From contig NZ_JALLPO010000020.1 of assembly GCF_023276435.1 (NCBI RefSeq), positions 1 to 64,000 on the forward strand: 64,000 nt of DNA, in the 5' to 3' direction. Within the stretch, counting starts at the first letter, position 1. The number at the start of each line of letters is the position of its first letter. The position numbers and the translations under genes were made by a program. The notes under the pieces were generated by a model. The model saw nothing but the letters and a program-made list of their open reading frames with translations, had not been told where the DNA came from and did not search any database. Origin of the DNA: Sphaerisporangium perillae (GTDB lineage: Bacteria > Actinomycetota > Actinomycetes > Streptosporangiales > Streptosporangiaceae). Of the stretch, positions 1 to 64,000 are shown one piece after another.

Positions 1-1
1 G

Positions 2-151
2 CGCGTGGCGCGCGCCCTGATCGCCGGGGACGTCCGTGACGGGGCCGTCATCCGGGTCGACGAGTCCGGCGGCGAGATCACCGTCTCCTACCAGAACCCG
101 GCAGACGAGGAAGCCGAGCAGGCGGCCTCCGGCCGGAGCGCCGCGTACTGA
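2..151 (+). CDS. clpB: C-terminal end of a ClpB-like AAA+ chaperone (partial)
   Basis: The reading frame enters from the left edge and ends at the TGA at 149-151, leaving 49 residues. It begins RVARALIAGDVRDGAVIRVD, which matches the end of the second AAA+ small domain of ClpB/ClpC (an 'ALL.GEV.DG..V.VD' pattern followed by a beta strand), and closes with a short acidic tail. ClpB is the ATP-driven disaggregase that works with DnaK. The thioredoxin gene follows after 49 bp on the same strand. ClpB rather than ClpC is inferred from the tail and from common gene order in actinomycetes. Confidence 0.7.
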   Translation, partial: RVARALIAGDVRDGAVIRVDESGGEITVSYQNPADEEAEQAASGRSAAY

Positions 152-200
152 TCCGGCGCGTCCACGCGTGCCGGCGCGCACCAAGAGGGGAGGCCAAGCG

Positions 201-635
201 ATGTCATCCTCGACCGTCGTGAAATGCCGCGTGTGCGGGCACCAGAACCGGGTGCCCGCCGCCGCGGACGGCAAACCGCGCTGCGGGAACTGCCACGAGC
301 CGCTGCCGTGGATCGCCGAGGCCGGCGACGACGACTTCGCCGAGGTCGTGGAGGCCGCCGCGATTCCGGTCGTCCTGGACCTGTGGGCGGTCTGGTGCGG
401 CCCGTGCCGGGCCGTGAGCCCCGTCCTGGAGGAGCTCGCGGGCGAGATGGCGGGCAAGATCAAGCTGGTCAAGGTCGACATCGACCACGCGCCCAAGCTG
501 GCCGACCGGTTCGGCGTCCAGGCCGTGCCCACCTTGATGGTCATGAAGCGCGGCCGGGTCGTCGCCCAGCGCGCGGGCGCCGCCCCGGCCCCCGTCCTGC
601 GCGCGTGGATCGACGAATCCCTGCGCGCCGCCTGA
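201..635 (+). CDS. Thioredoxin with N-terminal zinc ribbon (Trx2/TrxC type)
   Basis: A 144-aa thioredoxin. Two CxxC pairs (C9/C12 and C28/C31) form the N-terminal zinc ribbon typical of TrxC/thioredoxin 2, and the redox motif WCGPC lies at residues 65-69 in a complete thioredoxin fold with the cis-proline segment AVPTL. The frame is open upstream of 201, but the ATG at 201 has a GA-rich ribosome binding site about 10 nt upstream and starts right at the zinc ribbon. It reduces disulfides in the cytoplasm. The reductase-like fusion at 678 follows after 42 bp on the same strand and is the obvious candidate partner. Confidence 0.93.
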   Translation: MSSSTVVKCRVCGHQNRVPAAADGKPRCGNCHEPLPWIAEAGDDDFAEVVEAAAIPVVLDLWAVWCGPCRAVSPVLEELAGEMAGKIKLVKVDIDHAPKLADRFGVQAVPTLMVMKRGRVVAQRAGAAPAPVLRAWIDESLRAA

Positions 636-677
636 GCATCCCGGGTACGGGCGGACGGGCACAGGAACGGGGACGGC

Positions 678-2357
678 ATGAGCGAGCGGACACAGGAGAC
701 GCCGGACCTCTACGGGGCCTATCCCCGGCTGAGCGAGCAGATGATCGCGATGCTCGCGAACCACGGCGAGCTACGGTCCACGCGGGTGGGGGACGTCCTT
801 TTCCAGGAGGGAGAACGCGACGCGCCCTTCTACGTGGTCGTTTCCGGCACCGTGGCGACCGTCGAGCCGTACGGCGAGGAGGAGCACGTGCTCGGCGTCC
901 ACGGCCGCGGCCGGTTCCTCGGCGAGCTGGGCCTGCTCACCGGCCAGCCCGGTTTCCTCCGGGCCGTGGTGCGCGAAGCGGGCGAAGTGCTCGCGGTGCC
1001 GGTGGAGGAGCTGCGCGCCCTGGTCAGCGGCAACCCCGTGCTGGGCGACCTGATCCTGCGGGCCTACCTGATCCGCCGCAGCATCTTGATCGAGCTCGGG
1101 GCCGGGTTCCGGATCATCGGGTCGCGGTACTCGCTGGACACCCGGCGGCTGCGCGAGTTCGCGGCGCGCAACCGCCTGCCGCACAAGTGGATCGACCTGG
1201 AGGAGGACAAGGACGCCGAGAGGCTGCTCGACCAGCTCGGCTTCGGGCCGGAGGACACCCCGATCCTGATCCTGCGAGGCGAGCACGTACTGCGCAACCC
1301 TTCCAACGCCGAGCTGGCACGGGTGATGGGCCTGTGCACGCCGCTCGCGCGGGAGATCGTCGGTGATCTCATCATCGTCGGCGCGGGACCGGCCGGCCTG
1401 GCCGCCGCCGTGTACGGGGCATCGGAGGGGCTCGCGACCGTGGTGATCGACTCCGTGGCGACCGGCGGGCAGGCGGCGACGTCCTCGCGCATCGAGAACT
1501 ACCTCGGCTTCCCCTCCGGCATCTCGGGAGGGGAGCTCGCCGACCGGGCCGTCGTCCAGGCGGAGAAGTTCGGCGCGCACATCTCGGTGCCGGCCGAGGC
1601 CCTCTCGCTCGGCCGGCGTGAGGGGTACTACGTGGTCGGCCTGGATGAGGGCAAGGAGGTCAGCGCCCACGCAGTGATCATCGCGACGGGGGTGCGCTAC
1701 CGCAAGCTGGACGTGCCGCGCCTGGAGCGGTTCGAGGGCGAGGGCGTCTACTACGCCGCGACCCTGTTCGAGGCGCAGATGTGCCTGCGCGACCCCGTGG
1801 TCGTGGTCGGAGGGGGCAACTCGGCCGGCCAGGCGGCCGTCTTCCTGTCCCGGCACGCCGCGATCGTCCGGCTGCTGGTGCGCTCGGACGACCTGAGCCG
1901 GGACATGTCCCGCTACCTCATCGACGAGATCGCGCGCAACCCCGGCGTCCAGGTGCTGTTAAACACCGAGGTGCGGGAGCTGGTCGGCGAGCGGGTGCTG
2001 GAGGGGGTCATCGCCGAGAACAACCGCACAGGGGAGCGGCGGGAGATCGAGGCCAAGGCGCTCTTCGTCTTCATCGGCGCCGTGCCGCACACTCAGTGGC
2101 TGGCCGGCGACGTGGTGCTGGACGAGAAGGGATTCGTCCTCACCGGGCACGACGCCGTACGCGCCGGGCTCGACGGCGAGCGGTGGGCCAAGGAGGGAAG
2201 GCCGTTCCTGCTGGAGACCAGCAGCCCCGGCGTCTTCGCCGCGGGGGACGTGCGCAGCGGGTCGATCAAGCGCGTCGCCTCGGCGGTGGGCGAGGGGGCG
2301 ATGGCCGTCCGCCTCGTCCACGAACACCTCGAGACCGGCGGACTGCCGCCTCTGTGA
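678..2357 (+). CDS. Cyclic-nucleotide-binding / glutaredoxin-like / thioredoxin-reductase-like fusion flavoprotein
   Basis: A 559-aa fusion. Residues about 20-140 are a cyclic-nucleotide-binding (CRP/FNR cap) domain; about 145-215 resemble a glutaredoxin/NrdH fold without a CxxC pair; about 228-555 form a two-dinucleotide-domain flavoprotein with the FAD motif GAGPAG at 235-240, the NAD(P)H motif GGGNSAG at 378-384 and the C-terminal AAGDVR FAD segment. Where classical thioredoxin reductase has its CATC redox pair this protein reads YYAATLFEAQMC (358-369), so it cannot use the usual dithiol relay. It follows the thioredoxin gene, suggesting a related but non-canonical reductase, perhaps gated by a nucleotide. 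The electron acceptor is unknown. Confidence 0.85.
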   Translation: MSERTQETPDLYGAYPRLSEQMIAMLANHGELRSTRVGDVLFQEGERDAPFYVVVSGTVATVEPYGEEEHVLGVHGRGRFLGELGLLTGQPGFLRAVVREAGEVLAVPVEELRALVSGNPVLGDLILRAYLIRRSILIELGAGFRIIGSRYSLDTRRLREFAARNRLPHKWIDLEEDKDAERLLDQLGFGPEDTPILILRGEHVLRNPSNAELARVMGLCTPLAREIVGDLIIVGAGPAGLAAAVYGASEGLATVVIDSVATGGQAATSSRIENYLGFPSGISGGELADRAVVQAEKFGAHISVPAEALSLGRREGYYVVGLDEGKEVSAHAVIIATGVRYRKLDVPRLERFEGEGVYYAATLFEAQMCLRDPVVVVGGGNSAGQAAVFLSRHAAIVRLLVRSDDLSRDMSRYLIDEIARNPGVQVLLNTEVRELVGERVLEGVIAENNRTGERREIEAKALFVFIGAVPHTQWLAGDVVLDEKGFVLTGHDAVRAGLDGERWAKEGRPFLLETSSPGVFAAGDVRSGSIKRVASAVGEGAMAVRLVHEHLETGGLPPL

Positions 2358-2447
2358 CGCAGGCGGTTTCTCCACCCAGGGGTGGAGAAACCGATGTCCA
2401 CCGCTGCGCCGATCCCTCCAGGCGCGCGCGTTTCTACTGTTCAACTC

Positions 2448-2936
2448 ATGAACCCCATCGAAACCGCCCCCTTGGCGATCGCCGTGACCGCCTTCGTGGT
2501 CTACCGCCAGATGAGGATCCGGGTCGCGACCGGCTACGGCCTGCAGATCTTCGCCCTGATCATGATCGCGGTAGGGCTGCTGTCCGGCGGTCTCATCGAC
2601 ACACGCGACCTGGCGCTCAGCGTGGCGTTGATGGCCGTGGACCTCGCCTGCGCCGTCGCCTTCGGTTTCCTGCGCGCCGCGACCGTACGCGTGTGGCGCG
2701 ACGAGAAGGGGGTGACATGGTGCGGGGGAACCGTCTGGACGCTGCTCGGCTGGCTGGCGTCCATGGTCGCCCGGATCGCCCTCTACGTCGTGGGCCGGGC
2801 CTTCGGGATGGCGCCCGCCCCGACCGCCATGCTGCTCTTCGTCGGCGTGACCATCGGCGCGCAGGCGTTGCTCGTCGCCCGGCGTGCTCGCGCGCTCTCC
2901 GCCTCCGGTGCGGCCTCCGTCCCCGCCGGAGTCTGA
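2448..2936 (+). CDS. Small multi-pass membrane protein (DUF1453/CcdC-like)
   Basis: A 162-aa protein with about four hydrophobic helices and very few charged residues, starting MNPIETAPLAIAVTAF. It resembles the small DUF1453/CcdC-type membrane proteins of actinomycetes, whose function is unknown. The frame is open upstream, but the ATG at 2448 is preferred because a TACTGT hexamer ends 7 nt before it, as in a leaderless transcript, and no ribosome binding site is visible. The sensor kinase starts 31 bp after the stop and uses the same arrangement. It may be functionally tied to the kinase, but only location supports that. Confidence 0.6.
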   Translation: MNPIETAPLAIAVTAFVVYRQMRIRVATGYGLQIFALIMIAVGLLSGGLIDTRDLALSVALMAVDLACAVAFGFLRAATVRVWRDEKGVTWCGGTVWTLLGWLASMVARIALYVVGRAFGMAPAPTAMLLFVGVTIGAQALLVARRARALSASGAASVPAGV

Positions 2937-2967
2937 GTACCGCCGGCTTGTCGGTATGTTTCACAGC

Positions 2968-4089
2968 ATGGCGGGACTGCGAGGGCGGACGGCGACCATC
3001 GCGGCGCCCTCGCGAATCCTGCTGGTCATCGCCTTCGTGGCGGCCCAGGCCGGGCAGAACCCGGGATTCCCCCTCACCGGCCGCGGGATGCTCGACGCGG
3101 GGCTGACGCTGACGGTCGCCGGCCTGCTGGGCGCCGCGCCCCGGCGCGGTGCTCCCAATGCGTCGTCGCCGAAGACGGTGCTCGGGATCCCGGTCAGGCT
3201 CGGCACGGTGACGCTGGCCTCGCTCACGCTCCTCGTGGCGTCTCCGGACAGCAAGCCCCCCATCGCCGCCCTGCTCTTCGCGGTGGGAGCGGCCGCCATC
3301 AGGTATCCGCTGCTCAGGGCCCTCCCCGTAGGGCTGCTCACCCTCGCCGGCCTGATCGTGGTCGGCATGGCCGGCGGGCACTGGGACCAGGAGCTCAGCC
3401 TCGCGGTCAGCGCGTGCGTGGTGTTCCTGTTCGCCTACTCGATCCGGCAGGGCCGCGCGGCCAAGGACGCCGAGGACAGGGAGGCCGTGCTCGCCGAGCG
3501 GGCGAGGATCGCCAGGGAGATCCACGACATCCTGGCCCACTCCCTGTCCGCGCAGATCGTCCACCTGGAAGGTGCGCGCCTGCTCCTGCGGGCCGACCGC
3601 CCGCAGGAGGCGCTGGACCGGGTGGAACGGGCCAGGGACCTGGCCAAGAGCGGCCTGGAGGAGGCCCGCAGGGCCGTCTCCGCGCTGCGGGAGGACATCC
3701 CGCCGCTGCCGGAGGCGCTCAAGGTCCTCGCCGAGGAGTTCCGGGCCACGACCGGCGAGGAGTGCACGCTCACCGTGACCGGCGCCGAGCGCCGCCTCGC
3801 CCCCGAGGCCGAGCTCGCGGTGATCCGCACCGCGCAGGAGGCGCTCACCAACGTCCGCCGTCACGCGCCGGGCGCGGCGGCGGCCGTACGGCTGTGCGCC
3901 GAGGACCGGGGGTGCGAGCTGGAGGTCACCAACCCCGCCGGTGACACGCCTGGGACCCCGGGTGGAGGATATGGCCTCGTGGGGATGCGGGAACGGGCCG
4001 AGCTGCTCGGCGGCGAGCTGGAGGCCGGAGCGGTGGACGGCGGCTTCCGGGTCCGCCTGCGCCTGCCCGTGACCGGTGCGCGGGCATGA
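2968..4089 (+). CDS. Two-component sensor histidine kinase (NarL/DesK class, HisKA_3)
   Basis: A 373-aa kinase. The N-terminal 160 residues contain about five membrane helices with very short loops, so the sensor is probably membrane-embedded. The dimerisation helix carries the phospho-acceptor in AREIHDILAHSLS (His186), characteristic of HisKA_3, followed by a HATPase domain with an ALTN N-box and a GGGYGLVGMRERAELLGG G-box. The start at 2968 is chosen because a TATGTT hexamer ends 7 nt upstream and no Shine-Dalgarno is seen; an in-frame ATG at 2956 is the alternative. The response regulator follows on the same strand, so the pair forms one signalling unit. The signal is unknown. Confidence 0.9.
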   Translation: MAGLRGRTATIAAPSRILLVIAFVAAQAGQNPGFPLTGRGMLDAGLTLTVAGLLGAAPRRGAPNASSPKTVLGIPVRLGTVTLASLTLLVASPDSKPPIAALLFAVGAAAIRYPLLRALPVGLLTLAGLIVVGMAGGHWDQELSLAVSACVVFLFAYSIRQGRAAKDAEDREAVLAERARIAREIHDILAHSLSAQIVHLEGARLLLRADRPQEALDRVERARDLAKSGLEEARRAVSALREDIPPLPEALKVLAEEFRATTGEECTLTVTGAERRLAPEAELAVIRTAQEALTNVRRHAPGAAAAVRLCAEDRGCELEVTNPAGDTPGTPGGGYGLVGMRERAELLGGELEAGAVDGGFRVRLRLPVTGARA

Positions 4090-4191
4090 CGAACGGGCTC
4101 GTGCCGACCGGCGGCGTGCGGACGGGGTCCGCATGACCGCCCTGTGTGCGGACGGGGCGCACATGGCCGCCCGCGTAGGGATGAGGGCCGC

Positions 4192-4881
4192 GTGACCGCC
4201 CGGGTGCTGGTGGTCGACGACCAGACGGTCGTGCGCGAAGGGCTCACGCTGCTGCTCGGGCTGCTGCCCGGCATCGAGGTGGTCGGCTCGGCCGGCGACG
4301 GCGAGGCGGCTCTGCGGCTGGTCGAATCCGAGCGGCCGGACGTGGTGCTGATGGACCTGCGAATGCCGAGGATGGACGGCGTCGAGGCGACGAGGCGCGT
4401 CCGGGCGGCCTATCCGGACACCCAGGTGGTCGTCCTCACCACCTACTCCGACGACGAGTCGGTGTTCGCCGCACTCCAGGCGGGAGCCCGGGGATTCCTC
4501 ACCAAGAGCGCCGAGGCGGAGGAGATCGCCCGGGCCGTCGAAACCGTGATGCGGGGCGGCGCCCAGCTCGACCCGTCCGTGCAGCGCCGCCTCCTGGAGA
4601 CCATGGCCCCGCCGGCCGCTACAGGTACGACCGGCGGCTCCGAAGCGGGGCATCGCGGCGGTAGAGGGCCGGGCGATGTGCCCGGTGGCCTCACCCGGCG
4701 GGAGGCCGAGGTACTGCGGATCATGGCGCGGGGAAGGTCCAACGCCGAGATCGCGGCGGACCTGTTCATCAGCGAGGCCACGGTCAAGACGCACATCAAC
4801 AACCTCTTCGCCAAGATCGGGGTGCGCGACCGAGCGCAGGCCGTCGCGTACGCTTACCGCCAGGGCCTGGCAGACCTCTGA
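4192..4881 (+). CDS. NarL/LuxR-family response regulator
   Basis: A 229-aa regulator with a receiver domain (acidic D9/D10 and phospho-acceptor D55 in VVLMDLRMP, conserved K near residue 105) and a C-terminal LuxR helix-turn-helix (LTRREAEVLRIMARGRSN ... ATVKTHINNLFAKI). The GTG at 4192 is the first codon compatible with the receiver domain and follows a purine-rich stretch. Between kinase and regulator lies an imperfect 26-bp direct repeat (about 4107-4172) with the sequence TGCGGACGGGG in both copies. The upstream kinase is its cognate partner by adjacency. Targets are unknown. Confidence 0.92.
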   Translation: MTARVLVVDDQTVVREGLTLLLGLLPGIEVVGSAGDGEAALRLVESERPDVVLMDLRMPRMDGVEATRRVRAAYPDTQVVVLTTYSDDESVFAALQAGARGFLTKSAEAEEIARAVETVMRGGAQLDPSVQRRLLETMAPPAATGTTGGSEAGHRGGRGPGDVPGGLTRREAEVLRIMARGRSNAEIAADLFISEATVKTHINNLFAKIGVRDRAQAVAYAYRQGLADL

Positions 4882-5258
4882 CCAGCACAGACCACACCTG
4901 ACCGCCCAAAAGCACATCTGACCGGCGCGAACCAGACCTGACCGGCACGCAGGCGCGAGGGCGCGTCCGGGAGCCGGTGGAGCATGGCGACCATGCCGGA
5001 GGTGGACTACGAGCAGGATGAGATCTTGCCGGTGGCCACGCTTCCGGAGGAGATCCGGGGAGGACCTCAAGACTCGTCGAAGATAAAGATGTCAAGGAAA
5101 ATTCATTGTAAGCGGAATACGTTTAAAGCTGAATTCGCCTTCAGTGAAAATGTGCCGACAGTGAAAAAGGTGTCAGCCGGTCGGGATTCCTGGCACGGTG
5201 GAAGTCGTATTTCGTCGCGGGTAATACCGCGGCGAGCAGACGACCCATCTGGGAGCAG
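4882..5258. other. Intergenic region upstream of clpP with an AT-rich block
   Basis: The stretch holds no convincing gene. A 92-codon frame from 4984 has no family signature and runs into the clpP start. About 5076-5175 is conspicuously AT-rich against the surrounding G+C-rich DNA and carries the CAGTGAAAA direct repeat annotated separately. It most likely contains the clpP promoter. I looked for the palindromic PopR-type and ClgR-type boxes known from Streptomyces clp genes and saw no clear match. Confidence 0.5.
5142..5167. repeat. Direct repeat CAGTGAAAA x2 in the clpP upstream region
   Basis: CAGTGAAAA occurs at 5142-5150 and again at 5159-5167, a 17-bp period, about 90 bp before the clpP start. 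The spacing is between one and two helical turns. It could be a regulator binding site; no known operator matches. Confidence 0.4.
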
Positions 5259-5918
5259 GTGACAGCGGTGACCCCGAGCAGTCCTTTCCGCGACCCCTTC
5301 GCGACGACCTTCCAGGCCGCCTCGCGCCCCGTCGAGACACCCCCGGCCGCGCTGTTCGACCCCATCGGGCAGCGGTTGCTGCGCGAGCGCATCATCTTCC
5401 TCGGCCAGGAAGTGGACGACGAGATCGCGAACAAGATCTGCGGGGAGTTGCTGCTGCTCTCCGCCGAGGACGCCAGGCGGGACATTTTCCTTTACATCAA
5501 CTCGCCGGGCGGTTCCGTCTCAGCGGGCATGGCCATTTACGACATCATGCAATATGTCCCGAATGAAATCTCGACGGTGGCGATGGGCCTCGCCGCGTCG
5601 ATGGGGCAGTTTCTGCTCTGCGCCGGCACCGCGGGCAAGCGTTACGCGCTGCCGCACACCCGCATCCTGATGCACCAGCCCCTCGGCGGCATCGGCGGCA
5701 CGGCGTCCGACATCAAGATCCAGGCCGAGCAGATGCTCTACACGAAGAAGCTGCTCGCCGAGCGCATCGCCTTCCACACCGGCCAGCCGCTCGAGCAGAT
5801 CGAGAAGGACTCCGACCACGACCGGTGGTTCACGGCCCAGGAAGCCAAGGATTACGGCTTCGTGGACCAGGTCGTGGGCAGCGCGAACCTGGTCTCCTCC
5901 GCCGGCCCGGTCTCCTGA
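5259..5918 (+). CDS. clpP: ATP-dependent Clp protease proteolytic subunit (first of a pair)
   Basis: A 219-aa serine peptidase subunit with the ClpP active site: Ser114 in GLAASMGQ, His139 in ILMHQPLGG and the downstream Asp in the KDSDHDRWF segment. It forms the barrel that degrades proteins unfolded by ClpX/ClpC-type ATPases. The GTG at 5259 sits just after GGGAGCAG; a second GTG at 5268 has a comparable claim. About 36 residues precede the conserved core, which could be processed. A second, divergent clpP follows 41 bp downstream, the arrangement of actinomycete clpP pairs that form mixed barrels. Confidence 0.95.
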   Translation: MTAVTPSSPFRDPFATTFQAASRPVETPPAALFDPIGQRLLRERIIFLGQEVDDEIANKICGELLLLSAEDARRDIFLYINSPGGSVSAGMAIYDIMQYVPNEISTVAMGLAASMGQFLLCAGTAGKRYALPHTRILMHQPLGGIGGTASDIKIQAEQMLYTKKLLAERIAFHTGQPLEQIEKDSDHDRWFTAQEAKDYGFVDQVVGSANLVSSAGPVS

Positions 5919-5959
5919 CCTCGTGCAGGCGATGACCACAGACGACGAAGGGAACCGCC

Positions 5960-6619
5960 ATGCCTGAAAACCGACGCCCGGCCCTCGGAGGTGTCGCGCC
6001 CATCCACGGCCGGTACATCATGCCGACCTTCACGGAGCGCACGTCTTACGGCGTGAAGGAGATGAGCCCGTACAACAAGCTCTTCGAGGACCGCATCATC
6101 TTCCTCGGCGTGCAGATCGACGACACCTCGGCCAACGACGTGATGGCCCAGTTGCTGACCCTGGAGTCGCTGGACCCCGATCGTGACATCAGCATCTACA
6201 TCAACTCGCCCGGCGGGTCGTTCACGGCCATGACGGCGATCTACGACACGATGCAGTTCGTCCGCCCGGAGATCCAGACCGTCTGCATCGGCCAGGCGGC
6301 CTCCGCGGCGGCCGTCCTTCTCGCGGCCGGCACGCCGGGCAAGCGGGGGGCGCTGCCGCAGTCGCGCGTCCTGCTCCACCAGCCGGCCATGGAGGGCAGC
6401 TTCGGGCCCTCCAGCGACATGGAGATCCAGGCCCGCGAGATCCTGCGGATGCGCTCGCTCCTGGAGGAGCTCATCGCCAGGCACTCCGGCCGGACGGAGC
6501 TGAGCGTGCGCGCCGACATCGAACGGGACAAGATCCTCACGGCCGCCGAGTCGAAGGCCTACGGCTTGATCGACGACGTCTTCTCCAACAGGAAGCGCAC
6601 CCCGGCCCTGGTCCGCTGA
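5960..6619 (+). CDS. clpP: ATP-dependent Clp protease proteolytic subunit (second of a pair)
   Basis: A 219-aa ClpP paralogue with Ser115 in [10 protein letters not shown] and His140 in [10 protein letters not shown]; the region after ASA differs from the first copy (AAAV in place of MGQF), as in the second subunit of actinomycete ClpP pairs. The ATG at 5960 has an AAGGGAA ribosome binding site. Cotranscription with the upstream clpP is likely from the 41-bp gap. The last codons and stop form the first unit of a 22-bp tandem repeat. Whether this pair corresponds to clpP1P2 or to clpP3P4 cannot be settled here. Confidence 0.95.
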
Positions 6620-6664
6620 GGCGCCGGCCCTGGTCCGCTGAGGCGCCGGCCCTGGTCCGCTGAG
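6599..6664. repeat. 22-bp tandem repeat (3 copies) spanning the clpP stop codon
   Basis: The unit GCGCCGGCCCTGGTCCGCTG plus AG occurs in copies at 6599-6620 (with small differences at its 5' end), 6621-6642 and 6643-6664. The first copy contains the final residues and TGA of the second clpP, so the gene end was duplicated twice downstream of itself. Copies two and three are identical, which suggests recent slippage. Confidence 0.8.
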
Positions 6665-6689
6665 GCGACCGGCACCACGAAACGGCGAA

Positions 6690-6728
6690 GGCGCCGCCCG
6701 CCGAGGAGACCCTCGACGAGACGGCGCC
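6690..6728. terminator. Hairpin between convergent clpP and glnII
   Basis: GGCGCCG at 6690-6696 pairs with CGGCGCC at 6722-6728, enclosing a smaller CGAG/CTCG stem. It lies between the convergent clpP operon and glnII and could terminate both. There is no T-run, as is common in high-G+C actinomycetes. Confidence 0.5.
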
Positions 6729-6756
6729 ATCGCCATGAGATCCGGACTGCCCGGCG

Positions 6757-7770
6757 TCAGGCCTGGCCGGCCTTCTCCAGGGCGGCGCAGCAGGTGCCCA
6801 CGATCAGGCGGGTGACCACGTACGGGTCGCAGTTGGCGTTGGGCCGGCGGTCCTCGATGTAGCCGTGCTTGTCGACCTCGACCTGCCACGGGATGCGCAC
6901 CGACGCGCCGCGGTCGGACACGCCGTAGCTGAACTCGCTCCACGGAGCGGTCTCGTGCATGCCGGTGAGGCGGTGCTCGATGTCGGCGCCGTACCCCTTG
7001 ACGTGCTCCTGGGCCTTCTGGGCGAGCGCCTCGCAGGCGGTGATGATCGGGTCGTAGCCCTCACGCATCGCCTTGGTGGAGAAGTTCGTGTGCGCGCCCG
7101 CGCCGTTCCAGTCGCCCTTCACCGGCTTGGGGTCGAGCGTGGCCGACACGCCGAAGTCCTCGGCGATGCGGTACAGCAGCCAGCGGGCGACCCAGAGCTG
7201 GTCGGCCACGGCGATCGGCCCGGCCGGGCCTACCTGGAACTCCCACTGGCCGGGCATGACCTCGGCGTTGATGCCGGAGATCGCCAGACCGGCCTCGAGG
7301 CAGGCGTCGAGGTGGGCCTCGACGACTTCGCGGCCGTACACCTCGTCGGCGCCGACGCCGCAGTAGTAGAAGCCCTGCGGGGCGGGGAAGCCGCCGACCG
7401 GGAAGCCGAGCGGGCGGCCGTCCTTGAAGAAGGTGTACTCCTGCTCGATGCCGAACCAGGAGTCCTGGTCGGCGAAGCGCTCCGCGATCGGGGTGAGCGC
7501 CGCGCGGGTGTTGGTCGGGTGCGGCGTCATGTCGGTGAGCAGCACCTCGCACAGGACGAGGACGTTGTCACCGCCCCTGATGGGGTCGGGACAGGTGAAC
7601 ACCGGCTTGAGCACGCAGTCGGACGCCTTGCCCGGTGCCTGGTTGGTGCTGGAGCCGTCGAAGCCCCAGATCGGCAGTTCGGCTCCATCGGCAAGAATCC
7701 TGGTCTTCGACCTGAGCCGCGCGGTGGGCTCGGTGCCGTCGATCCAGATGTACTCGGCCTTGTAGGTCAC
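6757..7770 (-). CDS. glnII: Glutamine synthetase type II (eukaryotic-like GSII)
   Basis: A 337-aa enzyme, much shorter than the 450-aa-plus GSI family. It shows the GSII signatures: WGFDGSSTNQA near the N-terminus, the metal/glutamate site WFGIEQEYTFF, the ATP-binding PVKGDWNGAGAHTNFSTKAMR and the RIPWQVE substrate loop. It condenses ammonium and glutamate to glutamine using ATP in the cytoplasm. The ATG at 7770 follows an AAGGGA ribosome binding site. Streptomyces and relatives carry glnII beside the GSI gene glnA, usually under GlnR control; the upstream 144 bp contains a TTGACA-like -35 (7826-7821) but I cannot assign a GlnR box. It is convergent with the clpP pair. Confidence 0.95.
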   Translation of the reverse strand: MTYKAEYIWIDGTEPTARLRSKTRILADGAELPIWGFDGSSTNQAPGKASDCVLKPVFTCPDPIRGGDNVLVLCEVLLTDMTPHPTNTRAALTPIAERFADQDSWFGIEQEYTFFKDGRPLGFPVGGFPAPQGFYYCGVGADEVYGREVVEAHLDACLEAGLAISGINAEVMPGQWEFQVGPAGPIAVADQLWVARWLLYRIAEDFGVSATLDPKPVKGDWNGAGAHTNFSTKAMREGYDPIITACEALAQKAQEHVKGYGADIEHRLTGMHETAPWSEFSYGVSDRGASVRIPWQVEVDKHGYIEDRRPNANCDPYVVTRLIVGTCCAALEKAGQA

Positions 7771-7914
7771 GACGATCCCTTCAGCAGGTCAGACTCCACA
7801 CGTGTCCGCAACGCCGAGATTGTCAACCAGCCGTTTCGAAGCTGTTGCCCGTTTATGAACGCCATGTGAAATCGTGCACGAGCCGGAGTGGCGTTCCTCA
7901 CACATCATGCCTGG

Positions 7915-9798
7915 TCAGGTACCCCGTCCGGGATGCCGTCCGATGTGGATGCGGGCGAGGTCGGCCGCGTAGGCGCGCAGGAGGTCGTGCATGGCGTACG
8001 TGCCGGTCCGGCCGCCGGGGCCGATCAGGTGTGCGTGGGCCAGCACGCCGAGCAGACGGCGCGCCTCCTCCGGCCCTTCCCCGATGAGCGCGGCGGCGGC
8101 GTGGGCGTCCAGGTCGGGGCCGGGATGCAGGCCGAGCACCCGGAACGCGCGCGCGGCGTCCGCGGGAAGGCGCCGGTAGGACCAGGAGAAGACCGCCCGT
8201 ATCGCCGCGTGGGCATCCCCGCCCGCGTCGAGGAGGTCCAGCCGCCGTCGCTGGTCGGCCAGTTCGGTGACCAGATCCGCCAGAGTGCCGGCCGGGCGTG
8301 CGGTGGCCAGTTCGGCCGCGACGCGCAGCGCCAGCGGTAATCGCGCGCACTGGCCGGCCAGCACGGCGGCGGCCTCGGGTTCGTCCTCGACCCGCGCGCC
8401 GATGAGGGTGCGCAGGAGCGCGGCGGCGTCGGCGGGGGCGAGCAGGTCGAGGTGCAGCCGGTGCGCGCCGTGCAGGGCGACGAGGCCGGCCAGGGAGTCC
8501 CTGCTGGTCACCACGACCACGCATGACGGCGTGCCGGGCAGGAGCGGGCGGACGTGCTCGACCGACGACGCGTTGTCCAGCACGATGAGCATCCTGCGGC
8601 CACTGAGCTCGGTGCGGTAGCGCGCCGACCGCCCGTCCAGGTTCGCCGGTACGTCCCGCGAGGGCACGCCGAGGGCGGACAGGAACCCCGCCAGCGCGCC
8701 GGCGGCCGACACCGGTTGCCGAGGAGCGTAGCCACGCAGGTCGACGTAGAGCTGGCCGTCGGGGAAGTGCTCGCGCGCCCGGTGCGCCCACCGGATGGCG
8801 AGGGCGCTCTTGCCCACTCCCGCCGTGCCGGACACCGTGACGACGGCCATCGTCGGCCGGGCACCGCCCGCCCGCCTGGTCTTCGCGGGAAGGAACAGGG
8901 AGAGCTCCGCCAGCTCGGCGTCCCTGCCGACGAAGCCGGGTACCTCGGCGGGCAACTGGGCCGGGATCGCCCACCTCCTGCCGATATCCCTGGCCGCACC
9001 GCCGGAGTGCCCAGCGGTGCCGCCGGCTTGGCCGGCCGCACCGCCGGTGGTCTGCCGGAGGGTGCCGCGGAGGATCGCCTGGTGGATCTCGCGCAGCTCC
9101 GGGCCGGGTTCGGTGCCGAGACGGTCGACGAGCTGGGCCCGGACGACGGCGTAATGGTCCAGCGCCTCGGCGTCCCTGCCCGTCGCGGCGAGCGCCCGCA
9201 TGAGCACCCCGGCGAGCGGCTCGGCGAACGGGTACTCGGACGACAGTTCCCCGACCGGCGCGAGCACCCGGTCCGGCCGGCCCAGCCGCAGCTCGGCGCG
9301 GCCCCACTGCACGGCGGCGTCGAGCCGCTGCCGGTTCCAGCTTTCGCGCATCCGCGCCGCCCACGCCCCGGGAAGATCGGCGAGCGCGGTCCCCGCCCAC
9401 AGGCCTAGTGCCTCCCTGAGCAGCTCTGACCGTTCGGGGTCAGGACGCCTGTGGTCGTAGGCGGCGAGAACGAGCCTGCGGAACCGGTGCAGGTCCACCG
9501 ATTCGAGCTCCACTTCGAGCGCGTACCCGCCGGTCCGGCGCACGAGTGCCGCCGCCTGCTCCCTGGCCGGGGGTCCCCGCTCCAGCACCCGGCGGATCCG
9601 GTTGACGTAGGTGTAAAGGACGCTCCGGGCGTCCGTCGTCGGGGCCTGGTCCCAGACACGGTCGATGAGCGCCGACCAGGGCACCAGCCGTCCGGCGTCG
9701 GTGAGCAGCACGGCGAGGACCGTCCGCTGCTTGGCCGACCCGAGATCGACCACGCGGCCGTCCACCGTCCACGCGACCGGCCCCAGCAGCTGGAACAC
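7915..9798 (-). CDS. SARP-family transcriptional regulator with NB-ARC domain (AfsR-like)
   Basis: A 627-aa protein: OmpR-type winged-helix DNA-binding domain (residues about 1-90), bacterial transcriptional activation domain (about 95-245), then an NB-ARC ATPase with P-loop GTAGVGKS (324-331), Walker B-like LIVLDNA and a winged-helix tail. This is the AfsR/DnrI/RedD layout without AfsR's C-terminal TPR region, so it is medium length for the family. SARP proteins activate secondary metabolism or morphological genes by binding direct repeats. The only adjacent target candidate is the divergent secreted phospholipase; no biosynthetic cluster is visible nearby. Confidence 0.9.
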   Translation of the reverse strand: MFQLLGPVAWTVDGRVVDLGSAKQRTVLAVLLTDAGRLVPWSALIDRVWDQAPTTDARSVLYTYVNRIRRVLERGPPAREQAAALVRRTGGYALEVELESVDLHRFRRLVLAAYDHRRPDPERSELLREALGLWAGTALADLPGAWAARMRESWNRQRLDAAVQWGRAELRLGRPDRVLAPVGELSSEYPFAEPLAGVLMRALAATGRDAEALDHYAVVRAQLVDRLGTEPGPELREIHQAILRGTLRQTTGGAAGQAGGTAGHSGGAARDIGRRWAIPAQLPAEVPGFVGRDAELAELSLFLPAKTRRAGGARPTMAVVTVSGTAGVGKSALAIRWAHRAREHFPDGQLYVDLRGYAPRQPVSAAGALAGFLSALGVPSRDVPANLDGRSARYRTELSGRRMLIVLDNASSVEHVRPLLPGTPSCVVVVTSRDSLAGLVALHGAHRLHLDLLAPADAAALLRTLIGARVEDEPEAAAVLAGQCARLPLALRVAAELATARPAGTLADLVTELADQRRRLDLLDAGGDAHAAIRAVFSWSYRRLPADAARAFRVLGLHPGPDLDAHAAAALIGEGPEEARRLLGVLAHAHLIGPGGRTGTYAMHDLLRAYAADLARIHIGRHPGRGT

Positions 9799-9832
9799 CG
9801 CTACTCCCCGTTAATCCGCCAAAGGCGACATA

Positions 9833-9855
9833 GCGCTTGAAAATGGCGCTTCAAA
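9833..9855. promoter_or_regulatory. Candidate SARP direct repeat in a divergent promoter
   Basis: GCGCTTGAAA (9833-9842) and GCGCTTCAAA (9846-9855) repeat with a 13-bp period in the 145-bp gap between the SARP gene and the phospholipase gene. SARP proteins recognise direct repeats, typically at 11-bp spacing, so this is a plausible but not ideal match. Confidence 0.35.
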
Positions 9856-9943
9856 TTTAATCCAGATTCCTTCCAGGCACCTCGTGGATGATCCAGATCG
9901 ATGAGTTGATCACCGCTCGCGCGGCTCGAGAAGGGTGCATTCC

Positions 9944-10423
9944 ATGGGGGTACGACAGGGTGTACGACACGGTGTCGCGGGGCTTTCCATCGTCTTCGCC
10001 GCCATCACCTCAGGGTTGCTGACCGCGTCCCCGGCCTACGCCGAGCTGTCCTCCGCCGAGCTCGCGGCGAAGACCGACGAGTACATCTTCCAGGTCTCCA
10101 TCGAGAGCTTCCTCAGTGCGCGGGCCGCACAGCCGTACGCCGACCAGCTCGACTGGTCTTCGGACGGTTGCTCCTGGGCGCCGGACAAGCCGGAAGGGTT
10201 CAACTTCCTGCCCTCCTGCCAGCGTCACGACTTCGGTTCCCGCAACTACAAGCGGCAGGGCCGAATGAACGAGGATGCTCGCGGACAGATCGACCTGAAC
10301 TTCAAGGACGACATGTACGACGTCTGCCGTAAGTACAGCGGGCTGCAGTCGTACAAGGGCGTGATCTGCCGCCGCACGGCGGACGTCTACTACACGACGG
10401 TGCGCAACCTCGGCGGCTCATGA
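9944..10423 (+). CDS. Secreted prokaryotic-type phospholipase A2
   Basis: A 159-aa protein with a signal peptide ending near AYA (residue 33) and the prokaryotic PLA2 core: SSDGCSWAPDKPEGFNF followed by SCQRHDFGSRNYK, in which His95-Asp96 form the catalytic dyad. The Cys residues of the mature protein can form the two disulfides seen in the Streptomyces violaceoruber enzyme. It would hydrolyse the sn-2 acyl ester of phospholipids outside the cell, with calcium. The ATG at 9944 has an AAGG site 9 nt upstream; a GTG at 9935 is possible. It is divergent from the SARP gene, which may control it. Confidence 0.9.
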   Translation: MGVRQGVRHGVAGLSIVFAAITSGLLTASPAYAELSSAELAAKTDEYIFQVSIESFLSARAAQPYADQLDWSSDGCSWAPDKPEGFNFLPSCQRHDFGSRNYKRQGRMNEDARGQIDLNFKDDMYDVCRKYSGLQSYKGVICRRTADVYYTTVRNLGGS

Positions 10424-10558
10424 GGTCAGATGCCGCGCCGCATCGTGCGGGTGCCCCAGGCCAAGGCGGCGGCGCTGCCCGCCGGAGAGGGTGCCCGGCT
10501 TGCGGGCCGCCAGCGGTTCGAGGTCCAGCATGCCGAGCACCTCGTCTGCCCGCCGTCG
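10418..10558 (-). pseudogene. Remnant of an ABC-transporter ATPase
   Basis: On the minus strand this stretch encodes LDLEPLAARKPGTLSGGQRR, the region around the ABC signature motif LSGGQ, in a frame open for only about 50 codons: a TAG lies about 18 codons upstream and a TGA overlaps the phospholipase stop. Walker A, Walker B and the rest of the ATPase are absent. It is a scrap left by a deletion between the phospholipase gene and its right neighbour. Confidence 0.75.
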
Positions 10559-10559
10559 C

Positions 10560-10582
10560 GTAAACATGAACGTCGCGTTTAC
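10560..10582. promoter_or_regulatory. Inverted repeat GTAAAC-N11-GTTTAC
   Basis: GTAAAC (10560-10565) and GTTTAC (10577-10582) form an inverted repeat just upstream of the ABC remnant on its coding strand; extended, the minus strand reads GTAAACGCG...GTTTACGCG. It resembles TetR-type operators and may be a relic of the control site of the lost transporter. Confidence 0.35.
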
Positions 10583-10753
10583 ATTTCTCCGCTACCTGCG
10601 AGAACGCGTTTCGGCATGCCGCCGGCAAGGGCGTTCACGGGCCTTTTTCCGCGGCGGAACACGTCCCCGGCCTGCGCTTTTCCACAGGCGATGAAGGGGA
10701 GGCGAAAAAATATCTCCGCGATTTCCCTGGAGTGGGTCAGGCCCGCCGGTCGT

Positions 10754-11758
10754 TCAGCCGGCGGGCTTCAGGGAAACGCGCGCCCAGAATGGGGAGCGGA
10801 CGCCGGGCAGGTACGGGCTGTCGAGGCGTTTGGCGAGGACGGCGGGGATGCCCTGCTCCTTGGCGACCTTCAGCACGGACTTCCCGTCGCCGGGGAACCA
10901 CGGGGTCGGCTGCCAGTGCGGGCCACGGAGCGAGAGATGGTCGAGCGTCCGCCTCCGGTCCTGGTAACTCCTGCCGAGCAGGTCCCCGGTGTTCAGGCGC
11001 AGCACATCGAAGATCATGTAGATGGAGGCGCCGCCAATCTCCGCGATCTGACCGTCGAGCACGGCGGGCAGGCCCCAGATGCTCTTGCCGAGACCTTCCA
11101 GGCCCGGATGATCCTCCAGGGAGAGCGCCGCGCCGTCCGCGCCGACGAAGCGCGCCCGCCCGTCGCCGAGGACGGCCAGGGCCCGCGTCCCGCCGAGGTC
11201 GAACTCGAAGCCGTACGCCTCCTGGTCGCGCGGCAGACGCTTGCGCTCCTCGGCGAGCATCGGGCGCAGCTCGCTCGCGGGCGGCAGCGCGTCCTCCGGC
11301 GCCGGGTCCATCCGGTGGATCATCCAGTTCTTGCCGTTGGTCGGGAACAGCACGTACCGGCCGGCGGCCCGCGAGCCGTGCAGGACCACCTTGACCTCGC
11401 GGTCGGTCCACTTCTCCGTCTCGTAGGTGCCCCGATCCCAGATGAGCATCAGGCCGCCGCCGTACTCGCCCTTGGCGATCTCGCCCTCGAACGTGGCGTA
11501 CTCCAGCGGGTGGTCCTCGGTGTGCACGGCGAGGTGGTTGGTCTTCGGGTCGAGCGGCAGGCCCTTCGGCACCGCCCAGGAGACCAGCACGCCGTCGCGT
11601 TCCAGACGCAGGTCCCAGTGCAGGCGGCGCGCGTGGTGCTCCTGGATCACGAAGGTGTCGTCATGCCCGGTCGGGAGCGGACCCGGCTCGGGCACGGGCT
11701 CGGGCGTGCGGGCGGCGTCGCGCTTGCTCCGGTAGGGGTCCAGCTTGTCGGGCGACAT
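10754..11758 (-). CDS. LigD-like 3'-phosphoesterase fused to a degenerate ATP-dependent ligase domain
   Basis: A 334-aa protein. Residues about 35-150 form the LigD 3'-phosphoesterase domain (HARRLHWDLRLERDGVLVSW, then HTEDHPLEYATFEG), which trims 3' ends in bacterial non-homologous end joining. The rest aligns with the adenylation domain of LigD-type ligases (LDGQI, FDVLRLNTGDLLGRSY, VLAKRLDSPYLPGVRSPFW), but the nucleotidyl-lysine motif, normally ExKxDG, reads FEFDLGG (185-191), so the adenylated lysine is missing. No polymerase domain is present. It probably acts as an end-processing or scaffold protein rather than a ligase. The ATG at 11758 is preferred; the frame extends farther without homology. 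Confidence 0.85.
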   Translation of the reverse strand: MSPDKLDPYRSKRDAARTPEPVPEPGPLPTGHDDTFVIQEHHARRLHWDLRLERDGVLVSWAVPKGLPLDPKTNHLAVHTEDHPLEYATFEGEIAKGEYGGGLMLIWDRGTYETEKWTDREVKVVLHGSRAAGRYVLFPTNGKNWMIHRMDPAPEDALPPASELRPMLAEERKRLPRDQEAYGFEFDLGGTRALAVLGDGRARFVGADGAALSLEDHPGLEGLGKSIWGLPAVLDGQIAEIGGASIYMIFDVLRLNTGDLLGRSYQDRRRTLDHLSLRGPHWQPTPWFPGDGKSVLKVAKEQGIPAVLAKRLDSPYLPGVRSPFWARVSLKPAG

Positions 11759-11811
11759 TGCCGTTTCGTACCCATACTCCAGTGGTGACGCACCCGCCAC
11801 CTGACCGGCGC

Positions 11812-12222
11812 TTAGCTTTCCCCCATCGCCGCGTGCCCGTCGGCGGGAAGCTCGTGCCGATCCGCCGGGGCGCCGGCGGGCGGGTCCGCTTCGGGGATGG
11901 GAGTCCAGGCGGCGGTCAGGGCGCCGCCGAGCAGGCCGAGGATCATCCCGATCAGGAAGCCGCCGATGTTGGCGTAGATCACCGACATGATGGACAGCAG
12001 TATGGCCACCACGCCCAGGAACACCCGCTGCGCCGGCTGGAACAGGATGAGCAGGCCCACCATGATCATCGTGATGGAGAGCAGGTACGTCAGCCCTGCT
12101 TGGGGCGAGCGAATGATCAGCGTGATGGCATCGAGCGTGAACGGGATGCTGAGCAGTTCGACCCCGGCCACAACGATGATCAGCCCGCCCCAGAACGGCC
12201 GCGAGCGCCGCCACGACTTCAC
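11812..12222 (-). CDS. DUF6114-family membrane protein
   Basis: A 136-aa protein with four hydrophobic helices after a basic start (SWRRSRPFWGGLIIVVAG) and a proline/alanine-rich tail. The sequence and its position directly downstream of a DUF6230 gene identify the DUF6114 family, a paired membrane protein widespread in actinomycetes and of unknown function. The GTG at 12222 is chosen because GGAGG lies just before it; the longer frame from 12360 adds a low-complexity hydrophilic stretch and would overlap the upstream gene by 10 bp. Confidence 0.8.
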   Translation of the reverse strand: MKSWRRSRPFWGGLIIVVAGVELLSIPFTLDAITLIIRSPQAGLTYLLSITMIMVGLLILFQPAQRVFLGVVAILLSIMSVIYANIGGFLIGMILGLLGGALTAAWTPIPEADPPAGAPADRHELPADGHAAMGES

Positions 12223-12350
12223 GTTCCTCCGTCCTTTCGGGCGCGGGGCGAGTATGGATGCGCCTGGCTCCCGGCCGCGCTCCTGGCGGCGATCCCGGCT
12301 GTGCTCGTCGTCGCGATCCTGGTTGTGCTCGCGGTGAGATTCTTCGATGA

Positions 12351-12947
12351 CTAGAAGCACGGGTGATCGCCGACCAGAACGCGCAACCTGCTGTCCGGAA
12401 GAGTGATCTTGGCGGCGCTCAGGGCGAGCAGGATCTGCCTGGAGTTCCGCGTGACCACCGTGGTCGACTGCTGGCCGAAGGTCCCTGGCGGTCCGGTGAT
12501 GCCGGGAACGGTGTCCAAGGTGCTGGCGTCCCGGCCGACCTCGAGGTCGGTGTAGGTGGTATCCCCCGCGATCATGAGCGCCTTGGTGACCTGATGCTCG
12601 CTGGTCACCGGCTCGCCCTGATCACCGGCGGTGGTCTTGAGGGTCACCGGCCCCAGGGGGGTGGGAAACTTGACGCTCTGGCAGAGGTCGAACGTCTCCA
12701 CGCGCCGAGCGCCGACGACGTACACGGGGATCACCTTGCCGTTCTTCATCTCGACGGTGCTGCCGAACTCGACGACCCCCAGCGCCTTGATCAGGCTGGC
12801 GGAGATCTTGATCGGTGTTCCCGCGACGACGAACGAAGCGCCGATGGCGCCCTGCACCGCGGCGCCGACCAGCAACGTCGCCACCACTGTCGCGGGCACG
12901 AAAAGCAAAGCGAAGCGCTTCCACCGCACGCGACCCTGTTCACGCAT
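12351..12947 (-). CDS. DUF6230-family exported/membrane-anchored protein
   Basis: A 198-aa protein with one N-terminal hydrophobic helix (FALLFVPATVVATLLVGAAV) followed by a beta-rich domain with two Cys residues. Sequence and pairing with DUF6114 assign it to DUF6230, sometimes mislabelled cholesterol esterase. The ATG at 12947 has GAGG seven nt upstream; a GTG at 12953 is in frame. It likely faces the outside of the membrane and forms a complex with its DUF6114 partner, 128 bp downstream. The function is not known. Confidence 0.8.
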   Translation of the reverse strand: MREQGRVRWKRFALLFVPATVVATLLVGAAVQGAIGASFVVAGTPIKISASLIKALGVVEFGSTVEMKNGKVIPVYVVGARRVETFDLCQSVKFPTPLGPVTLKTTAGDQGEPVTSEHQVTKALMIAGDTTYTDLEVGRDASTLDTVPGITGPPGTFGQQSTTVVTRNSRQILLALSAAKITLPDSRLRVLVGDHPCF

Positions 12948-13283
12948 GGTCACACCTCATATCGCCTGCTCGGTGACGGACGCCTGCCGGCGATCCGCAC
13001 GGCTTCGAAGCGACTATGAGGATCTTTCCCCCCGCTCATCAACCGGCCACGCCGGACATCACCGTACGTTTGCGCCGATCAGAGTCGCGTCCGTGAAATA
13101 GGGACCGCCACGGCAGGGCGCTTGACACGCCGCGGCGCACGGCATGAATCGCCTCTCCCGATGCTCCCGCCGCTCCCGCCGCTCCGGCGCCGGTCACCCG
13201 GTGCCGGAGCGGGTCCCGCGCGGGTCGGAACGGTTCCCGGAGGCGGTCAGGAGGACGGACCCCACTGGGCCCCGACACCGGCG
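12948..13283. other. Gene-free region between DUF6230 and oxidoreductase
   Basis: No convincing coding region: the only frame over 70 codons (minus strand, 13039-13278) has arginine/proline-rich shadow composition. The region should hold the DUF6230 promoter and, near its right side, the strong hairpin annotated at 13179-13212. Confidence 0.5.
13179..13212. terminator. Strong GC hairpin downstream of the oxidoreductase
   Basis: CCGCTCCGGC (13179-13188) is exactly complementary to GCCGGAGCGG (13203-13212), with an inner CCGG/CCGG extension and a TCAC loop. It lies 70 bp past the stop of the minus-strand oxidoreductase. There is no T-run. Confidence 0.6.
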
Positions 13284-14387
13284 CTAGCTACCCGCCGGTT
13301 CCTCCGGCGTCCAGGCCTCGGCGCCGGTGGTGACGCTCGTCCCGGTGCGGAGGGACTCGCCGATCGCCAGGCTGATCAGGTGGTCCTGGCAGCCGTCGGC
13401 CAGGGAGTAGGGCTCCGGCGCGTCCCCCCGGCACCACGCCGTCATCCGGCACAGGAGCGAGACGACGGCCAGGTCGTCCTCCGAGAAGCGCGCACCCTGG
13501 TACTCGTTGCGGTAGACCACCCGGCCGTCGAAGGAGATGTGGTCCAGGTCGAAGCCTTCGAGGTTCAGGTCGATCCCGGTCTGGCGCCGGATCAGGTGCG
13601 ACTCCACGGGCGTGCTCGGATCGACCAGGCGCACGACCCGGTCGTCCACGATCTCACCCAGCGATCCCCGGATGACGATCCGGCGCGCGCGCAGCGGATT
13701 CCACCACTGGTTGTCGGTGAAGTCGTAGAGCCCCATCCCCGCGGGGAACTCCAGGGTGGCGATCGTGGTCGCCATGTCCTTCGGCGTCGCGCCACCCGTC
13801 CAGCCGTCCTTGGACAGCGGGTCGGCCAGCGGCGCGGTGAACGAGCGCGCGTTCACCGTCGCGTCCTGGAAACCGGCGCCGAGCAGGTGCCGGATGACCG
13901 ACACGGCGTGGTACAGGTGCGTCGAGGACATCTGCACCGAGGTCACCTCGCCGATCACCCCCTCGCGGACCAGCGCCAGCCGCGCCGCGTGCCCTGGCAT
14001 GTGCAGGTACTGCTCCGCCACCTGCACCAGGCCGCTGGAGCCCACCGCCGCCCACAGGTCGCGCAGCCCGTCCAGGTCGGCCGCCGGCGGAGTCTCCGCC
14101 AGCACCGGGACGCCGGACGCCACCAGCTCCTTGGTCACCTCCGGGGTGACCGGCCACGGCACCGAGGGGATGACGAACTCCGGGCGTTCCGCGGCGAGCA
14201 GGTCCCCGACCGAGCGGAACGTCGGCACCCCCCAGCGGGACTCCACCTCGGCACCTCGTTCGGCCGTCCGGGTCACCACTCCCGACACCGACAACCGCTC
14301 CGGCAGTTGCCTGGCCAGCCGCAGAAAGAACTCCGACCGCCACCCGCTCCCCACCAGGCCGAAGCGACCTGCTGCCTGCCTACTCAT
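13284..14387 (-). CDS. Gfo/Idh/MocA-family NAD(P)-dependent oxidoreductase
   Basis: A 367-aa protein with an N-terminal Rossmann fold (GRFGLVGSGWRSEFFLRLA) and a LAETPPA segment equivalent to the EKP motif of the family (Lys replaced by Thr), then the alpha/beta C-terminal domain. Members act on sugars, inositols or related alcohols. The Lys-to-Thr change at the EKP position removes the usual catalytic lysine, so the activity is uncertain. GAGGGG precedes the ATG at 14387. A 14-bp palindrome lies immediately upstream. An aldo/keto reductase relic sits next to it, perhaps from the same pathway. Confidence 0.85.
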   Translation of the reverse strand: MSRQAAGRFGLVGSGWRSEFFLRLARQLPERLSVSGVVTRTAERGAEVESRWGVPTFRSVGDLLAAERPEFVIPSVPWPVTPEVTKELVASGVPVLAETPPAADLDGLRDLWAAVGSSGLVQVAEQYLHMPGHAARLALVREGVIGEVTSVQMSSTHLYHAVSVIRHLLGAGFQDATVNARSFTAPLADPLSKDGWTGGATPKDMATTIATLEFPAGMGLYDFTDNQWWNPLRARRIVIRGSLGEIVDDRVVRLVDPSTPVESHLIRRQTGIDLNLEGFDLDHISFDGRVVYRNEYQGARFSEDDLAVVSLLCRMTAWCRGDAPEPYSLADGCQDHLISLAIGESLRTGTSVTTGAEAWTPEEPAGS

Positions 14388-14397
14388 GATTTTCCCC

Positions 14398-14693
14398 TCA
14401 TATGGCCATATGGCGAACCGGCCGGCGGCCTGGCTCGGACCGGAGCCGCGTCATCCCAGCCAGTCCTCTTTCGGCGCCGCAGATGCGCCGCTCGCTGTCG
14501 CCGCCGCCGTACCCGTTCGAGGTGTCCACGAAGTTGATCTGACCCTCGAACACCTCGAGCATGATTGTGACCGCGCGCTCCGCGCTCATCTCGTAGCCGT
14601 AGAGCCCGGCATGCTCGCCAGCGGGCTCGTCCCGACACACAAGGGCGTCACCGCCGGCCCCGTGGCTCCCAGCGGACCAGTCCGCACGAGCAC
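14398..14693 (-). pseudogene. Frameshifted, truncated aldo/keto reductase
   Basis: Reading the minus strand from 14693, one frame gives VLVRTGPLGATGPAV ... VTPLCVGTSPLASMPG, then homology jumps to another frame at about 14605-14610: GLYGYEMSAERAV ... INFVDTSNGYGGGDSERRI, the N-terminal strand and the cofactor/active-site Asp-Tyr region of an aldo/keto reductase. After SERRI (about 14482) homology stops. A single-base indel plus loss of the last two thirds makes it non-functional. The stretch 14694-15014 beyond it shows no recognisable gene. Confidence 0.75.
14399..14412. promoter_or_regulatory. Perfect palindrome CATATGGCCATATG
   Basis: A 14-bp perfect palindrome 11 bp upstream of the oxidoreductase start, partly overlapping its ribosome binding site on the minus strand. 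It could be an operator. It also contains the end of the aldo/keto reductase relic. Confidence 0.4.
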
Positions 14694-15014
14694 CCCGTCC
14701 TTCCGAGTCGCGTACCGCCGGCGCCCCACCCGGCGTCCGCCGGACTTTCGCCCGGCCGGAAAGAATCATTGCCTAACAGCGGACAAAACGGAATCACAGC
14801 GGCTCGTCCCTCGAAGAGCGGCCAGCGTCATCTCCTGGCTGTGGGCGTAGAGGTTGACGCCCGACGCGACGACGGCCCGCAGGGCGCGCACTGGCACGGA
14901 GAACAAAGGCGCACCCCGAGCGCCGCGTAGGGGAGCGGGAGTGGGGTGTGAAGTCGGGGGATACAGCACGATCGGGATGTTCGTGGGCGAGGAGGGCGGG
15001 CGATACTGGGCGGC

Positions 15015-15959
15015 ATGGAGCCGGAGACGGAGAAGGCTGTTGAGTGCGACGTGACCGATCAAAAGGCTGTCAACGGCGACGTGACCGATCAAAAGGCTGT
15101 CGACGGCGACGTGACCGCTCAGAAGGTCGTCGAGGGCGACGTGGCCGGGCAGCAGGCCGTCGAGTTCGACGCGTTCGAGCGGGCCGGGTGGCGGGGCCGT
15201 AGTGAGGCGTACGGCCGAGGGGTCGCGCAGATCACCGGTCAGATTGTGGGGCCGCTCCTTGACGCGGCGCAGGTCGGTGCCGGGATCCGGGTCCTGGACA
15301 TCGGCTGTGGCCCCGGCGGCGTGAGCGCGGCGGCCCTGGCCCGCGGCGCGGTCGTCACCGCCGCCGACGCCGAACCGGAGATGGTGGCGGCCACAGCCCG
15401 GCGCCTCCCGGGGATATGGGTCGAGCACGCGATCCTGCCGGTCCTCCCGTTCGAGGATGGCGAGTTCGACACGGCCGTCGGCAACCTCGTCATCAACCAC
15501 GTCGGTGACCCGCCCGCCGCCGTGCGAGAGATCCGCCGGGTGGTCCGAACGGGCGGCCGGGTGGCTTTGAGCTGCTGGTTCTACCCGGCGATGCGCGCCA
15601 CTGTCGTCTTCGACGAGGCGGTCGCCCTGGTGGGCCTGCCGCGCCCCGCCGACGTTCCGCAGACGGCCCCGTTCCAGGTGTACGCCCAGCCCGAGCCCTT
15701 CGCCGAGTTGCTCGCGAGTGCCGGCCTCACCCAGGTACGCGTGGAACTCCTGGAGTGGCGGCATCGGGTCGATCCGGACGCCTGGTGGACCGCCATCCTC
15801 ACCGGAACGGCCCGGACCGCCGCTGTGATCGCCCGCCAGAACCCGGCCACCATCGAGCGGGTGAAGGAGGCGTACCACGAGATCCTCATTCCGTACCTGA
15901 CCGGCGACGGCCACGCCGACCTCCCCGCCGCCGCCCTCATCGCCTCCGGCACCGCTTGA
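15015..15959 (+). CDS. SAM-dependent methyltransferase with repeat-built N-terminal extension
   Basis: A 314-aa protein. The class I methyltransferase core starts near residue 48 (FDAFERAGW) and shows motif I VLDIGCGPGG, an acidic post-motif DAEPEM and a motif IV-like FDTAVGNLVINHV. Residues 7-55 consist of five near-identical decapeptides (KAVECDVTDQ, KAVNGDVTDQ, KAVDGDVTAQ, KVVEGDVAGQ, then QAVEFDAFE). The substrate is unknown; small-molecule methyltransferases of this size are common. A GATACT hexamer lies 7 nt before the ATG. Translation might instead begin at an internal valine of the repeats, but no ribosome binding site favours that. Confidence 0.85.
   Translation: MEPETEKAVECDVTDQKAVNGDVTDQKAVDGDVTAQKVVEGDVAGQQAVEFDAFERAGWRGRSEAYGRGVAQITGQIVGPLLDAAQVGAGIRVLDIGCGPGGVSAAALARGAVVTAADAEPEMVAATARRLPGIWVEHAILPVLPFEDGEFDTAVGNLVINHVGDPPAAVREIRRVVRTGGRVALSCWFYPAMRATVVFDEAVALVGLPRPADVPQTAPFQVYAQPEPFAELLASAGLTQVRVELLEWRHRVDPDAWWTAILTGTARTAAVIARQNPATIERVKEAYHEILIPYLTGDGHADLPAAALIASGTA
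15033..15179. repeat. 30-bp tandem repeat (about 5 units) within the methyltransferase gene
   Basis: In-frame 30-bp units begin at 15033, 15063, 15093, 15123 and 15153, each encoding a K/Q-x-V-x-x-D-V-x-x-Q decapeptide. Units two and three are nearly identical at DNA level; the last merges into the conserved methyltransferase core (AVEFDAFER), which suggests the extension grew by duplicating the natural gene start. Confidence 0.85.
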
Positions 15960-15967
15960 GCACGCCG

Positions 15968-15988
15968 CCTCCGGCCGACCGGCGGAGG
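15968..15988. terminator. Imperfect hairpin between convergent genes
   Basis: CCTCCGGCC (15968-15976) pairs with GGCGGAGG (15981-15988) with one bulged base, just past the methyltransferase stop. The convergent SDR gene ends 75 bp further on, so it may serve both. Confidence 0.4.
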
Positions 15989-16033
15989 CCGGCTCAGGTA
16001 ACAGCCGCCCGACGCCAAGTCCCACGGACGTCC

Positions 16034-16069
16034 AGTCAGCCAAGTCAGCGGAGTCAGCCGAGTCAGCCG
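16034..16069. repeat. 9-bp tandem repeat overlapping the SDR stop codon
   Basis: AGTCAGCCA, AGTCAGCGG, AGTCAGCCG, AGTCAGCCG run head-to-tail from 16034. The last copy contains the stop (16063-16065, TGA on the minus strand) and last codon of the SDR gene, so the earlier copies are downstream duplications. Confidence 0.75.
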
Positions 16070-16980
16070 AGGTCGAAGCGGACGCCGGTGAGCTGCTCGG
16101 ACAGGGTCCAGAGCCGTCTGGCGGTCTCGGGGTTCTTGGCCGCTTCGATGGGGACCACCAGCGTCGGATAGCCCCTGGACTCATTGCGACCATCCGGGCC
16201 GATGAACTGGCCGGTGGCAGCGTCCGGATCGGTGGCGGCGTACAGCTGGGGCAGCACCCCCATGCGGACGTCCTGCGCCGCGAGCCGGTTGCCCACCTTC
16301 ATCAGCAGGTTGAGCAGGCCGGTCGGGCCGCTGGACTGGAGGTTCGTGTCCGTGTAGCCCGGGTGGGCGAGGATGCTCTTCACCGGGTTCCCGGCGGCGC
16401 GCAGCCGACGGTCCAGTTCCAGGGCGAAGAGGACGTTGGCGATCTTCGACTGGGCGTACGCCCCCATCGGCGAGTACTTGCGCTCGCTGTTGATGTCGTC
16501 GAAGTTGATGGACCCGCGCCTGTGCAAGGTCGAGCTGATGGTGACCACTCGCGCGTCTGAGCCGCTTTTCATCGTGCCGAGCAGCAGGCCGGTGAGTGCG
16601 AAATGTCCCAGGTGATTGGTCGCGAACTGCAGCTCGAACCCCTGTTTCGTCAGCGACCGCGGGCACATCATGATCCCGGCGTTGTTGACCAGCACGTCCA
16701 CCGGCGTACCGTCGGCGATGACCGTCTCGGCGAAGGAGCGCACCGAGTCCAGGTCGGAGAGGTCGAGGTGGCGTAGGTCGAGCGCTGCCTCGGGCTGCTC
16801 GGCACGTAGGTCGTCCAGCGCCTGCCGGCCCTTGTCCAGGTTGCGCACCGCCATGATGACCCGCGCGCCGCGGCGGCTGAGCGCCCGGGTGGTCTCCAGG
16901 CCCAGGCCGCTGTTGGCCCCGGTCACGATGAAGGTTCTGCCGGTCTGGTCTGGAATGTTGTCCGCTGTCCAGCGTTCCAC
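16063..16980 (-). CDS. Short-chain dehydrogenase/reductase (retinol dehydrogenase-like)
   Basis: A 305-aa classical/extended SDR: cofactor motif TGANSGLG, NNAG, and a catalytic Ser (TISSTLHRRG) with YAQSK. The R in the first beta-alpha turn (VRNLDKG) suggests NADP. It resembles the protochlorophyllide reductase/WW-domain oxidoreductase-like SDRs that act on hydrophobic alcohols or ketones. It is divergent from a TetR regulator and the 133-bp gap contains an operator-like palindrome, so it is probably the regulator's target. Confidence 0.88.
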   Translation of the reverse strand: MERWTADNIPDQTGRTFIVTGANSGLGLETTRALSRRGARVIMAVRNLDKGRQALDDLRAEQPEAALDLRHLDLSDLDSVRSFAETVIADGTPVDVLVNNAGIMMCPRSLTKQGFELQFATNHLGHFALTGLLLGTMKSGSDARVVTISSTLHRRGSINFDDINSERKYSPMGAYAQSKIANVLFALELDRRLRAAGNPVKSILAHPGYTDTNLQSSGPTGLLNLLMKVGNRLAAQDVRMGVLPQLYAATDPDAATGQFIGPDGRNESRGYPTLVVPIEAAKNPETARRLWTLSEQLTGVRFDLG

Positions 16981-17045
16981 GATGATCCCTCACGTATTGG
17001 GCGGCGTCCTGCTGCCGTCACATGATATCGACGCTTTGGCAGAAA

Positions 17046-17061
17046 CTGTCAATCATGACAG
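17046..17061. promoter_or_regulatory. Palindromic operator CTGTCA-ATCA-TGACAG
   Basis: A perfect 6-4-6 inverted repeat (17046-17051 / 17056-17061) between the divergent SDR and TetR genes, overlapping TTGGCA- and TGACAG-type promoter elements. The position and symmetry fit a TetR dimer that represses the SDR gene and itself. Confidence 0.65.
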
Positions 17062-17113
17062 AGTCTGCCTGAGAGTGCGGTCCTTGCTGCCTCACCTCGG
17101 TATGGTGGTCGCC

Positions 17114-17740
17114 GTGACACCTCCAGGGCAGCCCGGACGACCATCGAGCCTCGCCGAGAGCAAGCGGAGGCTCGTGCGCGACGAACTGTCCTCGGCCGCC
17201 CTGAAACTGCTCGCGGTTCAGGGCTTCGAGAACACCACGATCGACCAGATCGTCGCCGCCGCGGGCGTGTCGCAGCGGACGTTCTTCCGGTACTTCAAGT
17301 CCAAGGAAGACGTCATCATCGAGTTCATCGGTGACCTCGGCGCCTGCCTCCGCACCGGGCTGGCCGCCCGCCCGGCGGCCGAACCGGCCGGTGTGGCCCT
17401 GCGGCACACGTTGTCGGTCTTCGTGGACGCCTACACGGCCTTCCCCGCGAAGTCGCTGTCGCTGGTCCGGCTCACGCTGGGCACCCCCGCGCTGCACGCC
17501 CGCTACCTGGAACGCAAGGCTCGGTGGCAAGCCGAACTCGCCGCCGAGCTGGGCCGCCGCGCCGCACTCGACCCGGACACCGACCTGCGTCCCGCCCTCA
17601 CGGCCGCCGTCGCCCTCGACGCGTTCGACATCGCCCTGGCCCACTGGGCGGCCGGTGACGGAAAGTCCGCTCTCGCCGATCTCCTCGACGAGGCCTTCGC
17701 CCTCGTCGCCCACACGCTCACGATGATCGACCCCGAGTAG
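17114..17740 (+). CDS. TetR-family transcriptional regulator
   Basis: A 208-aa repressor with an N-terminal helix-turn-helix (NTTIDQIVAAAGVSQRTFFRYF KSKE region) and a helical ligand domain. The GTG at 17114 is preferred over the ATG at 17102 because a TATGGT hexamer ends 7 nt before the GTG, the leaderless layout seen at several regulator genes in this window, and neither codon has a ribosome binding site. It is divergent from the SDR gene with a palindrome between them. The ligand is unknown, probably an SDR substrate or a toxic lipophile. Confidence 0.88.
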   Translation: MTPPGQPGRPSSLAESKRRLVRDELSSAALKLLAVQGFENTTIDQIVAAAGVSQRTFFRYFKSKEDVIIEFIGDLGACLRTGLAARPAAEPAGVALRHTLSVFVDAYTAFPAKSLSLVRLTLGTPALHARYLERKARWQAELAAELGRRAALDPDTDLRPALTAAVALDAFDIALAHWAAGDGKSALADLLDEAFALVAHTLTMIDPE

Positions 17741-17752
17741 GGGCGTGTCGGG

Positions 17753-17780
17753 GCCGATCTCAGCCGATCTCAGCCGATCG
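17753..17780. repeat. 10-bp tandem repeat after the TetR stop
   Basis: GCCGATCTCA repeats head-to-tail about 2.8 times starting 13 bp beyond the TAG of the TetR gene. It is another short repeat placed at a gene end, like those at 6599 and 16034. Confidence 0.7.
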
Positions 17781-17911
17781 GACGGCATCGACCGCCGGCG
17801 TCAGCCGAACCGGTCTTACACGCGGCCGGCCATCGTGCGGCAAATCAGGTGACTCAGGTGGTAGGCCCCGGTTAGCCTTCCGGTGATGTTGGTCCGCGCC
17901 TGGAGGTAGTG

Positions 17912-17965
17912 ATGCAGCAGAGCAAGGTCACGGCCACCGCTTCGACGCGAGGGCGCGCCCGCTAG
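17912..17965 (+). CDS. Candidate 17-aa leader peptide MQQSKVTATASTRGRAR
   Basis: A short frame with an excellent ribosome binding site (GGAGG at 17902-17906, 5 nt spacing) ends at a TAG 74 nt before the MFS transporter start. It encodes 17 residues ending RGRAR, which contains two Arg-x-Arg motifs. Arg/Lys-x-Arg/Lys is the established nascent-chain motif at which macrolide-bound ribosomes stall in erm-type leaders. The downstream RNA can form alternative helices with the transporter ribosome binding site. The role as an attenuating leader is inference. Confidence 0.5.
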   Translation: MQQSKVTATASTRGRAR

Positions 17966-18033
17966 CAAGCAGGCTGACGCTCCTCGCCGCGAGGCGGTCT
18001 CCGGCCCATTGACCGCTTCCTTTGCTGAGGAGC
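17946..18033 (+). promoter_or_regulatory. Candidate translational attenuator before the MFS gene
   Basis: Mutually exclusive complementarities are visible. The leader codons for R-G carry GCGAGG (17947-17952), which can pair with CCTCGC (17982-17987). The same CCTCG can fold back on CGAGG (17990-17994). The overlapping GCTCCTC (17979-17985) is exactly complementary to GAGGAGC (18027-18033), the transporter ribosome binding site. A further GCGGTC/GACCGC stem (17994-17999/18011-18016) lies between. A ribosome paused on the leader would change which helix forms. The direction of the switch needs folding or probing. Confidence 0.5.
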
Positions 18034-18039
18034 TCTGTT

Positions 18040-19314
18040 TTGCGTGCCCTCCTGTCCGTGCGACTCGGCGCGGACTTCTCCAAGCTCTGGACCGCCTCGG
18101 CGGTGTCCAACGTCGGCGACGGCATCACCATGGCGGCAGGACCGCTGCTCGTCGCCGCACTCACCAACGACCCCGCGAGCGTCGCGGGAGCCGCGCTCGC
18201 CCAGCAGTTGCCTTGGGTGATCATCGCCCTGTTCAGCGGCGTCTACGTCGACCGGCTCGACCGCCGTCGTCTCGTCATTGTCGTGAACGTGCTTCGCGGC
18301 CTCGCGCTGACCGTACTGGCAGCGACGATCGCCACCTCCACCGTCTCGGTCCCGCTCATCTACATCGTGTTCTTCCTGCTCGGCGTCGGTGAGACCCTCG
18401 CTGATACGGCGTTCTCCGCGCTGATACCCGCCACGGTCGCACCGGAGCAACTGACCTCGGCCAACTCCCGGCTCACAGCCACCACCATCCTGGGCAACCA
18501 GATCCTGGCCAAGCCGCTGGGTGGGTGGCTGTTCGCGGCCGGCGCGACGCTTCCGTTCGCCGCCGACGCGCTCACCTTCCTGATCGCGGCGGCACTGACC
18601 TCAGCCGTACGCATCCCCCCGCCAGGGCCGGCCGCGGACGACGGCGCACGCATCTCCTCGCCGGAGTCCACGGCGGACGGCGGCACACGCGTCTCATCGG
18701 CGGAGCCCACGGTGGCGCGGCGCAGCGTACGTGAGGACATGCTCGCCGGGATCCGCTGGCTGTGGCGGCATCGGCTGCTCCGGACCCTCGCGATGAGCAT
18801 GGGCATGGCCAACGTGGCCTTCTGCGCGCCGTTCGCGGTCTTCGCGCTCTACGCCCAGCAGCGGCTGGACCTGAACGAGGTCGGGTACGGCCTGCTGCTC
18901 ACCGCGTTCGGCGCCGGCGGTCTGGCAGGCAGCGCGCTTGCCACCAGGCTGCAGGCCAGGTTCCGGGCCACGGTGCTGCTGCGCGGCGGCCTGATCGTCG
19001 AGATCGTCACCCACGCCGTACTGGCCGCCACCACGGAGCCACTGGTCGCGGCGATGATCCTGACCATCTTCAGCCTGCACAGTGTGAACTGGGGCATCAT
19101 CGTGGCCACCCGGTTCCAGAGGGAGGTGCCGGACGGACTGCGCGGCCGAGTCGGCAGCGTCTACGCGTTCATCCAGGTGGGCGGTGCGGCGGCAGGTTCA
19201 CTGCTGGGTGGCCTGATCGCCCAGACGGTGACGATCACCACCCCGTTCTGGGCGGCGGCAGCCGCCATGACCATTATCACGGCAATCGCTTGGCGCCCCC
19301 TGCGTACCGCCTGA
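18040..19314 (+). CDS. MFS drug-efflux transporter (macrolide-efflux-like)
   Basis: A 424-aa transporter with about twelve hydrophobic helices in two halves, the loop motif DRLDRRRLVI after helix 2 and a hydrophilic middle loop (about residues 190-235) that contains a degenerate ISSPESTADGGTR / VSSAEPTVARR repeat. It belongs to the MFS group that includes Mef and Tet(V)-like exporters and probably exports an antibiotic by proton antiport. The TTG at 18040 is chosen because GAGGAG lies 7 nt upstream; a TTG at 18022 and a GTG at 18058 are in frame. The preceding leader and foldable RNA suggest drug-inducible translation. Confidence 0.88.
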   Translation: MRALLSVRLGADFSKLWTASAVSNVGDGITMAAGPLLVAALTNDPASVAGAALAQQLPWVIIALFSGVYVDRLDRRRLVIVVNVLRGLALTVLAATIATSTVSVPLIYIVFFLLGVGETLADTAFSALIPATVAPEQLTSANSRLTATTILGNQILAKPLGGWLFAAGATLPFAADALTFLIAAALTSAVRIPPPGPAADDGARISSPESTADGGTRVSSAEPTVARRSVREDMLAGIRWLWRHRLLRTLAMSMGMANVAFCAPFAVFALYAQQRLDLNEVGYGLLLTAFGAGGLAGSALATRLQARFRATVLLRGGLIVEIVTHAVLAATTEPLVAAMILTIFSLHSVNWGIIVATRFQREVPDGLRGRVGSVYAFIQVGGAAAGSLLGGLIAQTVTITTPFWAAAAAMTIITAIAWRPLRTA

Positions 19315-19401
19315 ACAGGGACCCCGCCGATAGGACGAGAGCCCGCCGGCGTCGAGCCGCCTCGACACCGGCGCCGGCGGGTGGACTCCAACCGCGATCG
19401 T

Positions 19402-20022
19402 TTACTCGAAACGGGACGGGTCTCCTGCTCCTCTGCGGAGGATCTCCGGTTCGTCCTGTGAGAAGTCGATGACCGTCGTCGGCACGGCGCCGCACTCACC
19501 GGCGTCGATCACGGCGTCCACCACGTGGTCGAGCCTTTCCTTGATCTCCCAGCCTTGTGTCATGGCGTCGGTCTCGCCGGGCAGGAGCAGGGTGCTCGAC
19601 AGCAACGGTTCGCCGAGTTCGGTCAGCAACGCCTGCGCGACGACGTGATCGGGGATCCGGACGCCGACGGTCTGCTTTCTGGGGTGCATCAACCGGCGCG
19701 GCACCTCCTTCGTCGCAGGCAGGATGAACGTGTAGCTGCCGGGAGTCGCCGCCTTGATCGAGCGGAACAGCGCGTTGCTGACGTGGACGAACTGGCCGAG
19801 CTGAGCGAAGTCCTTGCACACCAGGGTGAAGTGGTGGTGGCTGTCGAGCTGGCGGATCTCCCTGATCCGGTCGATGCCCTCCTTGTTGCCCACTCGGCAG
19901 CCGAGTGCGAAGCACGAGTCGGTCGGGTACACGATCAGCCCGTCCGCACGGACGATGTCTGCCACCTGACGGAGCACCCGAGGTTGCGGGTTGTCCGGAT
20001 GCACGTCGAAGTACTTTGCCAT
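19402..20022 (-). CDS. YrdC/Sua5/YciO-family protein (threonylcarbamoyl-AMP synthase-like)
   Basis: A 206-aa single-domain protein with the YrdC fold signatures: PTDSCFALGC near residue 35, the KR..K-like positively charged pocket and the PGSYTFILPATKEVP segment followed by the VGVRIPDH motif. It most resembles YciO, the paralogue of Sua5/TsaC that makes threonylcarbamoyl-AMP for tRNA t6A; YciO members have weaker or unclear activity. The ATG at 20022 is preceded at 7 nt by TAAGCT, a leaderless-type arrangement. It stands alone, convergent with the MFS gene. Confidence 0.88.
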   Translation of the reverse strand: MAKYFDVHPDNPQPRVLRQVADIVRADGLIVYPTDSCFALGCRVGNKEGIDRIREIRQLDSHHHFTLVCKDFAQLGQFVHVSNALFRSIKAATPGSYTFILPATKEVPRRLMHPRKQTVGVRIPDHVVAQALLTELGEPLLSSTLLLPGETDAMTQGWEIKERLDHVVDAVIDAGECGAVPTTVIDFSQDEPEILRRGAGDPSRFE

Positions 20023-20207
20023 GCATGGGAGCTTAGAAGCGATCGCTCCGGCGCCACGCCCCCTGACCCGCGATCCGCGCGCTGCGCGGTTCATCGGGTA
20101 CTACAACAATGGCTCCAACCAGGACTCCTACGCCGCGCTCCTGGGCGAAGGCGGCGATGGCGTTCCCTGATCTCTGGTGCACTGCGAGCGGCGTGCTCGG
20201 CAGGGCT

Positions 20208-20864
20208 TCAGCGGGTGGAGAGCGCCGTCACCGCGGTCGCGTACATGGTCGACTTGATCGTGCCGAGCGTGGGACGGTCCTTGCCCGCCAGCGGCCGGAC
20301 CCGTTCCGCGGCGGCCTTGAGCAGGCCGGCTTCGTCCGCGACCTCGTCTACCAGCGCGAGGTCGCGGGCCTCGACGCCGCCGAAGCGCCGCCCGGTGGTC
20401 ATCGAGGCGACCGCGGCGGCGGGGGTCAGCTTGGCCTGGATCAGCGCGGCCATGCCGGCGGAGAAGGGGATGTGGATGTCCACCTCGGGGAAGCAGAAGT
20501 AGCCGCGGTCGGCCCGCATGATCCGGAAATCGTGGGCGATCGCGAGCATCGCCCCGGCGCCGAACGCGTGCCCGTTGATGGCGGCGATCGTCGGGACGGG
20601 CAGGGTGAGCATCCTGGCCAGCAGGGCCTGTACGTCCGCGACATAAGGCATGAGCTGGTCGCCGTGGCCGGCGAGCCACTCCAGGGCGAGCCCGTTGGAG
20701 AAGAACTTGCCCTGCCCGACGGTGACCAGCGCGGCCGGTCCAGGGTGGTCGACGACGGTGTCCAGTAGGGAATGGACGCTCTTCATCCAGTCCGGCGAGA
20801 AACGGTTCTCCCCGTCCCCGAGGTCCAGCACGAAGACACCGTCCTCCTGACGCAGCTCCGGCAT
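20208..20864 (-). CDS. Enoyl-CoA hydratase/isomerase family protein
   Basis: A 218-aa crotonase-fold protein, shorter than typical 255-aa hydratases. It has the oxyanion-hole segments FFSNGLALEW and NGHAFGAGAMLA, but the catalytic Glu pair of true hydratases is not obvious; FPEVDIHIPF supplies one Glu, so it may be an enoyl-CoA isomerase. AAGGA precedes the ATG at 20864, and only two bases separate that codon from the stop of the upstream TetR gene, so the two are translationally coupled. A C-terminal copy of this family (STMY motif) is found as a scrap at 33.15 kb. Confidence 0.85.
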   Translation of the reverse strand: MPELRQEDGVFVLDLGDGENRFSPDWMKSVHSLLDTVVDHPGPAALVTVGQGKFFSNGLALEWLAGHGDQLMPYVADVQALLARMLTLPVPTIAAINGHAFGAGAMLAIAHDFRIMRADRGYFCFPEVDIHIPFSAGMAALIQAKLTPAAAVASMTTGRRFGGVEARDLALVDEVADEAGLLKAAAERVRPLAGKDRPTLGTIKSTMYATAVTALSTR

Positions 20865-20866
20865 GA

Positions 20867-21853
20867 TCAATCCTTTCCAGAAGGGACGGGCCGCTCACCC
20901 TGTGCGGAGGGGGCGGAGGGGAGGGGCGGCTCACCTTGTGGGACGGGTCGCTCACCCTGTGCGGATGGAGAGGGTTGCTCACTTTGCTGGGTGGCGGCGG
21001 GCGGGGCCGCCCGCCCAACTCGCGGGGGTGGCGGTGGGAGGCTGAGGACCGCGCGGACCGCGGCCTCCAGACGTTCCCGGCTGTCGGCCCCGATCACAAC
21101 TCCGCCGTCCATGGACGGCGCGGTCAGCGCCCGGCGGAACACGGCCGTCGGCAGGTCGACCACGCACAGCGTCACCACCTCGACGCTCGCCCCGTCGGCC
21201 CGGCCCCACAGCGCCCGCGCCAGCCGGACCAGCAGTGCGACCAGCCGCTTGTCCAGCGCGAACATCGCCTCGGCCAGCTCCTGCGGCACCTCAGGGCCGA
21301 GCAGCCGGTCGCGGCGGATCTCCATGAGCATCCGCGCCGCCGCGGGCCGCCGGTCGGCGAACACCGCCGGCGCCCCGGCCGCGGCCACCACCGCCGCGAC
21401 AGCCGCCTCGCGCCCGTCTTCCCGCACCGCGACGACCGGCTCGGCCTGCACCGCGTCAACCTGCTTCGCCTGCACCGCGTTGAGTGGCTCGGCCCGCACA
21501 GCGTCGGCCGGCTCGGCCTGCACTGCGTCAACCTGCTTCGCCTGCACCGCGTTGAGTGGCTCGGCCCGCACAGCGTCGGCCGGCTCGGCCTGCACTGCGT
21601 CGACCAGCTCCACCTGCAGATCCAGGAAATCGCCCGCCGCCCTGAGCCACACTCGCCCGAGCAGCGCCGGCAGCGACCCGAACGCGTGATAGATCGCGCC
21701 GTTCGACACCCCGGAGGCCGCCGCGAGCCCTCGTACCGTGAGCCGCTCCGGCCCGCCGTCGGCCACCAGCCGCTCGGCGACGTCCAGCAACCGATCGAGG
21801 TCATGAATCCGAGGCCGAGGCACCCCGCCACAATAACAGAGCACCCGCTCCAT
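20867..21853 (-). CDS. TetR-family regulator with octapeptide repeat insertion
   Basis: A 328-aa regulator, well above the usual 190-230. The N-terminal helix-turn-helix is intact (LTVRGLAAASGVSNGAIYHAFGS). Residues 85-143, in the first ligand-domain helix region, are about seven octapeptides (DAVQAEPA, DAVRAEPL, NAVQAKQV, then the same three again, then DAVQAEPV). The C-terminal 45 residues are proline-rich and repeat SAQGERPVP. GAGGGG lies 5 nt before the ATG at 21853. It is coupled to the enoyl-CoA hydratase gene downstream, suggesting control of fatty or aromatic acyl-CoA breakdown. The repeats may form an amphipathic helix; their role is unknown. Confidence 0.85.
   Translation of the reverse strand: MERVLCYCGGVPRPRIHDLDRLLDVAERLVADGGPERLTVRGLAAASGVSNGAIYHAFGSLPALLGRVWLRAAGDFLDLQVELVDAVQAEPADAVRAEPLNAVQAKQVDAVQAEPADAVRAEPLNAVQAKQVDAVQAEPVVAVREDGREAAVAAVVAAAGAPAVFADRRPAAARMLMEIRRDRLLGPEVPQELAEAMFALDKRLVALLVRLARALWGRADGASVEVVTLCVVDLPTAVFRRALTAPSMDGGVVIGADSRERLEAAVRAVLSLPPPPPRVGRAAPPAATQQSEQPSPSAQGERPVPQGEPPLPSAPSAQGERPVPSGKD
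21444..21600. repeat. 72-bp tandem duplication within the TetR gene
   Basis: Copies at 21444-21515 and 21516-21587 differ by one base in my reading, followed by a partial third copy to about 21600. Each 72-bp unit is itself three 24-bp (octapeptide) units. The near-identity implies a recent duplication that preserved the frame. Confidence 0.9.
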
Positions 21854-21962
21854 AACAGCCCCTCGCGCCGGAGCCGCCCCCGGGATCCCCGCGGCTCGCG
21901 CGGGTCACGCACGGGCGGGGGGACCGTTCACCATGGCCGCGAGCCGGGTCTGCGGACGGGTG

Positions 21963-22868
21963 TCACGCGTAGGCGGGCCGGGCTCCGCGGACGTTCATCA
22001 TGATCGCGTATACCGACGTCGAGGCGGTCATGAAGAGCCAGTTGCGCTTGAGGCCGCCGAAGACCAGGTTGGACGTCTTCTCCGGCAGCCGCAGCTTGCC
22101 GATCAGGGTGCCGTCGGGGGCGAAGCAGTGCACCCCGTCATGCGTGGCGGCCCAGACGCGTCCGGTGTCGTCGAGCCGGATGCCGTCGAACGAGCCCGCC
22201 GTGCACTCGGCGAGCACCTTGCCGCCGGACAGCGTGCCATCGTCGTGCACGTCGAACACCCTGAGGTGCTTGCGCGGGGTGTCGACGATGTACAGCAACC
22301 GCTCATCCAGGGAGAACGCCAGCCCGTTGGGCCGTTCGAAGTCACCCGCCACGACGCGGACCTCGCCGGTGACCGGGTCCGCGCGGTAGACCTGGTCCGC
22401 GCCGATCTCGCTCTCCGCCCGGTTTCCCTCGTAGTCGCTGCTGATGCCGTACGAAGGGTCGGTGAACCAGATTGAGCCATCCGACTTCACGACCACGTCG
22501 TTGGGACTGTTGAACCGCTTGCCTTGCCAGCGGTCGGCGATCGTGGTGATCGAACCGTCGTGCTCGGTACGGGACACCCGGCGGGCGCCCTGCTCGCAGG
22601 AGACGAGCCGGCCCTGGGCGTCGAGGGTGTGGCCGTTGGTGTAGCCGGCCGGGGCGCGGAACGGCCCGACGTTGCCCGTCAGCTCGTCCCAGCGCAGCAT
22701 GCGGTCATTAGGGATGTCGCTCCAGGCCAGGTAACGACCGGCCGGCACGTACACCGGCCCCTCGGCCCACCGGCAGCCCTGGTAGATGCGCTCGACCCGC
22801 TCGTCACCGCCGACCGAGGCGAAGCGTTCGTCCAGCACTTCCAGCTCGGTGGGAATGGTCTCTGTCAT
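21963..22868 (-). CDS. SMP-30/gluconolactonase-like hydrolase
   Basis: A 301-aa six-bladed beta-propeller with the family's metal-site segments: EGPVY (Glu), NSPNDVVVKSDGSIWFTDPSYG (Asn, Asp) and FERPNGLAFSLDERLLYIVDT (Asn, Asp). Members hydrolyse sugar lactones in a calcium-dependent way. The ATG at 22868 is chosen as the first residue compatible with homologues; a longer frame exists. It is divergent from an Lrp-type regulator across 65 bp and is its likely target. Confidence 0.88.
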   Translation of the reverse strand: MTETIPTELEVLDERFASVGGDERVERIYQGCRWAEGPVYVPAGRYLAWSDIPNDRMLRWDELTGNVGPFRAPAGYTNGHTLDAQGRLVSCEQGARRVSRTEHDGSITTIADRWQGKRFNSPNDVVVKSDGSIWFTDPSYGISSDYEGNRAESEIGADQVYRADPVTGEVRVVAGDFERPNGLAFSLDERLLYIVDTPRKHLRVFDVHDDGTLSGGKVLAECTAGSFDGIRLDDTGRVWAATHDGVHCFAPDGTLIGKLRLPEKTSNLVFGGLKRNWLFMTASTSVYAIMMNVRGARPAYA

Positions 22869-22912
22869 ACCGATAGCAAAGACCACAGAACCTGATCGCG
22901 TCAAATCCCATT

Positions 22913-22924
22913 TTATCTTGATAA
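22913..22924. promoter_or_regulatory. Inverted repeat TTATC-TT-GATAA
   Basis: A 5-2-5 palindrome in the short gap between the lactonase and Lrp genes, immediately before the TAATGT hexamer (22922-22927) of the regulator. It fits the AT-rich dyads recognised by Lrp/AsnC proteins. Confidence 0.55.
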
Positions 22925-22933
22925 TGTTCGGTA

Positions 22934-23380
22934 ATGGACGATATCGACAGGATGCTGATCGGCCTCCTCCAAGAGGACGCCACCCAGTCGTACGCCGCGC
23001 TCGGCGCCGCCGTGGGCCTGTCGAGCGGCGCCGCCCACGAGCGCGTGAGGAAGCTGCGCGAGCGCGGAGTGATCCGGCGCACCACCGTGGACGTCGACCC
23101 GGTCGCCGTCGGCCGAGGCGTGCTGGCCTACGTGATGGTCGACGGCACCACCTGGATGGGCGACACCCGCCAAGCCCTGAGCGCCATCCCCGAAATCGAG
23201 GAGGCCCATGTCATCGCCGGCCCGGCGTCCCTCCTCATCAAGGTCAGAGCCGCCACCACCCAGGACCTCCAAGCCGTCCTGCGGAGGCTGTTCGACATCA
23301 ACGGTGTGACCCGAACCCAGACCATCGTCGCCCTGGAGACCTTCTTCGAACGCCCCGTCCACATCCCCACCGGCCCGTGA
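22934..23380 (+). CDS. Lrp/AsnC-family transcriptional regulator
   Basis: A 148-aa regulator: N-terminal helix-turn-helix (MDDIDRMLIGLLQEDATQSY ... VGLSSGAAHERVRKLRERGVI) and a C-terminal ligand/oligomerisation domain with the GPASLLIKVRA and RTQTIVALETFFER segments. TAATGT lies exactly 6 nt before the ATG, indicating a leaderless mRNA. It is divergent from the SMP-30 hydrolase with a dyad in between. Ligands are typically amino acids or small carboxylates. Confidence 0.9.
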   Translation: MDDIDRMLIGLLQEDATQSYAALGAAVGLSSGAAHERVRKLRERGVIRRTTVDVDPVAVGRGVLAYVMVDGTTWMGDTRQALSAIPEIEEAHVIAGPASLLIKVRAATTQDLQAVLRRLFDINGVTRTQTIVALETFFERPVHIPTGP

Positions 23381-23543
23381 CGGTCGTGGTCTGATCCCGA
23401 CTGTGACCGGGCGACAAGCCGCTTGACGCGTGAGCACGCGACACGGTCTGGGCTGGGGGTGCGTCAATGGAGGGCACCCGGTGCAAGAAGCGCTTCAACG
23501 GCAACGGCCCGAAGAGCTGAGCGGTCGTCGTCACACACTCCAT

Positions 23544-23579
23544 GGCGCCGGGCGGTCCCTACAAGGGCCGCCCGGCGCC
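23544..23579. terminator. 12-bp GC hairpin between convergent genes
   Basis: GGCGCCGGGCGG (23544-23555) is perfectly complementary to CCGCCCGGCGCC (23568-23579), with a CCC/GGG extension into the loop. It separates the Lrp gene from the convergent carbamoylase and should terminate both. A 17-codon frame just before it (23468-23521) looks incidental. Confidence 0.75.
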
Positions 23580-23615
23580 GCTTTGAGCGGAAGCCGGTGT
23601 ACTCCCGGTCCGCTC

Positions 23616-24881
23616 TCAGTCGTGGGTTCGGTCCAGCTCCATGATCGTCGCACCGAGGACCTGGATCCCGGTGCGGATGTGATCGAGCTCGGACCACTCT
23701 TCCGGGCAGTGGCTGCGTCCGGCCTTCGACGGGACGAAGATCATCCCCATCGGGCAGAGCCGCGCCATGTGGACCGCGTCGTGGGTCGCACCGCTGGGCA
23801 CCGGCTCCCACGCGATTCCTAGCGTGTCCGCCGCTCCCGAGATCGCGTCGTGCACCGCGGGGTTCGCCGGCACCCGCTCGTTGTCACGGGACCATTCGAC
23901 TTCGACCTCGACTCCGTACCCTGCGGCCTTCAATCTGATCTCCTCGGTCAGCCGGCGCATCGCCGAGGAGAGCCAATCGGAGTCCACGCTGCGCATCTCG
24001 GCGTGCATGCGCACCGTGCCGGGCACCACGTTGGGCGAGCCCGGCTCAGACGACAGCCGCGAGGTCGTCGCCACACCGTGTGTCGGCGCACCGCACCCTT
24101 CCCGCCGGACCGCGAGCACCGCCTCCGCGGCCGCGACCAGCGCGTCGCGCCGGTCACCCATGGGCATGGTCCCCGCATGGTCGGGGCGCCCTGCGAAGGT
24201 CGCCAGCATCCGCTCGATCCCTGTGATAGCGGTCACCACCCCGATCGACACGCCCCGCTCTTCGAGTAGCGGTCCCTGCTCGACGTGCAGTTCCACGTAG
24301 CGGTGCAATGGCCGGGCCGCGGTCCAGCCGGAGGCGGCGAGCACACCGGAGGGATCAAGTCCGAACGCGGTGTAGCGGTCACCGAGGCGATCGCCGCGGT
24401 AGTCCCTGCGATCGAGGTGGGCGGCGGTCAGCTCGCCGGCCAGCGCACGGCTTCCCAGGCAGCTCAGGCCGAACTCGTTGGACTCCTCACCGAGGAAGTC
24501 GATCACCAGCAGGTCCCGCTCCAGGCGGATGTCGTGCTCGGCGAACTGACGTACCAGCTCCAGCGCGCCGAGTACGCCGACGATCCCATCGAAGCGACCG
24601 CCCGATTCCACCGTGTCGGTGTGCGATCCGGTGACGAGCGCCGGCGCCGCCGGGTTACGCCCATGCAGCACCCCGACGAGGTTCCCCGCGCCGTCGGGGT
24701 GCACGTCGAGACCGGCGTCGATCATCCGGGACCGCACCCACTCCCGCGATGCACGGTAGGGCTCGGAGAACACCGTTCTGGTCCATCCGCCGCTCTCCGG
24801 ATCGCGGATCCGCGCCAGGTCGAGCAGGTCGCGCTCGACCCGTTCCGGCACCGGAGCCAGCGCTTCGGATTTAGACGACAT
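23616..24881 (-). CDS. N-carbamoyl-L-amino acid hydrolase / allantoate-amidohydrolase-type M20 hydrolase
   Basis: A 421-aa di-metal amidohydrolase. Metal ligands are visible: His87 and Asp89 in GSHTDTV, Asp98 in GGRFDGI, Glu132-Glu133 in FLGEESNEFG, and a later His in HVEQGP; the dimerisation lid has GRPDHAGTMPM. The family removes a carbamoyl or ureido group from N-carbamoyl amino acids. GAGG lies 5 nt before the ATG at 24881; an in-frame ATG at 24896 is less suited. It is 48 bp downstream of a hydantoinase gene: hydantoinase opens the ring and this enzyme frees the amino acid. Confidence 0.92.
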   Translation of the reverse strand: MSSKSEALAPVPERVERDLLDLARIRDPESGGWTRTVFSEPYRASREWVRSRMIDAGLDVHPDGAGNLVGVLHGRNPAAPALVTGSHTDTVESGGRFDGIVGVLGALELVRQFAEHDIRLERDLLVIDFLGEESNEFGLSCLGSRALAGELTAAHLDRRDYRGDRLGDRYTAFGLDPSGVLAASGWTAARPLHRYVELHVEQGPLLEERGVSIGVVTAITGIERMLATFAGRPDHAGTMPMGDRRDALVAAAEAVLAVRREGCGAPTHGVATTSRLSSEPGSPNVVPGTVRMHAEMRSVDSDWLSSAMRRLTEEIRLKAAGYGVEVEVEWSRDNERVPANPAVHDAISGAADTLGIAWEPVPSGATHDAVHMARLCPMGMIFVPSKAGRSHCPEEWSELDHIRTGIQVLGATIMELDRTHD

Positions 24882-24929
24882 TCGCTCGTTCCTCATTCCC
24901 CAATTGCGACGTGGTCGGCCGACGGGTTG

Positions 24930-26312
24930 TCACAACGTCGACCGGGCCAAGAAGCGGCCGCGTCCCTCTGACCCGATGTACTTCCCGCCCCGCGCGACCA
25001 GCTCTCCGCGCGCGTAGACGGCGTCGATGGCACCGGGCAGCGTCCAGCCCTCGTAGGGCGTGTAGTCCATCCGCTGGTTCTGAGTCTGCGCGGAGATCGT
25101 CGTGGTGCCGTTCGGGTCGAGGATCACGATGTCGGCGTCGGCTCCGCTGACGATGGCTCCCTTGCTCGGGAACAGCCCGAACTGGCGGGCGGGAGCGGTG
25201 GCGATCAGGTCGACGAACTTCTCCAGCGAGATCCGTCCCTTCTGGACCCCTTCGGCGTACATGACGATGAACCGGTGTTCGACGCCCGGCCCGCCGTTGG
25301 GAATCGCCCGGAAGTCGTTCTCGCCCAGGCGCCGCTTCTCCTCCAGGCAGAACGGGCAGTGGTCGGAGCTGACGACCCCAAGGGTTCCCGCGCGCAGCCC
25401 GCGCCACAGTGCATCACGATGCTCCTTGGTACGCAGCGGGGGCGTCAGCACCACCTTGGCGGATTCGAATCCCGGGGCGTCGTAGAGCGACCGGTCCAGG
25501 GTGAGGTAGTGCGTACAGGTCTCGCCCGCGACCGCCCAGTCCTTCGCCCGCGCCTCGGCGACGGCCTCGACGGCGCCCTCGGTGGACAGATGCACGAAGT
25601 AGAGGGGAGAGTCGGCCATACGGGCGATCTGGATGGCTCGCCGCACCGCCTCGACCTCGGTCGACGGCGGACGCGACACCTCGTGCGACCCGGGCCCGGT
25701 ACGGCCGGCGGCGACCAGATCGGCGGCCAGCCGGTCGATGACATCGCCGTTCTCTGCGTGCACGCACACCTGGCCGCCCACGGCGCTGGAGCTGCGTAGT
25801 ACTTCGAACAGCGCGCCGTCGTGCAGCATGAGGCTTCCGCGGTAGGCCATGAAGACCTTGAAACTGGTGACCCCGGATTGCATGATCTCGGCGAACTCGT
25901 CCGTCGCGCCCTCGTACAGGTCGGTGACGCACATGTGGAAGCCGTAGTCGATGACTGCCTTGCCCTGTGCCTTCGCCCGATGGTTCTCCAGCGACTGCAG
26001 CAACTTCTCCCCTGGCGCCTGCATCGCGAAGTCGACCAGCGTGGTCGTCCCCCCACATGCGGCTGCTCGGGTTCCGGTGGCGAAGTCGTCCGAGGTGGTC
26101 GTGCCCATCATCGGCGAGTCGAGATGGGTGTGCACGTCCACGCCACCGGGTAGCAGCAGCCGACCCGTGCAGTCCACTCGTTCGACATCCGTGAGGGTCA
26201 ATCCCGAGAGGTTTCCGACCGCCTCGATTTTCCCGTCGCGCACCAGCACGTCCGCATCGACGGTCCCGCCGGTGTTCACCACGCGACCACCGGTCAGCAT
26301 CAGGTACGTCAT
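24930..26312 (-). CDS. Dihydropyrimidinase / D-hydantoinase-type cyclic amidohydrolase
   Basis: A 460-aa TIM-barrel amidohydrolase with the binuclear zinc site: His61 and His63 in DVHTHLDSP, carboxylated Lys152 in SFKVFMAY, His185 in VCVHAEN, a later His in YFVHLST and Asp in VVSSDHCPF. It hydrolyses 5,6-dihydropyrimidines or 5-substituted hydantoins to N-carbamoyl amino acids. AAGGAGG lies 7 nt before the ATG at 26312. It forms an operon with the carbamoylase, and twin LacI-type operators lie about 400 bp upstream. Substrate may be dihydropyrimidine, hydantoin or allantoin. Confidence 0.93.
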   Translation of the reverse strand: MTYLMLTGGRVVNTGGTVDADVLVRDGKIEAVGNLSGLTLTDVERVDCTGRLLLPGGVDVHTHLDSPMMGTTTSDDFATGTRAAACGGTTTLVDFAMQAPGEKLLQSLENHRAKAQGKAVIDYGFHMCVTDLYEGATDEFAEIMQSGVTSFKVFMAYRGSLMLHDGALFEVLRSSSAVGGQVCVHAENGDVIDRLAADLVAAGRTGPGSHEVSRPPSTEVEAVRRAIQIARMADSPLYFVHLSTEGAVEAVAEARAKDWAVAGETCTHYLTLDRSLYDAPGFESAKVVLTPPLRTKEHRDALWRGLRAGTLGVVSSDHCPFCLEEKRRLGENDFRAIPNGGPGVEHRFIVMYAEGVQKGRISLEKFVDLIATAPARQFGLFPSKGAIVSGADADIVILDPNGTTTISAQTQNQRMDYTPYEGWTLPGAIDAVYARGELVARGGKYIGSEGRGRFLARSTL

Positions 26313-26699
26313 CTCGAAGCCTCCTTGTCCATGAGTTCGATCATTAATCAGTTGTCAGTCGGCCGCGGGCACCGGATCGGCGGACCGATGGCGCTCCGCG
26401 ACGGGCTCCGCCGCCCGCGCCGCCGCGTCCGGCCGAAGGCGGTCCCTCCACACGCCACTGTCGCGGCGAGGGCCGAGGTCTTCGTTGAACAATCGGGGGG
26501 TGGGGGGGCAGGCTCTGCCAGAGATCAAGATCTTCCTGAGCACGTGGAAGGCCGAGATCAGGCCCGCTTCGCCGGTCAACGCGTTCGGCGTTCTCGGCGG
26601 AATCGGGACGGCTCTGAGGTGAGGTGCCACCTTGGGACCGTCCGACATGGCGTCGGCCTATGCGGGCGCTCGCCGTAAGATCGGATTCGCCGAGCAACC
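26313..26699. other. Long leader between LacI operators and hydantoinase
   Basis: No established gene. A 97-codon minus-strand frame (26355-26648, starting MSDGPKVAPHLRAVPIPPRT) lies between the minus-strand promoter at 26716-26745 and the hydantoinase; it has no ribosome binding site and no family I recognise. It may be an unknown small protein, a relic, or non-coding 5' leader of the operon. Confidence 0.35.
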
Positions 26700-26745
26700 C
26701 AAACGTTTGCGCTTGATTATGGACAAACGTTTGCGTCCAGGTCAA
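26700..26745 (-). promoter_or_regulatory. Promoter with two CAAACGTTTG operators
   Basis: On the minus strand TTGACC (26745-26740) and CATAAT (26721-26716) form a -35/-10 pair with an 18-bp spacer. CAAACGTTTG occurs at 26724-26733 inside the spacer and at 26700-26709 over the start site, 24 bp apart, both followed by CG. The decamer is a perfect palindrome of the kind bound by LacI-family repressors. The LacI gene lies next to it, divergent, so repression of the hydantoinase operon by that protein is the simplest reading. Confidence 0.7.
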
Positions 26746-26857
26746 TGGCACGTTGTGATGGTGTTGCGCGGCAGGCCGCGCTCGTGTTGTCACCGGGGTC
26801 ACGGCACGAGGGGTCAGCGCTGTCCAGCCTCCCCCCGAAATCGGGCAGACTCATCAC

Positions 26858-27883
26858 ATGCCTGTCTCCAAGCATCCCTCTCGCACGGGCCCGGTGACTT
26901 TGGCGTCAATCGCTGCCCACGCAGGCGTGCACCTCTCAACCGTGTCGCGTGCCCTGAGCGCGCAGCCGGACGGGGTCGGGCCGGAGACGGTGGAGCGGAT
27001 CCGCACACTCGCTCACGAGCTGGGGTACCGGCGTGACGCCGCCGCGCACACGCTCCGCACGGGCCGGACGCGGATGATCGGCGTGCTGGTCCCGCGTCTC
27101 ACCGATGTCGCGCTCGCCACCATCTACGAGGGGATAGACCAGGCGGCTACGCGGGCCGGGTACAACACCGTCGTCGCCAACACCCGTGACGACGTCGAAC
27201 TCCAGCGCTCGTGCCTGGACCTGCTGCTCTCACGACGGGTCGACGGGCTGATCCTCGGCGACTCCCGGACCGGCTCCAACCTGATTCCTGAGCTTCAGCG
27301 CACCCAGGTGCCGTTCGTCCTGGTCATGCGACGCCTCCCCGGTCAGATATCGATCACGACCGACGACGTCGAAGGCGGCCGGCTGGCCGCGGAGCACCTC
27401 CTGGAGCTCGGGCACAAGCGCGTCGGTGTGGTTGCCGGCGATCCCTCGGCCAGCACAGGGGCGGAGCGCACTCGCGGGTTCAGAGACACCTTCGCCAAGG
27501 CCGGGTTCCCGATACCCGACGAGTACGTCATCGACTCCGACTTCCACGTACGGGGAGGCCGCCGAGCCGCCGAACGCATCCTGCGGCTTCCCGTGCGTCC
27601 GAGCGCGATCTTCGCCATCAACGACTTCACCGCGATCGGTGTGATGGGTGCTGTCCGCGACGCCGGCCTGCAGGTGGGCTCGGAGATGGCCGTCGTCGGC
27701 TACAACGACCTCGACCTGGCAGAGCAGCTACCGGTCGGTTTGACCTCGGTGCGCTCGCCGCTGACCGAAATGGGCGAGCTGAGCGTGCACACCCTGCTGG
27801 ACATGCTGCAGGGCAAGAAGGTCCGCTCCCGGCGCCTACGTCCGGTGCTGATGGCCCGGGCATCGACACTCAACTCACGCTGA
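26858..27883 (+). CDS. LacI-family transcriptional repressor
   Basis: A 341-aa repressor: helix-turn-helix and hinge helix (VTLASIAAHAGVHLSTVSRAL, then HELGYRRDAAAHTLRTGRT) and a periplasmic-binding-protein-like effector domain (IGVLVPRLTDV ... VAGDPSASTGAERTRGF ... FAINDFTAIGVM). The ATG at 26858 follows a CAGACT hexamer by 6 nt with no ribosome binding site. It is divergent from the hydantoinase operon and most likely binds the twin CAAACGTTTG sites. The inducer is probably a hydantoin, dihydropyrimidine or derived metabolite. Its 3' end overlaps the convergent peptidase gene by 14 bp. Confidence 0.92.
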   Translation: MPVSKHPSRTGPVTLASIAAHAGVHLSTVSRALSAQPDGVGPETVERIRTLAHELGYRRDAAAHTLRTGRTRMIGVLVPRLTDVALATIYEGIDQAATRAGYNTVVANTRDDVELQRSCLDLLLSRRVDGLILGDSRTGSNLIPELQRTQVPFVLVMRRLPGQISITTDDVEGGRLAAEHLLELGHKRVGVVAGDPSASTGAERTRGFRDTFAKAGFPIPDEYVIDSDFHVRGGRRAAERILRLPVRPSAIFAINDFTAIGVMGAVRDAGLQVGSEMAVVGYNDLDLAEQLPVGLTSVRSPLTEMGELSVHTLLDMLQGKKVRSRRLRPVLMARASTLNSR

Positions 27884-30389
27884 CCCCAGGGGAAGCCCGC
27901 GCCTGGCAGTACACCTCTATCGCGGAGAATGATCGCCTTTGCCCCAGGTAATCGCCTTTTTGGAGGGCTTCGAGGAGGCTGAATCCGAAGGCCGAGAGGG
28001 CGCGACTGTCGGAGCTGACGACGCCACGCGAGACGGCCAGCAGGCCTTCGTGATACGCGTTGCCCACGCCCTGCGCCAGACGCCAGACGGAGATCTGTCG
28101 GCAGACCTCGCTGAATGGGATCGCCTGTGCGGGTCGCGCCAGGCGGACATCAGGAAACCGTGGTGGCAGGGAGTTCGGCGTGAAACCGCCAAGGTTGTTG
28201 GCAGCGAGCCAGACAATGCCACCGGTCACCGTGAGCATCGCCGTGATGACGCACACGAGGAGAGCACTCGCGAAGCTCCCCATACGTAGTAGCGGTCCTG
28301 GTGCCTGGAGATCGTCAGGCCAGTGATGGCGGTACCGGCGTACGAGGCGCAGGCTCGTACGGATCCCGGCACCGATGGCGACGGCGATCACTCCTCCGAA
28401 CAGTGCCATCGACACGTGTGTGAGAAAGTGCACCCCCAGCACGTTGGCGATTGGTAAGGGCGTGCATATTCCGGTGCCTGTCTGGCACGCGCGAATGAGC
28501 GCGCGGCCCAAGAAGACCAGGACGAGGACGCTCCCGCTGAGGTATGCCGTCAGCAGCCCATAGATCGGGCCGAGGCCTGCGCTGCCTGGGCGATCGCTCA
28601 TCACCGTGGTCACCAGGGCGGCGATGGCGGCCACCATCGCGACGAGCGTCACCCCCACCCACACCCTGCCTTGGGACTCTGCCTGAAGATCGGGAAAGAG
28701 GCTGAGGCCGAACGACTGAACCGTCGGCAGCAGCCCAGCGGGCAGGACGAGATCGGCGACCAGGCTGAGCAGGAAAACGGCCGACACAGGGATCAGTACC
28801 GCTCCCCGGGGCCGCCGGGACCCGGGAAGCGGAGCGCGCGTCGCACGCAGCCGGGCGCTGAGTGGGAAGAGCACCGCGACGATGAACGGGAGCAGCACGA
28901 CGATCTCGAACAGGCTCGTCACCGTCTGGAAGAACAGCTGGTACCCCGGACTGCCGAGGGCCACGACGTTCAGAGCCGCCGACCAGCTGCCGAGTAGAGC
29001 GCCGAAGAACAGGCCGCCCAGCGGCACGGCCAGCAGGAGAGGACGCCGGGCGACGGCGACGACCGGCAGCCACGCGGCCGCGGTGACCGCGCTCCAGCGG
29101 CAGAAAGCAACGCAGATGACCGCTAACAGAGCCGCCGCAGCCGCCGCGAGTCGCCAATCCCGTAGGACCAGCGCGGCCAGACTCCCCTCCGTGGTGGAGA
29201 ACGTGGCGCCGAATCCGAGCAGCAGGCCCAGGGCGAGGACCAGTCCTGGCCTTATGCCGTTCGGCACGCCGCCGCGCAGGCTGAGCGCGAGCAGCGTGGC
29301 CCGCCACATCATCGTCCCCACGACCGCGGCCACCAGCAGCCCTACGACGAACCCGCCCAGCAATTGTCCGTAGCGTCCCTCGCCGCCGAGTGCGTACGTC
29401 GTAAAGCCCACCAGGTACGGGTAGGCGAGCCCTGCGGAGACGCCGGTGGCCAGCGTATCGATCAGGCTCACCCGGAGAAGCAGGTCGGGCTCCTCGACGA
29501 CCTGCTGCCGCAACCTGGTCGGGGGGTGCCAGAGCAGGAGACGCCGCCACCCTTCCTGACCCACACCGAACGCGGCGACGAGAAACGCCGGGTCCCCCGC
29601 GGCCCGGTTGACCTGGGCCGCTCGTACGTCGGCATAGTGCTCACGGGAGCGTCCGATTCCGACGGAGATCACCAGCACGATGAGGAGTGCCGGCACCAGC
29701 GGGATCCCCTGCCTGAGAATCAGAGCGGGGACTTCGATGAGCAGGATGACCGCTGCGGCGATCGTGATGGCGAGGAAGACCCACCAGGAGACGAGCGCGA
29801 GCGAAGTGATGTCGAGGTCGCGATTGCGGATGTGCGCCAACTCGTGCCGCAGGATCGCGCGAAGCCGGGGACCCGACTGCGGATACTCACGCACCAGGCC
29901 GACGCTCAGCCGGATCCGGTTGGAGGAGAACCGTCCGAACGCGCGACCGGCCACCCCTCCGTCGTACGCGTCGATGAGGATCCCCGGCCGACGGCGGCCT
30001 CCGCCTTCGGCGACCAGGTGATCGATCTCGGCTGACGCCTCGGGATAGGTTCCGGCCGGCAGAGGCAGCAACTTCTGGCGGCGGACGGTCAGCCAGGGCT
30101 TGACCGCATGCCCGAGCACGACGACGGCCAGGAACGTTCCAGCCACGAGGACGGCGAAGAGAGCCCTGCTGAACTGCGCGTGTGTGTAGCAGTCCAGGTA
30201 GGCGCCGGTCACCTGCGCGGCGGGCGTGCTGGCGGCGATGTCGTCGGCCCAGGTGGCGCACGCCCGCTGGATCTCTCCCCAGGAGACCATTCCGTCCGCG
30301 AGGTGCATCGCCGTGGTGATCGTCAGACCGATCAGCAGGATGAACCGGGTGGTGGTCGCCGAGGGCAGCGCGAACGGGTCGGGCCTCAT
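27870..30389 (-). CDS. Large multi-pass membrane metallopeptidase (M48/M56-like)
   Basis: An 839-aa membrane protein. Helices near residues 14-32 and 75-100 flank a cytoplasmic or periplasmic zinc-peptidase domain with LRHELAHIRNRD (HExxH at 182-186) and a downstream ExxAD-like SREHYADVRAA, the M48 third-ligand region. The C-terminal 550 residues contain about a dozen further helices, far more than HtpX or Ste24, and end in a short soluble tail. The substrate is unknown. It starts within the stop of the upstream small gene (ATGA overlap), so the two are coupled. Confidence 0.8.
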   Translation of the reverse strand: MRPDPFALPSATTTRFILLIGLTITTAMHLADGMVSWGEIQRACATWADDIAASTPAAQVTGAYLDCYTHAQFSRALFAVLVAGTFLAVVVLGHAVKPWLTVRRQKLLPLPAGTYPEASAEIDHLVAEGGGRRRPGILIDAYDGGVAGRAFGRFSSNRIRLSVGLVREYPQSGPRLRAILRHELAHIRNRDLDITSLALVSWWVFLAITIAAAVILLIEVPALILRQGIPLVPALLIVLVISVGIGRSREHYADVRAAQVNRAAGDPAFLVAAFGVGQEGWRRLLLWHPPTRLRQQVVEEPDLLLRVSLIDTLATGVSAGLAYPYLVGFTTYALGGEGRYGQLLGGFVVGLLVAAVVGTMMWRATLLALSLRGGVPNGIRPGLVLALGLLLGFGATFSTTEGSLAALVLRDWRLAAAAAALLAVICVAFCRWSAVTAAAWLPVVAVARRPLLLAVPLGGLFFGALLGSWSAALNVVALGSPGYQLFFQTVTSLFEIVVLLPFIVAVLFPLSARLRATRAPLPGSRRPRGAVLIPVSAVFLLSLVADLVLPAGLLPTVQSFGLSLFPDLQAESQGRVWVGVTLVAMVAAIAALVTTVMSDRPGSAGLGPIYGLLTAYLSGSVLVLVFLGRALIRACQTGTGICTPLPIANVLGVHFLTHVSMALFGGVIAVAIGAGIRTSLRLVRRYRHHWPDDLQAPGPLLRMGSFASALLVCVITAMLTVTGGIVWLAANNLGGFTPNSLPPRFPDVRLARPAQAIPFSEVCRQISVWRLAQGVGNAYHEGLLAVSRGVVSSDSRALSAFGFSLLEALQKGDYLGQRRSFSAIEVYCQARASPGVSVS

Positions 30390-30820
30390 CGCGGTGCGAC
30401 CCAGTGGCCGGCGACCGCATTGGCGATCTTCGGGGCGGTCTCCTCGTCGGCGCCGTGCCGAATCGCGGACTGATGGGCATGGACAAGGAGGGCCGCTCTC
30501 TGCTCCGGAGGGTACGGGGGAAGCGGCTGGTCACCTCGTTGCCGCCGGAACCGGGCTTTCAGCCTCGTTCCCAGGGATCGCCCCGATGCCAGCAGCAGGT
30601 CCTTGCTCAGATCGGTGATGACCGCCACCACGATGCCGCTCAGGATCGGCGCCGCAGTCGCCCATGCGGACGCATTCGGCTCGTTGCGGCCGTCCCGTGC
30701 GCGGCGGGCGGCCCTGGGATGGGCCAGATGAGCCTGAGCGACGAGGTCGAAGTCCCGAAGCTCGTCGGGAGCCAACTCGGCGACGACCTCACGGGCAAGG
30801 TCGATAGCGGTCTGGGGCAC
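30386..30820 (-). CDS. Small protein with one hydrophobic segment, coupled to the membrane peptidase
   Basis: A 144-aa protein I do not recognise. It has an acidic helical N-terminal half (TAIDLAREVVAELAPDELRD), one hydrophobic segment (AAPILSGIVVAVITDLS) and a basic stretch (RLKARFRRQRGD). The GTG at 30820 follows GGAGG; the frame stays open upstream without homology. The stop overlaps the ATG of the 839-aa peptidase in an ATGA junction, so it may be an accessory subunit or regulator of that protein. Confidence 0.6.
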   Translation of the reverse strand: MPQTAIDLAREVVAELAPDELRDFDLVAQAHLAHPRAARRARDGRNEPNASAWATAAPILSGIVVAVITDLSKDLLLASGRSLGTRLKARFRRQRGDQPLPPYPPEQRAALLVHAHQSAIRHGADEETAPKIANAVAGHWVAPR

Positions 30821-31010
30821 AGTGCCTCCGACGGAGAGGTGATCCGAACGTGCGCCCCGATGCCGCCCAGCGTAACCTCCAAGGAATCTCCATGGCCCCT
30901 GTCGGCAAGAGTTTCCCGGTACACCACGGGGCGTGCGGAGTAGCACCGTTCAGCCGTACGGTCGATTGGCTGAGAGGCGTTACGTACGCCCATGACGCGG
31001 AGGAGCAGGA

Positions 31011-32213
31011 ATGAGCGCTTCAGGTCTGTCGACGGTACGGCTCGGACGGATGCGCGAGGTGCTGACCGGGCATGTCGCACGCGGCGACCTGCCGGGCCTG
31101 GTCGCCCTGGTGGCTCGGCGCGGCGAGGTGCACGTGGAGGCGATCGGCACGAGTGAGGCCGGCGGCGACGGTGGGCCGATGCGCCGCGACGCGATCTTCC
31201 GCATCGCCTCGGTCACCAAGCCGGTCACGGCGGCGGCGGCGATGATCCTGGTGGAGGAGTGCCGGCTGCGGCTGGACGACCCGGTGGACGAGTTGCTGCC
31301 CGAACTGGCCGACCGCAAGGTCCTGAGGCGCCCAGACGGGCCGCTCGACGACACGGTTCCGGCACATCGGCCGATCACCCTGCGCGATCTGCTGACGTAC
31401 CGGATGGGCCTCGGCGCGGTGATGGCGCCGCCCGGGGCGTACCCGATCCAGCGGGCGATGAACGAGGCCGGGCTGTCGCCTGGCCCGGAGGCCGCACCGA
31501 TCGAGCCCGATGAGTGGATGAAGCGGCTCGGTGACCTGCCGCTGGTCCACCAGCCGGGGGAGAAGTGGATGTACCACACCGGCTCCGACGTCCTGGGAGT
31601 GCTCATGGCCCGGGCCATCGGGCGGCCGCTGGAGGAGTTCCTGAAGGAGCGACTCTTCGGACCGCTCGGCATGAAGGACACCGGATTCCACGTCCCCACC
31701 GACAAACTGGACCGGCTGACCGCCTCCTACCGGCCCGATCCCGGGACGGGGGCGCTCATACTCGACGACGACCCCCACCAGACCCGATGGGACCGGCCGC
31801 CGGCCTTCCCGTCCGCGGCCGGGGGACTGGTCTCTACCGCCGACGACCTGCTGGCCTTCTGCACGATGATGCTGAACAAGGGGCGGTACGGCGGGGAACG
31901 CATCCTGTCCAGGCCATCGGTCGAGCTGATGACCACCGACCAGCTCACCGAGGAGCAGAAGGCGGAGAACGCCGTGTTCTTCGGAGGCGGAAGCGGCTGG
32001 GGACTTGGGGTCAACGTCGTCACCCGGCGGAGCGACCTCGCGGCCGGCCCCGGAGGGTTCGGCTGGAACGGCGGCACGGGTACCTCCGTCTACACCGACC
32101 CGGCCGAGGAACTGATCGGGATCCTGCTGACCCAACGGCACATGACCTCCCCGATGGCCCCTGCCGTCTTCCGCGACTTCTGGACCTGCGCCTACCAGGC
32201 CATCGACGACTGA
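31011..32213 (+). CDS. Serine hydrolase of the beta-lactamase/penicillin-binding-protein C family
   Basis: A 400-aa protein with no signal peptide. The SxxK nucleophile pair is ASVTK (Ser67/Lys70); the YxN-type residue is in MYHTGSDVLG (about 186) and the third motif region is GFGWNGGTGTS near the C-terminus. This is the class C beta-lactamase-like/esterase EstB group. Without a secretion signal an esterase or peptidase role is more likely than antibiotic resistance. A GGAGGAGCAGGA ribosome binding site directly precedes the ATG. It is divergent from the peptidase operon across 190 bp. Confidence 0.88.
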   Translation: MSASGLSTVRLGRMREVLTGHVARGDLPGLVALVARRGEVHVEAIGTSEAGGDGGPMRRDAIFRIASVTKPVTAAAAMILVEECRLRLDDPVDELLPELADRKVLRRPDGPLDDTVPAHRPITLRDLLTYRMGLGAVMAPPGAYPIQRAMNEAGLSPGPEAAPIEPDEWMKRLGDLPLVHQPGEKWMYHTGSDVLGVLMARAIGRPLEEFLKERLFGPLGMKDTGFHVPTDKLDRLTASYRPDPGTGALILDDDPHQTRWDRPPAFPSAAGGLVSTADDLLAFCTMMLNKGRYGGERILSRPSVELMTTDQLTEEQKAENAVFFGGGSGWGLGVNVVTRRSDLAAGPGGFGWNGGTGTSVYTDPAEELIGILLTQRHMTSPMAPAVFRDFWTCAYQAIDD

Positions 32214-32311
32214 GCGGAGCCAACCCTCCCGAACGCCCCCTCCACATTCCCGCCCCGACCAGTGGATGACCCCGCGCTTCAAGAACGTCACGGTCGTCCG
32301 CTGCCGGCCGC

Positions 32312-33121
32312 CTACCCGTCGGCGTTCGCGTCGAGGAGCAGGGTGTCCAGACCGCGCACCAGGCCGGTGCGACCGCTCACCGCCCGAATGGCGAGCAGGG
32401 TGCCGGCCACGTACGGCGTCGGTGTGGACCCGGCGTCATGCCGGATGACGAGGCGCTCATCCGGAAGCGCGAAGACGACCTCGGTGGACACGACGAAGCT
32501 GGGCAGCCGCAGCGAGTGCACCTGGGTGCCCGCCACCGTGGCGCCACGGGCTTCGACGTACCCGCTCGTCTCGCCGATGGGGACCTGAGGGGCGGGCACG
32601 TTCACCTCGGCGAGGCGCTCGGCCAGCTCGCGAGCCGTTCCACTGGGCGCGTCGGGCTTGCCCGCCGAGGCGTAGTCGATGATCTCCCTGTTCGGGAGGT
32701 GCCGGGCCACGAGGAGGGCGGCGGCCTGGGCCATCGCCGCCGTGATGGAGAAGTTTCCGGCCGCCACGACCCCGACGCCGGCTTCCCGCGCCGCGGAGTC
32801 GATGCCCGCGAAATCCTCCGCGCTCAGGCCGGAGGCGCCGATGATGACGGACACGCCGCGCGCGATGGCGGCCAGCGTGTTGCCGAGAATCGCGTCGTGC
32901 GAGGTGTAGTCGACCAGCACGTCCACCCCGTCCAGCGCATCGGCGACGCGGCCGAACACCGGGACGCCGTTCGGATCGCCATGCCAGACCTCCCCGAGGT
33001 CCCGCCCGGCGGCCGACCGGCTCACCGCCGAACGCAACTCCAGGTCGTCCGAACCGAGAACGGCCTCGGCCACCGGCCGCCCGGTCCAACCGGTCGCCCC
33101 GGCCACACAGATGGAAAGCAT
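32312..33121 (-). CDS. DapB-like dihydrodipicolinate reductase homologue lacking the His pair
   Basis: A 269-aa protein with an N-terminal Rossmann motif (CVAGATGWTGRPVAEAV) and the DapB C-terminal signature GKPDAPSGTA (154-163). In true DapB the preceding residues are HH; here the sequence is IIDYASAGKPDAPSGTA, so both histidines are replaced (Ala151/Ser152) while the lysine is kept. It may be a redox enzyme with another imine or ketone substrate rather than the lysine-pathway enzyme. GAGGAG lies before the ATG at 33121. It stands alone, not with other dap genes. Confidence 0.8.
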   Translation of the reverse strand: MLSICVAGATGWTGRPVAEAVLGSDDLELRSAVSRSAAGRDLGEVWHGDPNGVPVFGRVADALDGVDVLVDYTSHDAILGNTLAAIARGVSVIIGASGLSAEDFAGIDSAAREAGVGVVAAGNFSITAAMAQAAALLVARHLPNREIIDYASAGKPDAPSGTARELAERLAEVNVPAPQVPIGETSGYVEARGATVAGTQVHSLRLPSFVVSTEVVFALPDERLVIRHDAGSTPTPYVAGTLLAIRAVSGRTGLVRGLDTLLLDANADG

Positions 33122-33150
33122 GAGAGACTCCTCCGGTTCGGCGACCACGA

Positions 33151-33330
33151 TCAGCCCGTGGTCAGTGCGGTCACCATGATCCCGTACATGGTCGACTTGA
33201 TCGCGGCGAGGGTGGCGCGGTCCCATGGACGGCATGTTCTTCCCACGCCGCACGGTTCATGGGCGAGGAGGCGTACGGCCTCGGCCAGGTGACGGCGTAC
33301 AGTCCGTATGTACGCCGGGTCGGCAACCGC
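33151..33330 (-). pseudogene. Mosaic scar: phosphotransferase end, methyltransferase start, enoyl-CoA hydratase end
   Basis: Read on the minus strand, 33330-33250 encodes DPAYIRTVRRHLAEAVRLLA, nearly the C-terminus of the protein at 36037-36954. Just past it MNRAAWEEHAVHG matches the start of the methyltransferase at 35384-36040. After about 13 codons the DNA switches to the C-terminal codons of an enoyl-CoA hydratase (ATLAAIKSTMYGIMVTALTTG), closely similar to the end of the gene at 20208. It is a deletion scar that joined copies of three genes, none complete. Confidence 0.8.
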
Positions 33331-33597
33331 AGCCTGGCTGCGTTCAAGGTGATGCGATGAAGTGCAACTGGGCGTGGGGGCCGTGCAGGCGCCGCAGTTC
33401 GCGGAGCGTGTCGACGGTGATAAAGATTCGTCCGTGAGGCGATGGAACGTGTGCGCCAGGCCGCCGTCGCGGAGCAGGACTTCGAGCGCAACGGCTTCAT
33501 CATGCATGTGGGGACAGCCAGATCGACCACCTGGACGAGGAGATCAACCTGTCGTGTCGTTCGTCGAACTCGTCCCGCCGGCCAGCGGATAACGCTG
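33331..33597. other. Degenerate region between the scar and a VOC protein
   Basis: No intact gene. On the plus strand the frame at 33442 gives QDFERNGFIMHVG, and after a shift the neighbouring frame gives QIDHLDEEINL and then VSFVELVPPASG, which reads like one protein broken by frameshifts. I cannot name the family. Confidence 0.35.
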
Positions 33598-33930
33598 ATG
33601 TGCGCCGACCCCGCCCGCCCGCCCGAGACGGTCCTGCGCGTCGCCCTGTTCGTCCTCTACACCGAGAAGATGACCGAATGCAGGGCCTTCTACGAACAGC
33701 TGGGCCTACGGTTCGAGACCGAGAAGCACGGTTCCGGTCCCGAGCACTTCGCCGCCGTGTTCCCTGACGGCTGCGTCTTCGAGATCTACCCGGCCACCGC
33801 GGGGAAGGTGACAGGCGCCGTGCGGCTGGGGTTCGCAGGGTCAGGCGCGTCGTTGACCCCGCCGCTGGACCCGGGCCGCCACCTACTCAAAGACCCCGAC
33901 GGCCGTACCGTAGAGATCTCAGCGAAATGA
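33598..33930 (+). CDS. Small VOC/glyoxalase-fold protein
   Basis: A 110-aa vicinal-oxygen-chelate protein: LFVLYTEKMTECRAFYEQLG starts the first beta-alpha-beta module and a DPDGRTVEI end closes the second. Metal ligands are incomplete (HFAA, FEIY), so it may bind a ligand rather than catalyse. The frame is open upstream to 33442 through degenerate sequence; the ATG at 33598 is preferred because homology begins there. No ribosome binding site is seen, and expression is uncertain given the decayed surroundings. Confidence 0.6.
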   Translation: MCADPARPPETVLRVALFVLYTEKMTECRAFYEQLGLRFETEKHGSGPEHFAAVFPDGCVFEIYPATAGKVTGAVRLGFAGSGASLTPPLDPGRHLLKDPDGRTVEISAK

Positions 33931-34140
33931 CCCGCCATGCGATCGCCCTGCTGACCGCAGTGTCCTCCGGTTCCGGCAGTGGACGGCTTGGTCTGTCAGC
34001 CGGCGGATCGAACGCTCATCCGTCGGCTCGGCTGAACCCTCTTGTAGTCACGGCGGTATGAAGCCAAGGCAGCAGCGCGCCGCCGAGAGTCGCCGCGCTT
34101 GGGGGTCGCCATTCCGGTGCCGGACGAATAGCCTGATTTC

Positions 34141-34707
34141 GTGACTGAGCGACGCGCCGGTGAAATCCACGGGGCTCTGCGAGCCTCAGACGCGGACCGT
34201 GAAGCGGTGTCGGACCGGCTGCGTGTGGCCGCCGGTGACGGCCGGATCACCCTGGAGGAGCTGGAAGAGCGACTCGAGGCCGCGTACGCAGCCAAGACCT
34301 ACGCTGAGCTTGACACGCTGGTCGTGGATCTTCCGCAAGGTCGGTCGGTGGTGCCCGATGCGCAGCCGTTGGTTCTTGAGACCCGTTCGGGGACGATCAA
34401 GCAGGTGGGGCGCTGGATTGTGCCCGAGTGGATCACAGCCAAGGTGACGATGGGCAATATCACGATCGACTTCACCGAGGCGGTGTGCCGTCATCGGGAG
34501 GTGCGCCTGGAGGCCACCTGCGGGTCGGGCCGGATCGTCGTCATCGTGCCGCGCGGCTGGATCGCCGTCGCCGACGGGCTCGTCACGGGGATGGGCCATG
34601 TGATCAACCAGGCGAACGACCCTGCCGACACGGAAGTGGCGACGACGCTGCGAGTGAGCGGCAAGGTCGGCATGGGTCGCATCAAGATCAAGTACTCCCG
34701 CCGCTGA
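34141..34707 (+). CDS. DUF1707-domain protein (SHOCT-like N-terminus, LiaF-like C-terminus)
   Basis: A 188-aa soluble protein. The N-terminal DUF1707 domain is clear (RASDADREAVSDRLRVAAGDG, then ITLEELEERLEAAYAAKTYAEL), followed by a linker and a beta-strand-rich C-terminal region (GNITIDFTEA ... GRIVVIVPRGW) like the toastrack/LiaF domains thought to act at membranes or as scaffolds. The GTG at 34141 is preceded at exactly 6 nt by TAGCCT and has no ribosome binding site, so it is likely leaderless. Function unknown; such proteins are common in actinomycetes. Confidence 0.85.
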   Translation: MTERRAGEIHGALRASDADREAVSDRLRVAAGDGRITLEELEERLEAAYAAKTYAELDTLVVDLPQGRSVVPDAQPLVLETRSGTIKQVGRWIVPEWITAKVTMGNITIDFTEAVCRHREVRLEATCGSGRIVVIVPRGWIAVADGLVTGMGHVINQANDPADTEVATTLRVSGKVGMGRIKIKYSRR

Positions 34708-34795
34708 CAAGCCGGACTGAAGTCTCCATCGAGCCGGGGCGGTTCAGCTGCCGCCTTTTCCCCTGCATGGTGGCCGGTCTCAGAGTGATCGACGA

Positions 34796-35356
34796 TCAGG
34801 CCGAATCTCTGAGTCGCGAATTGGCGGCCTCAAGATCGAGTGCCCAGGCTCTGACAGTCTCCAGATGCTCCTGCTGAAGGCCGACCTTCGGATCCGGCTG
34901 GACGAGAAGCGTAGGGATTCCCGACAATGCACGGGCTACCGCCCATGTGTGGTCGAGGGAGGTGAAGTCGTCGTCGATCCAGGCGGCAGGAGCCGTGCCG
35001 AGGAAAAGCTCGACCGGGTCTCGTTTCCAGAGGTAACCGTTTGGGTGGCTCGTTGTGATCTTTGGTCGCCCGAGTTCGACGTGTGGGAACGCGGGTAACC
35101 CGAGCGCGGGACCGATCAGGATGCTCGCATCGCCGCGCCAGCTGGTGCACCAGACAGGAGCAAGCGGCACCTCAGCGAGCAAGCCCAGGAGCATCGGGCC
35201 GTGAGTGCGGTTCAGCCAGATCGGGACCGGCTTGGCGGGATCGTAGCCGGTGGGGACGACGAGGTGACGGGTGTGGGTCTCAGGGCCGTGGCCCGCGCTG
35301 TCGGGGAACGGGATGAGGACGCCGTCGATGTCGATGAGCAGGAACGCGACGGACAT
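34796..35356 (-). CDS. HAD-like hydrolase-domain protein
   Basis: A 186-aa protein beginning with the HAD nucleophile motif LLIDIDGVLIPF (DxDGV) and containing a WIDDD motif IV, with a VWCTSW segment where motif II Ser/Thr lies. It resembles the HAD domain found in actinomycete 'secreted or RNA-repair-associated' HAD proteins; a phosphatase role is possible. GGAGGAG precedes the ATG at 35356. It is the last gene of the minus-strand group that runs from the XRE regulator at 39.0 kb; the methyltransferase ends 27 bp upstream. Confidence 0.75.
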   Translation of the reverse strand: MSVAFLLIDIDGVLIPFPDSAGHGPETHTRHLVVPTGYDPAKPVPIWLNRTHGPMLLGLLAEVPLAPVWCTSWRGDASILIGPALGLPAFPHVELGRPKITTSHPNGYLWKRDPVELFLGTAPAAWIDDDFTSLDHTWAVARALSGIPTLLVQPDPKVGLQQEHLETVRAWALDLEAANSRLRDSA

Positions 35357-35383
35357 GGAGAAACTCCTCCTTCACGTACGTGG

Positions 35384-36040
35384 TCAGAGACTTCGTGCGG
35401 TGATGATCAGAGTCAGCGGATTCGCCGAGGCGTTGGAAACCTCATGCAAGTCCTGGACGCGGAGCCCGGCCCTGGCCAGCAGACTCGGCCAGGCTGAGAC
35501 GGCCGGCTCCCAGCGCTGGATTGGGAGTCGGTTGCCAAAGGGCAGGATGAGCGTGTCGCGCATGAGCCGACCGCGACGGTCGGGATGGGGAACGCTGAAA
35601 GCAAGCAGGCCTCTGGGCCTCAGCGTGTCGGTGATTGCGGGAAGCAGGAGGTCAGGCGGAGTGAGCCCGACGGCGCCGAAGACCGAGTAGCACGCATCGA
35701 ACTTCATTTCCGTTTTGGTGAGGAACTCCACGGCGTCGCCTGCCGTGAAGGCGACTCCGGGCAGATGTCCGTACCGTGCGCGTGCCCGCGCTATCTGGCC
35801 ACGTGCGATATCGACGCCCATAACGCGGGCACCGCGGTATGCGACAAGGTGTGCCAGGTGGTGCCCTGCACCGCAGCCGAGCTCGACCACCGTGGCGCCC
35901 CCAAGGTCTCCGAGGATCTCCGCACCGGGTCCGTCGCTCATATGCTGGGTCCAGTGCATGCGCCCTGGCGCTGGGCTCGGGGTCGGCGTCTCGAAGTCTT
36001 GGCGTTGTCGGGCGTGTTCGTCCCATGCCGCGCGGTTCAT
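35384..36040 (-). CDS. SAM-dependent methyltransferase (class I)
   Basis: A 218-aa methyltransferase: motif I VVELGCGAGHHLAHL, acidic loop GVDIARGQI, motif II-like FDACYSVFGAVG and post-motif RPRGLLAFSVPHP. The start ATG at 36040 overlaps the TGA of the preceding gene by 4 bp (ATGA), so the two are coupled. The substrate is unknown. The same junction, phosphotransferase end followed by MNRAAW, is found as a relic at about 33.25 kb, so this gene pair existed twice. Confidence 0.87.
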   Translation of the reverse strand: MNRAAWDEHARQRQDFETPTPSPAPGRMHWTQHMSDGPGAEILGDLGGATVVELGCGAGHHLAHLVAYRGARVMGVDIARGQIARARARYGHLPGVAFTAGDAVEFLTKTEMKFDACYSVFGAVGLTPPDLLLPAITDTLRPRGLLAFSVPHPDRRGRLMRDTLILPFGNRLPIQRWEPAVSAWPSLLARAGLRVQDLHEVSNASANPLTLIITARSL

Positions 36041-36954
36041 GGGGCAAGCAGGTGGATTGCTTCGCTGAGGTGACGGCGGACGGTCCGGAGGTAGGCGGGG
36101 TCGGTAGTGGGGTCGGCGATCCAGTGAACCGCCTGATCCATGAACCATTCGACGATCCAGACGCGGTGCCATCCCAGTGCCCATGCCTCAGGGCTCAGCC
36201 CACCCCGCGACACCCGGGCCTCGGAAGGGCCACCCGACGCCAGGTAGGACTCGATCAGCCCGCCCACCCTGGCTGGATCCGCGGCGTCGATGGTGCCGGG
36301 CCAGGAGGCCAGGTCGAGCAGGCCGGGACCGTTGAAGGCACGAGCGAAGTCCAGCAACCGCCACCCCTTCTCGCCGATATGGAGCGAGGACGGGTGAAAT
36401 TCCGAATGGCAGAGGCCGTACGGCGGCAGCTCGGCACCCTCCGACCGAGCCGGTGCCGCCTTCTCCGCCGCGTGCAGCATGTCGGCGATATCGGTCGCAT
36501 CGGTCCACCGGCCGACCTGCTGCAGGTAGGCCAGATGCGTCAGCGCCCGCGCAGGCAGAAGTCGCAGTCTGGCCACCTTGAGATTGATCGCGATGATCTC
36601 CGACGGGCGGACGGCGTGCAGTCGCACCGCGGCGATGGCCGCGTCTTCGTCGGCGGCTTCGCGGACGGGCTGGCCGAGGTCCTCCATGACCATGCCCAGG
36701 GTCTCATCGAAGACAGCTGATCCGTACAAGGCGGGGACGGGAACGCCGTATGCGGCAGCGAGTTGGAGCGCCTGGTCCTCGGCGGTGAATGGCTCGGCTG
36801 CGTATTTGAAGATGGCGGTGCTGCCGTCGGGGAAGCGCAGGCGCTCCACGGCCGACAGCGACCAGGCACGCATCGGTTCGCGGACCGGCTGGCCGGTGAA
36901 GGCCGACTTCGCGCACAGTTCGGCGCAGAGCCGGGTGACGGTCGCCTCATCCAC
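36037..36954 (-). CDS. Aminoglycoside-phosphotransferase-fold protein with altered catalytic motifs
   Basis: A 305-aa protein of the APH/choline-kinase fold. The catalytic loop, normally HGDLHxxN, reads CHSEFHPSSL, and the DxE/DxD metal motif reads LLDFARAF, so the base Asp is Glu, the loop Asn is Ser and the second acidic residue is missing. It may be a pseudokinase or use an altered mechanism. AGGAG lies 6 nt before the GTG at 36954. It lies between a 248-aa unknown and the methyltransferase in one operon. Confidence 0.75.
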   Translation of the reverse strand: MDEATVTRLCAELCAKSAFTGQPVREPMRAWSLSAVERLRFPDGSTAIFKYAAEPFTAEDQALQLAAAYGVPVPALYGSAVFDETLGMVMEDLGQPVREAADEDAAIAAVRLHAVRPSEIIAINLKVARLRLLPARALTHLAYLQQVGRWTDATDIADMLHAAEKAAPARSEGAELPPYGLCHSEFHPSSLHIGEKGWRLLDFARAFNGPGLLDLASWPGTIDAADPARVGGLIESYLASGGPSEARVSRGGLSPEAWALGWHRVWIVEWFMDQAVHWIADPTTDPAYLRTVRRHLSEAIHLLAP

Positions 36955-37023
36955 AGAGGTCTCCTTGCGATCAGTCAGGCCTGTACGACTCCCGCTGAGC
37001 GATAGCCGTACAGGCAACGGGTT

Positions 37024-37770
37024 TCAGAGGACGCGGCAGGCGTAGACCTGGGCGATCCACTCCTCGCGGAAGCGGGTCAGCTCGGTGCGGAAGTTGTCCA
37101 TGGATGCGCCGTACGGCACGCAGGCGCCGCCGGACTGGTCGGGTACGGACTGACACCCGTGAACCAGGCGTCCTCCGAGCGCGGCGTGCGCCTTGATGGA
37201 CTCGATCCGCCGATACTCGTTGAACCAGGTGCCGTGGTAGACCTCGTCGAGCATCCCGCCATCCGCGTCGTCGAGGTCGAAGACGACCGATGTCGCCGCG
37301 GGGAAGAACCAGCAGGGCCCGACGTTTGAGATGTGCCCATTGAGCTCAACCTTGTTGAGAGCCATGAACGTAGCGGCCTCGCGGAGCATACGCAGGTGGT
37401 CGGGGGTCACCTGCGGGAGGCCGAGGCTGGGCAGGTGCTCCGCGCGGAACAGATAGCTGTAGACGTTCCAGGCCGTGACGAGGACCTGTCCAGCGTCGGA
37501 GGTGGAGATGCCGTGTGTCTTCACGAAGTCGAGAGCCAGCTGCTCGACGGCGGTCTCCGTGGTCTCGTCCGTCGAAAGGAGGTCTTGCTGAACGAGCGGC
37601 CAGTCGCACAGTAGCCAGGAGTGCGACTCGAAGCGGAAGAAGTACTTGGCGGCGTCGATGGCGACTCTGGTGCCGTCGACCGTGATACCGGGCAGACGGT
37701 TCCAGCGTGGGTCGAGAGGCTCCGGCAGGTCCGTACTGATGGCCTGGGATGGCGGGGCAGTGATGGTCAT
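37024..37770 (-). CDS. Unknown 248-aa protein of the XRE-led gene group
   Basis: I do not recognise this protein. It is soluble, aromatic-rich and has two cysteines in VYHGT/VHGCQSVPDQSGGACVPY toward the C-terminus plus a third in GPCWFFPAATSVVF. The central part (LVTAWNVYSYLFRAEHLPSL) is helical. GGAG lies 8 nt before the ATG at 37770. It follows the XRE regulator after 86 bp containing a palindrome and precedes the phosphotransferase-like gene by 69 bp. It may be the enzyme that gives this group its function. Confidence 0.75.
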   Translation of the reverse strand: MTITAPPSQAISTDLPEPLDPRWNRLPGITVDGTRVAIDAAKYFFRFESHSWLLCDWPLVQQDLLSTDETTETAVEQLALDFVKTHGISTSDAGQVLVTAWNVYSYLFRAEHLPSLGLPQVTPDHLRMLREAATFMALNKVELNGHISNVGPCWFFPAATSVVFDLDDADGGMLDEVYHGTWFNEYRRIESIKAHAALGGRLVHGCQSVPDQSGGACVPYGASMDNFRTELTRFREEWIAQVYACRVL

Positions 37771-37834
37771 GGGTCACGCTCCACTGAGGCGAATCGTTGA
37801 CGCCCCATAGCGTCCCTGTCCTGCGTCGGGGCTA

Positions 37835-37853
37835 CTGCCACAATCTGTGGCAG
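37835..37853. promoter_or_regulatory. Perfect palindrome CTGCCACA-ATC-TGTGGCAG
   Basis: An 8-3-8 inverted repeat 65 bp upstream of the 248-aa gene and directly after the XRE stop. It can be an operator for the XRE protein or a terminator hairpin for its mRNA. An 8-bp stem with a 3-nt loop suits both. Confidence 0.55.
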
Positions 37854-37856
37854 CCT

Positions 37857-39023
37857 CTATGTCACCCGCGCCCAGGCGGCGAAGGCCAGGAGGGACTCGC
37901 GAGAGGCCCTTTGCAATCGCAGCATGGTGGTCAGCATTTCGCGCACATGCCGGTGTTCACGGGTGTGCTGTGGCGCGATTCGGCGTGCGAACTGTAGCGA
38001 CGCGAAAGCATCGTCGCGTCGTCCTGTCCACAGCTGAGCGCGCGCCAGGTCGATGTAGTAGTGAGAGCGGCGTTCCCGTGGAAGGTCGTCAGGCGGTGCC
38101 CAGGCCCCTACCGTACGGATGGCTCGCTCGCCGTCGCCGAGTTCGGTGGACACGGACACCTCGTGAATCCGCACGGATGACGTGCCGAACGCGGTGCCGT
38201 TGTAGACGCCTTCACGGACCATCAGTGCCACTTTCCCGGCCTCGCGCAGGTGATCCCACGCGGTCTCCCGCATGCCTGCTCGGCCGGCGACGACGGCTGC
38301 CCGCATGTGCAGGGCTCCGTAGGCCGCGGCTGCTTCCTCTGACCTCGCCGGCCTCAGCCGTGCCGCGGCCTGGTCGAGTACGCGTAGTGCGGGCTCCAGA
38401 TGGTTGTCTGCGAAGAAGATCTCGGTCCTGACGTAGGCCGCGGTGGCGGCGACGGTCTCGTCACCGCTCTGGTCGGCGGCCCAGCGCATCAGTTCTATGG
38501 CGCGTGCGGAGAGGTCAAGGTAGCCGTACTTGAATGCCACTCCGTCGGCGGCGCGGCACGCCAACGCGAGCAGCGTCGCTATGCGTTCCCGATCGCCGAC
38601 GACCTGCGTGTGCAGCGCCCGGGCGAGATCTTGCATCAGCCCGGGAATCACGCGGGCCAGCTGGATGTACTGGGCTCCGAGCCGCCACGCGATCGCCCTG
38701 CCGACCGCCGCCTCCAGTTCCGCCAGTGATCGACTCGGCCCATCAGCAGGCAGATCGAACAGGGCGATGGCCCGCCGGATGTCCGGGATGGCCGCGTGCA
38801 CTTGACTGTCCGTGAGGGCCGACGTTCCGGACAGATGCGCGGGATCGACGTCCAAGGCGTGGGCGATGGCGGCAAGGACCTCAGGACTGGCACGCCGAGA
38901 CCCTTGCTCTATCTTGCGCAGCAGACTGATCGATATGTTCGCCGCTGTGGCCAACTGGGCCTGGCTCATCCGGCGACCGGCACGTACGGCCGCTATCCGC
39001 TTGGCGTAATCGGGGAGGGACAT
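37857..39023 (-). CDS. XRE-family regulator with TPR-like helical repeat domain
   Basis: A 388-aa protein with an N-terminal XRE helix-turn-helix (MSQAQLATAANISISLLRKI) and about 300 residues of alpha-helical repeats resembling TPRs (e.g. EPALRVLDQAAARLRP, AWDHLREAGKVALMV). This layout is typical of actinomycete regulators that sense peptides or partner proteins. GGAGCGGAG lies upstream of the ATG at 39023. It heads a run of four genes on the same strand and probably controls them via the palindrome at 37835. Confidence 0.87.
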   Translation of the reverse strand: MSLPDYAKRIAAVRAGRRMSQAQLATAANISISLLRKIEQGSRRASPEVLAAIAHALDVDPAHLSGTSALTDSQVHAAIPDIRRAIALFDLPADGPSRSLAELEAAVGRAIAWRLGAQYIQLARVIPGLMQDLARALHTQVVGDRERIATLLALACRAADGVAFKYGYLDLSARAIELMRWAADQSGDETVAATAAYVRTEIFFADNHLEPALRVLDQAAARLRPARSEEAAAAYGALHMRAAVVAGRAGMRETAWDHLREAGKVALMVREGVYNGTAFGTSSVRIHEVSVSTELGDGERAIRTVGAWAPPDDLPRERRSHYYIDLARAQLWTGRRDDAFASLQFARRIAPQHTREHRHVREMLTTMLRLQRASRESLLAFAAWARVT

Positions 39024-39086
39024 GTCGGCTCCGCTCCGTGACCTCGGTCAGACCGTACCGCTCGATGCGTCTCCCGTAAGGGCGGA

Positions 39087-39734
39087 TCACTGTAACCGGG
39101 AGAGAAGCGCGGGAAGCTCCGTCAGAGAGCTGATCCTCCAGTCGGCCGTGTCGTGGACCGCAGGATCATCGGCCCACAGATGTCCCCACGGGCCTCGCCG
39201 AATGAAGGCGGTTCGCAGACCGGCAGCCTTGGCAGGGACGATGTCGTTGTCGCGGTGGTCGCCCACGTAGACGATTTCGTCGGGCTCACCTGGAGCCATC
39301 TCGATGACGCGGGCGAAGAATCGGGGGTCCGGCTTCGCCACCCCCCACTCGGCAGACGTCGCGATCTGGTCCACAGGGAGTTCGAGGTCCCGCAGCAACT
39401 CGGCCGCCCGGGCGGTCTGGTTACCCGCGATCCCTACCCACAGGCCCGCCTGGCGCAGTGTGGCCAAGGCCGGGCGGGAATCCGGATAGAGATCCTCCTC
39501 GTCGATGCGTTCGCCCTGCCCGGCTTCCTCACGAAGAGTGCGCTCGCGATGCAGGTCGAACCCCGGACGGAAGTACGTGAAGGTCTCGGCGTTGTCCCGG
39601 CCCTCGGCGGTGACCGCGCCGAGCACCGCCGAGAAGGTGTGCCTGGGTACTCCGATCCAGTCTGCCCACGCGCCGAACTCCCGGCTGTCGTCCAGCAGCG
39701 TCTCACCGACGTCGAACACCACAGACACGATCAC
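39087..39734 (-). CDS. HAD-superfamily hydrolase
   Basis: A 215-aa HAD hydrolase: motif I VVFDVGETLLDD (the second Asp is replaced by Glu, DVGET), motif II GIAGNQT, motif III lysine in GVAKPDPRFF and motif IV VGDHRDNDIVPA. The GxDxx/ DVGET variant is common in dehalogenase-like and phosphoglycolate-type members. It starts at 39734, 39 bp after the end of the HATPase gene on the same strand, and may be co-transcribed with it. Substrate unknown. Confidence 0.88.
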   Translation of the reverse strand: MIVSVVFDVGETLLDDSREFGAWADWIGVPRHTFSAVLGAVTAEGRDNAETFTYFRPGFDLHRERTLREEAGQGERIDEEDLYPDSRPALATLRQAGLWVGIAGNQTARAAELLRDLELPVDQIATSAEWGVAKPDPRFFARVIEMAPGEPDEIVYVGDHRDNDIVPAKAAGLRTAFIRRGPWGHLWADDPAVHDTADWRISSLTELPALLSRLQ

Positions 39735-39773
39735 ATCGACAACTTACGCTTCCGGGCATTGCCGCTGAAGCGC

Positions 39774-40328
39774 TCATTCGCGGGCTCGGCCGAAGCCGAA
39801 AGGGTCGGCGGCTTTCGCGAGTGTCGGCTCCCCGGGAGGCGACACTTTGCCATCATCTCCTCCGGGCATTCCGACCCGTTCGGCCTCAGGTGACGAGAGC
39901 AGGCAGCGGACCTGCTTGCCGATGGGCGTGAGAGCGACGTCCCAGCCTGGGGCCAGGGCGTCCAGCAGCCACAGGCCGCGGCCGGACTCGGCGTTCGGAT
40001 CGTCGGGGGCTGTTCCCGACCGTACGGGAAGGCGAGCCGGGTTCGGGTCGTGCACCTTGACCCAGATCCCCTTGACGTCCTGCTCGACCTCGACGACGAC
40101 CGGGGCCCAGTGCCCGCACGCCCGCACGGCGTTCCCGATCAGCTCCGACGCGACCAACCGCGCCGACTCGGCCACTTCCATGTCGACTCCGGCCGCAGCC
40201 AAGATCTCCAGTGTCACCGCCCGTACAGCCTGGAGGTTCTGCTCACACACATTCATGTGCACCACGAACCCCCTCGCCCCCCGAGCCAGATAGAACCCCA
40301 AAGCAGCTTCCGTCCGCTCCGCCCGCAT
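39774..40328 (-). CDS. ATP-binding protein of the HATPase_c (RsbW-like) family
   Basis: A 184-aa protein with an anti-sigma-type HATPase fold: N-box ARLVASELIGNAVRAC and G-box ESGRGLWLLDALAPGW, with an acidic DPNPA between. The C-terminal 35 residues are a loose hydrophilic tail. In actinomycetes such proteins lie beside XRE-DUF5753 and DUF397 genes, as here (divergent, 196 bp away). They may act as kinases or switch proteins for the module. It is preceded by a GGAGGAGTCACC-type site on the minus strand. Confidence 0.85.
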   Translation of the reverse strand: MRAERTEAALGFYLARGARGFVVHMNVCEQNLQAVRAVTLEILAAAGVDMEVAESARLVASELIGNAVRACGHWAPVVVEVEQDVKGIWVKVHDPNPARLPVRSGTAPDDPNAESGRGLWLLDALAPGWDVALTPIGKQVRCLLSSPEAERVGMPGGDDGKVSPPGEPTLAKAADPFGFGRARE

Positions 40329-40524
40329 GGTGACTCCTCCTGATACGCACGTACGAGTCCGAGTACCGCCACTCGTAGTCGCGGATTGAAGTAGATCGCT
40401 TACGGGGCGTGACGGTGACTTGCCGTAGATGATGAAGGCTTTCCGGTCATGGGCGCAAGCTTTCTACCTAACTCGGTGTGAGAAGTCGGTGACTGGCTGG
40501 TTGCTGGAGTGCCAGACTGCGCTC

Positions 40525-41616
40525 ATGCCCAACGCTCCTGTGGTGCCGACCGTTCGGCGACGACGCCTCGGCTCCACGCTGAGACGCCTCCGCAACGAGG
40601 CCGGCCTGACTCTGGACGAGGCGGCTGCCGCCATGGGCTGGAAGGCCCCGAAGATGTCCAAGATCGAGAACGCGTCCGCGACCATCCGGCCTGCGGAGGT
40701 TGTCGCCCTGCTCAAGGTGTACGGCGTGAGCGATCGGGAAGTCTTCGATGCTCTAGGGAACCTGGCCAAGGACGCCGGCAAGAAGGGCTGGTGGCAGACC
40801 TACAGTGGGGTCGTCTCCTCCGCCTACGCGGACTACATCTCCCTGGAATCGGACGCCGAGCGGATCTGCGAGTGGTCGCCCTTGCTCATCCCCGGCCTGC
40901 TGCAGACTGCGGCGTACGCGCGGGAAAACATCGCAGGCATCACCCACTTCCGTAGTCCGGAGGAGGTCGCCGCTCTCGTGGAGGTTCGCCAAGCTCGCCA
41001 GGCCGTTCTCAGCCGTCCGGGCAACGCAGTGGAACTCTGGGCGATCATCCACGAGGCCGCCCTGCACCAACGCTTCGCCATCCGCCCGGCCACAATGCGC
41101 GAGCAGCTTCGCCGCCTGCTTGATGCCGCTGAGCTGCCAAATGTGACAGTTCAGATCATGCCGTTGGACTCCACGGCACACCCGGGCATCTTGGGAGGTT
41201 TCAGCCTAGTCACCTTCCCGAGACCCATCCCTGACCTCGTGTTGTTTGAGAACCTCAGCGGCGCGACCTACGTTGAAGGCGGCGACACGACAACCTTCGC
41301 AAAAGCCGTTGAACGCATACGCGCCTCCGCGCTATCAGTGGAGGACTCCCTCGCACGTATCGCACAGCTGGAAGAAGGTAGCAAGACGTGGACGGACCCA
41401 AGGCGGAGCTCTACGCGTACGACCTCTCCGCCGCCACCTGGCGCAAGTCCTCCGCCAGCGGCGCCGAACACAACTGCGTCCAGATCGCCAACCTCCCTGG
41501 CGGCGCCAAGGCCGTACGAGACTCCAAGAACCCCAACCGCGGCCCACTCCGGTTCACCGTCTCGGAATGGGCCACCTTCCGTCAGGGCCTTCTCGACGGA
41601 GAGCTCTGACGATTAA
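40525..41616 (+). CDS. XRE-family regulator with DUF5753 domain
   Basis: Helix-turn-helix (LRRLRNEAGLTLDEAAAAMG) followed by the DUF5753 domain (WSPLLIPGLLQTAAYAREN ... MPLDSTAHPGILGGFSLVTF), the WhiJ-like regulator type. The ATG at 40525 follows CAGACT by 6 nt and has no ribosome binding site. Homologues end near residue 285; here no stop follows SVEDSLARIAQLEEG, and the frame continues 76 more codons of Pro/Ser/Thr-rich sequence out of frame through the whole DUF397 gene. The tail is probably a read-through of DUF397 DNA rather than functional sequence. Confidence 0.85.
   Translation: MPNAPVVPTVRRRRLGSTLRRLRNEAGLTLDEAAAAMGWKAPKMSKIENASATIRPAEVVALLKVYGVSDREVFDALGNLAKDAGKKGWWQTYSGVVSSAYADYISLESDAERICEWSPLLIPGLLQTAAYARENIAGITHFRSPEEVAALVEVRQARQAVLSRPGNAVELWAIIHEAALHQRFAIRPATMREQLRRLLDAAELPNVTVQIMPLDSTAHPGILGGFSLVTFPRPIPDLVLFENLSGATYVEGGDTTTFAKAVERIRASALSVEDSLARIAQLEEGSKTWTDPRRSSTRTTSPPPPGASPPPAAPNTTASRSPTSLAAPRPYETPRTPTAAHSGSPSRNGPPSVRAFSTESSDD
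41388..41609 (+). CDS. DUF397 small protein
   Basis: A 73-aa DUF397 protein: LSAATWRKSSASGAEHNCVQ, then AVRDSKNPNRGPLRFT and WATFRQGL, the complete family pattern. GAAGG lies 9 nt before the GTG at 41388. Such proteins are partners of XRE-DUF5753 regulators (WhiJ/AbaA-like modules) that influence development and antibiotic production. It lies entirely inside the extended reading frame of the upstream XRE gene in a different frame. Confidence 0.92.
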   Translation: MDGPKAELYAYDLSAATWRKSSASGAEHNCVQIANLPGGAKAVRDSKNPNRGPLRFTVSEWATFRQGLLDGEL

Positions 41617-41647
41617 CGCAAGCTTGTTCACCTTGCATTGAGGTCCG

Positions 41648-44600
41648 TTACCCGGCGATAGCAGCGCGGCGGAACAGGTCGGCGGGCATCTCCTCGTCAA
41701 GTTGCCAGGTCACGGCCATGGGTCTCTCTCCCCTGTGTTCCACGTACCGAGCCGTGCCGTGGAAGACGAACGGCTCGGGGTGCCGGTTCTCATCCTCTTT
41801 ACGTTCCCGCGTGAACAGCAGCACGTGGCTGCCGTCTCGTTCATGGTGCTGATAGCGGAGCCCAGTGGTCGACAGTGCGCTCGTGCGGTGTTGGGATTCC
41901 CAGTGGAAGAGGCTTGGGGTGAGCGCGAAGTCCCGGTACATGGTCTGTGGTGAGAACTCCTTTTCATTTTTGTGCAAGGTGACGAGGAGCGCATCACACT
42001 TCGTGGTCGGGATCCAGGCGACGCCTTCCCTCATCGTCGATGGTACGGAGCCACCCAATGTCGCCCACCCAAGAGCCGCAAGGATCTCGTCGCCCGAGTA
42101 CCTGGCGTTTACTGCGAGGGGTACTTGCCCCAACGGCTCGGGGAGAGGTTTGGCTACGTGTCGGGGACGCTCCGTGCCATAGCTGATCACTTGCCGGATC
42201 TCTTCGCACAGTGTGGATTCTGCACGCAGTCGCGCGAGAGCTTCGTCGTAGGAACTGAAGCCTCCGCCGTCACGCCAGAAAGAGAAAAACAGCATGCGAG
42301 CGAAGGCCTGCCCAGTAGGCGAGCACTGGTCATATGGGGGGCCATCGGCCTGGAGTAGCCGCGCATAGGCCTCGGCTCGGCGCTGGTCGTCCACGTGAAG
42401 CAGTGCTCGCACGCGACGTCCAAGCGTCTCCTCCATAGGGGAGGCATCTCCGTCGATAAGCCCCGTACGGCGCAGTAGCCAGGTCCAGTAGCGACGGTTG
42501 CGATACACGTCGCGGATGTCGCGCCCGGTGGTTTCGAGATAGCCAATAAGGGATGTTTCTGCGTAGGAGCGGATTTCCTGAGTAAGTGTGGTGACAGTTG
42601 CGCTGAGATGGACCTTAAGCTCGGCGAGCAGGCGGTCCTTGGTGACCCGATCAAGGACGACCTGGCATCCTGACGGTAGTAGGGGAAAGTCTTCCTTTGC
42701 CTGACCTTCCAGCCGCCCCCGAGCAAACCCGGTCAGCGCCTGGTACCGGTTGCCGAACCGGTACTCCTTGCGGTGCTGGCCGACGAAGTCGAGGACTGTC
42801 AGCACGTCTTTGTCGGGTGTACGGCGGAGCCCACGACCAAGCTGCTGGAGGAATACAGTCGCGCTCTCGGTTGGGCGCAACAGGAGCAGCGTGTTGACAT
42901 CTGGTACGTCCAGGCCCTCGTTGAACAGGTCCACCGCGAATAGGAACGTGACCGTCCCATCGCGCAGGGCGCGCAACGCCGCCTTACGTTCGGCATCATC
43001 GGTGGAGCCGTCTACGGCTAACGATTTCAGGCCGGCGCTCGTAAAGAAGTTGGCCATGAAGTGCGCATGGGCTACCGAGACGCAGAAGCCTAGCCCGCGG
43101 ACCGCCGCCAGGTCGCTGGTCTTGTCCAGCAGCGCGTTGAACACTAGCCGAGCGCGGGTGGTGTTGCCTGTGAACACGTCGTCGAGCGCACGGCTGTCAT
43201 ACGAACCCCGAGACCACTTGACCTCACTGAGATCGGTCTCGTCGTTGATCCCGAAGTAGTGGAAGGGGCAGAGCAAGTCGGCGTCGAGTGCGTCCCATAG
43301 TCGGAGTTCGGAGGCGATGCGCCGGTCGAAAAACTCATCTTGAACCCAGATGCCGTCGGCCCGCTCGGGGGTAGCGGTGAGCCCGAGCAACTCCTTTGGC
43401 TTGAGATGGTCGATGATCTGCCGGTAGGTGCGGGCGGCAGCATGGTGGAACTCATCGATGACCACGACGTCGAAATGGTCGGGGGTGAAAGTCTCGACGC
43501 CACGGGAGTTGAGTGACTGCACCGAGGTGAAGACGTGCCGCCAATGCCTGGACCGCTCGTCCCCAACGTGCAGCTCGCCGAAGTCGGGTACTGCTAACAC
43601 TTGCCGGTAGGTGCCCAGTGCCTGTGCCAGGATCTCTCTGCGGTGCGCGACAAACAGCAGGGAGGGCTGGCGGCCGAGTTGTTGTTGCAAGTTGCGGTAG
43701 TCGAAGGCGGCAACCACCGTCTTTCCGGTCCCGGTTGCGGCCACCAGTAGGTTGTGGTGCCGGTCGTGCACGGTCCGCTCGACGTCGAGGTCTTCCAGCA
43801 TTTCTCGCTGGTGCGGGAAAGGATGCGGGACCAGCGCGGGAATGTCGAAGAGCCGCTGACCGGCCTTCGAACGGGACAACGCCTCGTCGAGCCGTTCCCC
43901 GTCGGACGCTGGGTCGTACGGCTCGAACTGTGGCCGGTTCCAGTAAGAGTCGAAAGTGCCCTCGAACTTGTCGAGCAGCCGCGGGGCGGTCACTGACGAC
44001 AGGCGGACGTTCCACTCCAGGCCATCGAGTAGAGCGGCGCGCGACAGGTTAGAGCTTCCAATGTAGGCGGTGTCGAATCCGGTGTGGCGGCGCAGCAGCC
44101 AGGCTTTGGCGTGTAGGCGAGTGGAGTTCTGTTCATAGCTGATTCGAACCTCGGCGCCGAAGTCGCGTACCAGTCGGTCCAGCGCGCGCCGCTCGGTCGC
44201 ACCCATGTAGGTGGTCGTGATGACGCGCAACAAGGCACCACGGCGCCGCAGCTCAGCGAGCGGCTGCTCCAGGATGCGCAAGCCAGACCATTTGACGAAC
44301 GCGCACAGCAGGTCCACCCGATCGGCGCTGGCCAGTTCGGTCGCGAGTTCGTGGGCCAGGTTCGGGTCCTCACGGGCATTCGTGAGGAGCGCCGCCTGCG
44401 ACAGCGCGGTCAACGGTCGCTTGGGAGGGGTCGAGCCAGGCGCGTTCTTGATGATCGAAAGCAGCCTGTTGGGACCGTCCTCGATCGCCTCGGGGTCGGC
44501 CAATTGCTGGAGAACCCGATTTGCCAACTCGACCTGCTCGTCGGGACTCTTCAGCGCGGCCAGCGCCCGGCCCGCGGCCTCACCGATGAACCGGCCGAGC

Positions 44601-44734
44601 AGGTGCGCGACCTCTTCCTCATCGACCTGCGAGACTTCGACACCATAGCCCGAGGCACGCCAGCCCTCCGCGCGTCGCGCGAGCTGACGAGTGAGCACCG
44701 AGTCGTACAAGCCCAGAACGGGTTCGTTGTCCAC
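41648..44734 (-). CDS. PLD-nuclease / SF2 helicase / DUF3427 fusion protein
   Basis: A 1028-aa protein. Residues about 125-235 are a phospholipase-D-type nuclease domain with HAK (208-210) and GSSNLSRAA; about 305-480 are helicase lobe 1 with Walker A ATGTGKT (333-339) and DEFHH (427-431); the second lobe ends in QQLGRGLRRTPDK; about 690-1020 match the DUF3427 C-terminal domain. It would remodel or cleave DNA in an ATP-dependent way. The start is near the ATG at 44734. Proteins with this layout are frequently found in defence islands; here transposase relics lie directly upstream. It shows no partner methylase or toxin gene. Confidence 0.9.
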   Translation of the reverse strand: MDNEPVLGLYDSVLTRQLARRAEGWRASGYGVEVSQVDEEEVAHLLGRFIGEAAGRALAALKSPDEQVELANRVLQQLADPEAIEDGPNRLLSIIKNAPGSTPPKRPLTALSQAALLTNAREDPNLAHELATELASADRVDLLCAFVKWSGLRILEQPLAELRRRGALLRVITTTYMGATERRALDRLVRDFGAEVRISYEQNSTRLHAKAWLLRRHTGFDTAYIGSSNLSRAALLDGLEWNVRLSSVTAPRLLDKFEGTFDSYWNRPQFEPYDPASDGERLDEALSRSKAGQRLFDIPALVPHPFPHQREMLEDLDVERTVHDRHHNLLVAATGTGKTVVAAFDYRNLQQQLGRQPSLLFVAHRREILAQALGTYRQVLAVPDFGELHVGDERSRHWRHVFTSVQSLNSRGVETFTPDHFDVVVIDEFHHAAARTYRQIIDHLKPKELLGLTATPERADGIWVQDEFFDRRIASELRLWDALDADLLCPFHYFGINDETDLSEVKWSRGSYDSRALDDVFTGNTTRARLVFNALLDKTSDLAAVRGLGFCVSVAHAHFMANFFTSAGLKSLAVDGSTDDAERKAALRALRDGTVTFLFAVDLFNEGLDVPDVNTLLLLRPTESATVFLQQLGRGLRRTPDKDVLTVLDFVGQHRKEYRFGNRYQALTGFARGRLEGQAKEDFPLLPSGCQVVLDRVTKDRLLAELKVHLSATVTTLTQEIRSYAETSLIGYLETTGRDIRDVYRNRRYWTWLLRRTGLIDGDASPMEETLGRRVRALLHVDDQRRAEAYARLLQADGPPYDQCSPTGQAFARMLFFSFWRDGGGFSSYDEALARLRAESTLCEEIRQVISYGTERPRHVAKPLPEPLGQVPLAVNARYSGDEILAALGWATLGGSVPSTMREGVAWIPTTKCDALLVTLHKNEKEFSPQTMYRDFALTPSLFHWESQHRTSALSTTGLRYQHHERDGSHVLLFTRERKEDENRHPEPFVFHGTARYVEHRGERPMAVTWQLDEEMPADLFRRAAIAG

Positions 44735-44847
44735 AGGCAGCCGCCTCCTATCGACGAATCCGAGGAGGCAATCTCCTTGATCGACGATTAGGGTAGCTTC
44801 TCCCCAACCGTGATCAAAAGTCCAGCCCTTTAGCGGTGGGGAAGAGC

Positions 44848-45500
44848 CTATTGCCGAAAAGGCCTGCAGATGTCAGTGGAGTTGCACAGCGGCTCGCAGA
44901 AGTTCCGGTCCGCCAGGTTGACCATTCCGGGGCCGAACGCGTCCACAAGGTCGTCGGCCAGGGGTTGCTCCCCGGTTCCATAGGGGCCGATCGCCGCCGC
45001 GCGTGCCCATCGGGTCGCACACGTGACTAGGGTGACCACTCGGGCATGCGGGTTGTTTCCGCCGGTAGGAACGGCGAACTGCTCCGCGCACGAGCCGATC
45101 GATGGCAGCGCCATCGTGGTTCCGTCGATGGCGGTGACCACCAGCCAGAACGCGTATGCGCCGGAGATGTCAGCGCTCATCTGCGGTTCCATCGCGGCGG
45201 CCTGGCCGAACAACTCGCTCAGCGGGGCCTTACGCAGCCGAGTCTTGGCCGAAGAGAACGCCCCCGGTGGGCACCGTGGCGGCGGGGAAACGCGGAGGAA
45301 GCTGGGCGAAGGTCCGCGCGAGCACCGCGTCGTAGCCTTACCCGCTGTACAGGCAGCAGTTCAGCACAGCCGCCAACGTCACCTCGCCGGGCAGGTCCCG
45401 CCGCCGCTGATCGACATACCCGGCTGCCTCCAGTGCCGCGATCACCTGCTCTGCGCTGACCAGGCGGCCCAGCAGCGACGGCCACCGATGTCCGCATTCG
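44848..45500 (-). pseudogene. IS4-family transposase remnant
   Basis: The N-terminal part (LLGRLVSAEQVIAALEAAGY ... LAAVLNCCLYSG) lies at 45481-45345 and is interrupted by a TAA (45340-45338) where homologues read GEGYD. The next part (DAVLARTFAQLPPRFP) continues, then a frameshift near 45250 leads to LRKAPLSELFGQAA and the catalytic-domain start LVVTAIDGTTMALP ... ADRNFC, in which the first DDE Asp (AIDGT) and second Asp (LADRN) are visible. The sequence ends at CRPFRQ, lacking the C-terminal Glu region. Terminal repeats were not found. Confidence 0.8.
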
Positions 45501-45699
45501 TTCCCATTTCGGCCGCCGGCCCGGCGGCGATCAACTCGCGCAGCGACCGCCGGACTTCCTCACCGCGTCGGCGGACACGTTCGGCGGAATGGTGGACGCC
45601 GTGGACGAGACGAGCGCGGGCATGTCAGACTGCGACAACGAAGCTCCTGGATCGACGTTGGATCTCGACAATCCCCGTCCTACAGGAGCTTCTACGTTG

Positions 45700-46141
45700 C
45701 AGGCGGCGACCCACACGATCTTGCTGAGGGTCCAGTCCCGCATGTCGTCCTTGACTTGCTTGATGACGACCTGGTCGGAGGCGTTGCCGGGCCAGCACCA
45801 GCAGCGGACCGGGATCCCGTCCCGGGTGACGGCCATACCGATCACGATCTGCGGGAGATCGTCGCGGGATTCCTTGGACTTGCCGTGGGTGCGAAACCCG
45901 GCCGGATCCACCCCCTCAGGCGCCTGCTGCCCGTCGGGCAGCACCTCGCCCCGCTCGGTGCGCCCGACCCCTCCAACTCGAAGTAGGTGGAGGTGGTGTC
46001 GAAGAACAGCAGGTCGACCTCGAGGTTCAACAGGTTGGCGACCTGGTCGAACACCTGCTTCTCCAGATCGTCGCGGACCTCGTGCAACCAGTCCATCGCC
46101 CGGTAGCAAGCCTGCTCGCCGATCTCGGCAAGGCCCTGGAT
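45700..46141 (-). pseudogene. IS1634-like transposase fragment
   Basis: Minus-strand sequence encodes LAEIGEQACYRAMDWLHEV, FDTTSTYFELEG and, after a frameshift near 45970, GKSKESRDDLPQIVIGMAVT and WCWPGNASDQ, an internal segment of an IS1634-type DDE transposase (Asp in FFDTTS). Both ends are missing. It abuts an unrelated ATPase fragment at 46142, marking a recombination joint. Confidence 0.75.
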
Positions 46142-46278
46142 GTGTACGGTTCGTCGATGCGCTGGCCAAGCAGTGGGGTATCACCCGGCGGCGTGGGGAC
46201 GGCATGGCGGTGTGGTTCGGCGTCGACGAGAAGCTGCCCGAGGCATGGCTGGACCTGCGGCTCGCTGACGAGAGCTGA
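46142..46278 (+). pseudogene. C-terminal fragment of a HATPase protein
   Basis: FVDALAKQWGITRRRGDGM and AVWFGVDEKLPEAWLDLRL form the last strands and G-box-proximal helix of an RsbW-like ATP-binding protein; the N-terminal half and N-box are missing. It begins exactly where the IS1634-like fragment ends, so insertion and later deletion removed its front. The small gene at 46295 follows 16 bp downstream. Confidence 0.7.
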
Positions 46279-46294
46279 ACCAGGAGGCTGCGGT

Positions 46295-46563
46295 ATGTCC
46301 CACCTCAGCGACAGGGACCGCCAGGCGCTCCGTCTGGCGTCCGAACTTCGTCAACGCATGCACGACTGGCTGGGGCGACGCGGGATTCCCACGTCCCTGT
46401 TCGTCTCGCCCTTCGTCGATCGGGCCGGCCAGCAAGCGTCCTGATCCGAATGAACGCTCATGTCGCTCTAACGATGATCCTCGGTTTCGAGGAGCAGCAA
46501 CAGATGCAGCATTCCCGCGTGCCACCCGACGTTCCGACCTGGCCGCCGCGCAACGGGCGCTCA
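46295..46563 (+). pseudogene. Frameshifted small gene (DWLGRRGIPTS family)
   Basis: AGGAGG 8 nt upstream leads to an ATG and 49 codons (MSHLSDRDRQALRLASELRQ, then MHDWLGRRGIPTSLFVSPFVDRAG), stopping at 46444. The neighbouring frame continues the sense with VLIRMNAHVALTMILGFEEQ QQM to a stop at 46563, so an intact protein of about 88 residues was broken by an indel near 46435. A C-terminal portion is repeated at 48711. The family is unknown to me; a programmed frameshift is conceivable but less likely. Confidence 0.6.
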
Positions 46564-46714
46564 TGATGTCGATAGACACCATAAACCGCTGCCGAGGTGA
46601 TCAAGAAGGTCTGTGGGCCGAGAACCACGCCACCCAGTACGGCGAGTTACGGGATCAGAGGCGGCGGGGCCGTTGCTTGGCCGCGTCAAAGGATGCCGGC
46701 GAGATCGGCTGTGA

Positions 46715-47521
46715 TCAGCCTGTGCGGAGCAGGTGGCGTAGGGCTCGCGCGGAGGGTGTGCCCGGGTCCGCGGTGATGAAGACGACCTGCTGGTCATCGC
46801 CGGGGACGGTGAGCACATCGCAGTTCAGGCGCACCCGGCCCACCTGCGGATGGGTGAGCGTCTTGGTGCGGTGACCGGGGGCGTGCACCGGGTTGGCGTC
46901 CCAGATCTCGACGAACTCCTTGCTATCGGTGTGCAGTTCCGCCAGCAGGCGGGTGAGTGCCCCGTCGTGGGGATAGCGGTCGGCGGAGCGGCGCAGCCGG
47001 GAGACCACGATGTGGGCGAACTCCTCGGCGCTCGAGCTCTCGTGAAGACGGCCAAGGCGCAGGAACCGCCGGCGGGCCAGGTTTGGTTCCGTGCTGAGAT
47101 CGCCGCCCAGCAGGGCGTTCGCGAGGGGGTTCCAGGCGATGACGTCGTAGGTGGCGTCGGTGACGATGGCCGCCGTGTCGGGAATGCGGCGCAGCAGGTC
47201 CGCGACGTGCGGGCGCACATGCCGCACCGGGCCGGCGGGCGGTGTCGGATTGGTGCCGGCCAGCTGGAAGAGGTGGATTCGCTCGGCCGGGGTGAGCCGG
47301 AGTGCACCGGTGAGGGCGTCCAGGATCCGCGGCGACGGGCGCGGGCCACGAGATTGTTCGAGGCGGGCGTAGTAGTCGACGGACATGTGCGCGAGCACGG
47401 CGACCTCTTCCCGGCGCAGTCCGGGGGTTCGGCGGTGCCGGTCGGTGGGCAGCCCGACGTCGGCGGGGCGCAGGTTCTCCCGCCGATCGCGTAGGAAACG
47501 GGCCAGCTCCTGCCTCGCCAT
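46715..47521 (-). CDS. XRE-family regulator with MmyB-like ligand domain
   Basis: A 268-aa regulator: helix-turn-helix (LRREEVAVLAHMSVDYYARLEQ) and the MmyB/MLTR C-terminal ligand domain (AAIVTDATYDVIAWNPLANALL ... HPQVGRVRLNCDVL). AAGGAGG lies 5 nt before the ATG at 47521. Proteins of this type sit divergent from a short-chain dehydrogenase and control it; here an SDR starts 73 bp away with a palindrome between. The ligand may be a fatty acid or an SDR substrate. Confidence 0.92.
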   Translation of the reverse strand: MARQELARFLRDRRENLRPADVGLPTDRHRRTPGLRREEVAVLAHMSVDYYARLEQSRGPRPSPRILDALTGALRLTPAERIHLFQLAGTNPTPPAGPVRHVRPHVADLLRRIPDTAAIVTDATYDVIAWNPLANALLGGDLSTEPNLARRRFLRLGRLHESSSAEEFAHIVVSRLRRSADRYPHDGALTRLLAELHTDSKEFVEIWDANPVHAPGHRTKTLTHPQVGRVRLNCDVLTVPGDDQQVVFITADPGTPSARALRHLLRTG

Positions 47522-47540
47522 GGGCGCCTCCTTCCGGCTG

Positions 47541-47561
47541 CCAGGGATCGGGTGTCCCTGG
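47541..47561. promoter_or_regulatory. Operator-like palindrome CCAGGGA-N7-TCCCTGG
   Basis: A perfect 7-7-7 inverted repeat in the 73-bp gap between the MmyB-like regulator and the divergent SDR gene. The location suggests the binding site of that regulator. Confidence 0.65.
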
Positions 47562-47594
47562 ATCGGCCCAGGTCAATACGGAATTGTCGACGCT

Positions 47595-48329
47595 ATGAAC
47601 GGTTCCACAGCACCAAACGATTCCACTGCGCTGGTCACCGGTGCCAACAAGGGCATCGGCAAGGAGATCGCGCGGCAGCTCGCCGCGGCAGGGATGACCG
47701 TCTACGTCGGCTCCCGCGACGCCGGACGGGGAGCACGGGCCGTCGAGGAGATCGGCGGCGACGCCCGGCTGCTGGTCCTCGACGTCACCGACGGCAGGAG
47801 CATCGCCGACGCCGCGCGCCAGGTCGACCGCCTGGGCATTCTGGTCAACAACGCCGGCATCATGGTGGACAGCGGTTCGGCGATCGAGGCCGACATCGAC
47901 AGCTTCCGCCGCACATACGAGACGAACCTCTTCGGGGTCCTCGCGGTCACCAACGCGTTCCTGCCCGCGCTGCGCCGCTCCACCCGGCCCCGTATCGTGA
48001 ACGTCTCCAGCGGGACCGGATCGCTGACCTGGAGCGCAGACCCGGAGCACCAGTTCGCGCTGGCAGCCGGCTCCAGCGCCGCCTACCGCTCATCCAAGTC
48101 GGCCGTCAACGCGGTGACCCTTTTCTACGCCCAGGCGCTCGCCGCCGAGGGGTTCAAGGTGAATGCCCTGGCCCCGGGTCTGCGGAAGACGGACCTCAAT
48201 GCCCGCGCCACCGCCAGCGACGGAGATCCGGCCGAGGCCGCGGCCGGGGTCGTCAGACTGGCCCTCCTGCCGGACGACGGCCCCACCGGCCAGTTCTTCT
48301 CCTGGGACGGAACCGCCGTGCCGTGGTAG
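47595..48329 (+). CDS. Short-chain dehydrogenase/reductase
   Basis: A 244-aa classical SDR with cofactor motif TGANKGIG, NNAG, catalytic Ser (NVSSGTGSL) and YRSSK. The sequence (PGLRKTDLNARATA; GPTGQFFSWDGTAVPW) is the type regulated by divergent MmyB-like XRE proteins. It reduces a carbonyl with NAD(P)H in the cytoplasm; the substrate is unknown. The ATG at 47595 is the first codon compatible with the fold; no strong ribosome binding site is visible. Confidence 0.9.
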   Translation: MNGSTAPNDSTALVTGANKGIGKEIARQLAAAGMTVYVGSRDAGRGARAVEEIGGDARLLVLDVTDGRSIADAARQVDRLGILVNNAGIMVDSGSAIEADIDSFRRTYETNLFGVLAVTNAFLPALRRSTRPRIVNVSSGTGSLTWSADPEHQFALAAGSSAAYRSSKSAVNAVTLFYAQALAAEGFKVNALAPGLRKTDLNARATASDGDPAEAAAGVVRLALLPDDGPTGQFFSWDGTAVPW

Positions 48330-48390
48330 GGGCCCTTGCCAGGGCGTAGTGCAGCCCGGTATCGCCGGGAGTTCACGTGTCGCCCCGGCT

Positions 48391-48702
48391 TCACACGTTC
48401 GGCAGCGGGGGAGTGGGGACATTACGCCGGCCCATCTTCGCCCGGCGCTCGTTGATGAAGTCCTCCATCGAGAGCGCACCTTCCTCCGTGTCGGCCGGCG
48501 GGAAGGCCGCGCTGAGGCGGGGGAGTCTGCGGGCGCGCCGGGTCTGGCCTTCGTCGATGCCGTCGTCCTCGGGGTCCGGGTTGATCGGCAGGTCGATGCC
48601 GCGTTCTTCCAGGACGCGCCAGAGCCCGTCTTCCTCCCCCGTGGCCTTCTCATACGCGTCGTCGGCCACGTAGTCGAGGATCTCCCACTCCGGCCATTCC
48701 AC
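48391..48702 (-). CDS. Acidic hypothetical protein
   Basis: A 103-aa acidic protein (MEWPEWEILDYVADDAYEKA ... INPDPEDDGIDEGQ ... SMEDFINERRAKMGRR) with no family I can name. GAGGTG precedes the ATG at 48702. A partial copy of its first 16 residues (PPEWEILDYVADDA) is found at about 59.96 kb, so the gene or its start region has been duplicated. It is convergent with the SDR gene. Confidence 0.5.
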   Translation of the reverse strand: MEWPEWEILDYVADDAYEKATGEEDGLWRVLEERGIDLPINPDPEDDGIDEGQTRRARRLPRLSAAFPPADTEEGALSMEDFINERRAKMGRRNVPTPPLPNV

Positions 48703-48710
48703 CTCATCGT

Positions 48711-48785
48711 ATGCAGGACTGGCTGAGCGGCCGAGGGGTTCCCACGTCCCTGCTCGTCTCGCCCTTCGTCGATCGGCGCTCGTGA
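48711..48785 (+). pseudogene. Short fragment of the DWLGRRGIPTS family
   Basis: MQDWLSGRGVPTSLLVSPFV DRRS matches the segment HDWLGRRGIPTSLFVSPFVD of the broken gene at 46295, about 24 residues with no N- or C-terminal homology. The two copies flank the XRE/SDR pair at 46.6-48.4 kb. Confidence 0.6.
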
Positions 48786-48814
48786 ACGGATCACCGTGTT
48801 CGGCGATGAGTCGG

Positions 48815-49080
48815 TCAGTGCTTCTTGTCGCTGTTGTGGTTCTTGCCCTTCACGACGATGAGGTCGTCCGCGTCGTCGTGGTTGCCCACGGTGGCGGTCA
48901 CCGTGTACGAGCCTGGCTTGGTGCGGTTCGACACTTTGAGGGTCTTCCTCGCTTTGCCGTCGTGGACGGCCACGGTGTAGCTCTTGCCGTCGATGCCTTC
49001 GACCGTCGCCGAAGTGCCGTTCCTGACGCCCTTGGTCGCGATGTCGACGGTGTAGGAGTCACCCTGCCGGACCTTCCCCG
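48815..49080 (-). pseudogene. Fragment of a secreted Ig-like/beta-sandwich protein
   Basis: About 85 residues on the minus strand (VRQGDSYTVDIATKGVRNG ... TLKVSNRTKPGSYTVTATVG, ending KGKNHNSDKKH) look like a single Ig-like repeat of the kind found in secreted or cell-wall proteins. No signal peptide or other domain precedes it; the frame upstream is G/P/R-rich shadow sequence. It is probably the surviving C-terminal domain of a larger exported protein. Confidence 0.45.
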
Positions 49081-49086
49081 AGCGGG

Positions 49087-49203
49087 GAGAGCCACCAGCC
49101 CGCAGCATGGATCCCGCTGGACCACGACTGGGAGGGCGCTTTCCCGGAGGACCGGCCAAGCATCCGCGAGTACGCGAGGCAGCTGACGGGCACCGCCCGC
49201 TAG
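49087..49203 (+). pseudogene. C-terminal fragment of an unidentified protein
   Basis: The frame ending at the TAG at 49201 encodes AAWIPLDHDWEGAFPEDRP and SIREYARQLTGTAR, a natural-looking C-terminus with no start or upstream domain. It abuts the Ig-like fragment on the other strand. I do not recognise the family. Confidence 0.35.
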
Positions 49204-49699
49204 CGCTAGCGACGCGCTCGGTCTCGTCGAGCTTGTGGAACTGGGTGATGGCCAGTCCGACCTCTTCTGAGTGGGCGTTTGAGCGGCGGCCACGCGATCG
49301 GTCCGATGGAGTAGACGACCACGATCACCAGCGGGATCCACACGCGGTGCACCGCCTGGTAGACCGGTCCCGGCGGGCGGACCCCGGCCGGCCTCGCCGC
49401 GACGGTCAGGCCGGAACCCGGCCGGGTCCTTCTTCGATCGCCCCTCCCGGACCGGGTCGACGGGCCGGCTCCTCCGGGAGGCGGTTCATGAGGTTCGCTC
49501 GCGGGCCACCTCTCGGACGTCGCCATTACATGTCGGTGTCATCTGGTTTGGGGACCTTGATCAAGCGTCGGTCTCGTGGTGCTGTAAAAGTGCGAGGCGT
49601 GCTCACATCGGCGCGGAGAATGCCGCCGATTGCTCCTACCACCCCCACCACGCCGACGCGACCCACGTCATGGAGCCAGTCCTTCGAGAAAGCGGAAGA
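49204..49699. other. Degenerate region upstream of the NPP1 gene
   Basis: No intact gene. A minus-strand frame around 49400-49260 contains one membrane-like segment (HRVWIPLVIVVVYSIGPIAW) flanked by arginine/proline-rich shadow sequence and may be a relic. The rest should hold the NPP1 promoter. Confidence 0.4.
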
Positions 49700-50557
49700 A
49701 TGCGAAAACTGTCGTCATTCACGTCGACCGCGAGGGCATCGAAGTCAGCGACCGTGTCAGAGAGGAGCACATCGTCCCCAACGTTCTTCAGGCGTAAGCG
49801 TTCCCGGCTCGGGATCGTGCTCGGTGCCACCGCTCTTTTGGTCGTGATCCCCGCGTCGGCGGCCTACGCCGATCCGCCGCACAACCTTCCCCAGTCGGCC
49901 GGAGGGTACGAGCAGTCGTTCTCGCCGGCCTACGACTACGACGGCGACGGCTGCTACGCCACCCCCGCCATCGGGCCGGACGGGACGCTCGCCCCGGGGC
50001 TGAACCCGACCGGCGCGGTCAACGGCAACTGCCGTGACCAGTCGGACCTGGACAACTCGCAGACCTACGCCCGGTCCAAGTGCAACAACGGCTGGTGCGC
50101 CGTCGTGTACGCCAGCTACTTCGAGAAGGACCAGGCGCTGCCCGGCATCAGCCTCGGCGGCCACCGTCACGACTGGGAGCACGTCATCTCCTGGATCAAC
50201 CAGGCGTCCAACCAGGTGGAGTACGTGTCGACGACGCAGCACAGCAGCGTCGTGACCTACACGCGCTCGGAGGTGCGCTTCGACGGGTCGCATCCCAAGG
50301 TCGTTTACCACAAGGACGGCGCGTCCACGCACTTCTTCCGGCTCGCCAACGGCAATGACGAGCCGCCGGAGAACCACTACCACAACTGGCGCTATCCCCC
50401 GCTCGTGGACTGGAACGGCTGGCCCAGCACCTCGCTGCGCGACAGGCTGATGAACGCGGACTTCGGTTCCGCGACCATCAAGATCAATGACGGGAGGTTC
50501 GGGGGCCTGCTGTCGAGCGCCAAGCCAAGTGGCATCCCCTTCGACCCCTCGGCCTGA
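49700..50557 (+). CDS. Secreted NPP1/NLP necrosis- and ethylene-inducing-type protein
   Basis: A 285-aa exported protein. A long basic N-region precedes the signal helix SRLGIVLGATALLVVIPASAAYA. The mature part has the NLP hallmark GHRHDWE and the metal/lipid-binding His and acidic residues that surround it, plus paired cysteines (C106/C119-type disulfides). In oomycetes, fungi and bacteria such proteins disrupt eudicot plasma membranes by binding sphingolipids. The ATG at 49700 is chosen over 49670. A perfect hairpin at 50613 terminates it. A function in plant interaction is inferred from the family. Confidence 0.9.
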   Translation: MRKLSSFTSTARASKSATVSERSTSSPTFFRRKRSRLGIVLGATALLVVIPASAAYADPPHNLPQSAGGYEQSFSPAYDYDGDGCYATPAIGPDGTLAPGLNPTGAVNGNCRDQSDLDNSQTYARSKCNNGWCAVVYASYFEKDQALPGISLGGHRHDWEHVISWINQASNQVEYVSTTQHSSVVTYTRSEVRFDGSHPKVVYHKDGASTHFFRLANGNDEPPENHYHNWRYPPLVDWNGWPSTSLRDRLMNADFGSATIKINDGRFGGLLSSAKPSGIPFDPSA

Positions 50558-50612
50558 CGACCCCGATAGGTTCAGACTCCCGTCAGCCTCGCGAAGGCGG
50601 GCTCACAGCGTG

Positions 50613-50648
50613 CTGGTGGGCCGGAGTTGCGAAACTCCGGCCCACCAG
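50613..50648. terminator. 16-bp perfect hairpin with GCGA loop (copy 1)
   Basis: CTGGTGGGCCGGAGTT (50613-50628) and AACTCCGGCCCACCAG (50633-50648) are exact complements around the GNRA-type loop GCGA. It is placed past the NPP1 stop. Nearly the same hairpin recurs at 51735. The surrounding 50558-50859 holds no other feature I can see. Confidence 0.75.
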
Positions 50649-50859
50649 GACGGCGATGGTGCCTTGCGTTGTGCGGGACCAGGTGGGTGCGTTGAGCGCA
50701 CGCCAGCGGGCTTGGGCTGACTCGGCCGACGTCGTATCCAGGGGGCCGCCGGCCAGGGGTATCTCGGTGCCGGTCATCGGTCGGCTTCACTAAAACCGTG
50801 TCCCATTTGGGGGTGAATGGTCGTTTAGTGTGTCATTGAGCGGGTCATGTCCGAGCTGT

Positions 50860-51501
50860 CTACAGTTGCGTTCTCGCCTCCTCAACCTGGCGCATGATGG
50901 CCTGGGCGCCGCTGGCGTCGGCGATTGAGCCCGCCTCGTCGATCAGCGCCAAGGCATGATCACGGCGGCCTTGTGCGGCTGCGACGTAGGCCAGCCCGAC
51001 CAGGTTCGCGGCAACACCGGGCAAGAGCCCGATCTCTCGCCGAAGCCGCGTCGACTCCTCCAAACGCTCACGCGCGGCGTCCAGCCGGCCGGCGATGTGG
51101 TCCGCGTACCCCAGATGCCGAAGCGCGTACGACATCGTGAGCTTGTCGCCGACCTGCGCTGCAAGTTCATATGACCGTTCGAGAAGGGGAACCGCGGTGT
51201 CGTTGTCCCGCATGGACATCTGGTGGTAGGTGCCGACCCAGAACAGCGCCTCGCCTTCGCCTCGTACGTCGCCGAGCCCCTGATAGAGCTCGGTGGCGCG
51301 CTGGAACATGGCCAGTTCGTCGGGGTTCTCGGTTCGCTGCTCATGAGAACGAGCCTGCATGATCCGGCCGCGTGCTACGGCGAGATCGGCCTCGACCATG
51401 TTCAACTCCCGCTCCGCTGTGTCCAGCGCATCGACATCGCCAACGAAGACGGCCCGTTGGCAAGCTTGCCTGGCCCGTTCGATTCGATCTTCTGTACTCA
51501 T
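50860..51501 (-). CDS. TPR-repeat protein
   Basis: A 213-aa helical protein built of TPR-like pairs (e.g. LYQGLGDVRGEGEALFWVGT, LTMSYALRHLGYADHIAGRL, LLPGVAANLVGLAYVAAAQG). Such proteins scaffold protein contacts or resemble the helical part of AfsR/LuxR-type regulators; this copy has no DNA-binding domain. GGGGAG precedes the ATG at 51501. It stands between the two repeated hairpins and on the strand opposite to the NPP1 gene. Function unknown. Confidence 0.75.
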   Translation of the reverse strand: MSTEDRIERARQACQRAVFVGDVDALDTAERELNMVEADLAVARGRIMQARSHEQRTENPDELAMFQRATELYQGLGDVRGEGEALFWVGTYHQMSMRDNDTAVPLLERSYELAAQVGDKLTMSYALRHLGYADHIAGRLDAARERLEESTRLRREIGLLPGVAANLVGLAYVAAAQGRRDHALALIDEAGSIADASGAQAIMRQVEEARTQL

Positions 51502-51734
51502 CGTCTCCCCGTCCATATGCGTCTGCGTGGCCCAAGGTCGCACAGCGCATCACGCTAGGGCGTCCCGACCGGGTTCGAGCCCGCAGCAAGACAGCGCCGG
51601 TATGGCCGATAGGCGAAGCGTCGGAGGGCCGTCAGGCCCTCGGAAATACTGCCCGAGCCGAAGGCGAGGACCATATCCCTGCAAGGGGGCGGTCAGAGTG
51701 TTGTTTCGTAAGCCGTCGCGTTCGCCGGGCGGGG

Positions 51735-51770
51735 CTGGTGGGCCGGAGTTGGGGCACTCCGGCCCACCAG
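51735..51770. terminator. 15-bp hairpin (copy 2 of the repeated terminator)
   Basis: CTGGTGGGCCGGAGT (51735-51749) and ACTCCGGCCCACCAG (51756-51770) are complementary around a 6-nt loop. The arms equal those at 50613 and similarity continues into the flank (GGATGGCGAT / GGACGGCGAT). It lies 16 bp past the stop of the minus-strand beta-helix gene. A T-run is absent. Confidence 0.7.
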
Positions 51771-51786
51771 GATGGCGATAAGTGTT

Positions 51787-53709
51787 CTACGGGGCTGGGT
51801 ACTCCGGGACGTACACCGGCACACCGATTTTGGTCGTGTCGGCCGGGCCGCCCACGCCGTTGACGACGTGGTCGATGATTCCGGCGCTGAGGTTGACGGT
51901 CATGATGTGGTGCAGCTTGACCCCCGGGCTGTCGGGAACCTCGAAGCCGTTCTCGGTGTGGATCGCCGGGTTGTTCTGGTTGAAGACGTAGACGCCGGCG
52001 CCGTAGAGGTTGTGGGTCTTCACGCCGTTGCCGACCTTGTAGCCGGCAAAGCCCTCGACGTCGCCGTTCATCCAGTCGGCCTGGGTCGGCGGGTCGTACG
52101 GCAGCTCGTTCTGGTACAGGATGGTCGTGCCGTCGTCGCCGTTCCAGACCGTGTTGTACCGCTGGAAGTGCTCGACGAACAGGCCCGTGGCCGTGACGTG
52201 GTCACCGTTGATGACGGCGCCGTAGCGGCCGATGTTGGTGTTCCACCGCTGGGTGTCGGTGAAGCCCTCGACGCCGTGGTCGCCACGCCACACCCAGGTG
52301 TGGTCGATGAGCACGTTGTCGCTGTTGACCTCGAGCGCGGTGTCGGCCTTGCCGACGTGCGGTCCACCGACGCGGAAGTACACGTCGGACAGGGTCGTCG
52401 GGTTGTCCGCCGAACCCGGAGGTCTGCCGCGGTCGTCACCGTTGCCGTGGTCATCGTCCTTGCCGTGGTTCTTGCCCACCCGCAGCAGAACCGACGATTT
52501 CTCGAGGCCCGCGTCGACCGTGACACCGGCGATGACGACGCCGGGGACGTCGGCCACGTCGAGCGGGGTCGAGCCGTTGACGGCCGTGAGCGTGGCATGT
52601 CCGATGCCCAGGACGACCGAGTCGGGGCGCTTGACCTCGATGCTCCGCGCGATGTCGTACACGCCGGGCGTGAGCAGCAGGTGCTTGCCGCGCGCGAGCT
52701 GGTTGTTGATGACCTTCACCGAGTCGGACGGCTTCGCGACGAAGAAGTCCTCGATCGGCAGCGTACGGCCCGGCGTCATGCCGTTGGCCCATGTGATGCC
52801 ACGAGTGTTCTTCTGAGCGGAGGGCACGCGGACGTTGTACCTGCCCTGCGCGTCGACGAACAGGTACGGCTTCTCGCGGCTCACCGGAGTGGTGTCGAGG
52901 GTCGTGTACGGCGGGTTCGGGAAGGCAGCGTCGTCCGGAGCGCCGACGACACCCGAGAAGACCTGGTTCCACACTCCGTTGGACCAGCCGGCGACCTCGC
53001 TGTTGCGGGTCAGCCACTGCTGCTGCGAACCGTTGGTGACGGACGGCAGCTTGGAGTCGGCGATGAAGCCGCCGCTGGCGTACTGCGGGCCGGCGGTGCA
53101 GTAGTCCATCAGCGACAGGTTGCCACCGCTGACGTTGAGGCGGCGCATGGACACGGCCTGGGAGACGGCCCAGAAGTTCGCCGACGACCTGCAGCCGTCC
53201 TGGCCGGCGGCATTGACGTTGATAGACAGGTTGGACAGGGTGCGCCAGAAGTTGACGAGCGCGAGGCAGTTGCTCGTGCCGCCGTTCTCCAGGCAGCGGT
53301 TGTAGACCTCGACCTTGCCGTTGATGACGACGTCGGTTGGCGAGGCGCCCAGGCCGGCGATCTCGGTGTAGTAGCCGACCTTGATCTGGAGCGGGTGCTC
53401 CGCGGTGCCGTACGTGCCCGGCCTGAACAGGTAGGCGTGGCGAGTAGTGCCCATCTCGTTGTCGACCTGCGTGGCGTGCGCCGCGTCCAGGGTCGCCTCG
53501 ATCTCGCTGACCGGCATGCTGGGATCGAAGATGGTGACGTTCGGGCCGAAGTCGGGGGTGCGGGGTTCCGGCGAGGCGGCGGTGGCGGAGGTTCCCGTCG
53601 TCATGACGGCGGTCATCAGCCCGAGACCGAGCGCGAACGCCTGGCCGAGTCGCCTGCGGGTGGGGCGCCGCCTCGCGGAACCTCCACTGCCAGGAGGCTG
53701 GGTCGTCAT
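51787..53709 (-). CDS. Secreted right-handed beta-helix protein (pectate-lyase/GH55-like)
   Basis: A 640-aa exported protein with a twin-arginine-like basic start (RRRPTRRRLGQAFALGLG) and a signal region ending near ATA. The mature part has two beta-helix-like halves (VGYYTEIAGLGASPTDVVIN; NSDNVLIDHTWVWRGDHGVE), as in GH55 and pectate-lyase-3-type proteins; relatives are often labelled adenylyl cyclase without basis. A poly-charged linker (KNHGKDDDHGNGDDRGR) lies between. It probably binds or cleaves an extracellular polysaccharide, but no catalytic residue can be proven here. GAGCGCTC-type palindromes upstream suggest sugar-responsive control. Confidence 0.75.
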   Translation of the reverse strand: MTTQPPGSGGSARRRPTRRRLGQAFALGLGLMTAVMTTGTSATAASPEPRTPDFGPNVTIFDPSMPVSEIEATLDAAHATQVDNEMGTTRHAYLFRPGTYGTAEHPLQIKVGYYTEIAGLGASPTDVVINGKVEVYNRCLENGGTSNCLALVNFWRTLSNLSINVNAAGQDGCRSSANFWAVSQAVSMRRLNVSGGNLSLMDYCTAGPQYASGGFIADSKLPSVTNGSQQQWLTRNSEVAGWSNGVWNQVFSGVVGAPDDAAFPNPPYTTLDTTPVSREKPYLFVDAQGRYNVRVPSAQKNTRGITWANGMTPGRTLPIEDFFVAKPSDSVKVINNQLARGKHLLLTPGVYDIARSIEVKRPDSVVLGIGHATLTAVNGSTPLDVADVPGVVIAGVTVDAGLEKSSVLLRVGKNHGKDDDHGNGDDRGRPPGSADNPTTLSDVYFRVGGPHVGKADTALEVNSDNVLIDHTWVWRGDHGVEGFTDTQRWNTNIGRYGAVINGDHVTATGLFVEHFQRYNTVWNGDDGTTILYQNELPYDPPTQADWMNGDVEGFAGYKVGNGVKTHNLYGAGVYVFNQNNPAIHTENGFEVPDSPGVKLHHIMTVNLSAGIIDHVVNGVGGPADTTKIGVPVYVPEYPAP

Positions 53710-54138
53710 ACGGTGCGTCCTTTCCGCTGGGCGTGCGGCGCTACGTGGACAGAAGACGTCGGGTGGATGGCGGACATGAGGACCAGGCGAATGGGGTGCT
53801 TCGAGGGGTGCGGAAGCGCTCTCGCGTGCCGGGCGTTCACAATGGTCATCGACCTGTCTGCTGGGGGACGGTGGCCGGACACTAGGGGTCGAAGCTGGGA
53901 GAGCGCTCTCTCGCTACGAGACATGTGTCCAGCCGTGGAAGATGGATGTTGTTGGGATGTTTCTACCGTGTGAATCGGTCCAGCGCTATGTCCGCGCGGC
54001 GGTTGATTTTTCCGGACGAGCGCTCAGGGGTCCGCCACCGGCGGGCTGGGTCGACGGCGCCGGGAGGATCGTTCAGCGTCGTCTGCGCACGGTGAAGACC
54101 TGACGGGCATTCGACGTGATGGTGCTCGACCGGACTCC
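53710..54138. promoter_or_regulatory. Upstream region of the beta-helix gene with GCGCT palindromes
   Basis: No gene is visible. GAGAGCGCTCTC (53899-53910, perfect 12-bp palindrome) and GGAAGCGCTCTC (53812-53823, one mismatch) lie 190 and 110 bp before the start of the minus-strand beta-helix gene. The core GAGCGCTC is shared with CebR-type LacI operators known from Streptomyces. No LacI gene is adjacent. The stretch 53963-54138 shows nothing further. Confidence 0.55.
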
Positions 54139-55005
54139 TTACCGCCTGAGTCCTCTTTCGCGCCGCCCGGGCCGTAGTCCGCGCAGCACGAGCACGCCGC
54201 CGGCCAGCAGGAAGGCGAGTGCGACGACGACCCAGCCAGCGCCGAGGGTCGCCAGCCGGCCCGAGATCAGGCCTTGCACCGCCGTCGCGGCGCCCACGAT
54301 GGGGTCCTCGGCGGATCCGCCGTCCAGCACGCGCAGCTCGTACCAGCCGTAGTACAGGACGTACGCCCCGGCCAGCACGAGCAGGCCCCCGCCGGCCCGC
54401 GACACGTACGGCAGGATCCGCCGGAGTCTGGCCACCGCGGCGGCGCGGGTCAACGCCACCGCGAGCGACAGTACGGCGACGACCAGCCCCATCCCGAGCG
54501 CGTACGCCACGAAGGCGCTCGCCCCGCCCACCAGACCGCCGCCGGCCACGGAGGCGGAGGTCACCGCCAGGAACGGGCCCACCGTGCACGACAGCGAGGC
54601 CACCGCGTACGACAGGCCGTACCCGTACAGGGACAGCGGCGAGGCGGTCGGACGCCCGGTGGCCAGCCCGGGGAGACGGACCAGCAGCTCGCGTCCGCTC
54701 AGCAGCCAGGCGCCGAGACCGATCAGGAGCGCGCCGATGACGAGCGTCGCCCACGGCAGATAACGACCGGCCGACACCGCGAGCGCGGTGACGGCGAGCC
54801 CGAACAGCCCGAAGACGGTGACGAACCCGGCCGTCATCGCCGCCGGCAGCACCAGCGCCCGGACCAGCGGTCCGCGCCGGTCCCGCCCGTCGTCGGCGAT
54901 CAGCATCGTCAGGTAGGCGGGCAGCATGGCGAAGCCGCACGGGTTGAACGCGGCCACCGTGCCTGCGGTGAACGCCAGGGCGAGCGGCAGATCGGCGGCG
55001 GTCAT
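54139..55005 (-). CDS. ccdA: CcdA-family thiol:disulfide transmembrane transporter
   Basis: A 288-aa protein with about six to seven helices. The two redox cysteines expected for CcdA are present in AAFNPCGFAMLPAY and ASLSCTVGPFLAV. It carries reducing equivalents across the membrane to extracytoplasmic thioredoxin-like proteins. The TlpA-like lipoprotein gene ends 63 bp upstream on the same strand and supplies the partner. The final 20 residues are basic. Confidence 0.9.
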   Translation of the reverse strand: MTAADLPLALAFTAGTVAAFNPCGFAMLPAYLTMLIADDGRDRRGPLVRALVLPAAMTAGFVTVFGLFGLAVTALAVSAGRYLPWATLVIGALLIGLGAWLLSGRELLVRLPGLATGRPTASPLSLYGYGLSYAVASLSCTVGPFLAVTSASVAGGGLVGGASAFVAYALGMGLVVAVLSLAVALTRAAAVARLRRILPYVSRAGGGLLVLAGAYVLYYGWYELRVLDGGSAEDPIVGAATAVQGLISGRLATLGAGWVVVALAFLLAGGVLVLRGLRPGRRERGLRR

Positions 55006-55068
55006 GCTCGCCCTCCCGAGGGGACGTTGATCACGGCCGCTGCCGGTCCGGTCACCAGCATGGCGGCG

Positions 55069-55653
55069 CTACCCGGCCAGCAGTTTGCGGACATGGCCGT
55101 CCAGCGCGTCCTGGCCGAGCGGCCCTGAGGCCTTCGTCGTGCTCCCATCCGGTCTCATGAACACGAACGTGGACTGCTCACTAACGGCAAGCTTCGTCCA
55201 CACCGCGCCCTTCTCGTCCGAGAGCTGCACGATGCCGCCGGTTCCGGTGCGCTGGACGAACTCCTTCATGGCCGCCTCGGTGTCCAGGCCGGCCACGCCG
55301 ACGAACGCCACATCGCCGTACCGGGCCGCCGCAGCCTTGACGGCGGGCGCCTCGGAGCGGCACTTGGGACACCACGGCGCCCAGAACCAGAAGACGACCG
55401 GTTTGCCGGCGAGGTCCGCCCCGCGGAACTGCTGACCGTCGAGCGTCTTGGCCGAGAACTCCAGCGCCGCGGGCACCGCCGCCTTCACCGCCGGACCGGC
55501 CGAGGACGGCGCCGTCGCCGGGGCGGAGGTCACCGGGGCCGACAACGGCGCGTCGTTGCGGACCGGGTTGGCCGCATCGTCCCATCCGGCCCCGCACGCG
55601 CCGGTCATCAAGACCGCCAGCGCCACGACGGCCGCCCTACGAGCTGTGATCAT
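55069..55653 (-). CDS. TlpA/ResA-like thioredoxin-fold lipoprotein
   Basis: A 194-aa exported protein. The signal region ends in a lipobox (LMTGAC, Cys20), then a Pro/Ala/Ser linker and a thioredoxin domain with the redox motif WCPKC. It resembles mycobacterial DsbF/MPT53-type proteins but is anchored. With CcdA immediately downstream it forms a compact system for reduction or oxidation of exported proteins or cytochrome c maturation. Confidence 0.9.
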   Translation of the reverse strand: MITARRAAVVALAVLMTGACGAGWDDAANPVRNDAPLSAPVTSAPATAPSSAGPAVKAAVPAALEFSAKTLDGQQFRGADLAGKPVVFWFWAPWCPKCRSEAPAVKAAAARYGDVAFVGVAGLDTEAAMKEFVQRTGTGGIVQLSDEKGAVWTKLAVSEQSTFVFMRPDGSTTKASGPLGQDALDGHVRKLLAG

Positions 55654-55890
55654 GCGATCAAGCGTAGAAGCGTTTCCCCTCGCCAGACCTTACGAGACCA
55701 TGACGGCTCCGCGCACGCTCGCGACGTTTGGCCACGCGCATGCCCATGCCGCTGATGGCGGTCATCGCGAGGAAGGTGTCGGGCATGTCGAAGAGGCCCT
55801 GAGCTGACCGGTCAGCCGCATGATGCCCTGGCGGAGGCGGCGCGGGTCACGGGCGGAGATCTGTCGGAGGTCTCTGGCAGGATCGCTTTC

Positions 55891-56805
55891 ATGGGCGAAT
55901 CGCTGAAAGGAAAGGTCGCGTTGGTCGCTGGGGCGACTCGGGGGGCGGGGCGGGGCGTTGCGGTGGAACTGGGAGCGGCGGGGGCGACGGTGTACGTCAC
56001 GGGCCGCAGCACGCGAGAGCAGCGTTCGGAGATGGACCGGCCGGAGACCATCGAGGAGACCGCCGAACTGGTCACCGCCGCGGGCGGTCAGGGAATCGCG
56101 GCGCAGGTCGACCATCTGGAAGCCGAACAGGTCCGGGCGCTGATCGAGCGCGTGGAGCGGGAGCAGGGCCGCCTCGACGTGCTGGTCAACAACATCTGGG
56201 GCGGTGAGCTGATGTTCAGCTGGGACCAGAAGCTCTGGGAGCACGACCTGGACACCGGCCTGCGCATCCTTCGGCTCGCCATCGACACCCACATCATCAC
56301 CAGCCATCACGCCCTGCCACTGATGATCAGGAATCCCGGTGGGCTGGTGGTCGAGATGACCGACGGCACCGGGCAGTACAACGCGGAGAACTACCGCATC
56401 TCCTTCTTCTACGACCTGGCCAAGACCTCGGTGATCCGGATGGCGTTCGCCCAGGCCAAGGAGCTCGCTCAGTACGGCGGGACGGCCGTGGCGCTGACGC
56501 CGGGCTGGATGCGTTCGGAGATCATGCTGGACGCCTTCGACGTCACCGAGGCGAACTGGCGTGACGCGCTGGAGCGGCAGCCGCACTTCGTCATCTCCGA
56601 ATCGCCGGCCTTCGTCGGCCGTGCCGTCACGGCGCTCGCGGCCGACTCCGACGTGGCCCGCTGGAACGGGCAGTCGCTGTCCAGCGGGCAGCTCGCTCAG
56701 GTCTACGGGTTCACCGACATCGACGGCAGCCGGCCCGACGCCTGGCGGTACCTCGTGGAGGTTCAGGACGCGGGCAGACCCGCCGACGCGACGGGTTATC
56801 GCTGA
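55891..56805 (+). CDS. Short-chain dehydrogenase/reductase (DHRS1-like)
   Basis: A 304-aa SDR with the cofactor motif AGATRGAGRGVA, the Arg of GRSTRE suggesting NADP, NNIWGGE in place of NNAG, and the catalytic EMTDGTG/YDLAKTSV segment with the lysine retained but Tyr placed in FFYDLAK. Long insertions (LMFSWDQKLWEHD) are typical of this uncharacterised SDR subgroup. AGGA lies 8 nt before the ATG. A WYL-regulator relic lies directly downstream on the other strand and may once have controlled it. Confidence 0.88.
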   Translation: MGESLKGKVALVAGATRGAGRGVAVELGAAGATVYVTGRSTREQRSEMDRPETIEETAELVTAAGGQGIAAQVDHLEAEQVRALIERVEREQGRLDVLVNNIWGGELMFSWDQKLWEHDLDTGLRILRLAIDTHIITSHHALPLMIRNPGGLVVEMTDGTGQYNAENYRISFFYDLAKTSVIRMAFAQAKELAQYGGTAVALTPGWMRSEIMLDAFDVTEANWRDALERQPHFVISESPAFVGRAVTALAADSDVARWNGQSLSSGQLAQVYGFTDIDGSRPDAWRYLVEVQDAGRPADATGYR

Positions 56806-57066
56806 TATCGGTGGGGGCGTGCCGCCTGATCGTTCGCTGCGGTCGGCGAAGGTGATGGCTTCGGAAGTGTCGAGGGTGAATTCGGCGCCGAGTGCGGCGA
56901 TCATGGCGATGTACTGGGTCACCAACTCGAGGGAGTCCGCGCTCAGCCGGATGGCGCACTCGTCGGGCCCGCGGACCTCGATGTCCCCGTGGATCGGTGC
57001 GATCAGGCCGGCCCGCACGGTGTCGGCCGGCAGCCGTACGGTGATCCACGCCGTGTAGCGGTTGAT
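56806..57066 (-). pseudogene. C-terminal fragment of a WYL-domain regulator
   Basis: Minus-strand sequence ITVRLPADTVRAGL ... VEVRGPDECAIRL-like (read as IEVRGPDECAIRLSADSLEL) ... ALGAEFTLDTSEAI matches the C-terminal WCX region of DeoR/YafY-type WYL regulators. The helix-turn-helix and the WYL core are missing, and the frame runs on without a stop. It sits between an SDR and the unknown gene at 57138. Confidence 0.7.
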
Positions 57067-57137
57067 CGGCGACGAGGGTCGCGGACTCGACCGCTGAATG
57101 GGTTGTCGCAAGCGCCCTGAACTGCGACCGTGGTCCC

Positions 57138-58418
57138 ATGGCAAATGAGGTGTTGCGGGCGATCTACTATCCTTTCTCGCGCACGCTTCAGGAAGCCACT
57201 CTCAAACGTGCCATTCTGCTGTATGACGAGGTGCTGTTCATCGACCCGAAAACATCACGGGTCCGGGCGGGTCTGTACGACGTGGAGCACCATCAGCAAT
57301 ATCTGCCCGACAATGCCGCACATCGCCTCAGCGCAGAGTGGGCATCGATCGCGAAGCGCTACGCCCTCTTGGAGTCCGAAGGTCTGGTCAGATTCATCGA
57401 TCCCGGGCCGATCGTGGAACGGGCGGCCGCCGACAGCGTCATTACCGGAGCCATGCAGGCGGACATGCTCGACCAGCACGTGGTCGATCTATTCGCGGAG
57501 CATCCGCCCACCTGGAGCATGCTGCGCAGTCGCATCCCTTCCGCGGCCCTGCGATTCCTCAGCCACCAGTACACCCCGAGGGTGCTGTATCCGGAGAACA
57601 CCCGCCGTGCGTTCGAGGTCGTCGACGGATACGGTCACGCCCTCTTCGCCGACGGCAAGCCTGACCAGGAGTTCTCCCTGCCAGGCTGGACCAAGCGCAC
57701 CGCAGTCCCGGACGAGCGAGAGTGGGCTGCGGTGCTCCCGTACTACCTGGGCTCGTCCATCGCGACCAGTACGGCGCTGGCCATGGCGGTCCAGACCGAA
57801 GCCGTGCCGCTGACCGACAGCGACGCCCATTTCCGGCTGTTGTCCGCCAGGTTCGCCCGCGCCGCCGCGACCGCACCGAGCATCTCGGAGATTCCCGGAT
57901 TGAACCGGACGTTCTCTCCAGCCGCCGCCCAGAAACGCGCCCTGATCGAACAGCGCATCGTGGATTCGGTACTCGACAAGGAGGCGTTGGACGCTCTTTC
58001 GCTGGAGGACTGCCTGAGATATCGGGAAGAGACGGCGGATCAGCGGAGCCGGTTTCGCTCCTACCTCACAAGTGTGGTCCGCAAGGTCAACGCCGAGCCG
58101 TGGTCGCCGGAAATCGAATGGGAAATCGCGGAAGAGATCCAGGCTGCACAGAGAGAGCTGGACGAGCACGCGGGGGCGCTACGAAGCACCTATCGGAGCC
58201 TGTTCAAGCGCACGGTGGTCGGTATCAGCGTCGCATCCGCGCCGGTACTTCTCACCGCCGTCTTCCCTGGAGTGTCCCCCCTGTGGGCTCTCCTCCTGGG
58301 CGGCGGCACGTTGAGCGGAGTCCTCGCCGACCCGATCAAGGAGCTTGCCAACATCTGGCTTGACCGCACGAAAGACACCAATGGCCTCACTTACCTGATG
58401 GAACTTCCCACTCAATAA
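57138..58418 (+). CDS. Unknown 426-aa protein with C-terminal hydrophobic hairpin
   Basis: I do not recognise this family with certainty. It starts MANEVLRAIYYPFSRTLQEA, followed by LLYDEVLFIDP, a pattern seen in large uncharacterised actinobacterial proteins (possibly DUF6236-like). Residues about 330-355 are a charged helix, then two hydrophobic stretches (TVVGISVASAPVLLTAVFPG; LWALLLGGGTLSGVLADPI) suggest membrane association near the C-terminus. No ribosome binding site is clear at the ATG. A terminator hairpin lies 200 bp downstream. Confidence 0.65.
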   Translation: MANEVLRAIYYPFSRTLQEATLKRAILLYDEVLFIDPKTSRVRAGLYDVEHHQQYLPDNAAHRLSAEWASIAKRYALLESEGLVRFIDPGPIVERAAADSVITGAMQADMLDQHVVDLFAEHPPTWSMLRSRIPSAALRFLSHQYTPRVLYPENTRRAFEVVDGYGHALFADGKPDQEFSLPGWTKRTAVPDEREWAAVLPYYLGSSIATSTALAMAVQTEAVPLTDSDAHFRLLSARFARAAATAPSISEIPGLNRTFSPAAAQKRALIEQRIVDSVLDKEALDALSLEDCLRYREETADQRSRFRSYLTSVVRKVNAEPWSPEIEWEIAEEIQAAQRELDEHAGALRSTYRSLFKRTVVGISVASAPVLLTAVFPGVSPLWALLLGGGTLSGVLADPIKELANIWLDRTKDTNGLTYLMELPTQ

Positions 58419-58617
58419 GGCCGCCGTGCCACGCCCGCCTCGCTGGAGATGGGCCCACTTCCCCGAGACCGGCCAACGGTGCCGGCGCAGCAGCGTCCCC
58501 GGGCTGACCAGACGCTCTCGCCGTAGTTCGTGCGGCCTTGCCGGCATTGGGAGGTCTGGCAGCGGTAACATTGAATTTGGGTCGGCGCACTCTCATGTGC
58601 GACGTCCTGGAAGGGGC

Positions 58618-58648
58618 GGCCTCGGCGTGAACACGCCGGGGCCGTTTT
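58618..58648 (+). terminator. Hairpin with short T-run
   Basis: GGCCTCGGCGTG and CACGCCGGGGCC (58618-58643) pair with one G-T wobble and are followed by TTTT. It is the most classical Rho-independent terminator in the window and ends the transcript from the gene at 57138, about 200 bp after its stop; no other feature is visible in between. Confidence 0.65.
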
Positions 58649-58656
58649 GGGTTTGG

Positions 58657-58735
58657 ACATAATGGAGCCGACGTGGGTTTCCACCGTGCGGTCGGTGAGC
58701 CACAGCCGGCGGGCGATCCCGACGTTGGCGGTCGG
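58657..58735 (-). pseudogene. Fragment of a LuxR-type helix-turn-helix, copy of the gene at the right edge
   Basis: TANVGIARRLWLTDRTVETH and VGSIMSK are encoded here on the minus strand. The DNA matches 63880-63960 almost exactly over about 75 bp (two differences noted). Only the recognition-helix region is present; the flanks are unrelated. It is a recent short duplication or gene-conversion tract. Confidence 0.8.
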
Positions 58736-58836
58736 CTCGGTGGCCGGGGTCGACTTCGGTACGGTGGCGGCGCTCTGCCGTGCCGACCCGAGCCTGCGGG
58801 CGGGCTTTTGAACTGGGCGCGCGGTTCGGCGGGGCT

Positions 58837-59385
58837 TTAGTCGGGACACTCCAAGGAGAGGCGATAGACGCGTACGACGTTGCGGACTGTCTTTTCGCCT
58901 TGGTCGGCGGTGTATTCCGCCACCTTGACGTAACCACGCTTGTCATAGATGCGTGCCAGTTCAGCGCTTCCCGCCCAGTGGTCCAGTGCCAGCGCGGGAG
59001 CCTTGTGCGTCCTGGCACGGCGCTCGACTTCGTTCATGAGCGCCGAACCGACGTCTCGGCCGTCGGGGCCGCGGTGGGACATGACGGTATGCACGAACAT
59101 CGATCCTTCGGGAACCAGCCCGGTGGGGATGCGTGGCGGGATCAAGGGTGCTGCGGCCAGAAGCCCCACACACTTGCCGTTCCGCTCGGCCAGCGTGATG
59201 ACATCCTGGGACACCCAGTCTGTGACCCGCTCGGGGAAGCCCGGAATCTGGGAGAACGGCACTGTTCCCCACTGTTCTGTTCGGCCGTGCGCGACGAGCC
59301 ATTCGAGAACCGAGTCCATGAGCGAGAGCAGGGCCGGAGTGTCGTCGGCTGTTGCTTGGCGCAGGTTGATCTGGCGGTCTGGCAT
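58837..59385 (-). CDS. GNAT-family N-acetyltransferase
   Basis: A 182-aa acetyltransferase with the acetyl-CoA-binding R/Q-x-x-G-x-G/A segment in the variant RGPDGRDVGSALM and a C-terminal YDKRGYVKVAEY. GGGAGG lies before the ATG at 59385. It is divergent from a MarR gene across 62 bp, which suggests MarR control. Such pairs often detoxify an amine-bearing compound; the substrate is not known. Confidence 0.88.
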   Translation of the reverse strand: MPDRQINLRQATADDTPALLSLMDSVLEWLVAHGRTEQWGTVPFSQIPGFPERVTDWVSQDVITLAERNGKCVGLLAAAPLIPPRIPTGLVPEGSMFVHTVMSHRGPDGRDVGSALMNEVERRARTHKAPALALDHWAGSAELARIYDKRGYVKVAEYTADQGEKTVRNVVRVYRLSLECPD

Positions 59386-59447
59386 GAACGCCTCCCAAAG
59401 GTCTAAGCTTTGCCGGATACGAATAATTTAGTTTTCTAAGGGTTAGA

Positions 59448-59909
59448 TTGTCAAAGGAAAAGAAGATCCGTGTCCTGACCAGGGCTGTGCAGGAACTTCA
59501 GGACGCCACCGATCTCATCGACGAGCTGGCGGCCCGGCGTCTGGGCGTCAATCGCACGGACCTGCGCTGTCTGAGCCGGTTGAGCGCACGGGGCGCGCTG
59601 ACCGCGAGCGAGCTGGCGGCCGTCGCGGGGTTGACTGGGGGGGCCACGACGACCGTCATCGATCGGTTGGAGCGGGCCGGTCTGGCCCAGCGGGTCCGCG
59701 ACCGCGCGGATCGGCGCCGCATCCTCGTTCACCTGACCGAGCGGGCCGAGCAGCTCAGTATGGAAATCTGGGGGCCGATCGTGAACGACGCTCAGGCCGA
59801 ACTGCGCCAGTTCAACCTGGCTGAGTTGGAACTGATCGAGAGGTTCTTGTCCTGCGCGCTGGATAACCAGAAGCGCCACGCGAGTCGGCTGCGGGACGGA
59901 TCATCGTGA
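59448..59909 (+). CDS. MarR-family transcriptional regulator
   Basis: A 153-aa regulator with the winged helix-turn-helix (GALTASELAAVAGLTGGATT ... VIDRLERAGLAQRVRDRADR) and the wing DRADRRRILVHLT. The TTG at 59448 is the first start after an AT-rich promoter; it follows GGGTTAGA. The 62-bp gap to the GNAT gene contains TTTAG-TTTT-CTAAG (59427-59440), a dyad, and a further TTAG, which may be its operator. Confidence 0.87.
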   Translation: MSKEKKIRVLTRAVQELQDATDLIDELAARRLGVNRTDLRCLSRLSARGALTASELAAVAGLTGGATTTVIDRLERAGLAQRVRDRADRRRILVHLTERAEQLSMEIWGPIVNDAQAELRQFNLAELELIERFLSCALDNQKRHASRLRDGSS

Positions 59910-59934
59910 CGGCCCACTGGTTGGGCGCTCGTGT

Positions 59935-59985
59935 GCGTCGTCGGCCACGTAGTCGAGGATCTCCCACTCAGGTGGCTCCACCTCG
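59935..59985 (-). pseudogene. Fragment duplicating the start of the gene at 48391
   Basis: The minus strand encodes PPEWEILDYVADDA, and the DNA from CGTCGTCGGCCACGTAGTCG through ATCTCCCACTC equals 48657-48691. Only the first 16 codons are shared. Together with 46295/48711 it shows that pieces of one accessory locus are scattered. Confidence 0.65.
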
Positions 59986-59999
59986 TCATCGTCGGCCGC

Positions 60000-60241
60000 C
60001 GGGCGCTGGACCTCGGGCCGTCGGTGGCCAGTCGTTCCAGCTCGGCGCGGTCTCCCTGCTCGACCTGGACTCGCTGACCGCGATCAACACCGTCCCGGTG
60101 ACCGCGCTCAGCACGGCCGGGAACTCGATCACCCGTAACCTGACCTGGCTCCAGGCGAACGGGAACTCGCTGCAGCTGATCTCGGTGCCGGACGACGGCC
60201 AGTCGACGCTGGTGACCTACAGCACGCCCGCACTGTCCTGA
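60000..60241 (+). pseudogene. C-terminal fragment of an unidentified exported-type protein
   Basis: The frame ending at 60241 gives SLLDLDSLTAINTVPVTALS and QANGNSLQLISVPDDGQSTL to a natural stop, a Ser/Thr-rich beta pattern as in surface or secreted repeat proteins. The start and any domain upstream are missing. I cannot name the family. The remainder to 60352 shows nothing. Confidence 0.4.
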
Positions 60242-60352
60242 CCCCGCGCCCCCGGCCTGAGGTTCCGCCCACCCGTCGGCGCAGGCCACGGGCGGGCGGT
60301 CACCAGCCGGTTTGGATGCAGGTGCGGGGCCCACTCGTGCCGTTAGGCCGCC

Positions 60353-61102
60353 TCAGGCAAGGTCGGTGCGGACGAGGCGCAGGAACGCCTTCAGGCCGGT
60401 GATCAACTCCTGGTTGTCGCTCAAGCCGTCCACGGTCTCGTCGAAGCGGCGGGCGATCTGGGTGATGCGGCGGTGCAGGTCATGGTCGGCGGTTTCCGCG
60501 GCGGCCCGGGCGTCGGCTAATTCCACGCGGGTCTGGGTGAGCCTTTCCTCGAGGTCGCGGACCGTCTCGTCGAGCCGGGTCCGGGCGTCGGCGAGTTCGC
60601 CGACCTGAGCGCGGAGCGTGGTGACGTCTTGGCGGGGGTAGTGCAGTTCCCCCATCAGGGTGGCGATGCGTTGGCGCAGGTGACCCAGGTACGACCCGGC
60701 GGGGCGGAAGCAGGTGGCCAGCAGGTAGAAGCCCGCGAAGTAGTACCCGATCTGGGCGCCGGAGAAGAAGGTGATCACGGCGATGACGGTGGCGGAGACG
60801 AGGTGCCCGGCCACGGCGAAGCGGAGCATCCGGCGGGCGATCTCGCGTGCCTCGTCTTCGCGCGCCTGGGGGACCTCGATGCCGCGCTCGCGTGACAGGT
60901 GGGTCTCGTGAACCACCCTGCGGGCGGCGAAGTAGAGGTTCCATGGCACGGTCAGCAGGACGATCAGCCAGGTGAGGCTGATGGCGCCAAGCCCTACGGC
61001 GAGCAGGATGTCCGGGGCGACTCCCGCGTACAGGATCAGCCAGGCGGCGACGATTGCGAAAGCCAGTGATACCAGGAAAATCCACCATTTCATGGCGACC
61101 AT
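60353..61102 (-). CDS. Membrane protein with C-terminal coiled coil
   Basis: A 249-aa protein. Four hydrophobic helices (WWIFLVSLAFAIVAAWLILY; LLAVGLGAISLTWLIVLL; HLVSATVIAVITFF; IGYYFAGFYLLATC) are followed by about 80 residues of heptad-like charged sequence (TTLRAQVGELADARTRLDET ... RVELADARAAAETADHD). AGGA precedes the ATG at 61102; an internal ATG at 61093 is possible. It is not similar to a family I know; the architecture suggests a membrane-anchored scaffold. Confidence 0.75.
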   Translation of the reverse strand: MVAMKWWIFLVSLAFAIVAAWLILYAGVAPDILLAVGLGAISLTWLIVLLTVPWNLYFAARRVVHETHLSRERGIEVPQAREDEAREIARRMLRFAVAGHLVSATVIAVITFFSGAQIGYYFAGFYLLATCFRPAGSYLGHLRQRIATLMGELHYPRQDVTTLRAQVGELADARTRLDETVRDLEERLTQTRVELADARAAAETADHDLHRRITQIARRFDETVDGLSDNQELITGLKAFLRLVRTDLA

Positions 61103-61147
61103 GATGTCCTGGGGAGCGTGCCCGCGACATCGCTGTCGTACTCATCT

Positions 61148-61399
61148 TCATCTGAGGCTCCGCGCGATGCGGCCGATGTCAGGGCGGCCCACCACGCAGG
61201 CACCGGTGTTGTCCAGTAGGTCGCGCAGGTAGTCCGCGCTGGCCGCGGAGGTGCGGTACGTCAGTCGGTCCGGGTCGTTCGAAGGCGTCGCCACCTCGCC
61301 ACTGGTGCACCAGGCGAACAGCCGATCGAACCCTGTCTGGTCCGGCCCTGCGATGAACCCGTCCAGCGATACCGATGCCTGCGCGATAACTCTTCCCAT
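61148..61399 (-). pseudogene. Truncated dihydrofolate-reductase-family (RibD C-terminal) gene
   Basis: MGRVIAQASVSLDGFIAGPD starts a RibD-C/DHFR-like protein, and RDLLDNTGACVVGR leads to the turn where homologues continue with a long C-terminal half. Here the frame ends after 83 residues, where about 190 are expected. It lies between the coiled-coil protein and the ArsR operon and is a relic. Confidence 0.75.
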
Positions 61400-61546
61400 G
61401 TGCCTCTCCGAACTCTCAGCCTGCGTAGGAATTGTCATCGTCGGCCCGCAGCCGGGCTGTGACCGGGCCGGCGGTCGCAGCCCTTGACAGGGGCAGAACC
61501 TAGCACATATAAAACCGTCTAGTTATTAAACCGAGAGGTAATTTTC

Positions 61547-61903
61547 ATGGGTGTCGACGTTCTCGACGCGACGTTCGCCGCGCTGGCCGATCCGACCCGG
61601 AGGGCCATTCTGGCCCGGCTGGCGGAGGGTGAGGCCACGGTGACCGAGCTGGCCGCGCCGTTCGCGATGACCCAACCGGCCGTATCCAAGCACCTGCGGG
61701 TGCTGGAGCGCGCCGGCTTGATCTCCCGCGGACGCGACGCGCAGCGCAGGCCGTGCCGGCTGGAGGTCAGCCCGCTCAAGAGCGCCATGGACTGGCTGGC
61801 GAACTACCGCGGCTACTGGGAGGAGAGCTATCAGCGGTTGGACGACCTGCTCGGCGAGCTCCAGGCCGGCGGACCAGGCGCCGTCGATCGGGAGGCCCCG
61901 TGA
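61547..61903 (+). CDS. ArsR-family transcriptional regulator
   Basis: A 118-aa winged-helix repressor (FAALADPTRRAILARLAEGE, MTQPAVSKHLRVLERAGLIS) without the metal-binding cysteines of ArsR/SmtB, so of the non-metal type that partners with SRPBCC proteins. An AT-rich promoter with AAACCG repeated at 61510-61537 precedes it, and GAGAGG gives a ribosome binding site. It overlaps the SRPBCC gene by 4 bp (GTGA) and probably represses the operon. Confidence 0.9.
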   Translation: MGVDVLDATFAALADPTRRAILARLAEGEATVTELAAPFAMTQPAVSKHLRVLERAGLISRGRDAQRRPCRLEVSPLKSAMDWLANYRGYWEESYQRLDDLLGELQAGGPGAVDREAP

Positions 61904-62409
61904 TACCTCCGCGAAAGAACACCGAAGGTCTGTCGGTGATGGCACCCTCCGACACAGAGCTCGTGTTGAGTAGGACCTTCGCCGCATCCCGCCAACTCGT
62001 CTTCGACGCGTTCACCCAGCCCGAGTTGCTCCGGCGGTGGCACGGCGCTCGGGGCTGGCACCTGGTCGTCTGCGAGATCGACCTGCGTCCGGGCGGTGCC
62101 TGGCGCTTCGTCTCGCGCGGGCCGGCCGGCGCCGAGTTGGGGCACGGCGGGGTGTACCGCGAGGTCGAGGCGCCCGCTCGGCTGGTCCAGACCGAAGTCT
62201 ACGACGGCTGGGACGCGGGCCCCGCGCTCGTCACCACCGTCCTGGATGAGGGGGACGGCTGGACCACGATGACCACCACGGTGCGCTACTCCTCGCGAGA
62301 GGTGCGTGACAGTGTGCTCCGGACCCCCATGGAACGGGGCGCGGGTGAGGCATACGACCGCCTCGCCGAGATGCTCAGCGAAACAATCTTGAAAGGCAGG
62401 CTCCGATGA
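61900..62409 (+). CDS. SRPBCC/AHSA1-family ligand-binding protein
   Basis: A 169-aa START-like fold protein: VLSRTFAASRQLVFDAFTQPE, RRWHGARGWHLVV, RPGGAWRFVSRG and EAYDRLAEMLSE are AHSA1/COG3832 hallmarks. The GTG at 61900 overlaps the stop of the ArsR gene and is preceded by GGGAGG; an internal ATG at 61939 starts closer to the conserved core. It is translationally coupled to the VOC gene by an ATGA overlap. The group is probably a detoxification or sensing unit; the ligand is unknown. Confidence 0.9.
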   Translation: MIPPRKNTEGLSVMAPSDTELVLSRTFAASRQLVFDAFTQPELLRRWHGARGWHLVVCEIDLRPGGAWRFVSRGPAGAELGHGGVYREVEAPARLVQTEVYDGWDAGPALVTTVLDEGDGWTTMTTTVRYSSREVRDSVLRTPMERGAGEAYDRLAEMLSETILKGRLR

Positions 62410-62849
62410 CCGAGACCCAGCCCACGCAGGCGGATATCCCGGCCGAGGTGGCCGCACCACCCGTCCGTCCCGGCATGTTTCTGCTCGAACTCGTGCCGCT
62501 GCCCGTCGCGGACATCGACCGGGCCAAGGACTTCTACGCCGACCGCCTCGGTTTCAACCTGGACGTCGACGTACAGCCCGCGGAGGGAGTTCGGGTCGTT
62601 CAGCTCACTCCGCCCGGCTCGGCCTGCTCGATCACCCTGACCGAAGGCATCTCGTCCCTCGACATGCCCGTCGGCACGTTGCGCGGCCTGCACCTGGTAG
62701 TGAGCGACATCGAGGCGGCCCGCGCGACGCTCGTTGAGCGCGGTGTGGACGTAGAGCCGGTCGAGGACCTGGGCGGCGTCTACTACGCCCGCTTCGCCGA
62801 CCCGGACGGCAACACCTGGACTCTCCAGCACATGCCCTGGCGCGCCTAG
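62406..62849 (+). CDS. VOC-superfamily protein (glyoxalase/bleomycin-resistance-like)
   Basis: A 147-aa protein with two beta-alpha-beta-beta-beta modules: VPLPVADIDRAKDFYADRLG, LRGLHLVVSDIEAARATLVE and the end FADPDGNTWTLQHMP. A His (GLHLVV) and Glu are candidate metal ligands. It is the third gene of the ArsR-SRPBCC-VOC operon. A role in binding or degrading a toxic small molecule is plausible. Confidence 0.92.
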   Translation: MTETQPTQADIPAEVAAPPVRPGMFLLELVPLPVADIDRAKDFYADRLGFNLDVDVQPAEGVRVVQLTPPGSACSITLTEGISSLDMPVGTLRGLHLVVSDIEAARATLVERGVDVEPVEDLGGVYYARFADPDGNTWTLQHMPWRA

Positions 62850-63108
62850 AGGACGTGTTCCTTTGGATCATTCGAACGTCGAACAGGGAGAGCTAGGTGG
62901 CCCGGCTCGCATCGTTGGCCGGGTAATCGACGTGGCGACTGGCGGCCAGCAGCAGACTGTCTCCAGGACTTGATCTTGGAGGTTCGTCAGTGGACGCAAT
63001 ATCCGGCCAAAGCGGCGTGACAAGCGGTTACGCGACGAGCAGGAGCACGCTGATCGCCAGCATCACCACGGCGGTGGCCCTTCCCCTCTTGGCGACAGCG
63101 CCCACTAT
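62850..63108. other. Gap downstream of the VOC gene
   Basis: No established gene. A minus-strand frame from about 63105 encodes RGRATAVVMLAISVLLLVA and stops, which could be the end or start of a lost membrane protein controlled by the TetR gene at 63181. Otherwise nothing is visible. Confidence 0.35.
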
Positions 63109-63174
63109 CTAGCGGCGCTAGTAGCGATAGCGACGGTACTCTATCCTCGACAGGATGTCTAGCGTTGCTATGAT
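63109..63174. promoter_or_regulatory. TetR operator region: CTAGCG motifs and leaderless promoter
   Basis: CTAGCG-G-CGCTAG (63109-63121) is a perfect 13-bp palindrome; ATCCT-CGAC-AGGAT (63143-63156 region) is another dyad; CTAGCG recurs at 63159-63164 followed by TTGCTATG. TATGAT (63169-63174) ends 6 nt before the TetR ATG and serves as -10, so the third motif would overlap RNA polymerase. Autoregulation is likely. Confidence 0.6.
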
Positions 63175-63180
63175 GTCGTC

Positions 63181-63771
63181 ATGTCCGCCATCCACGAGCG
63201 CCGCGAACGTGAACGCGCCCACCGTCATCAGCTGATCATCACAGCCGCGCGCGAACTCGCGGAGGCCGAAGGCTGGGAGGCGGTGACGACGCGACGGCTG
63301 GCTGAATGCGTCGAGTACAGCCAGCCGGTGCTGTACAGCCACTTCAACGGCAAGGACGCCATCGTGAGCGCCGTCGCCATCGACGGCTTCAGCGAACTCG
63401 CCGCCCACCTGCGCCGCGCGCGGCTGGCCGCCGAGCCGGGGCAGGCCCTGCGCGCCGTCTGCCGCGCCTACCTGGAGTTCGCGACCGAGCGACCTGCCCT
63501 GTACCAGGCCATGTTCATCCTGCCCACCGACTTGAAGTTCGCGAGCGCCGAGACACCGCCCCCGATGCGGGCTGCTTTCGGCGAGTTCGTCAGCTGCTTC
63601 CGCCCGGACAACAAGCGACGCGAACTATTCGCCGAAGTCATCTGGAGCGCGTTGCACGGCATGGCCGTCCTGTCGGACAGCGGCCGCATCCCCCCGGACG
63701 GACAGGAGGAACGGCTCGACTTCCTCATCACCCAGATCGCCGGCCCCCCAATGAGGCCAACCACGCCATAA
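63181..63771 (+). CDS. TetR-family transcriptional regulator (WHG-type)
   Basis: A 196-aa repressor: helix-turn-helix TRRLAECVEYSQPVLYSHFN and a ligand domain with the WHG-like WSALHGMAVL segment. The ATG at 63181 follows TATGAT by 6 nt, without a ribosome binding site, so the transcript is probably leaderless. The upstream CTAGCG repeats are its likely binding sites. The target may be a neighbouring gene now lost. Confidence 0.92.
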   Translation: MSAIHERRERERAHRHQLIITAARELAEAEGWEAVTTRRLAECVEYSQPVLYSHFNGKDAIVSAVAIDGFSELAAHLRRARLAAEPGQALRAVCRAYLEFATERPALYQAMFILPTDLKFASAETPPPMRAAFGEFVSCFRPDNKRRELFAEVIWSALHGMAVLSDSGRIPPDGQEERLDFLITQIAGPPMRPTTP

Positions 63772-63805
63772 GGGGCTTGAAAGGCCAAGGATCTGAGCAG
63801 AGCCA

Positions 63806-64000
63806 CTAGGTCGACGCGCGTAGGTAGGCCAGGGCGGCCAGGACTCGGCGGTTGTCCTCGTCGGTGGAGGGGAGGCCGAGTTTGGACATGATGGAGCCGA
63901 CGTGGGTTTCCACCGTACGGTCGGTGAGCCACAGCCGGCGGGCGATCCCGACGTTGGTGCGTCCTTCCGCCATCAGGCCGAGTACTTCGCGTTCCCGGGT
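63806..64000 (-). CDS. LuxR-type response regulator, C-terminal part (runs off the right edge)
   Basis: The final 64 residues of a NarL/LuxR regulator: TRERDVLGLMAEGRTN, VGIARRLWLTDRTVETHVGS and IMSKLGLPSTDEDNRRVLAA, ending RAST at the TAG (63806-63808). The recognition helix is TDRTVETHVGS. The receiver domain lies outside the window. A 75-bp copy of this gene sits at 58.66 kb. Confidence 0.88.
   Translation of the reverse strand, partial: TREREVLGLMAEGRTNVGIARRLWLTDRTVETHVGSIMSKLGLPSTDEDNRRVLAALAYLRAST

Follow-up and report, generated by a model that had tools for sequence, protein, structure and literature searches.

Layout of the exporter locus

Within the window, by which we mean the whole 64,000-nucleotide stretch of DNA analysed here, part of a 9.3 Mb actinomycete assembly, a gene for an MFS exporter of 424 amino acids lies at 18040-19314 on the forward strand (MFS_3 7.7e-36, MFS_1 6.3e-28). 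An earlier note on this DNA had given the gene a TTG start, and TTG is indeed found at 18040. The same note called the exporter macrolide-efflux-like. This stands as a distant kinship to the Mef pumps only, since the Mef models score the protein at 42.3 bits (MefA), 42.3 (MefB), 38.2 (MefC) and 27.2 (MefEN2), far under the NCBIfam cut-offs of 675, 800, 870 and 800; membership among the Mef-type macrolide pumps was rejected (27-42 bits against 675-870). A phmmer search returned no solved relative at E <= 0.001. Spread on plasmids was also rejected, as tblastn at 1e-40 gave no match in the 72,556 records of a plasmid collection.

A TetR/MftR-like regulator gene occupies 17102-17740, directly 5′ of the leader region on the same strand. 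It was rejected as a part of the system: matches at E <= 1e-8 are confined to the window's own loci (L001, L002 and L066), in a comparison where many loci extend only 0.5-1.5 kb upstream.

The leader region itself contains, all on the forward strand, a short frame and a set of complementary segments. The leader SD is GGAGG (17902-17906), and in our larger alignment (A3, described below) the rows have a G-rich stretch ahead of the start of the leader. It is followed by the 17-codon, SD-preceded frame that the earlier note had reported, MQQSKVTATASTRGRAR (17912-17965, with ATG at 17912 and TAG at 17963-17965); an in-frame GTG stands just 5′ of this ATG, at 17909. Downstream of the frame, the anti-SD CTCCTCG (17980-17986) faces the exporter SD TGAGGAG (18026-18032), which it would sequester in a hairpin whose inner helix is formed by a 5′ arm, GAGGCGGTC (17991-17999), and a 3′ arm, GACCGCTTC (18011-18019). 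The span 17980-17999, with the anti-SD and the 5′ arm, is common to both of two alternative helices. The second is formed with leader codons 9-14, CCGCTTCGACGCGAGG (17937-17952), a putative anti-anti-SD segment with its partner at 17982-17997. This complementarity is longer than the earlier note had stated and is imperfect in the window genome. The two shorter matches that the note had pointed out are both there, GCGAGG (17947-17952) being complementary to CCTCGC (17982-17987) and GCTCCTC (17979-17985) to GAGGAGC (18027-18033). The region 17880-18060 folds better than its shuffles (z -2.77, with 2 of 200 shuffles equally good).

A -10-like hexamer, TAGCCT (17873-17878), lies 34 nt 5′ of the leader ATG and is a possible promoter. 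We grade it as weak because 17741-18200 contains no promoter by a scan for the sigma-70 consensus; as a raw count, 29 of the 37 aligned rows have a TANNNT hexamer 46-27 nt 5′ of their leader start.

Conservation and distribution of the leader

Among the matches listed, 32 distinct MFS orthologues share at least 50 % identity with the exporter and have upstream DNA at hand, and 26 of these 32 carry a comparable leader, a frame of 11-25 codons that follows an SD at the corresponding position. Typical leaders are MRLGKVTATASRRGRTTL, MRLGMVTVHATTREPAEI and MRLDMVTAAAPAREFTVR. The orthologues without a regular leader are L033, L153, L162, L163, L164 and L168, of which L162 and L164 carry leader-like frames although counted as misses. 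Three loci were left out of the count for having DNA identical to others (L059, L060 and L064, identical to L032, L003 and L037), L032 for having only 67 nt upstream before the contig end, and L142 for holding only an exporter fragment; L037, which aligns in two pieces (1-330 and 329-422), and L050, which ends at residue 298, were both counted. At L032 (76 % identity) the upstream bases 1-67 at the contig end hold no hairpin.

Carriers include Sphaerisporangium melleum, Acrocarpospora corrugata, Micromonospora lutea, Micromonospora sp. C95, Verrucosispora sioxanthis, Paractinoplanes lichenicola and members of further genera. In family f37 the element stands before the exporter in one genome (G430, locus L154) and before the exporter fragment of L142 in another (G521). 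That fragment matches residues 2-48 only and has stops from codon 73; its genome has other MFS homologues.

The distribution of the element is patchy. The exporter is present at E <= 1e-60 in 46 of 341 family genomes, and within the genus an RNA model of the element matches 6 genomes out of 11 at E <= 0.01 (one match being weak) and leaves 5 without a match. Upstream of MFS homologues near 35-48 % identity the element was not found by eye. Matches to the hairpin pattern are mostly chance: among 20 stretches inspected from the matches listed, 11 hold neither element nor hairpin, and of the 9 that hold one or the other, 8 have it before a gene of the Rsm22 family, treated below, and 1 before the exporter fragment of L142. 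Membership in an Rfam family was rejected, there being no match at gathering score in the window or in 11 loci; three matches lie far under their gathering scores, with E up to 5.

Two loci depart from the common layout. At L004:2068-2355 the spacer between leader and exporter is 198 nt and contains a large extra predicted structure, and the RNA model matches two places there. At L071:1492-1773 a leader, MACMVRTEVAVSATTRGLAAT, and a complementarity, CGCTACGA:TCGTAGCG, stand upstream of an APH-family kinase gene, with a weak match to the RNA model (E 0.007).

Two mutually exclusive helices

Pairs were counted for predefined structures in two alignments, A2 with 18 rows and A3 with 34 rows, the latter being the 37 aligned rows minus L071, L036 and L058. 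The SD-sequestering hairpin is paired in 96.2 % of cells in A2 and 94.8 % in A3, with 5 double-changed pairs in each against shuffled means of 1.6 and 2.0. Within it, the helix between SD and anti-SD reaches 97.1 % of cells (34 rows) and the inner helix 93.0 %, with changes on both sides in 4 of its 9 pairs. The alternative helix between leader and anti-SD is paired in 85.2 % (A2) and 87.2 % (A3) of cells, falling to 35-53 % when the partner is slid by 1-3 columns in A3 as a control. It holds 16 double-change cells in A2 and 33 in A3 (shuffled means 8.5 and 16.6), and in A3 none of 500 shuffles reaches as high. The count of pairs with a double change is reached by 25 of 500 shuffles, and further pair types are not above shuffles (227 of 500 reach the observed number). 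Since the rows were chosen for having the leader and are related to each other, these pair counts are not to be read as probabilities.

The hairpin and the leader helix share the anti-SD and, as drawn from the alignments, exclude each other. An alignment of orthologues, which the earlier note had proposed as a check, thus finds both the leader (26 of 32 among the matches listed) and the two helices conserved with compensatory changes, which puts leader and pairings above chance. The earlier idea of a leader-coupled RNA switch governing access to the exporter RBS is borne out to this extent, and we consider an RNA switch before the exporter well supported by comparative sequence analysis. The element has a conserved SD-preceded frame, a hairpin that sequesters the SD and an alternative leader helix, with release of the SD computed from folding. 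By these features it is probably a conserved translational attenuator, whose expression response to stalling on the leader is predicted from equilibrium folding.

The switch would presumably act on translation rather than on transcription. Attenuation of transcription coupled to translation of the leader, by a terminator or by Rho, is conceivable in that uORF attenuators can act partly in this way, as the excerpts of the toiL report indicate for toiL and Rho (PMC12121999). We hold such a mechanism to be very improbable here: the conserved hairpin contains the exporter SD and ends just 5′ of the start codon, and an intrinsic terminator scan of 17741-18200 gives 0 terminator-like sites (shuffles mean 0.2).

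Predicted effect of ribosome position

A mask the size of a ribosome was placed at each leader codon in turn, and the cost of opening the exporter SD was calculated by equilibrium folding with no kinetics. For 35 of the 37 rows the median cost is 7.2 kcal/mol without a ribosome, 6.9, 6.8, 6.4, 6.8, 6.1, 6.1 and 6.1 kcal/mol with the P site on codons 1 to 7, and 8.5-10.0 kcal/mol on codons 8-17. Early ribosomes thus differ from no ribosome by about 1-2 kcal/mol in the median. In 30 of 35 rows the lowest cost falls on one of codons 1-7; in the row of the window it falls on codon 7. The late-minus-early difference is positive in 31 of 34 rows, with a mean of 3.05; when codons 8-16 are shuffled the mean is 0.44, and the observed value exceeds the shuffle in 33 of 34 rows. 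Two other footprints retain the contrast in the medians. With a footprint of -10..+19 codon 7 is already closed (all-row median 8.7), so the boundary between early and late is fixed only to about codons 5-8. In this model access to the exporter SD depends on ribosome position, a ribosome on codons 8-17 being predicted to close the SD and one on about codons 3-7 to open it.

On balance we lean towards a switch set by the position of the ribosome on the leader, with no particular nascent peptide, in which ribosomes held early would turn the exporter on. Ribosomes running through codons 8-17 would unwind the leader segment of codons 9-14, and the freed anti-SD would then pair with the exporter SD and turn the exporter off. 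Ribosomes held early, on about codons 1-7 and best on 3-7, would leave codons 9-14 holding the anti-SD, with the exporter SD exposed. On this view the pump would be induced by inhibitors that trap ribosomes on the start codon or immediately past it, together with the Rsm22-type gene in those genomes that have one in the same direction. Inhibitors of this sort, which keep ribosomes in the early part of the leader, are the probable inducers; the related rows behind this model are not independent of one another.

In the window's own clade the early/late effect is weak and dependent on footprint, with the ribosome-free RNA about as open. Its 6 rows average 6.8 without a ribosome, against 9.9 at codons 1 and 3, 8.5 at codon 5 and 6.3 at codon 7. 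A footprint of -16..+14 gives 8.2, 9.6, 9.3 and 8.7 at codons 1, 3, 5 and 7 and 8.1-10.7 at codons 9-15, and with a footprint of -13..+17 the late-minus-early difference is negative in L003 and L037. The earlier note had proposed that stalling on the leader changes access to the exporter start. A position-dependent access is indeed predicted; late coverage would close the SD, and the effect is small in this clade.

These values bear on a rival in which the leader senses the availability of ribosomes: an untranslated leader would form the helix with the anti-SD and leave the exporter on, translation would turn it off, and any loss of initiation would induce. Such a sensor would use the same conserved helices, and in the window's clade the SD opens at lower cost without a ribosome than in most early-ribosome states. 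In that clade the two readings compete seriously as the models stand. Across the wider set, the medians favour an early ribosome over none, and three Micromonosporaceae rows cost 11.4 without a ribosome against 5.6-7.5 with an early one. Moreover, 20 of 34 rows, although 0 of the 6 in the window's clade, allow a helix with at least 5 of 6 pairs between leader codons 2-4 and the exporter SD, and this pairing would close the SD in naked RNA. Overall we regard the availability sensor as a rather unlikely, if serious, alternative.

Leader nucleotides rather than residues appear constrained

The earlier note had proposed stalling at Arg-x-Arg as the mechanism, and a macrolide or ketolide that stalls ribosomes at such a C-terminal motif would, on that proposal, expose the exporter SD. 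Of 37 leaders, 17 contain the motif [RK]x[RK], which is C-terminal in 16 (in L035 it lies only near the N-terminus), and all 6 leaders of the window's clade have it. Other leaders end in TREPSAR, AREFTVR, TRGDIAL and the like, and without the motif they keep the nucleotides that pair with the anti-SD and not the residues. With a ribosome on codons 13-15 the median cost of opening the exporter SD is 9.3, 9.3 and 10.0 kcal/mol; such a ribosome would free the anti-SD, and the SD is therefore predicted to close.

Two positions have invariant third bases in the 34 rows, codon 5 ending in G and codon 9 in C, with varying residues. The leader has a pN/pS of 1.22 (29 leaders, 268 pairs; 1.01 for codons 2-8 and 1.36 for codons 9-17), a ratio that is pushed up by the RNA pairing constraint and third-position GC bias, whereas that of the exporter N-terminus is 0.42 (21 loci, 142 pairs). 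We read the leader value as a lack of evidence for selection on the peptide rather than as proof of its absence. Taken with the invariant third bases and varying residues, it makes the nucleotides and the open frame look constrained and the residues not, and the switch does not seem to sense the short peptide as such. We accordingly dropped +x+ stalling as the shared mechanism, given a motif in only 17 of 37 leaders (C-terminal in 16), a pN/pS above 1 and closure by codon 13-15 ribosomes in the model, and consider macrolide stalling at the leader C-terminus improbable.

The same data weigh on a simpler reading, in which a constitutive hairpin occludes the SD and lowers exporter expression while the leader frame is either a bystander or the source of a trans-acting peptide. 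As this reading would have it, pairing is more complete in the SD hairpin (94.8 %) than in the leader helix. However, leader frame and leader SD are both preserved, there is covariation between the leader nucleotides and the anti-SD, and a trans-acting peptide should be under purifying selection where the leaders show a pN/pS above 1. This reading strikes us as quite improbable, and we retain the switch set by ribosome position.

Comparison with known attenuators

The erm-type attenuators (ermC, ermB, ermD) combine a leader frame, competing helices and sequestration of the SD before a resistance gene, and need the drug together with the nascent peptide at a defined codon. The actinomycete element shares the leader frame, the competing helices and the sequestered SD; it differs in that its leader residues vary freely, with a C-terminal +x+ in only 16 of 37. 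Other uORFs serve other genes: that of whiB7 in actinobacteria controls a regulator, and vmlR, cplR and vga(A) are ABC-F genes. From these the element is set apart by the genes regulated. According to the excerpts of the toiL report, all four uORFs are induced by several ribosome-targeting drugs, and those of vmlR, cplR and vga(A) likely by way of start-codon stalling (PMC12121999).

The nearest known mechanism, by the description in those excerpts, is found at E. coli topAI-yjhQ. There the RNA of the toiL uORF pairs in the region of the following gene's RBS, ribosomes held on the uORF relieve repression, and several drug classes act; the authors expect a stall anywhere in the uORF to relieve repression (PMC12121999). 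The likeness lies in uORF RNA that pairs at a downstream RBS and, as predicted for the actinomycete element, in relief by ribosomes held on the uORF. In contrast, the actinomycete element has a separate anti-SD held by leader codons 9-14, an arrangement that predicts opposite effects of early and late stalls, and it stands before exporter and Rsm22 genes. By analogy, toiL, vmlR, cplR and vga(A) may be taken as precedents for uORFs that sense start-codon stallers (excerpts of PMC12121999). Mef(E)/Mef(A) is likewise an MFS-type pump, for macrolides, with attenuation control; the excerpts of its description place that control at transcription (PMC4335068), and the pump here scores 42 bits against the Mef(A) cut-off of 675.

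Among the open-licence PMC papers listed we recognised none on this leader. The best reading is a new family of translation-stress attenuator, of a general kind already known. By tolerating free change of its peptide, such a sensor would illustrate how induction can be made broad instead of specific to a drug, and the element could be used as a reporter to detect compounds that arrest ribosomes early.

The element before Rsm22-family genes

A gene of the Rsm22 family (PF09243, 6e-88) lies 3′ of the exporter in 7 genomes (L003, L033, L038, L045, L048, L051 and L052), where the two would presumably be co-transcribed; S. melleum is among the strains with both genes. At 10 further loci (L068, L069, L133-L139 and L141) no exporter or only a remnant of one is present, with the hairpin standing just 5′ of Rsm22. 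Nine of these 10 keep a recognised leader, the exception being L138, where the SD is changed and no leader is recognised. In all 10, a frame read from the controlled RBS stops close to the homology-placed Rsm22 start, from 9 nt ahead of it to 20 nt beyond it; this fits translational coupling, and with short spacers it is partly trivial.

In mitochondria Rsm22/METTL17 is described as a small-subunit assembly factor that occludes the mRNA channel, as far as the excerpts of one report go (PMC9892005). By extension from this role, a bacterial Rsm22 might be an inducible factor for assembly or protection of the small subunit under translation inhibition. Among the papers listed in a narrow search of open-licence PMC we saw no report on the function or control of bacterial Rsm22. 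The hairpin kept before Rsm22 in 10 genomes that have lost the exporter or retain a remnant leads us to a further, tentative proposal: a new actinomycete family of ribosome-stress attenuators that reads ribosome position and not the nascent peptide might have the bacterial Rsm22 homologue, rather than the pump, as its lasting client, which we think possible but doubtful. On the favoured reading of a switch set by ribosome position, the element is a conserved actinomycete stress sensor whose single translation-linked switch would govern an efflux pump as well as, in part of the genomes, a protein of the Rsm22 family.

In the window's genome Rsm22 was not found, in a search run without a positive control. 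After the exporter, where the 7 relatives have Rsm22, the window has a Sua5/YrdC-family gene (PF01300) on the minus strand, at 19402-20094.
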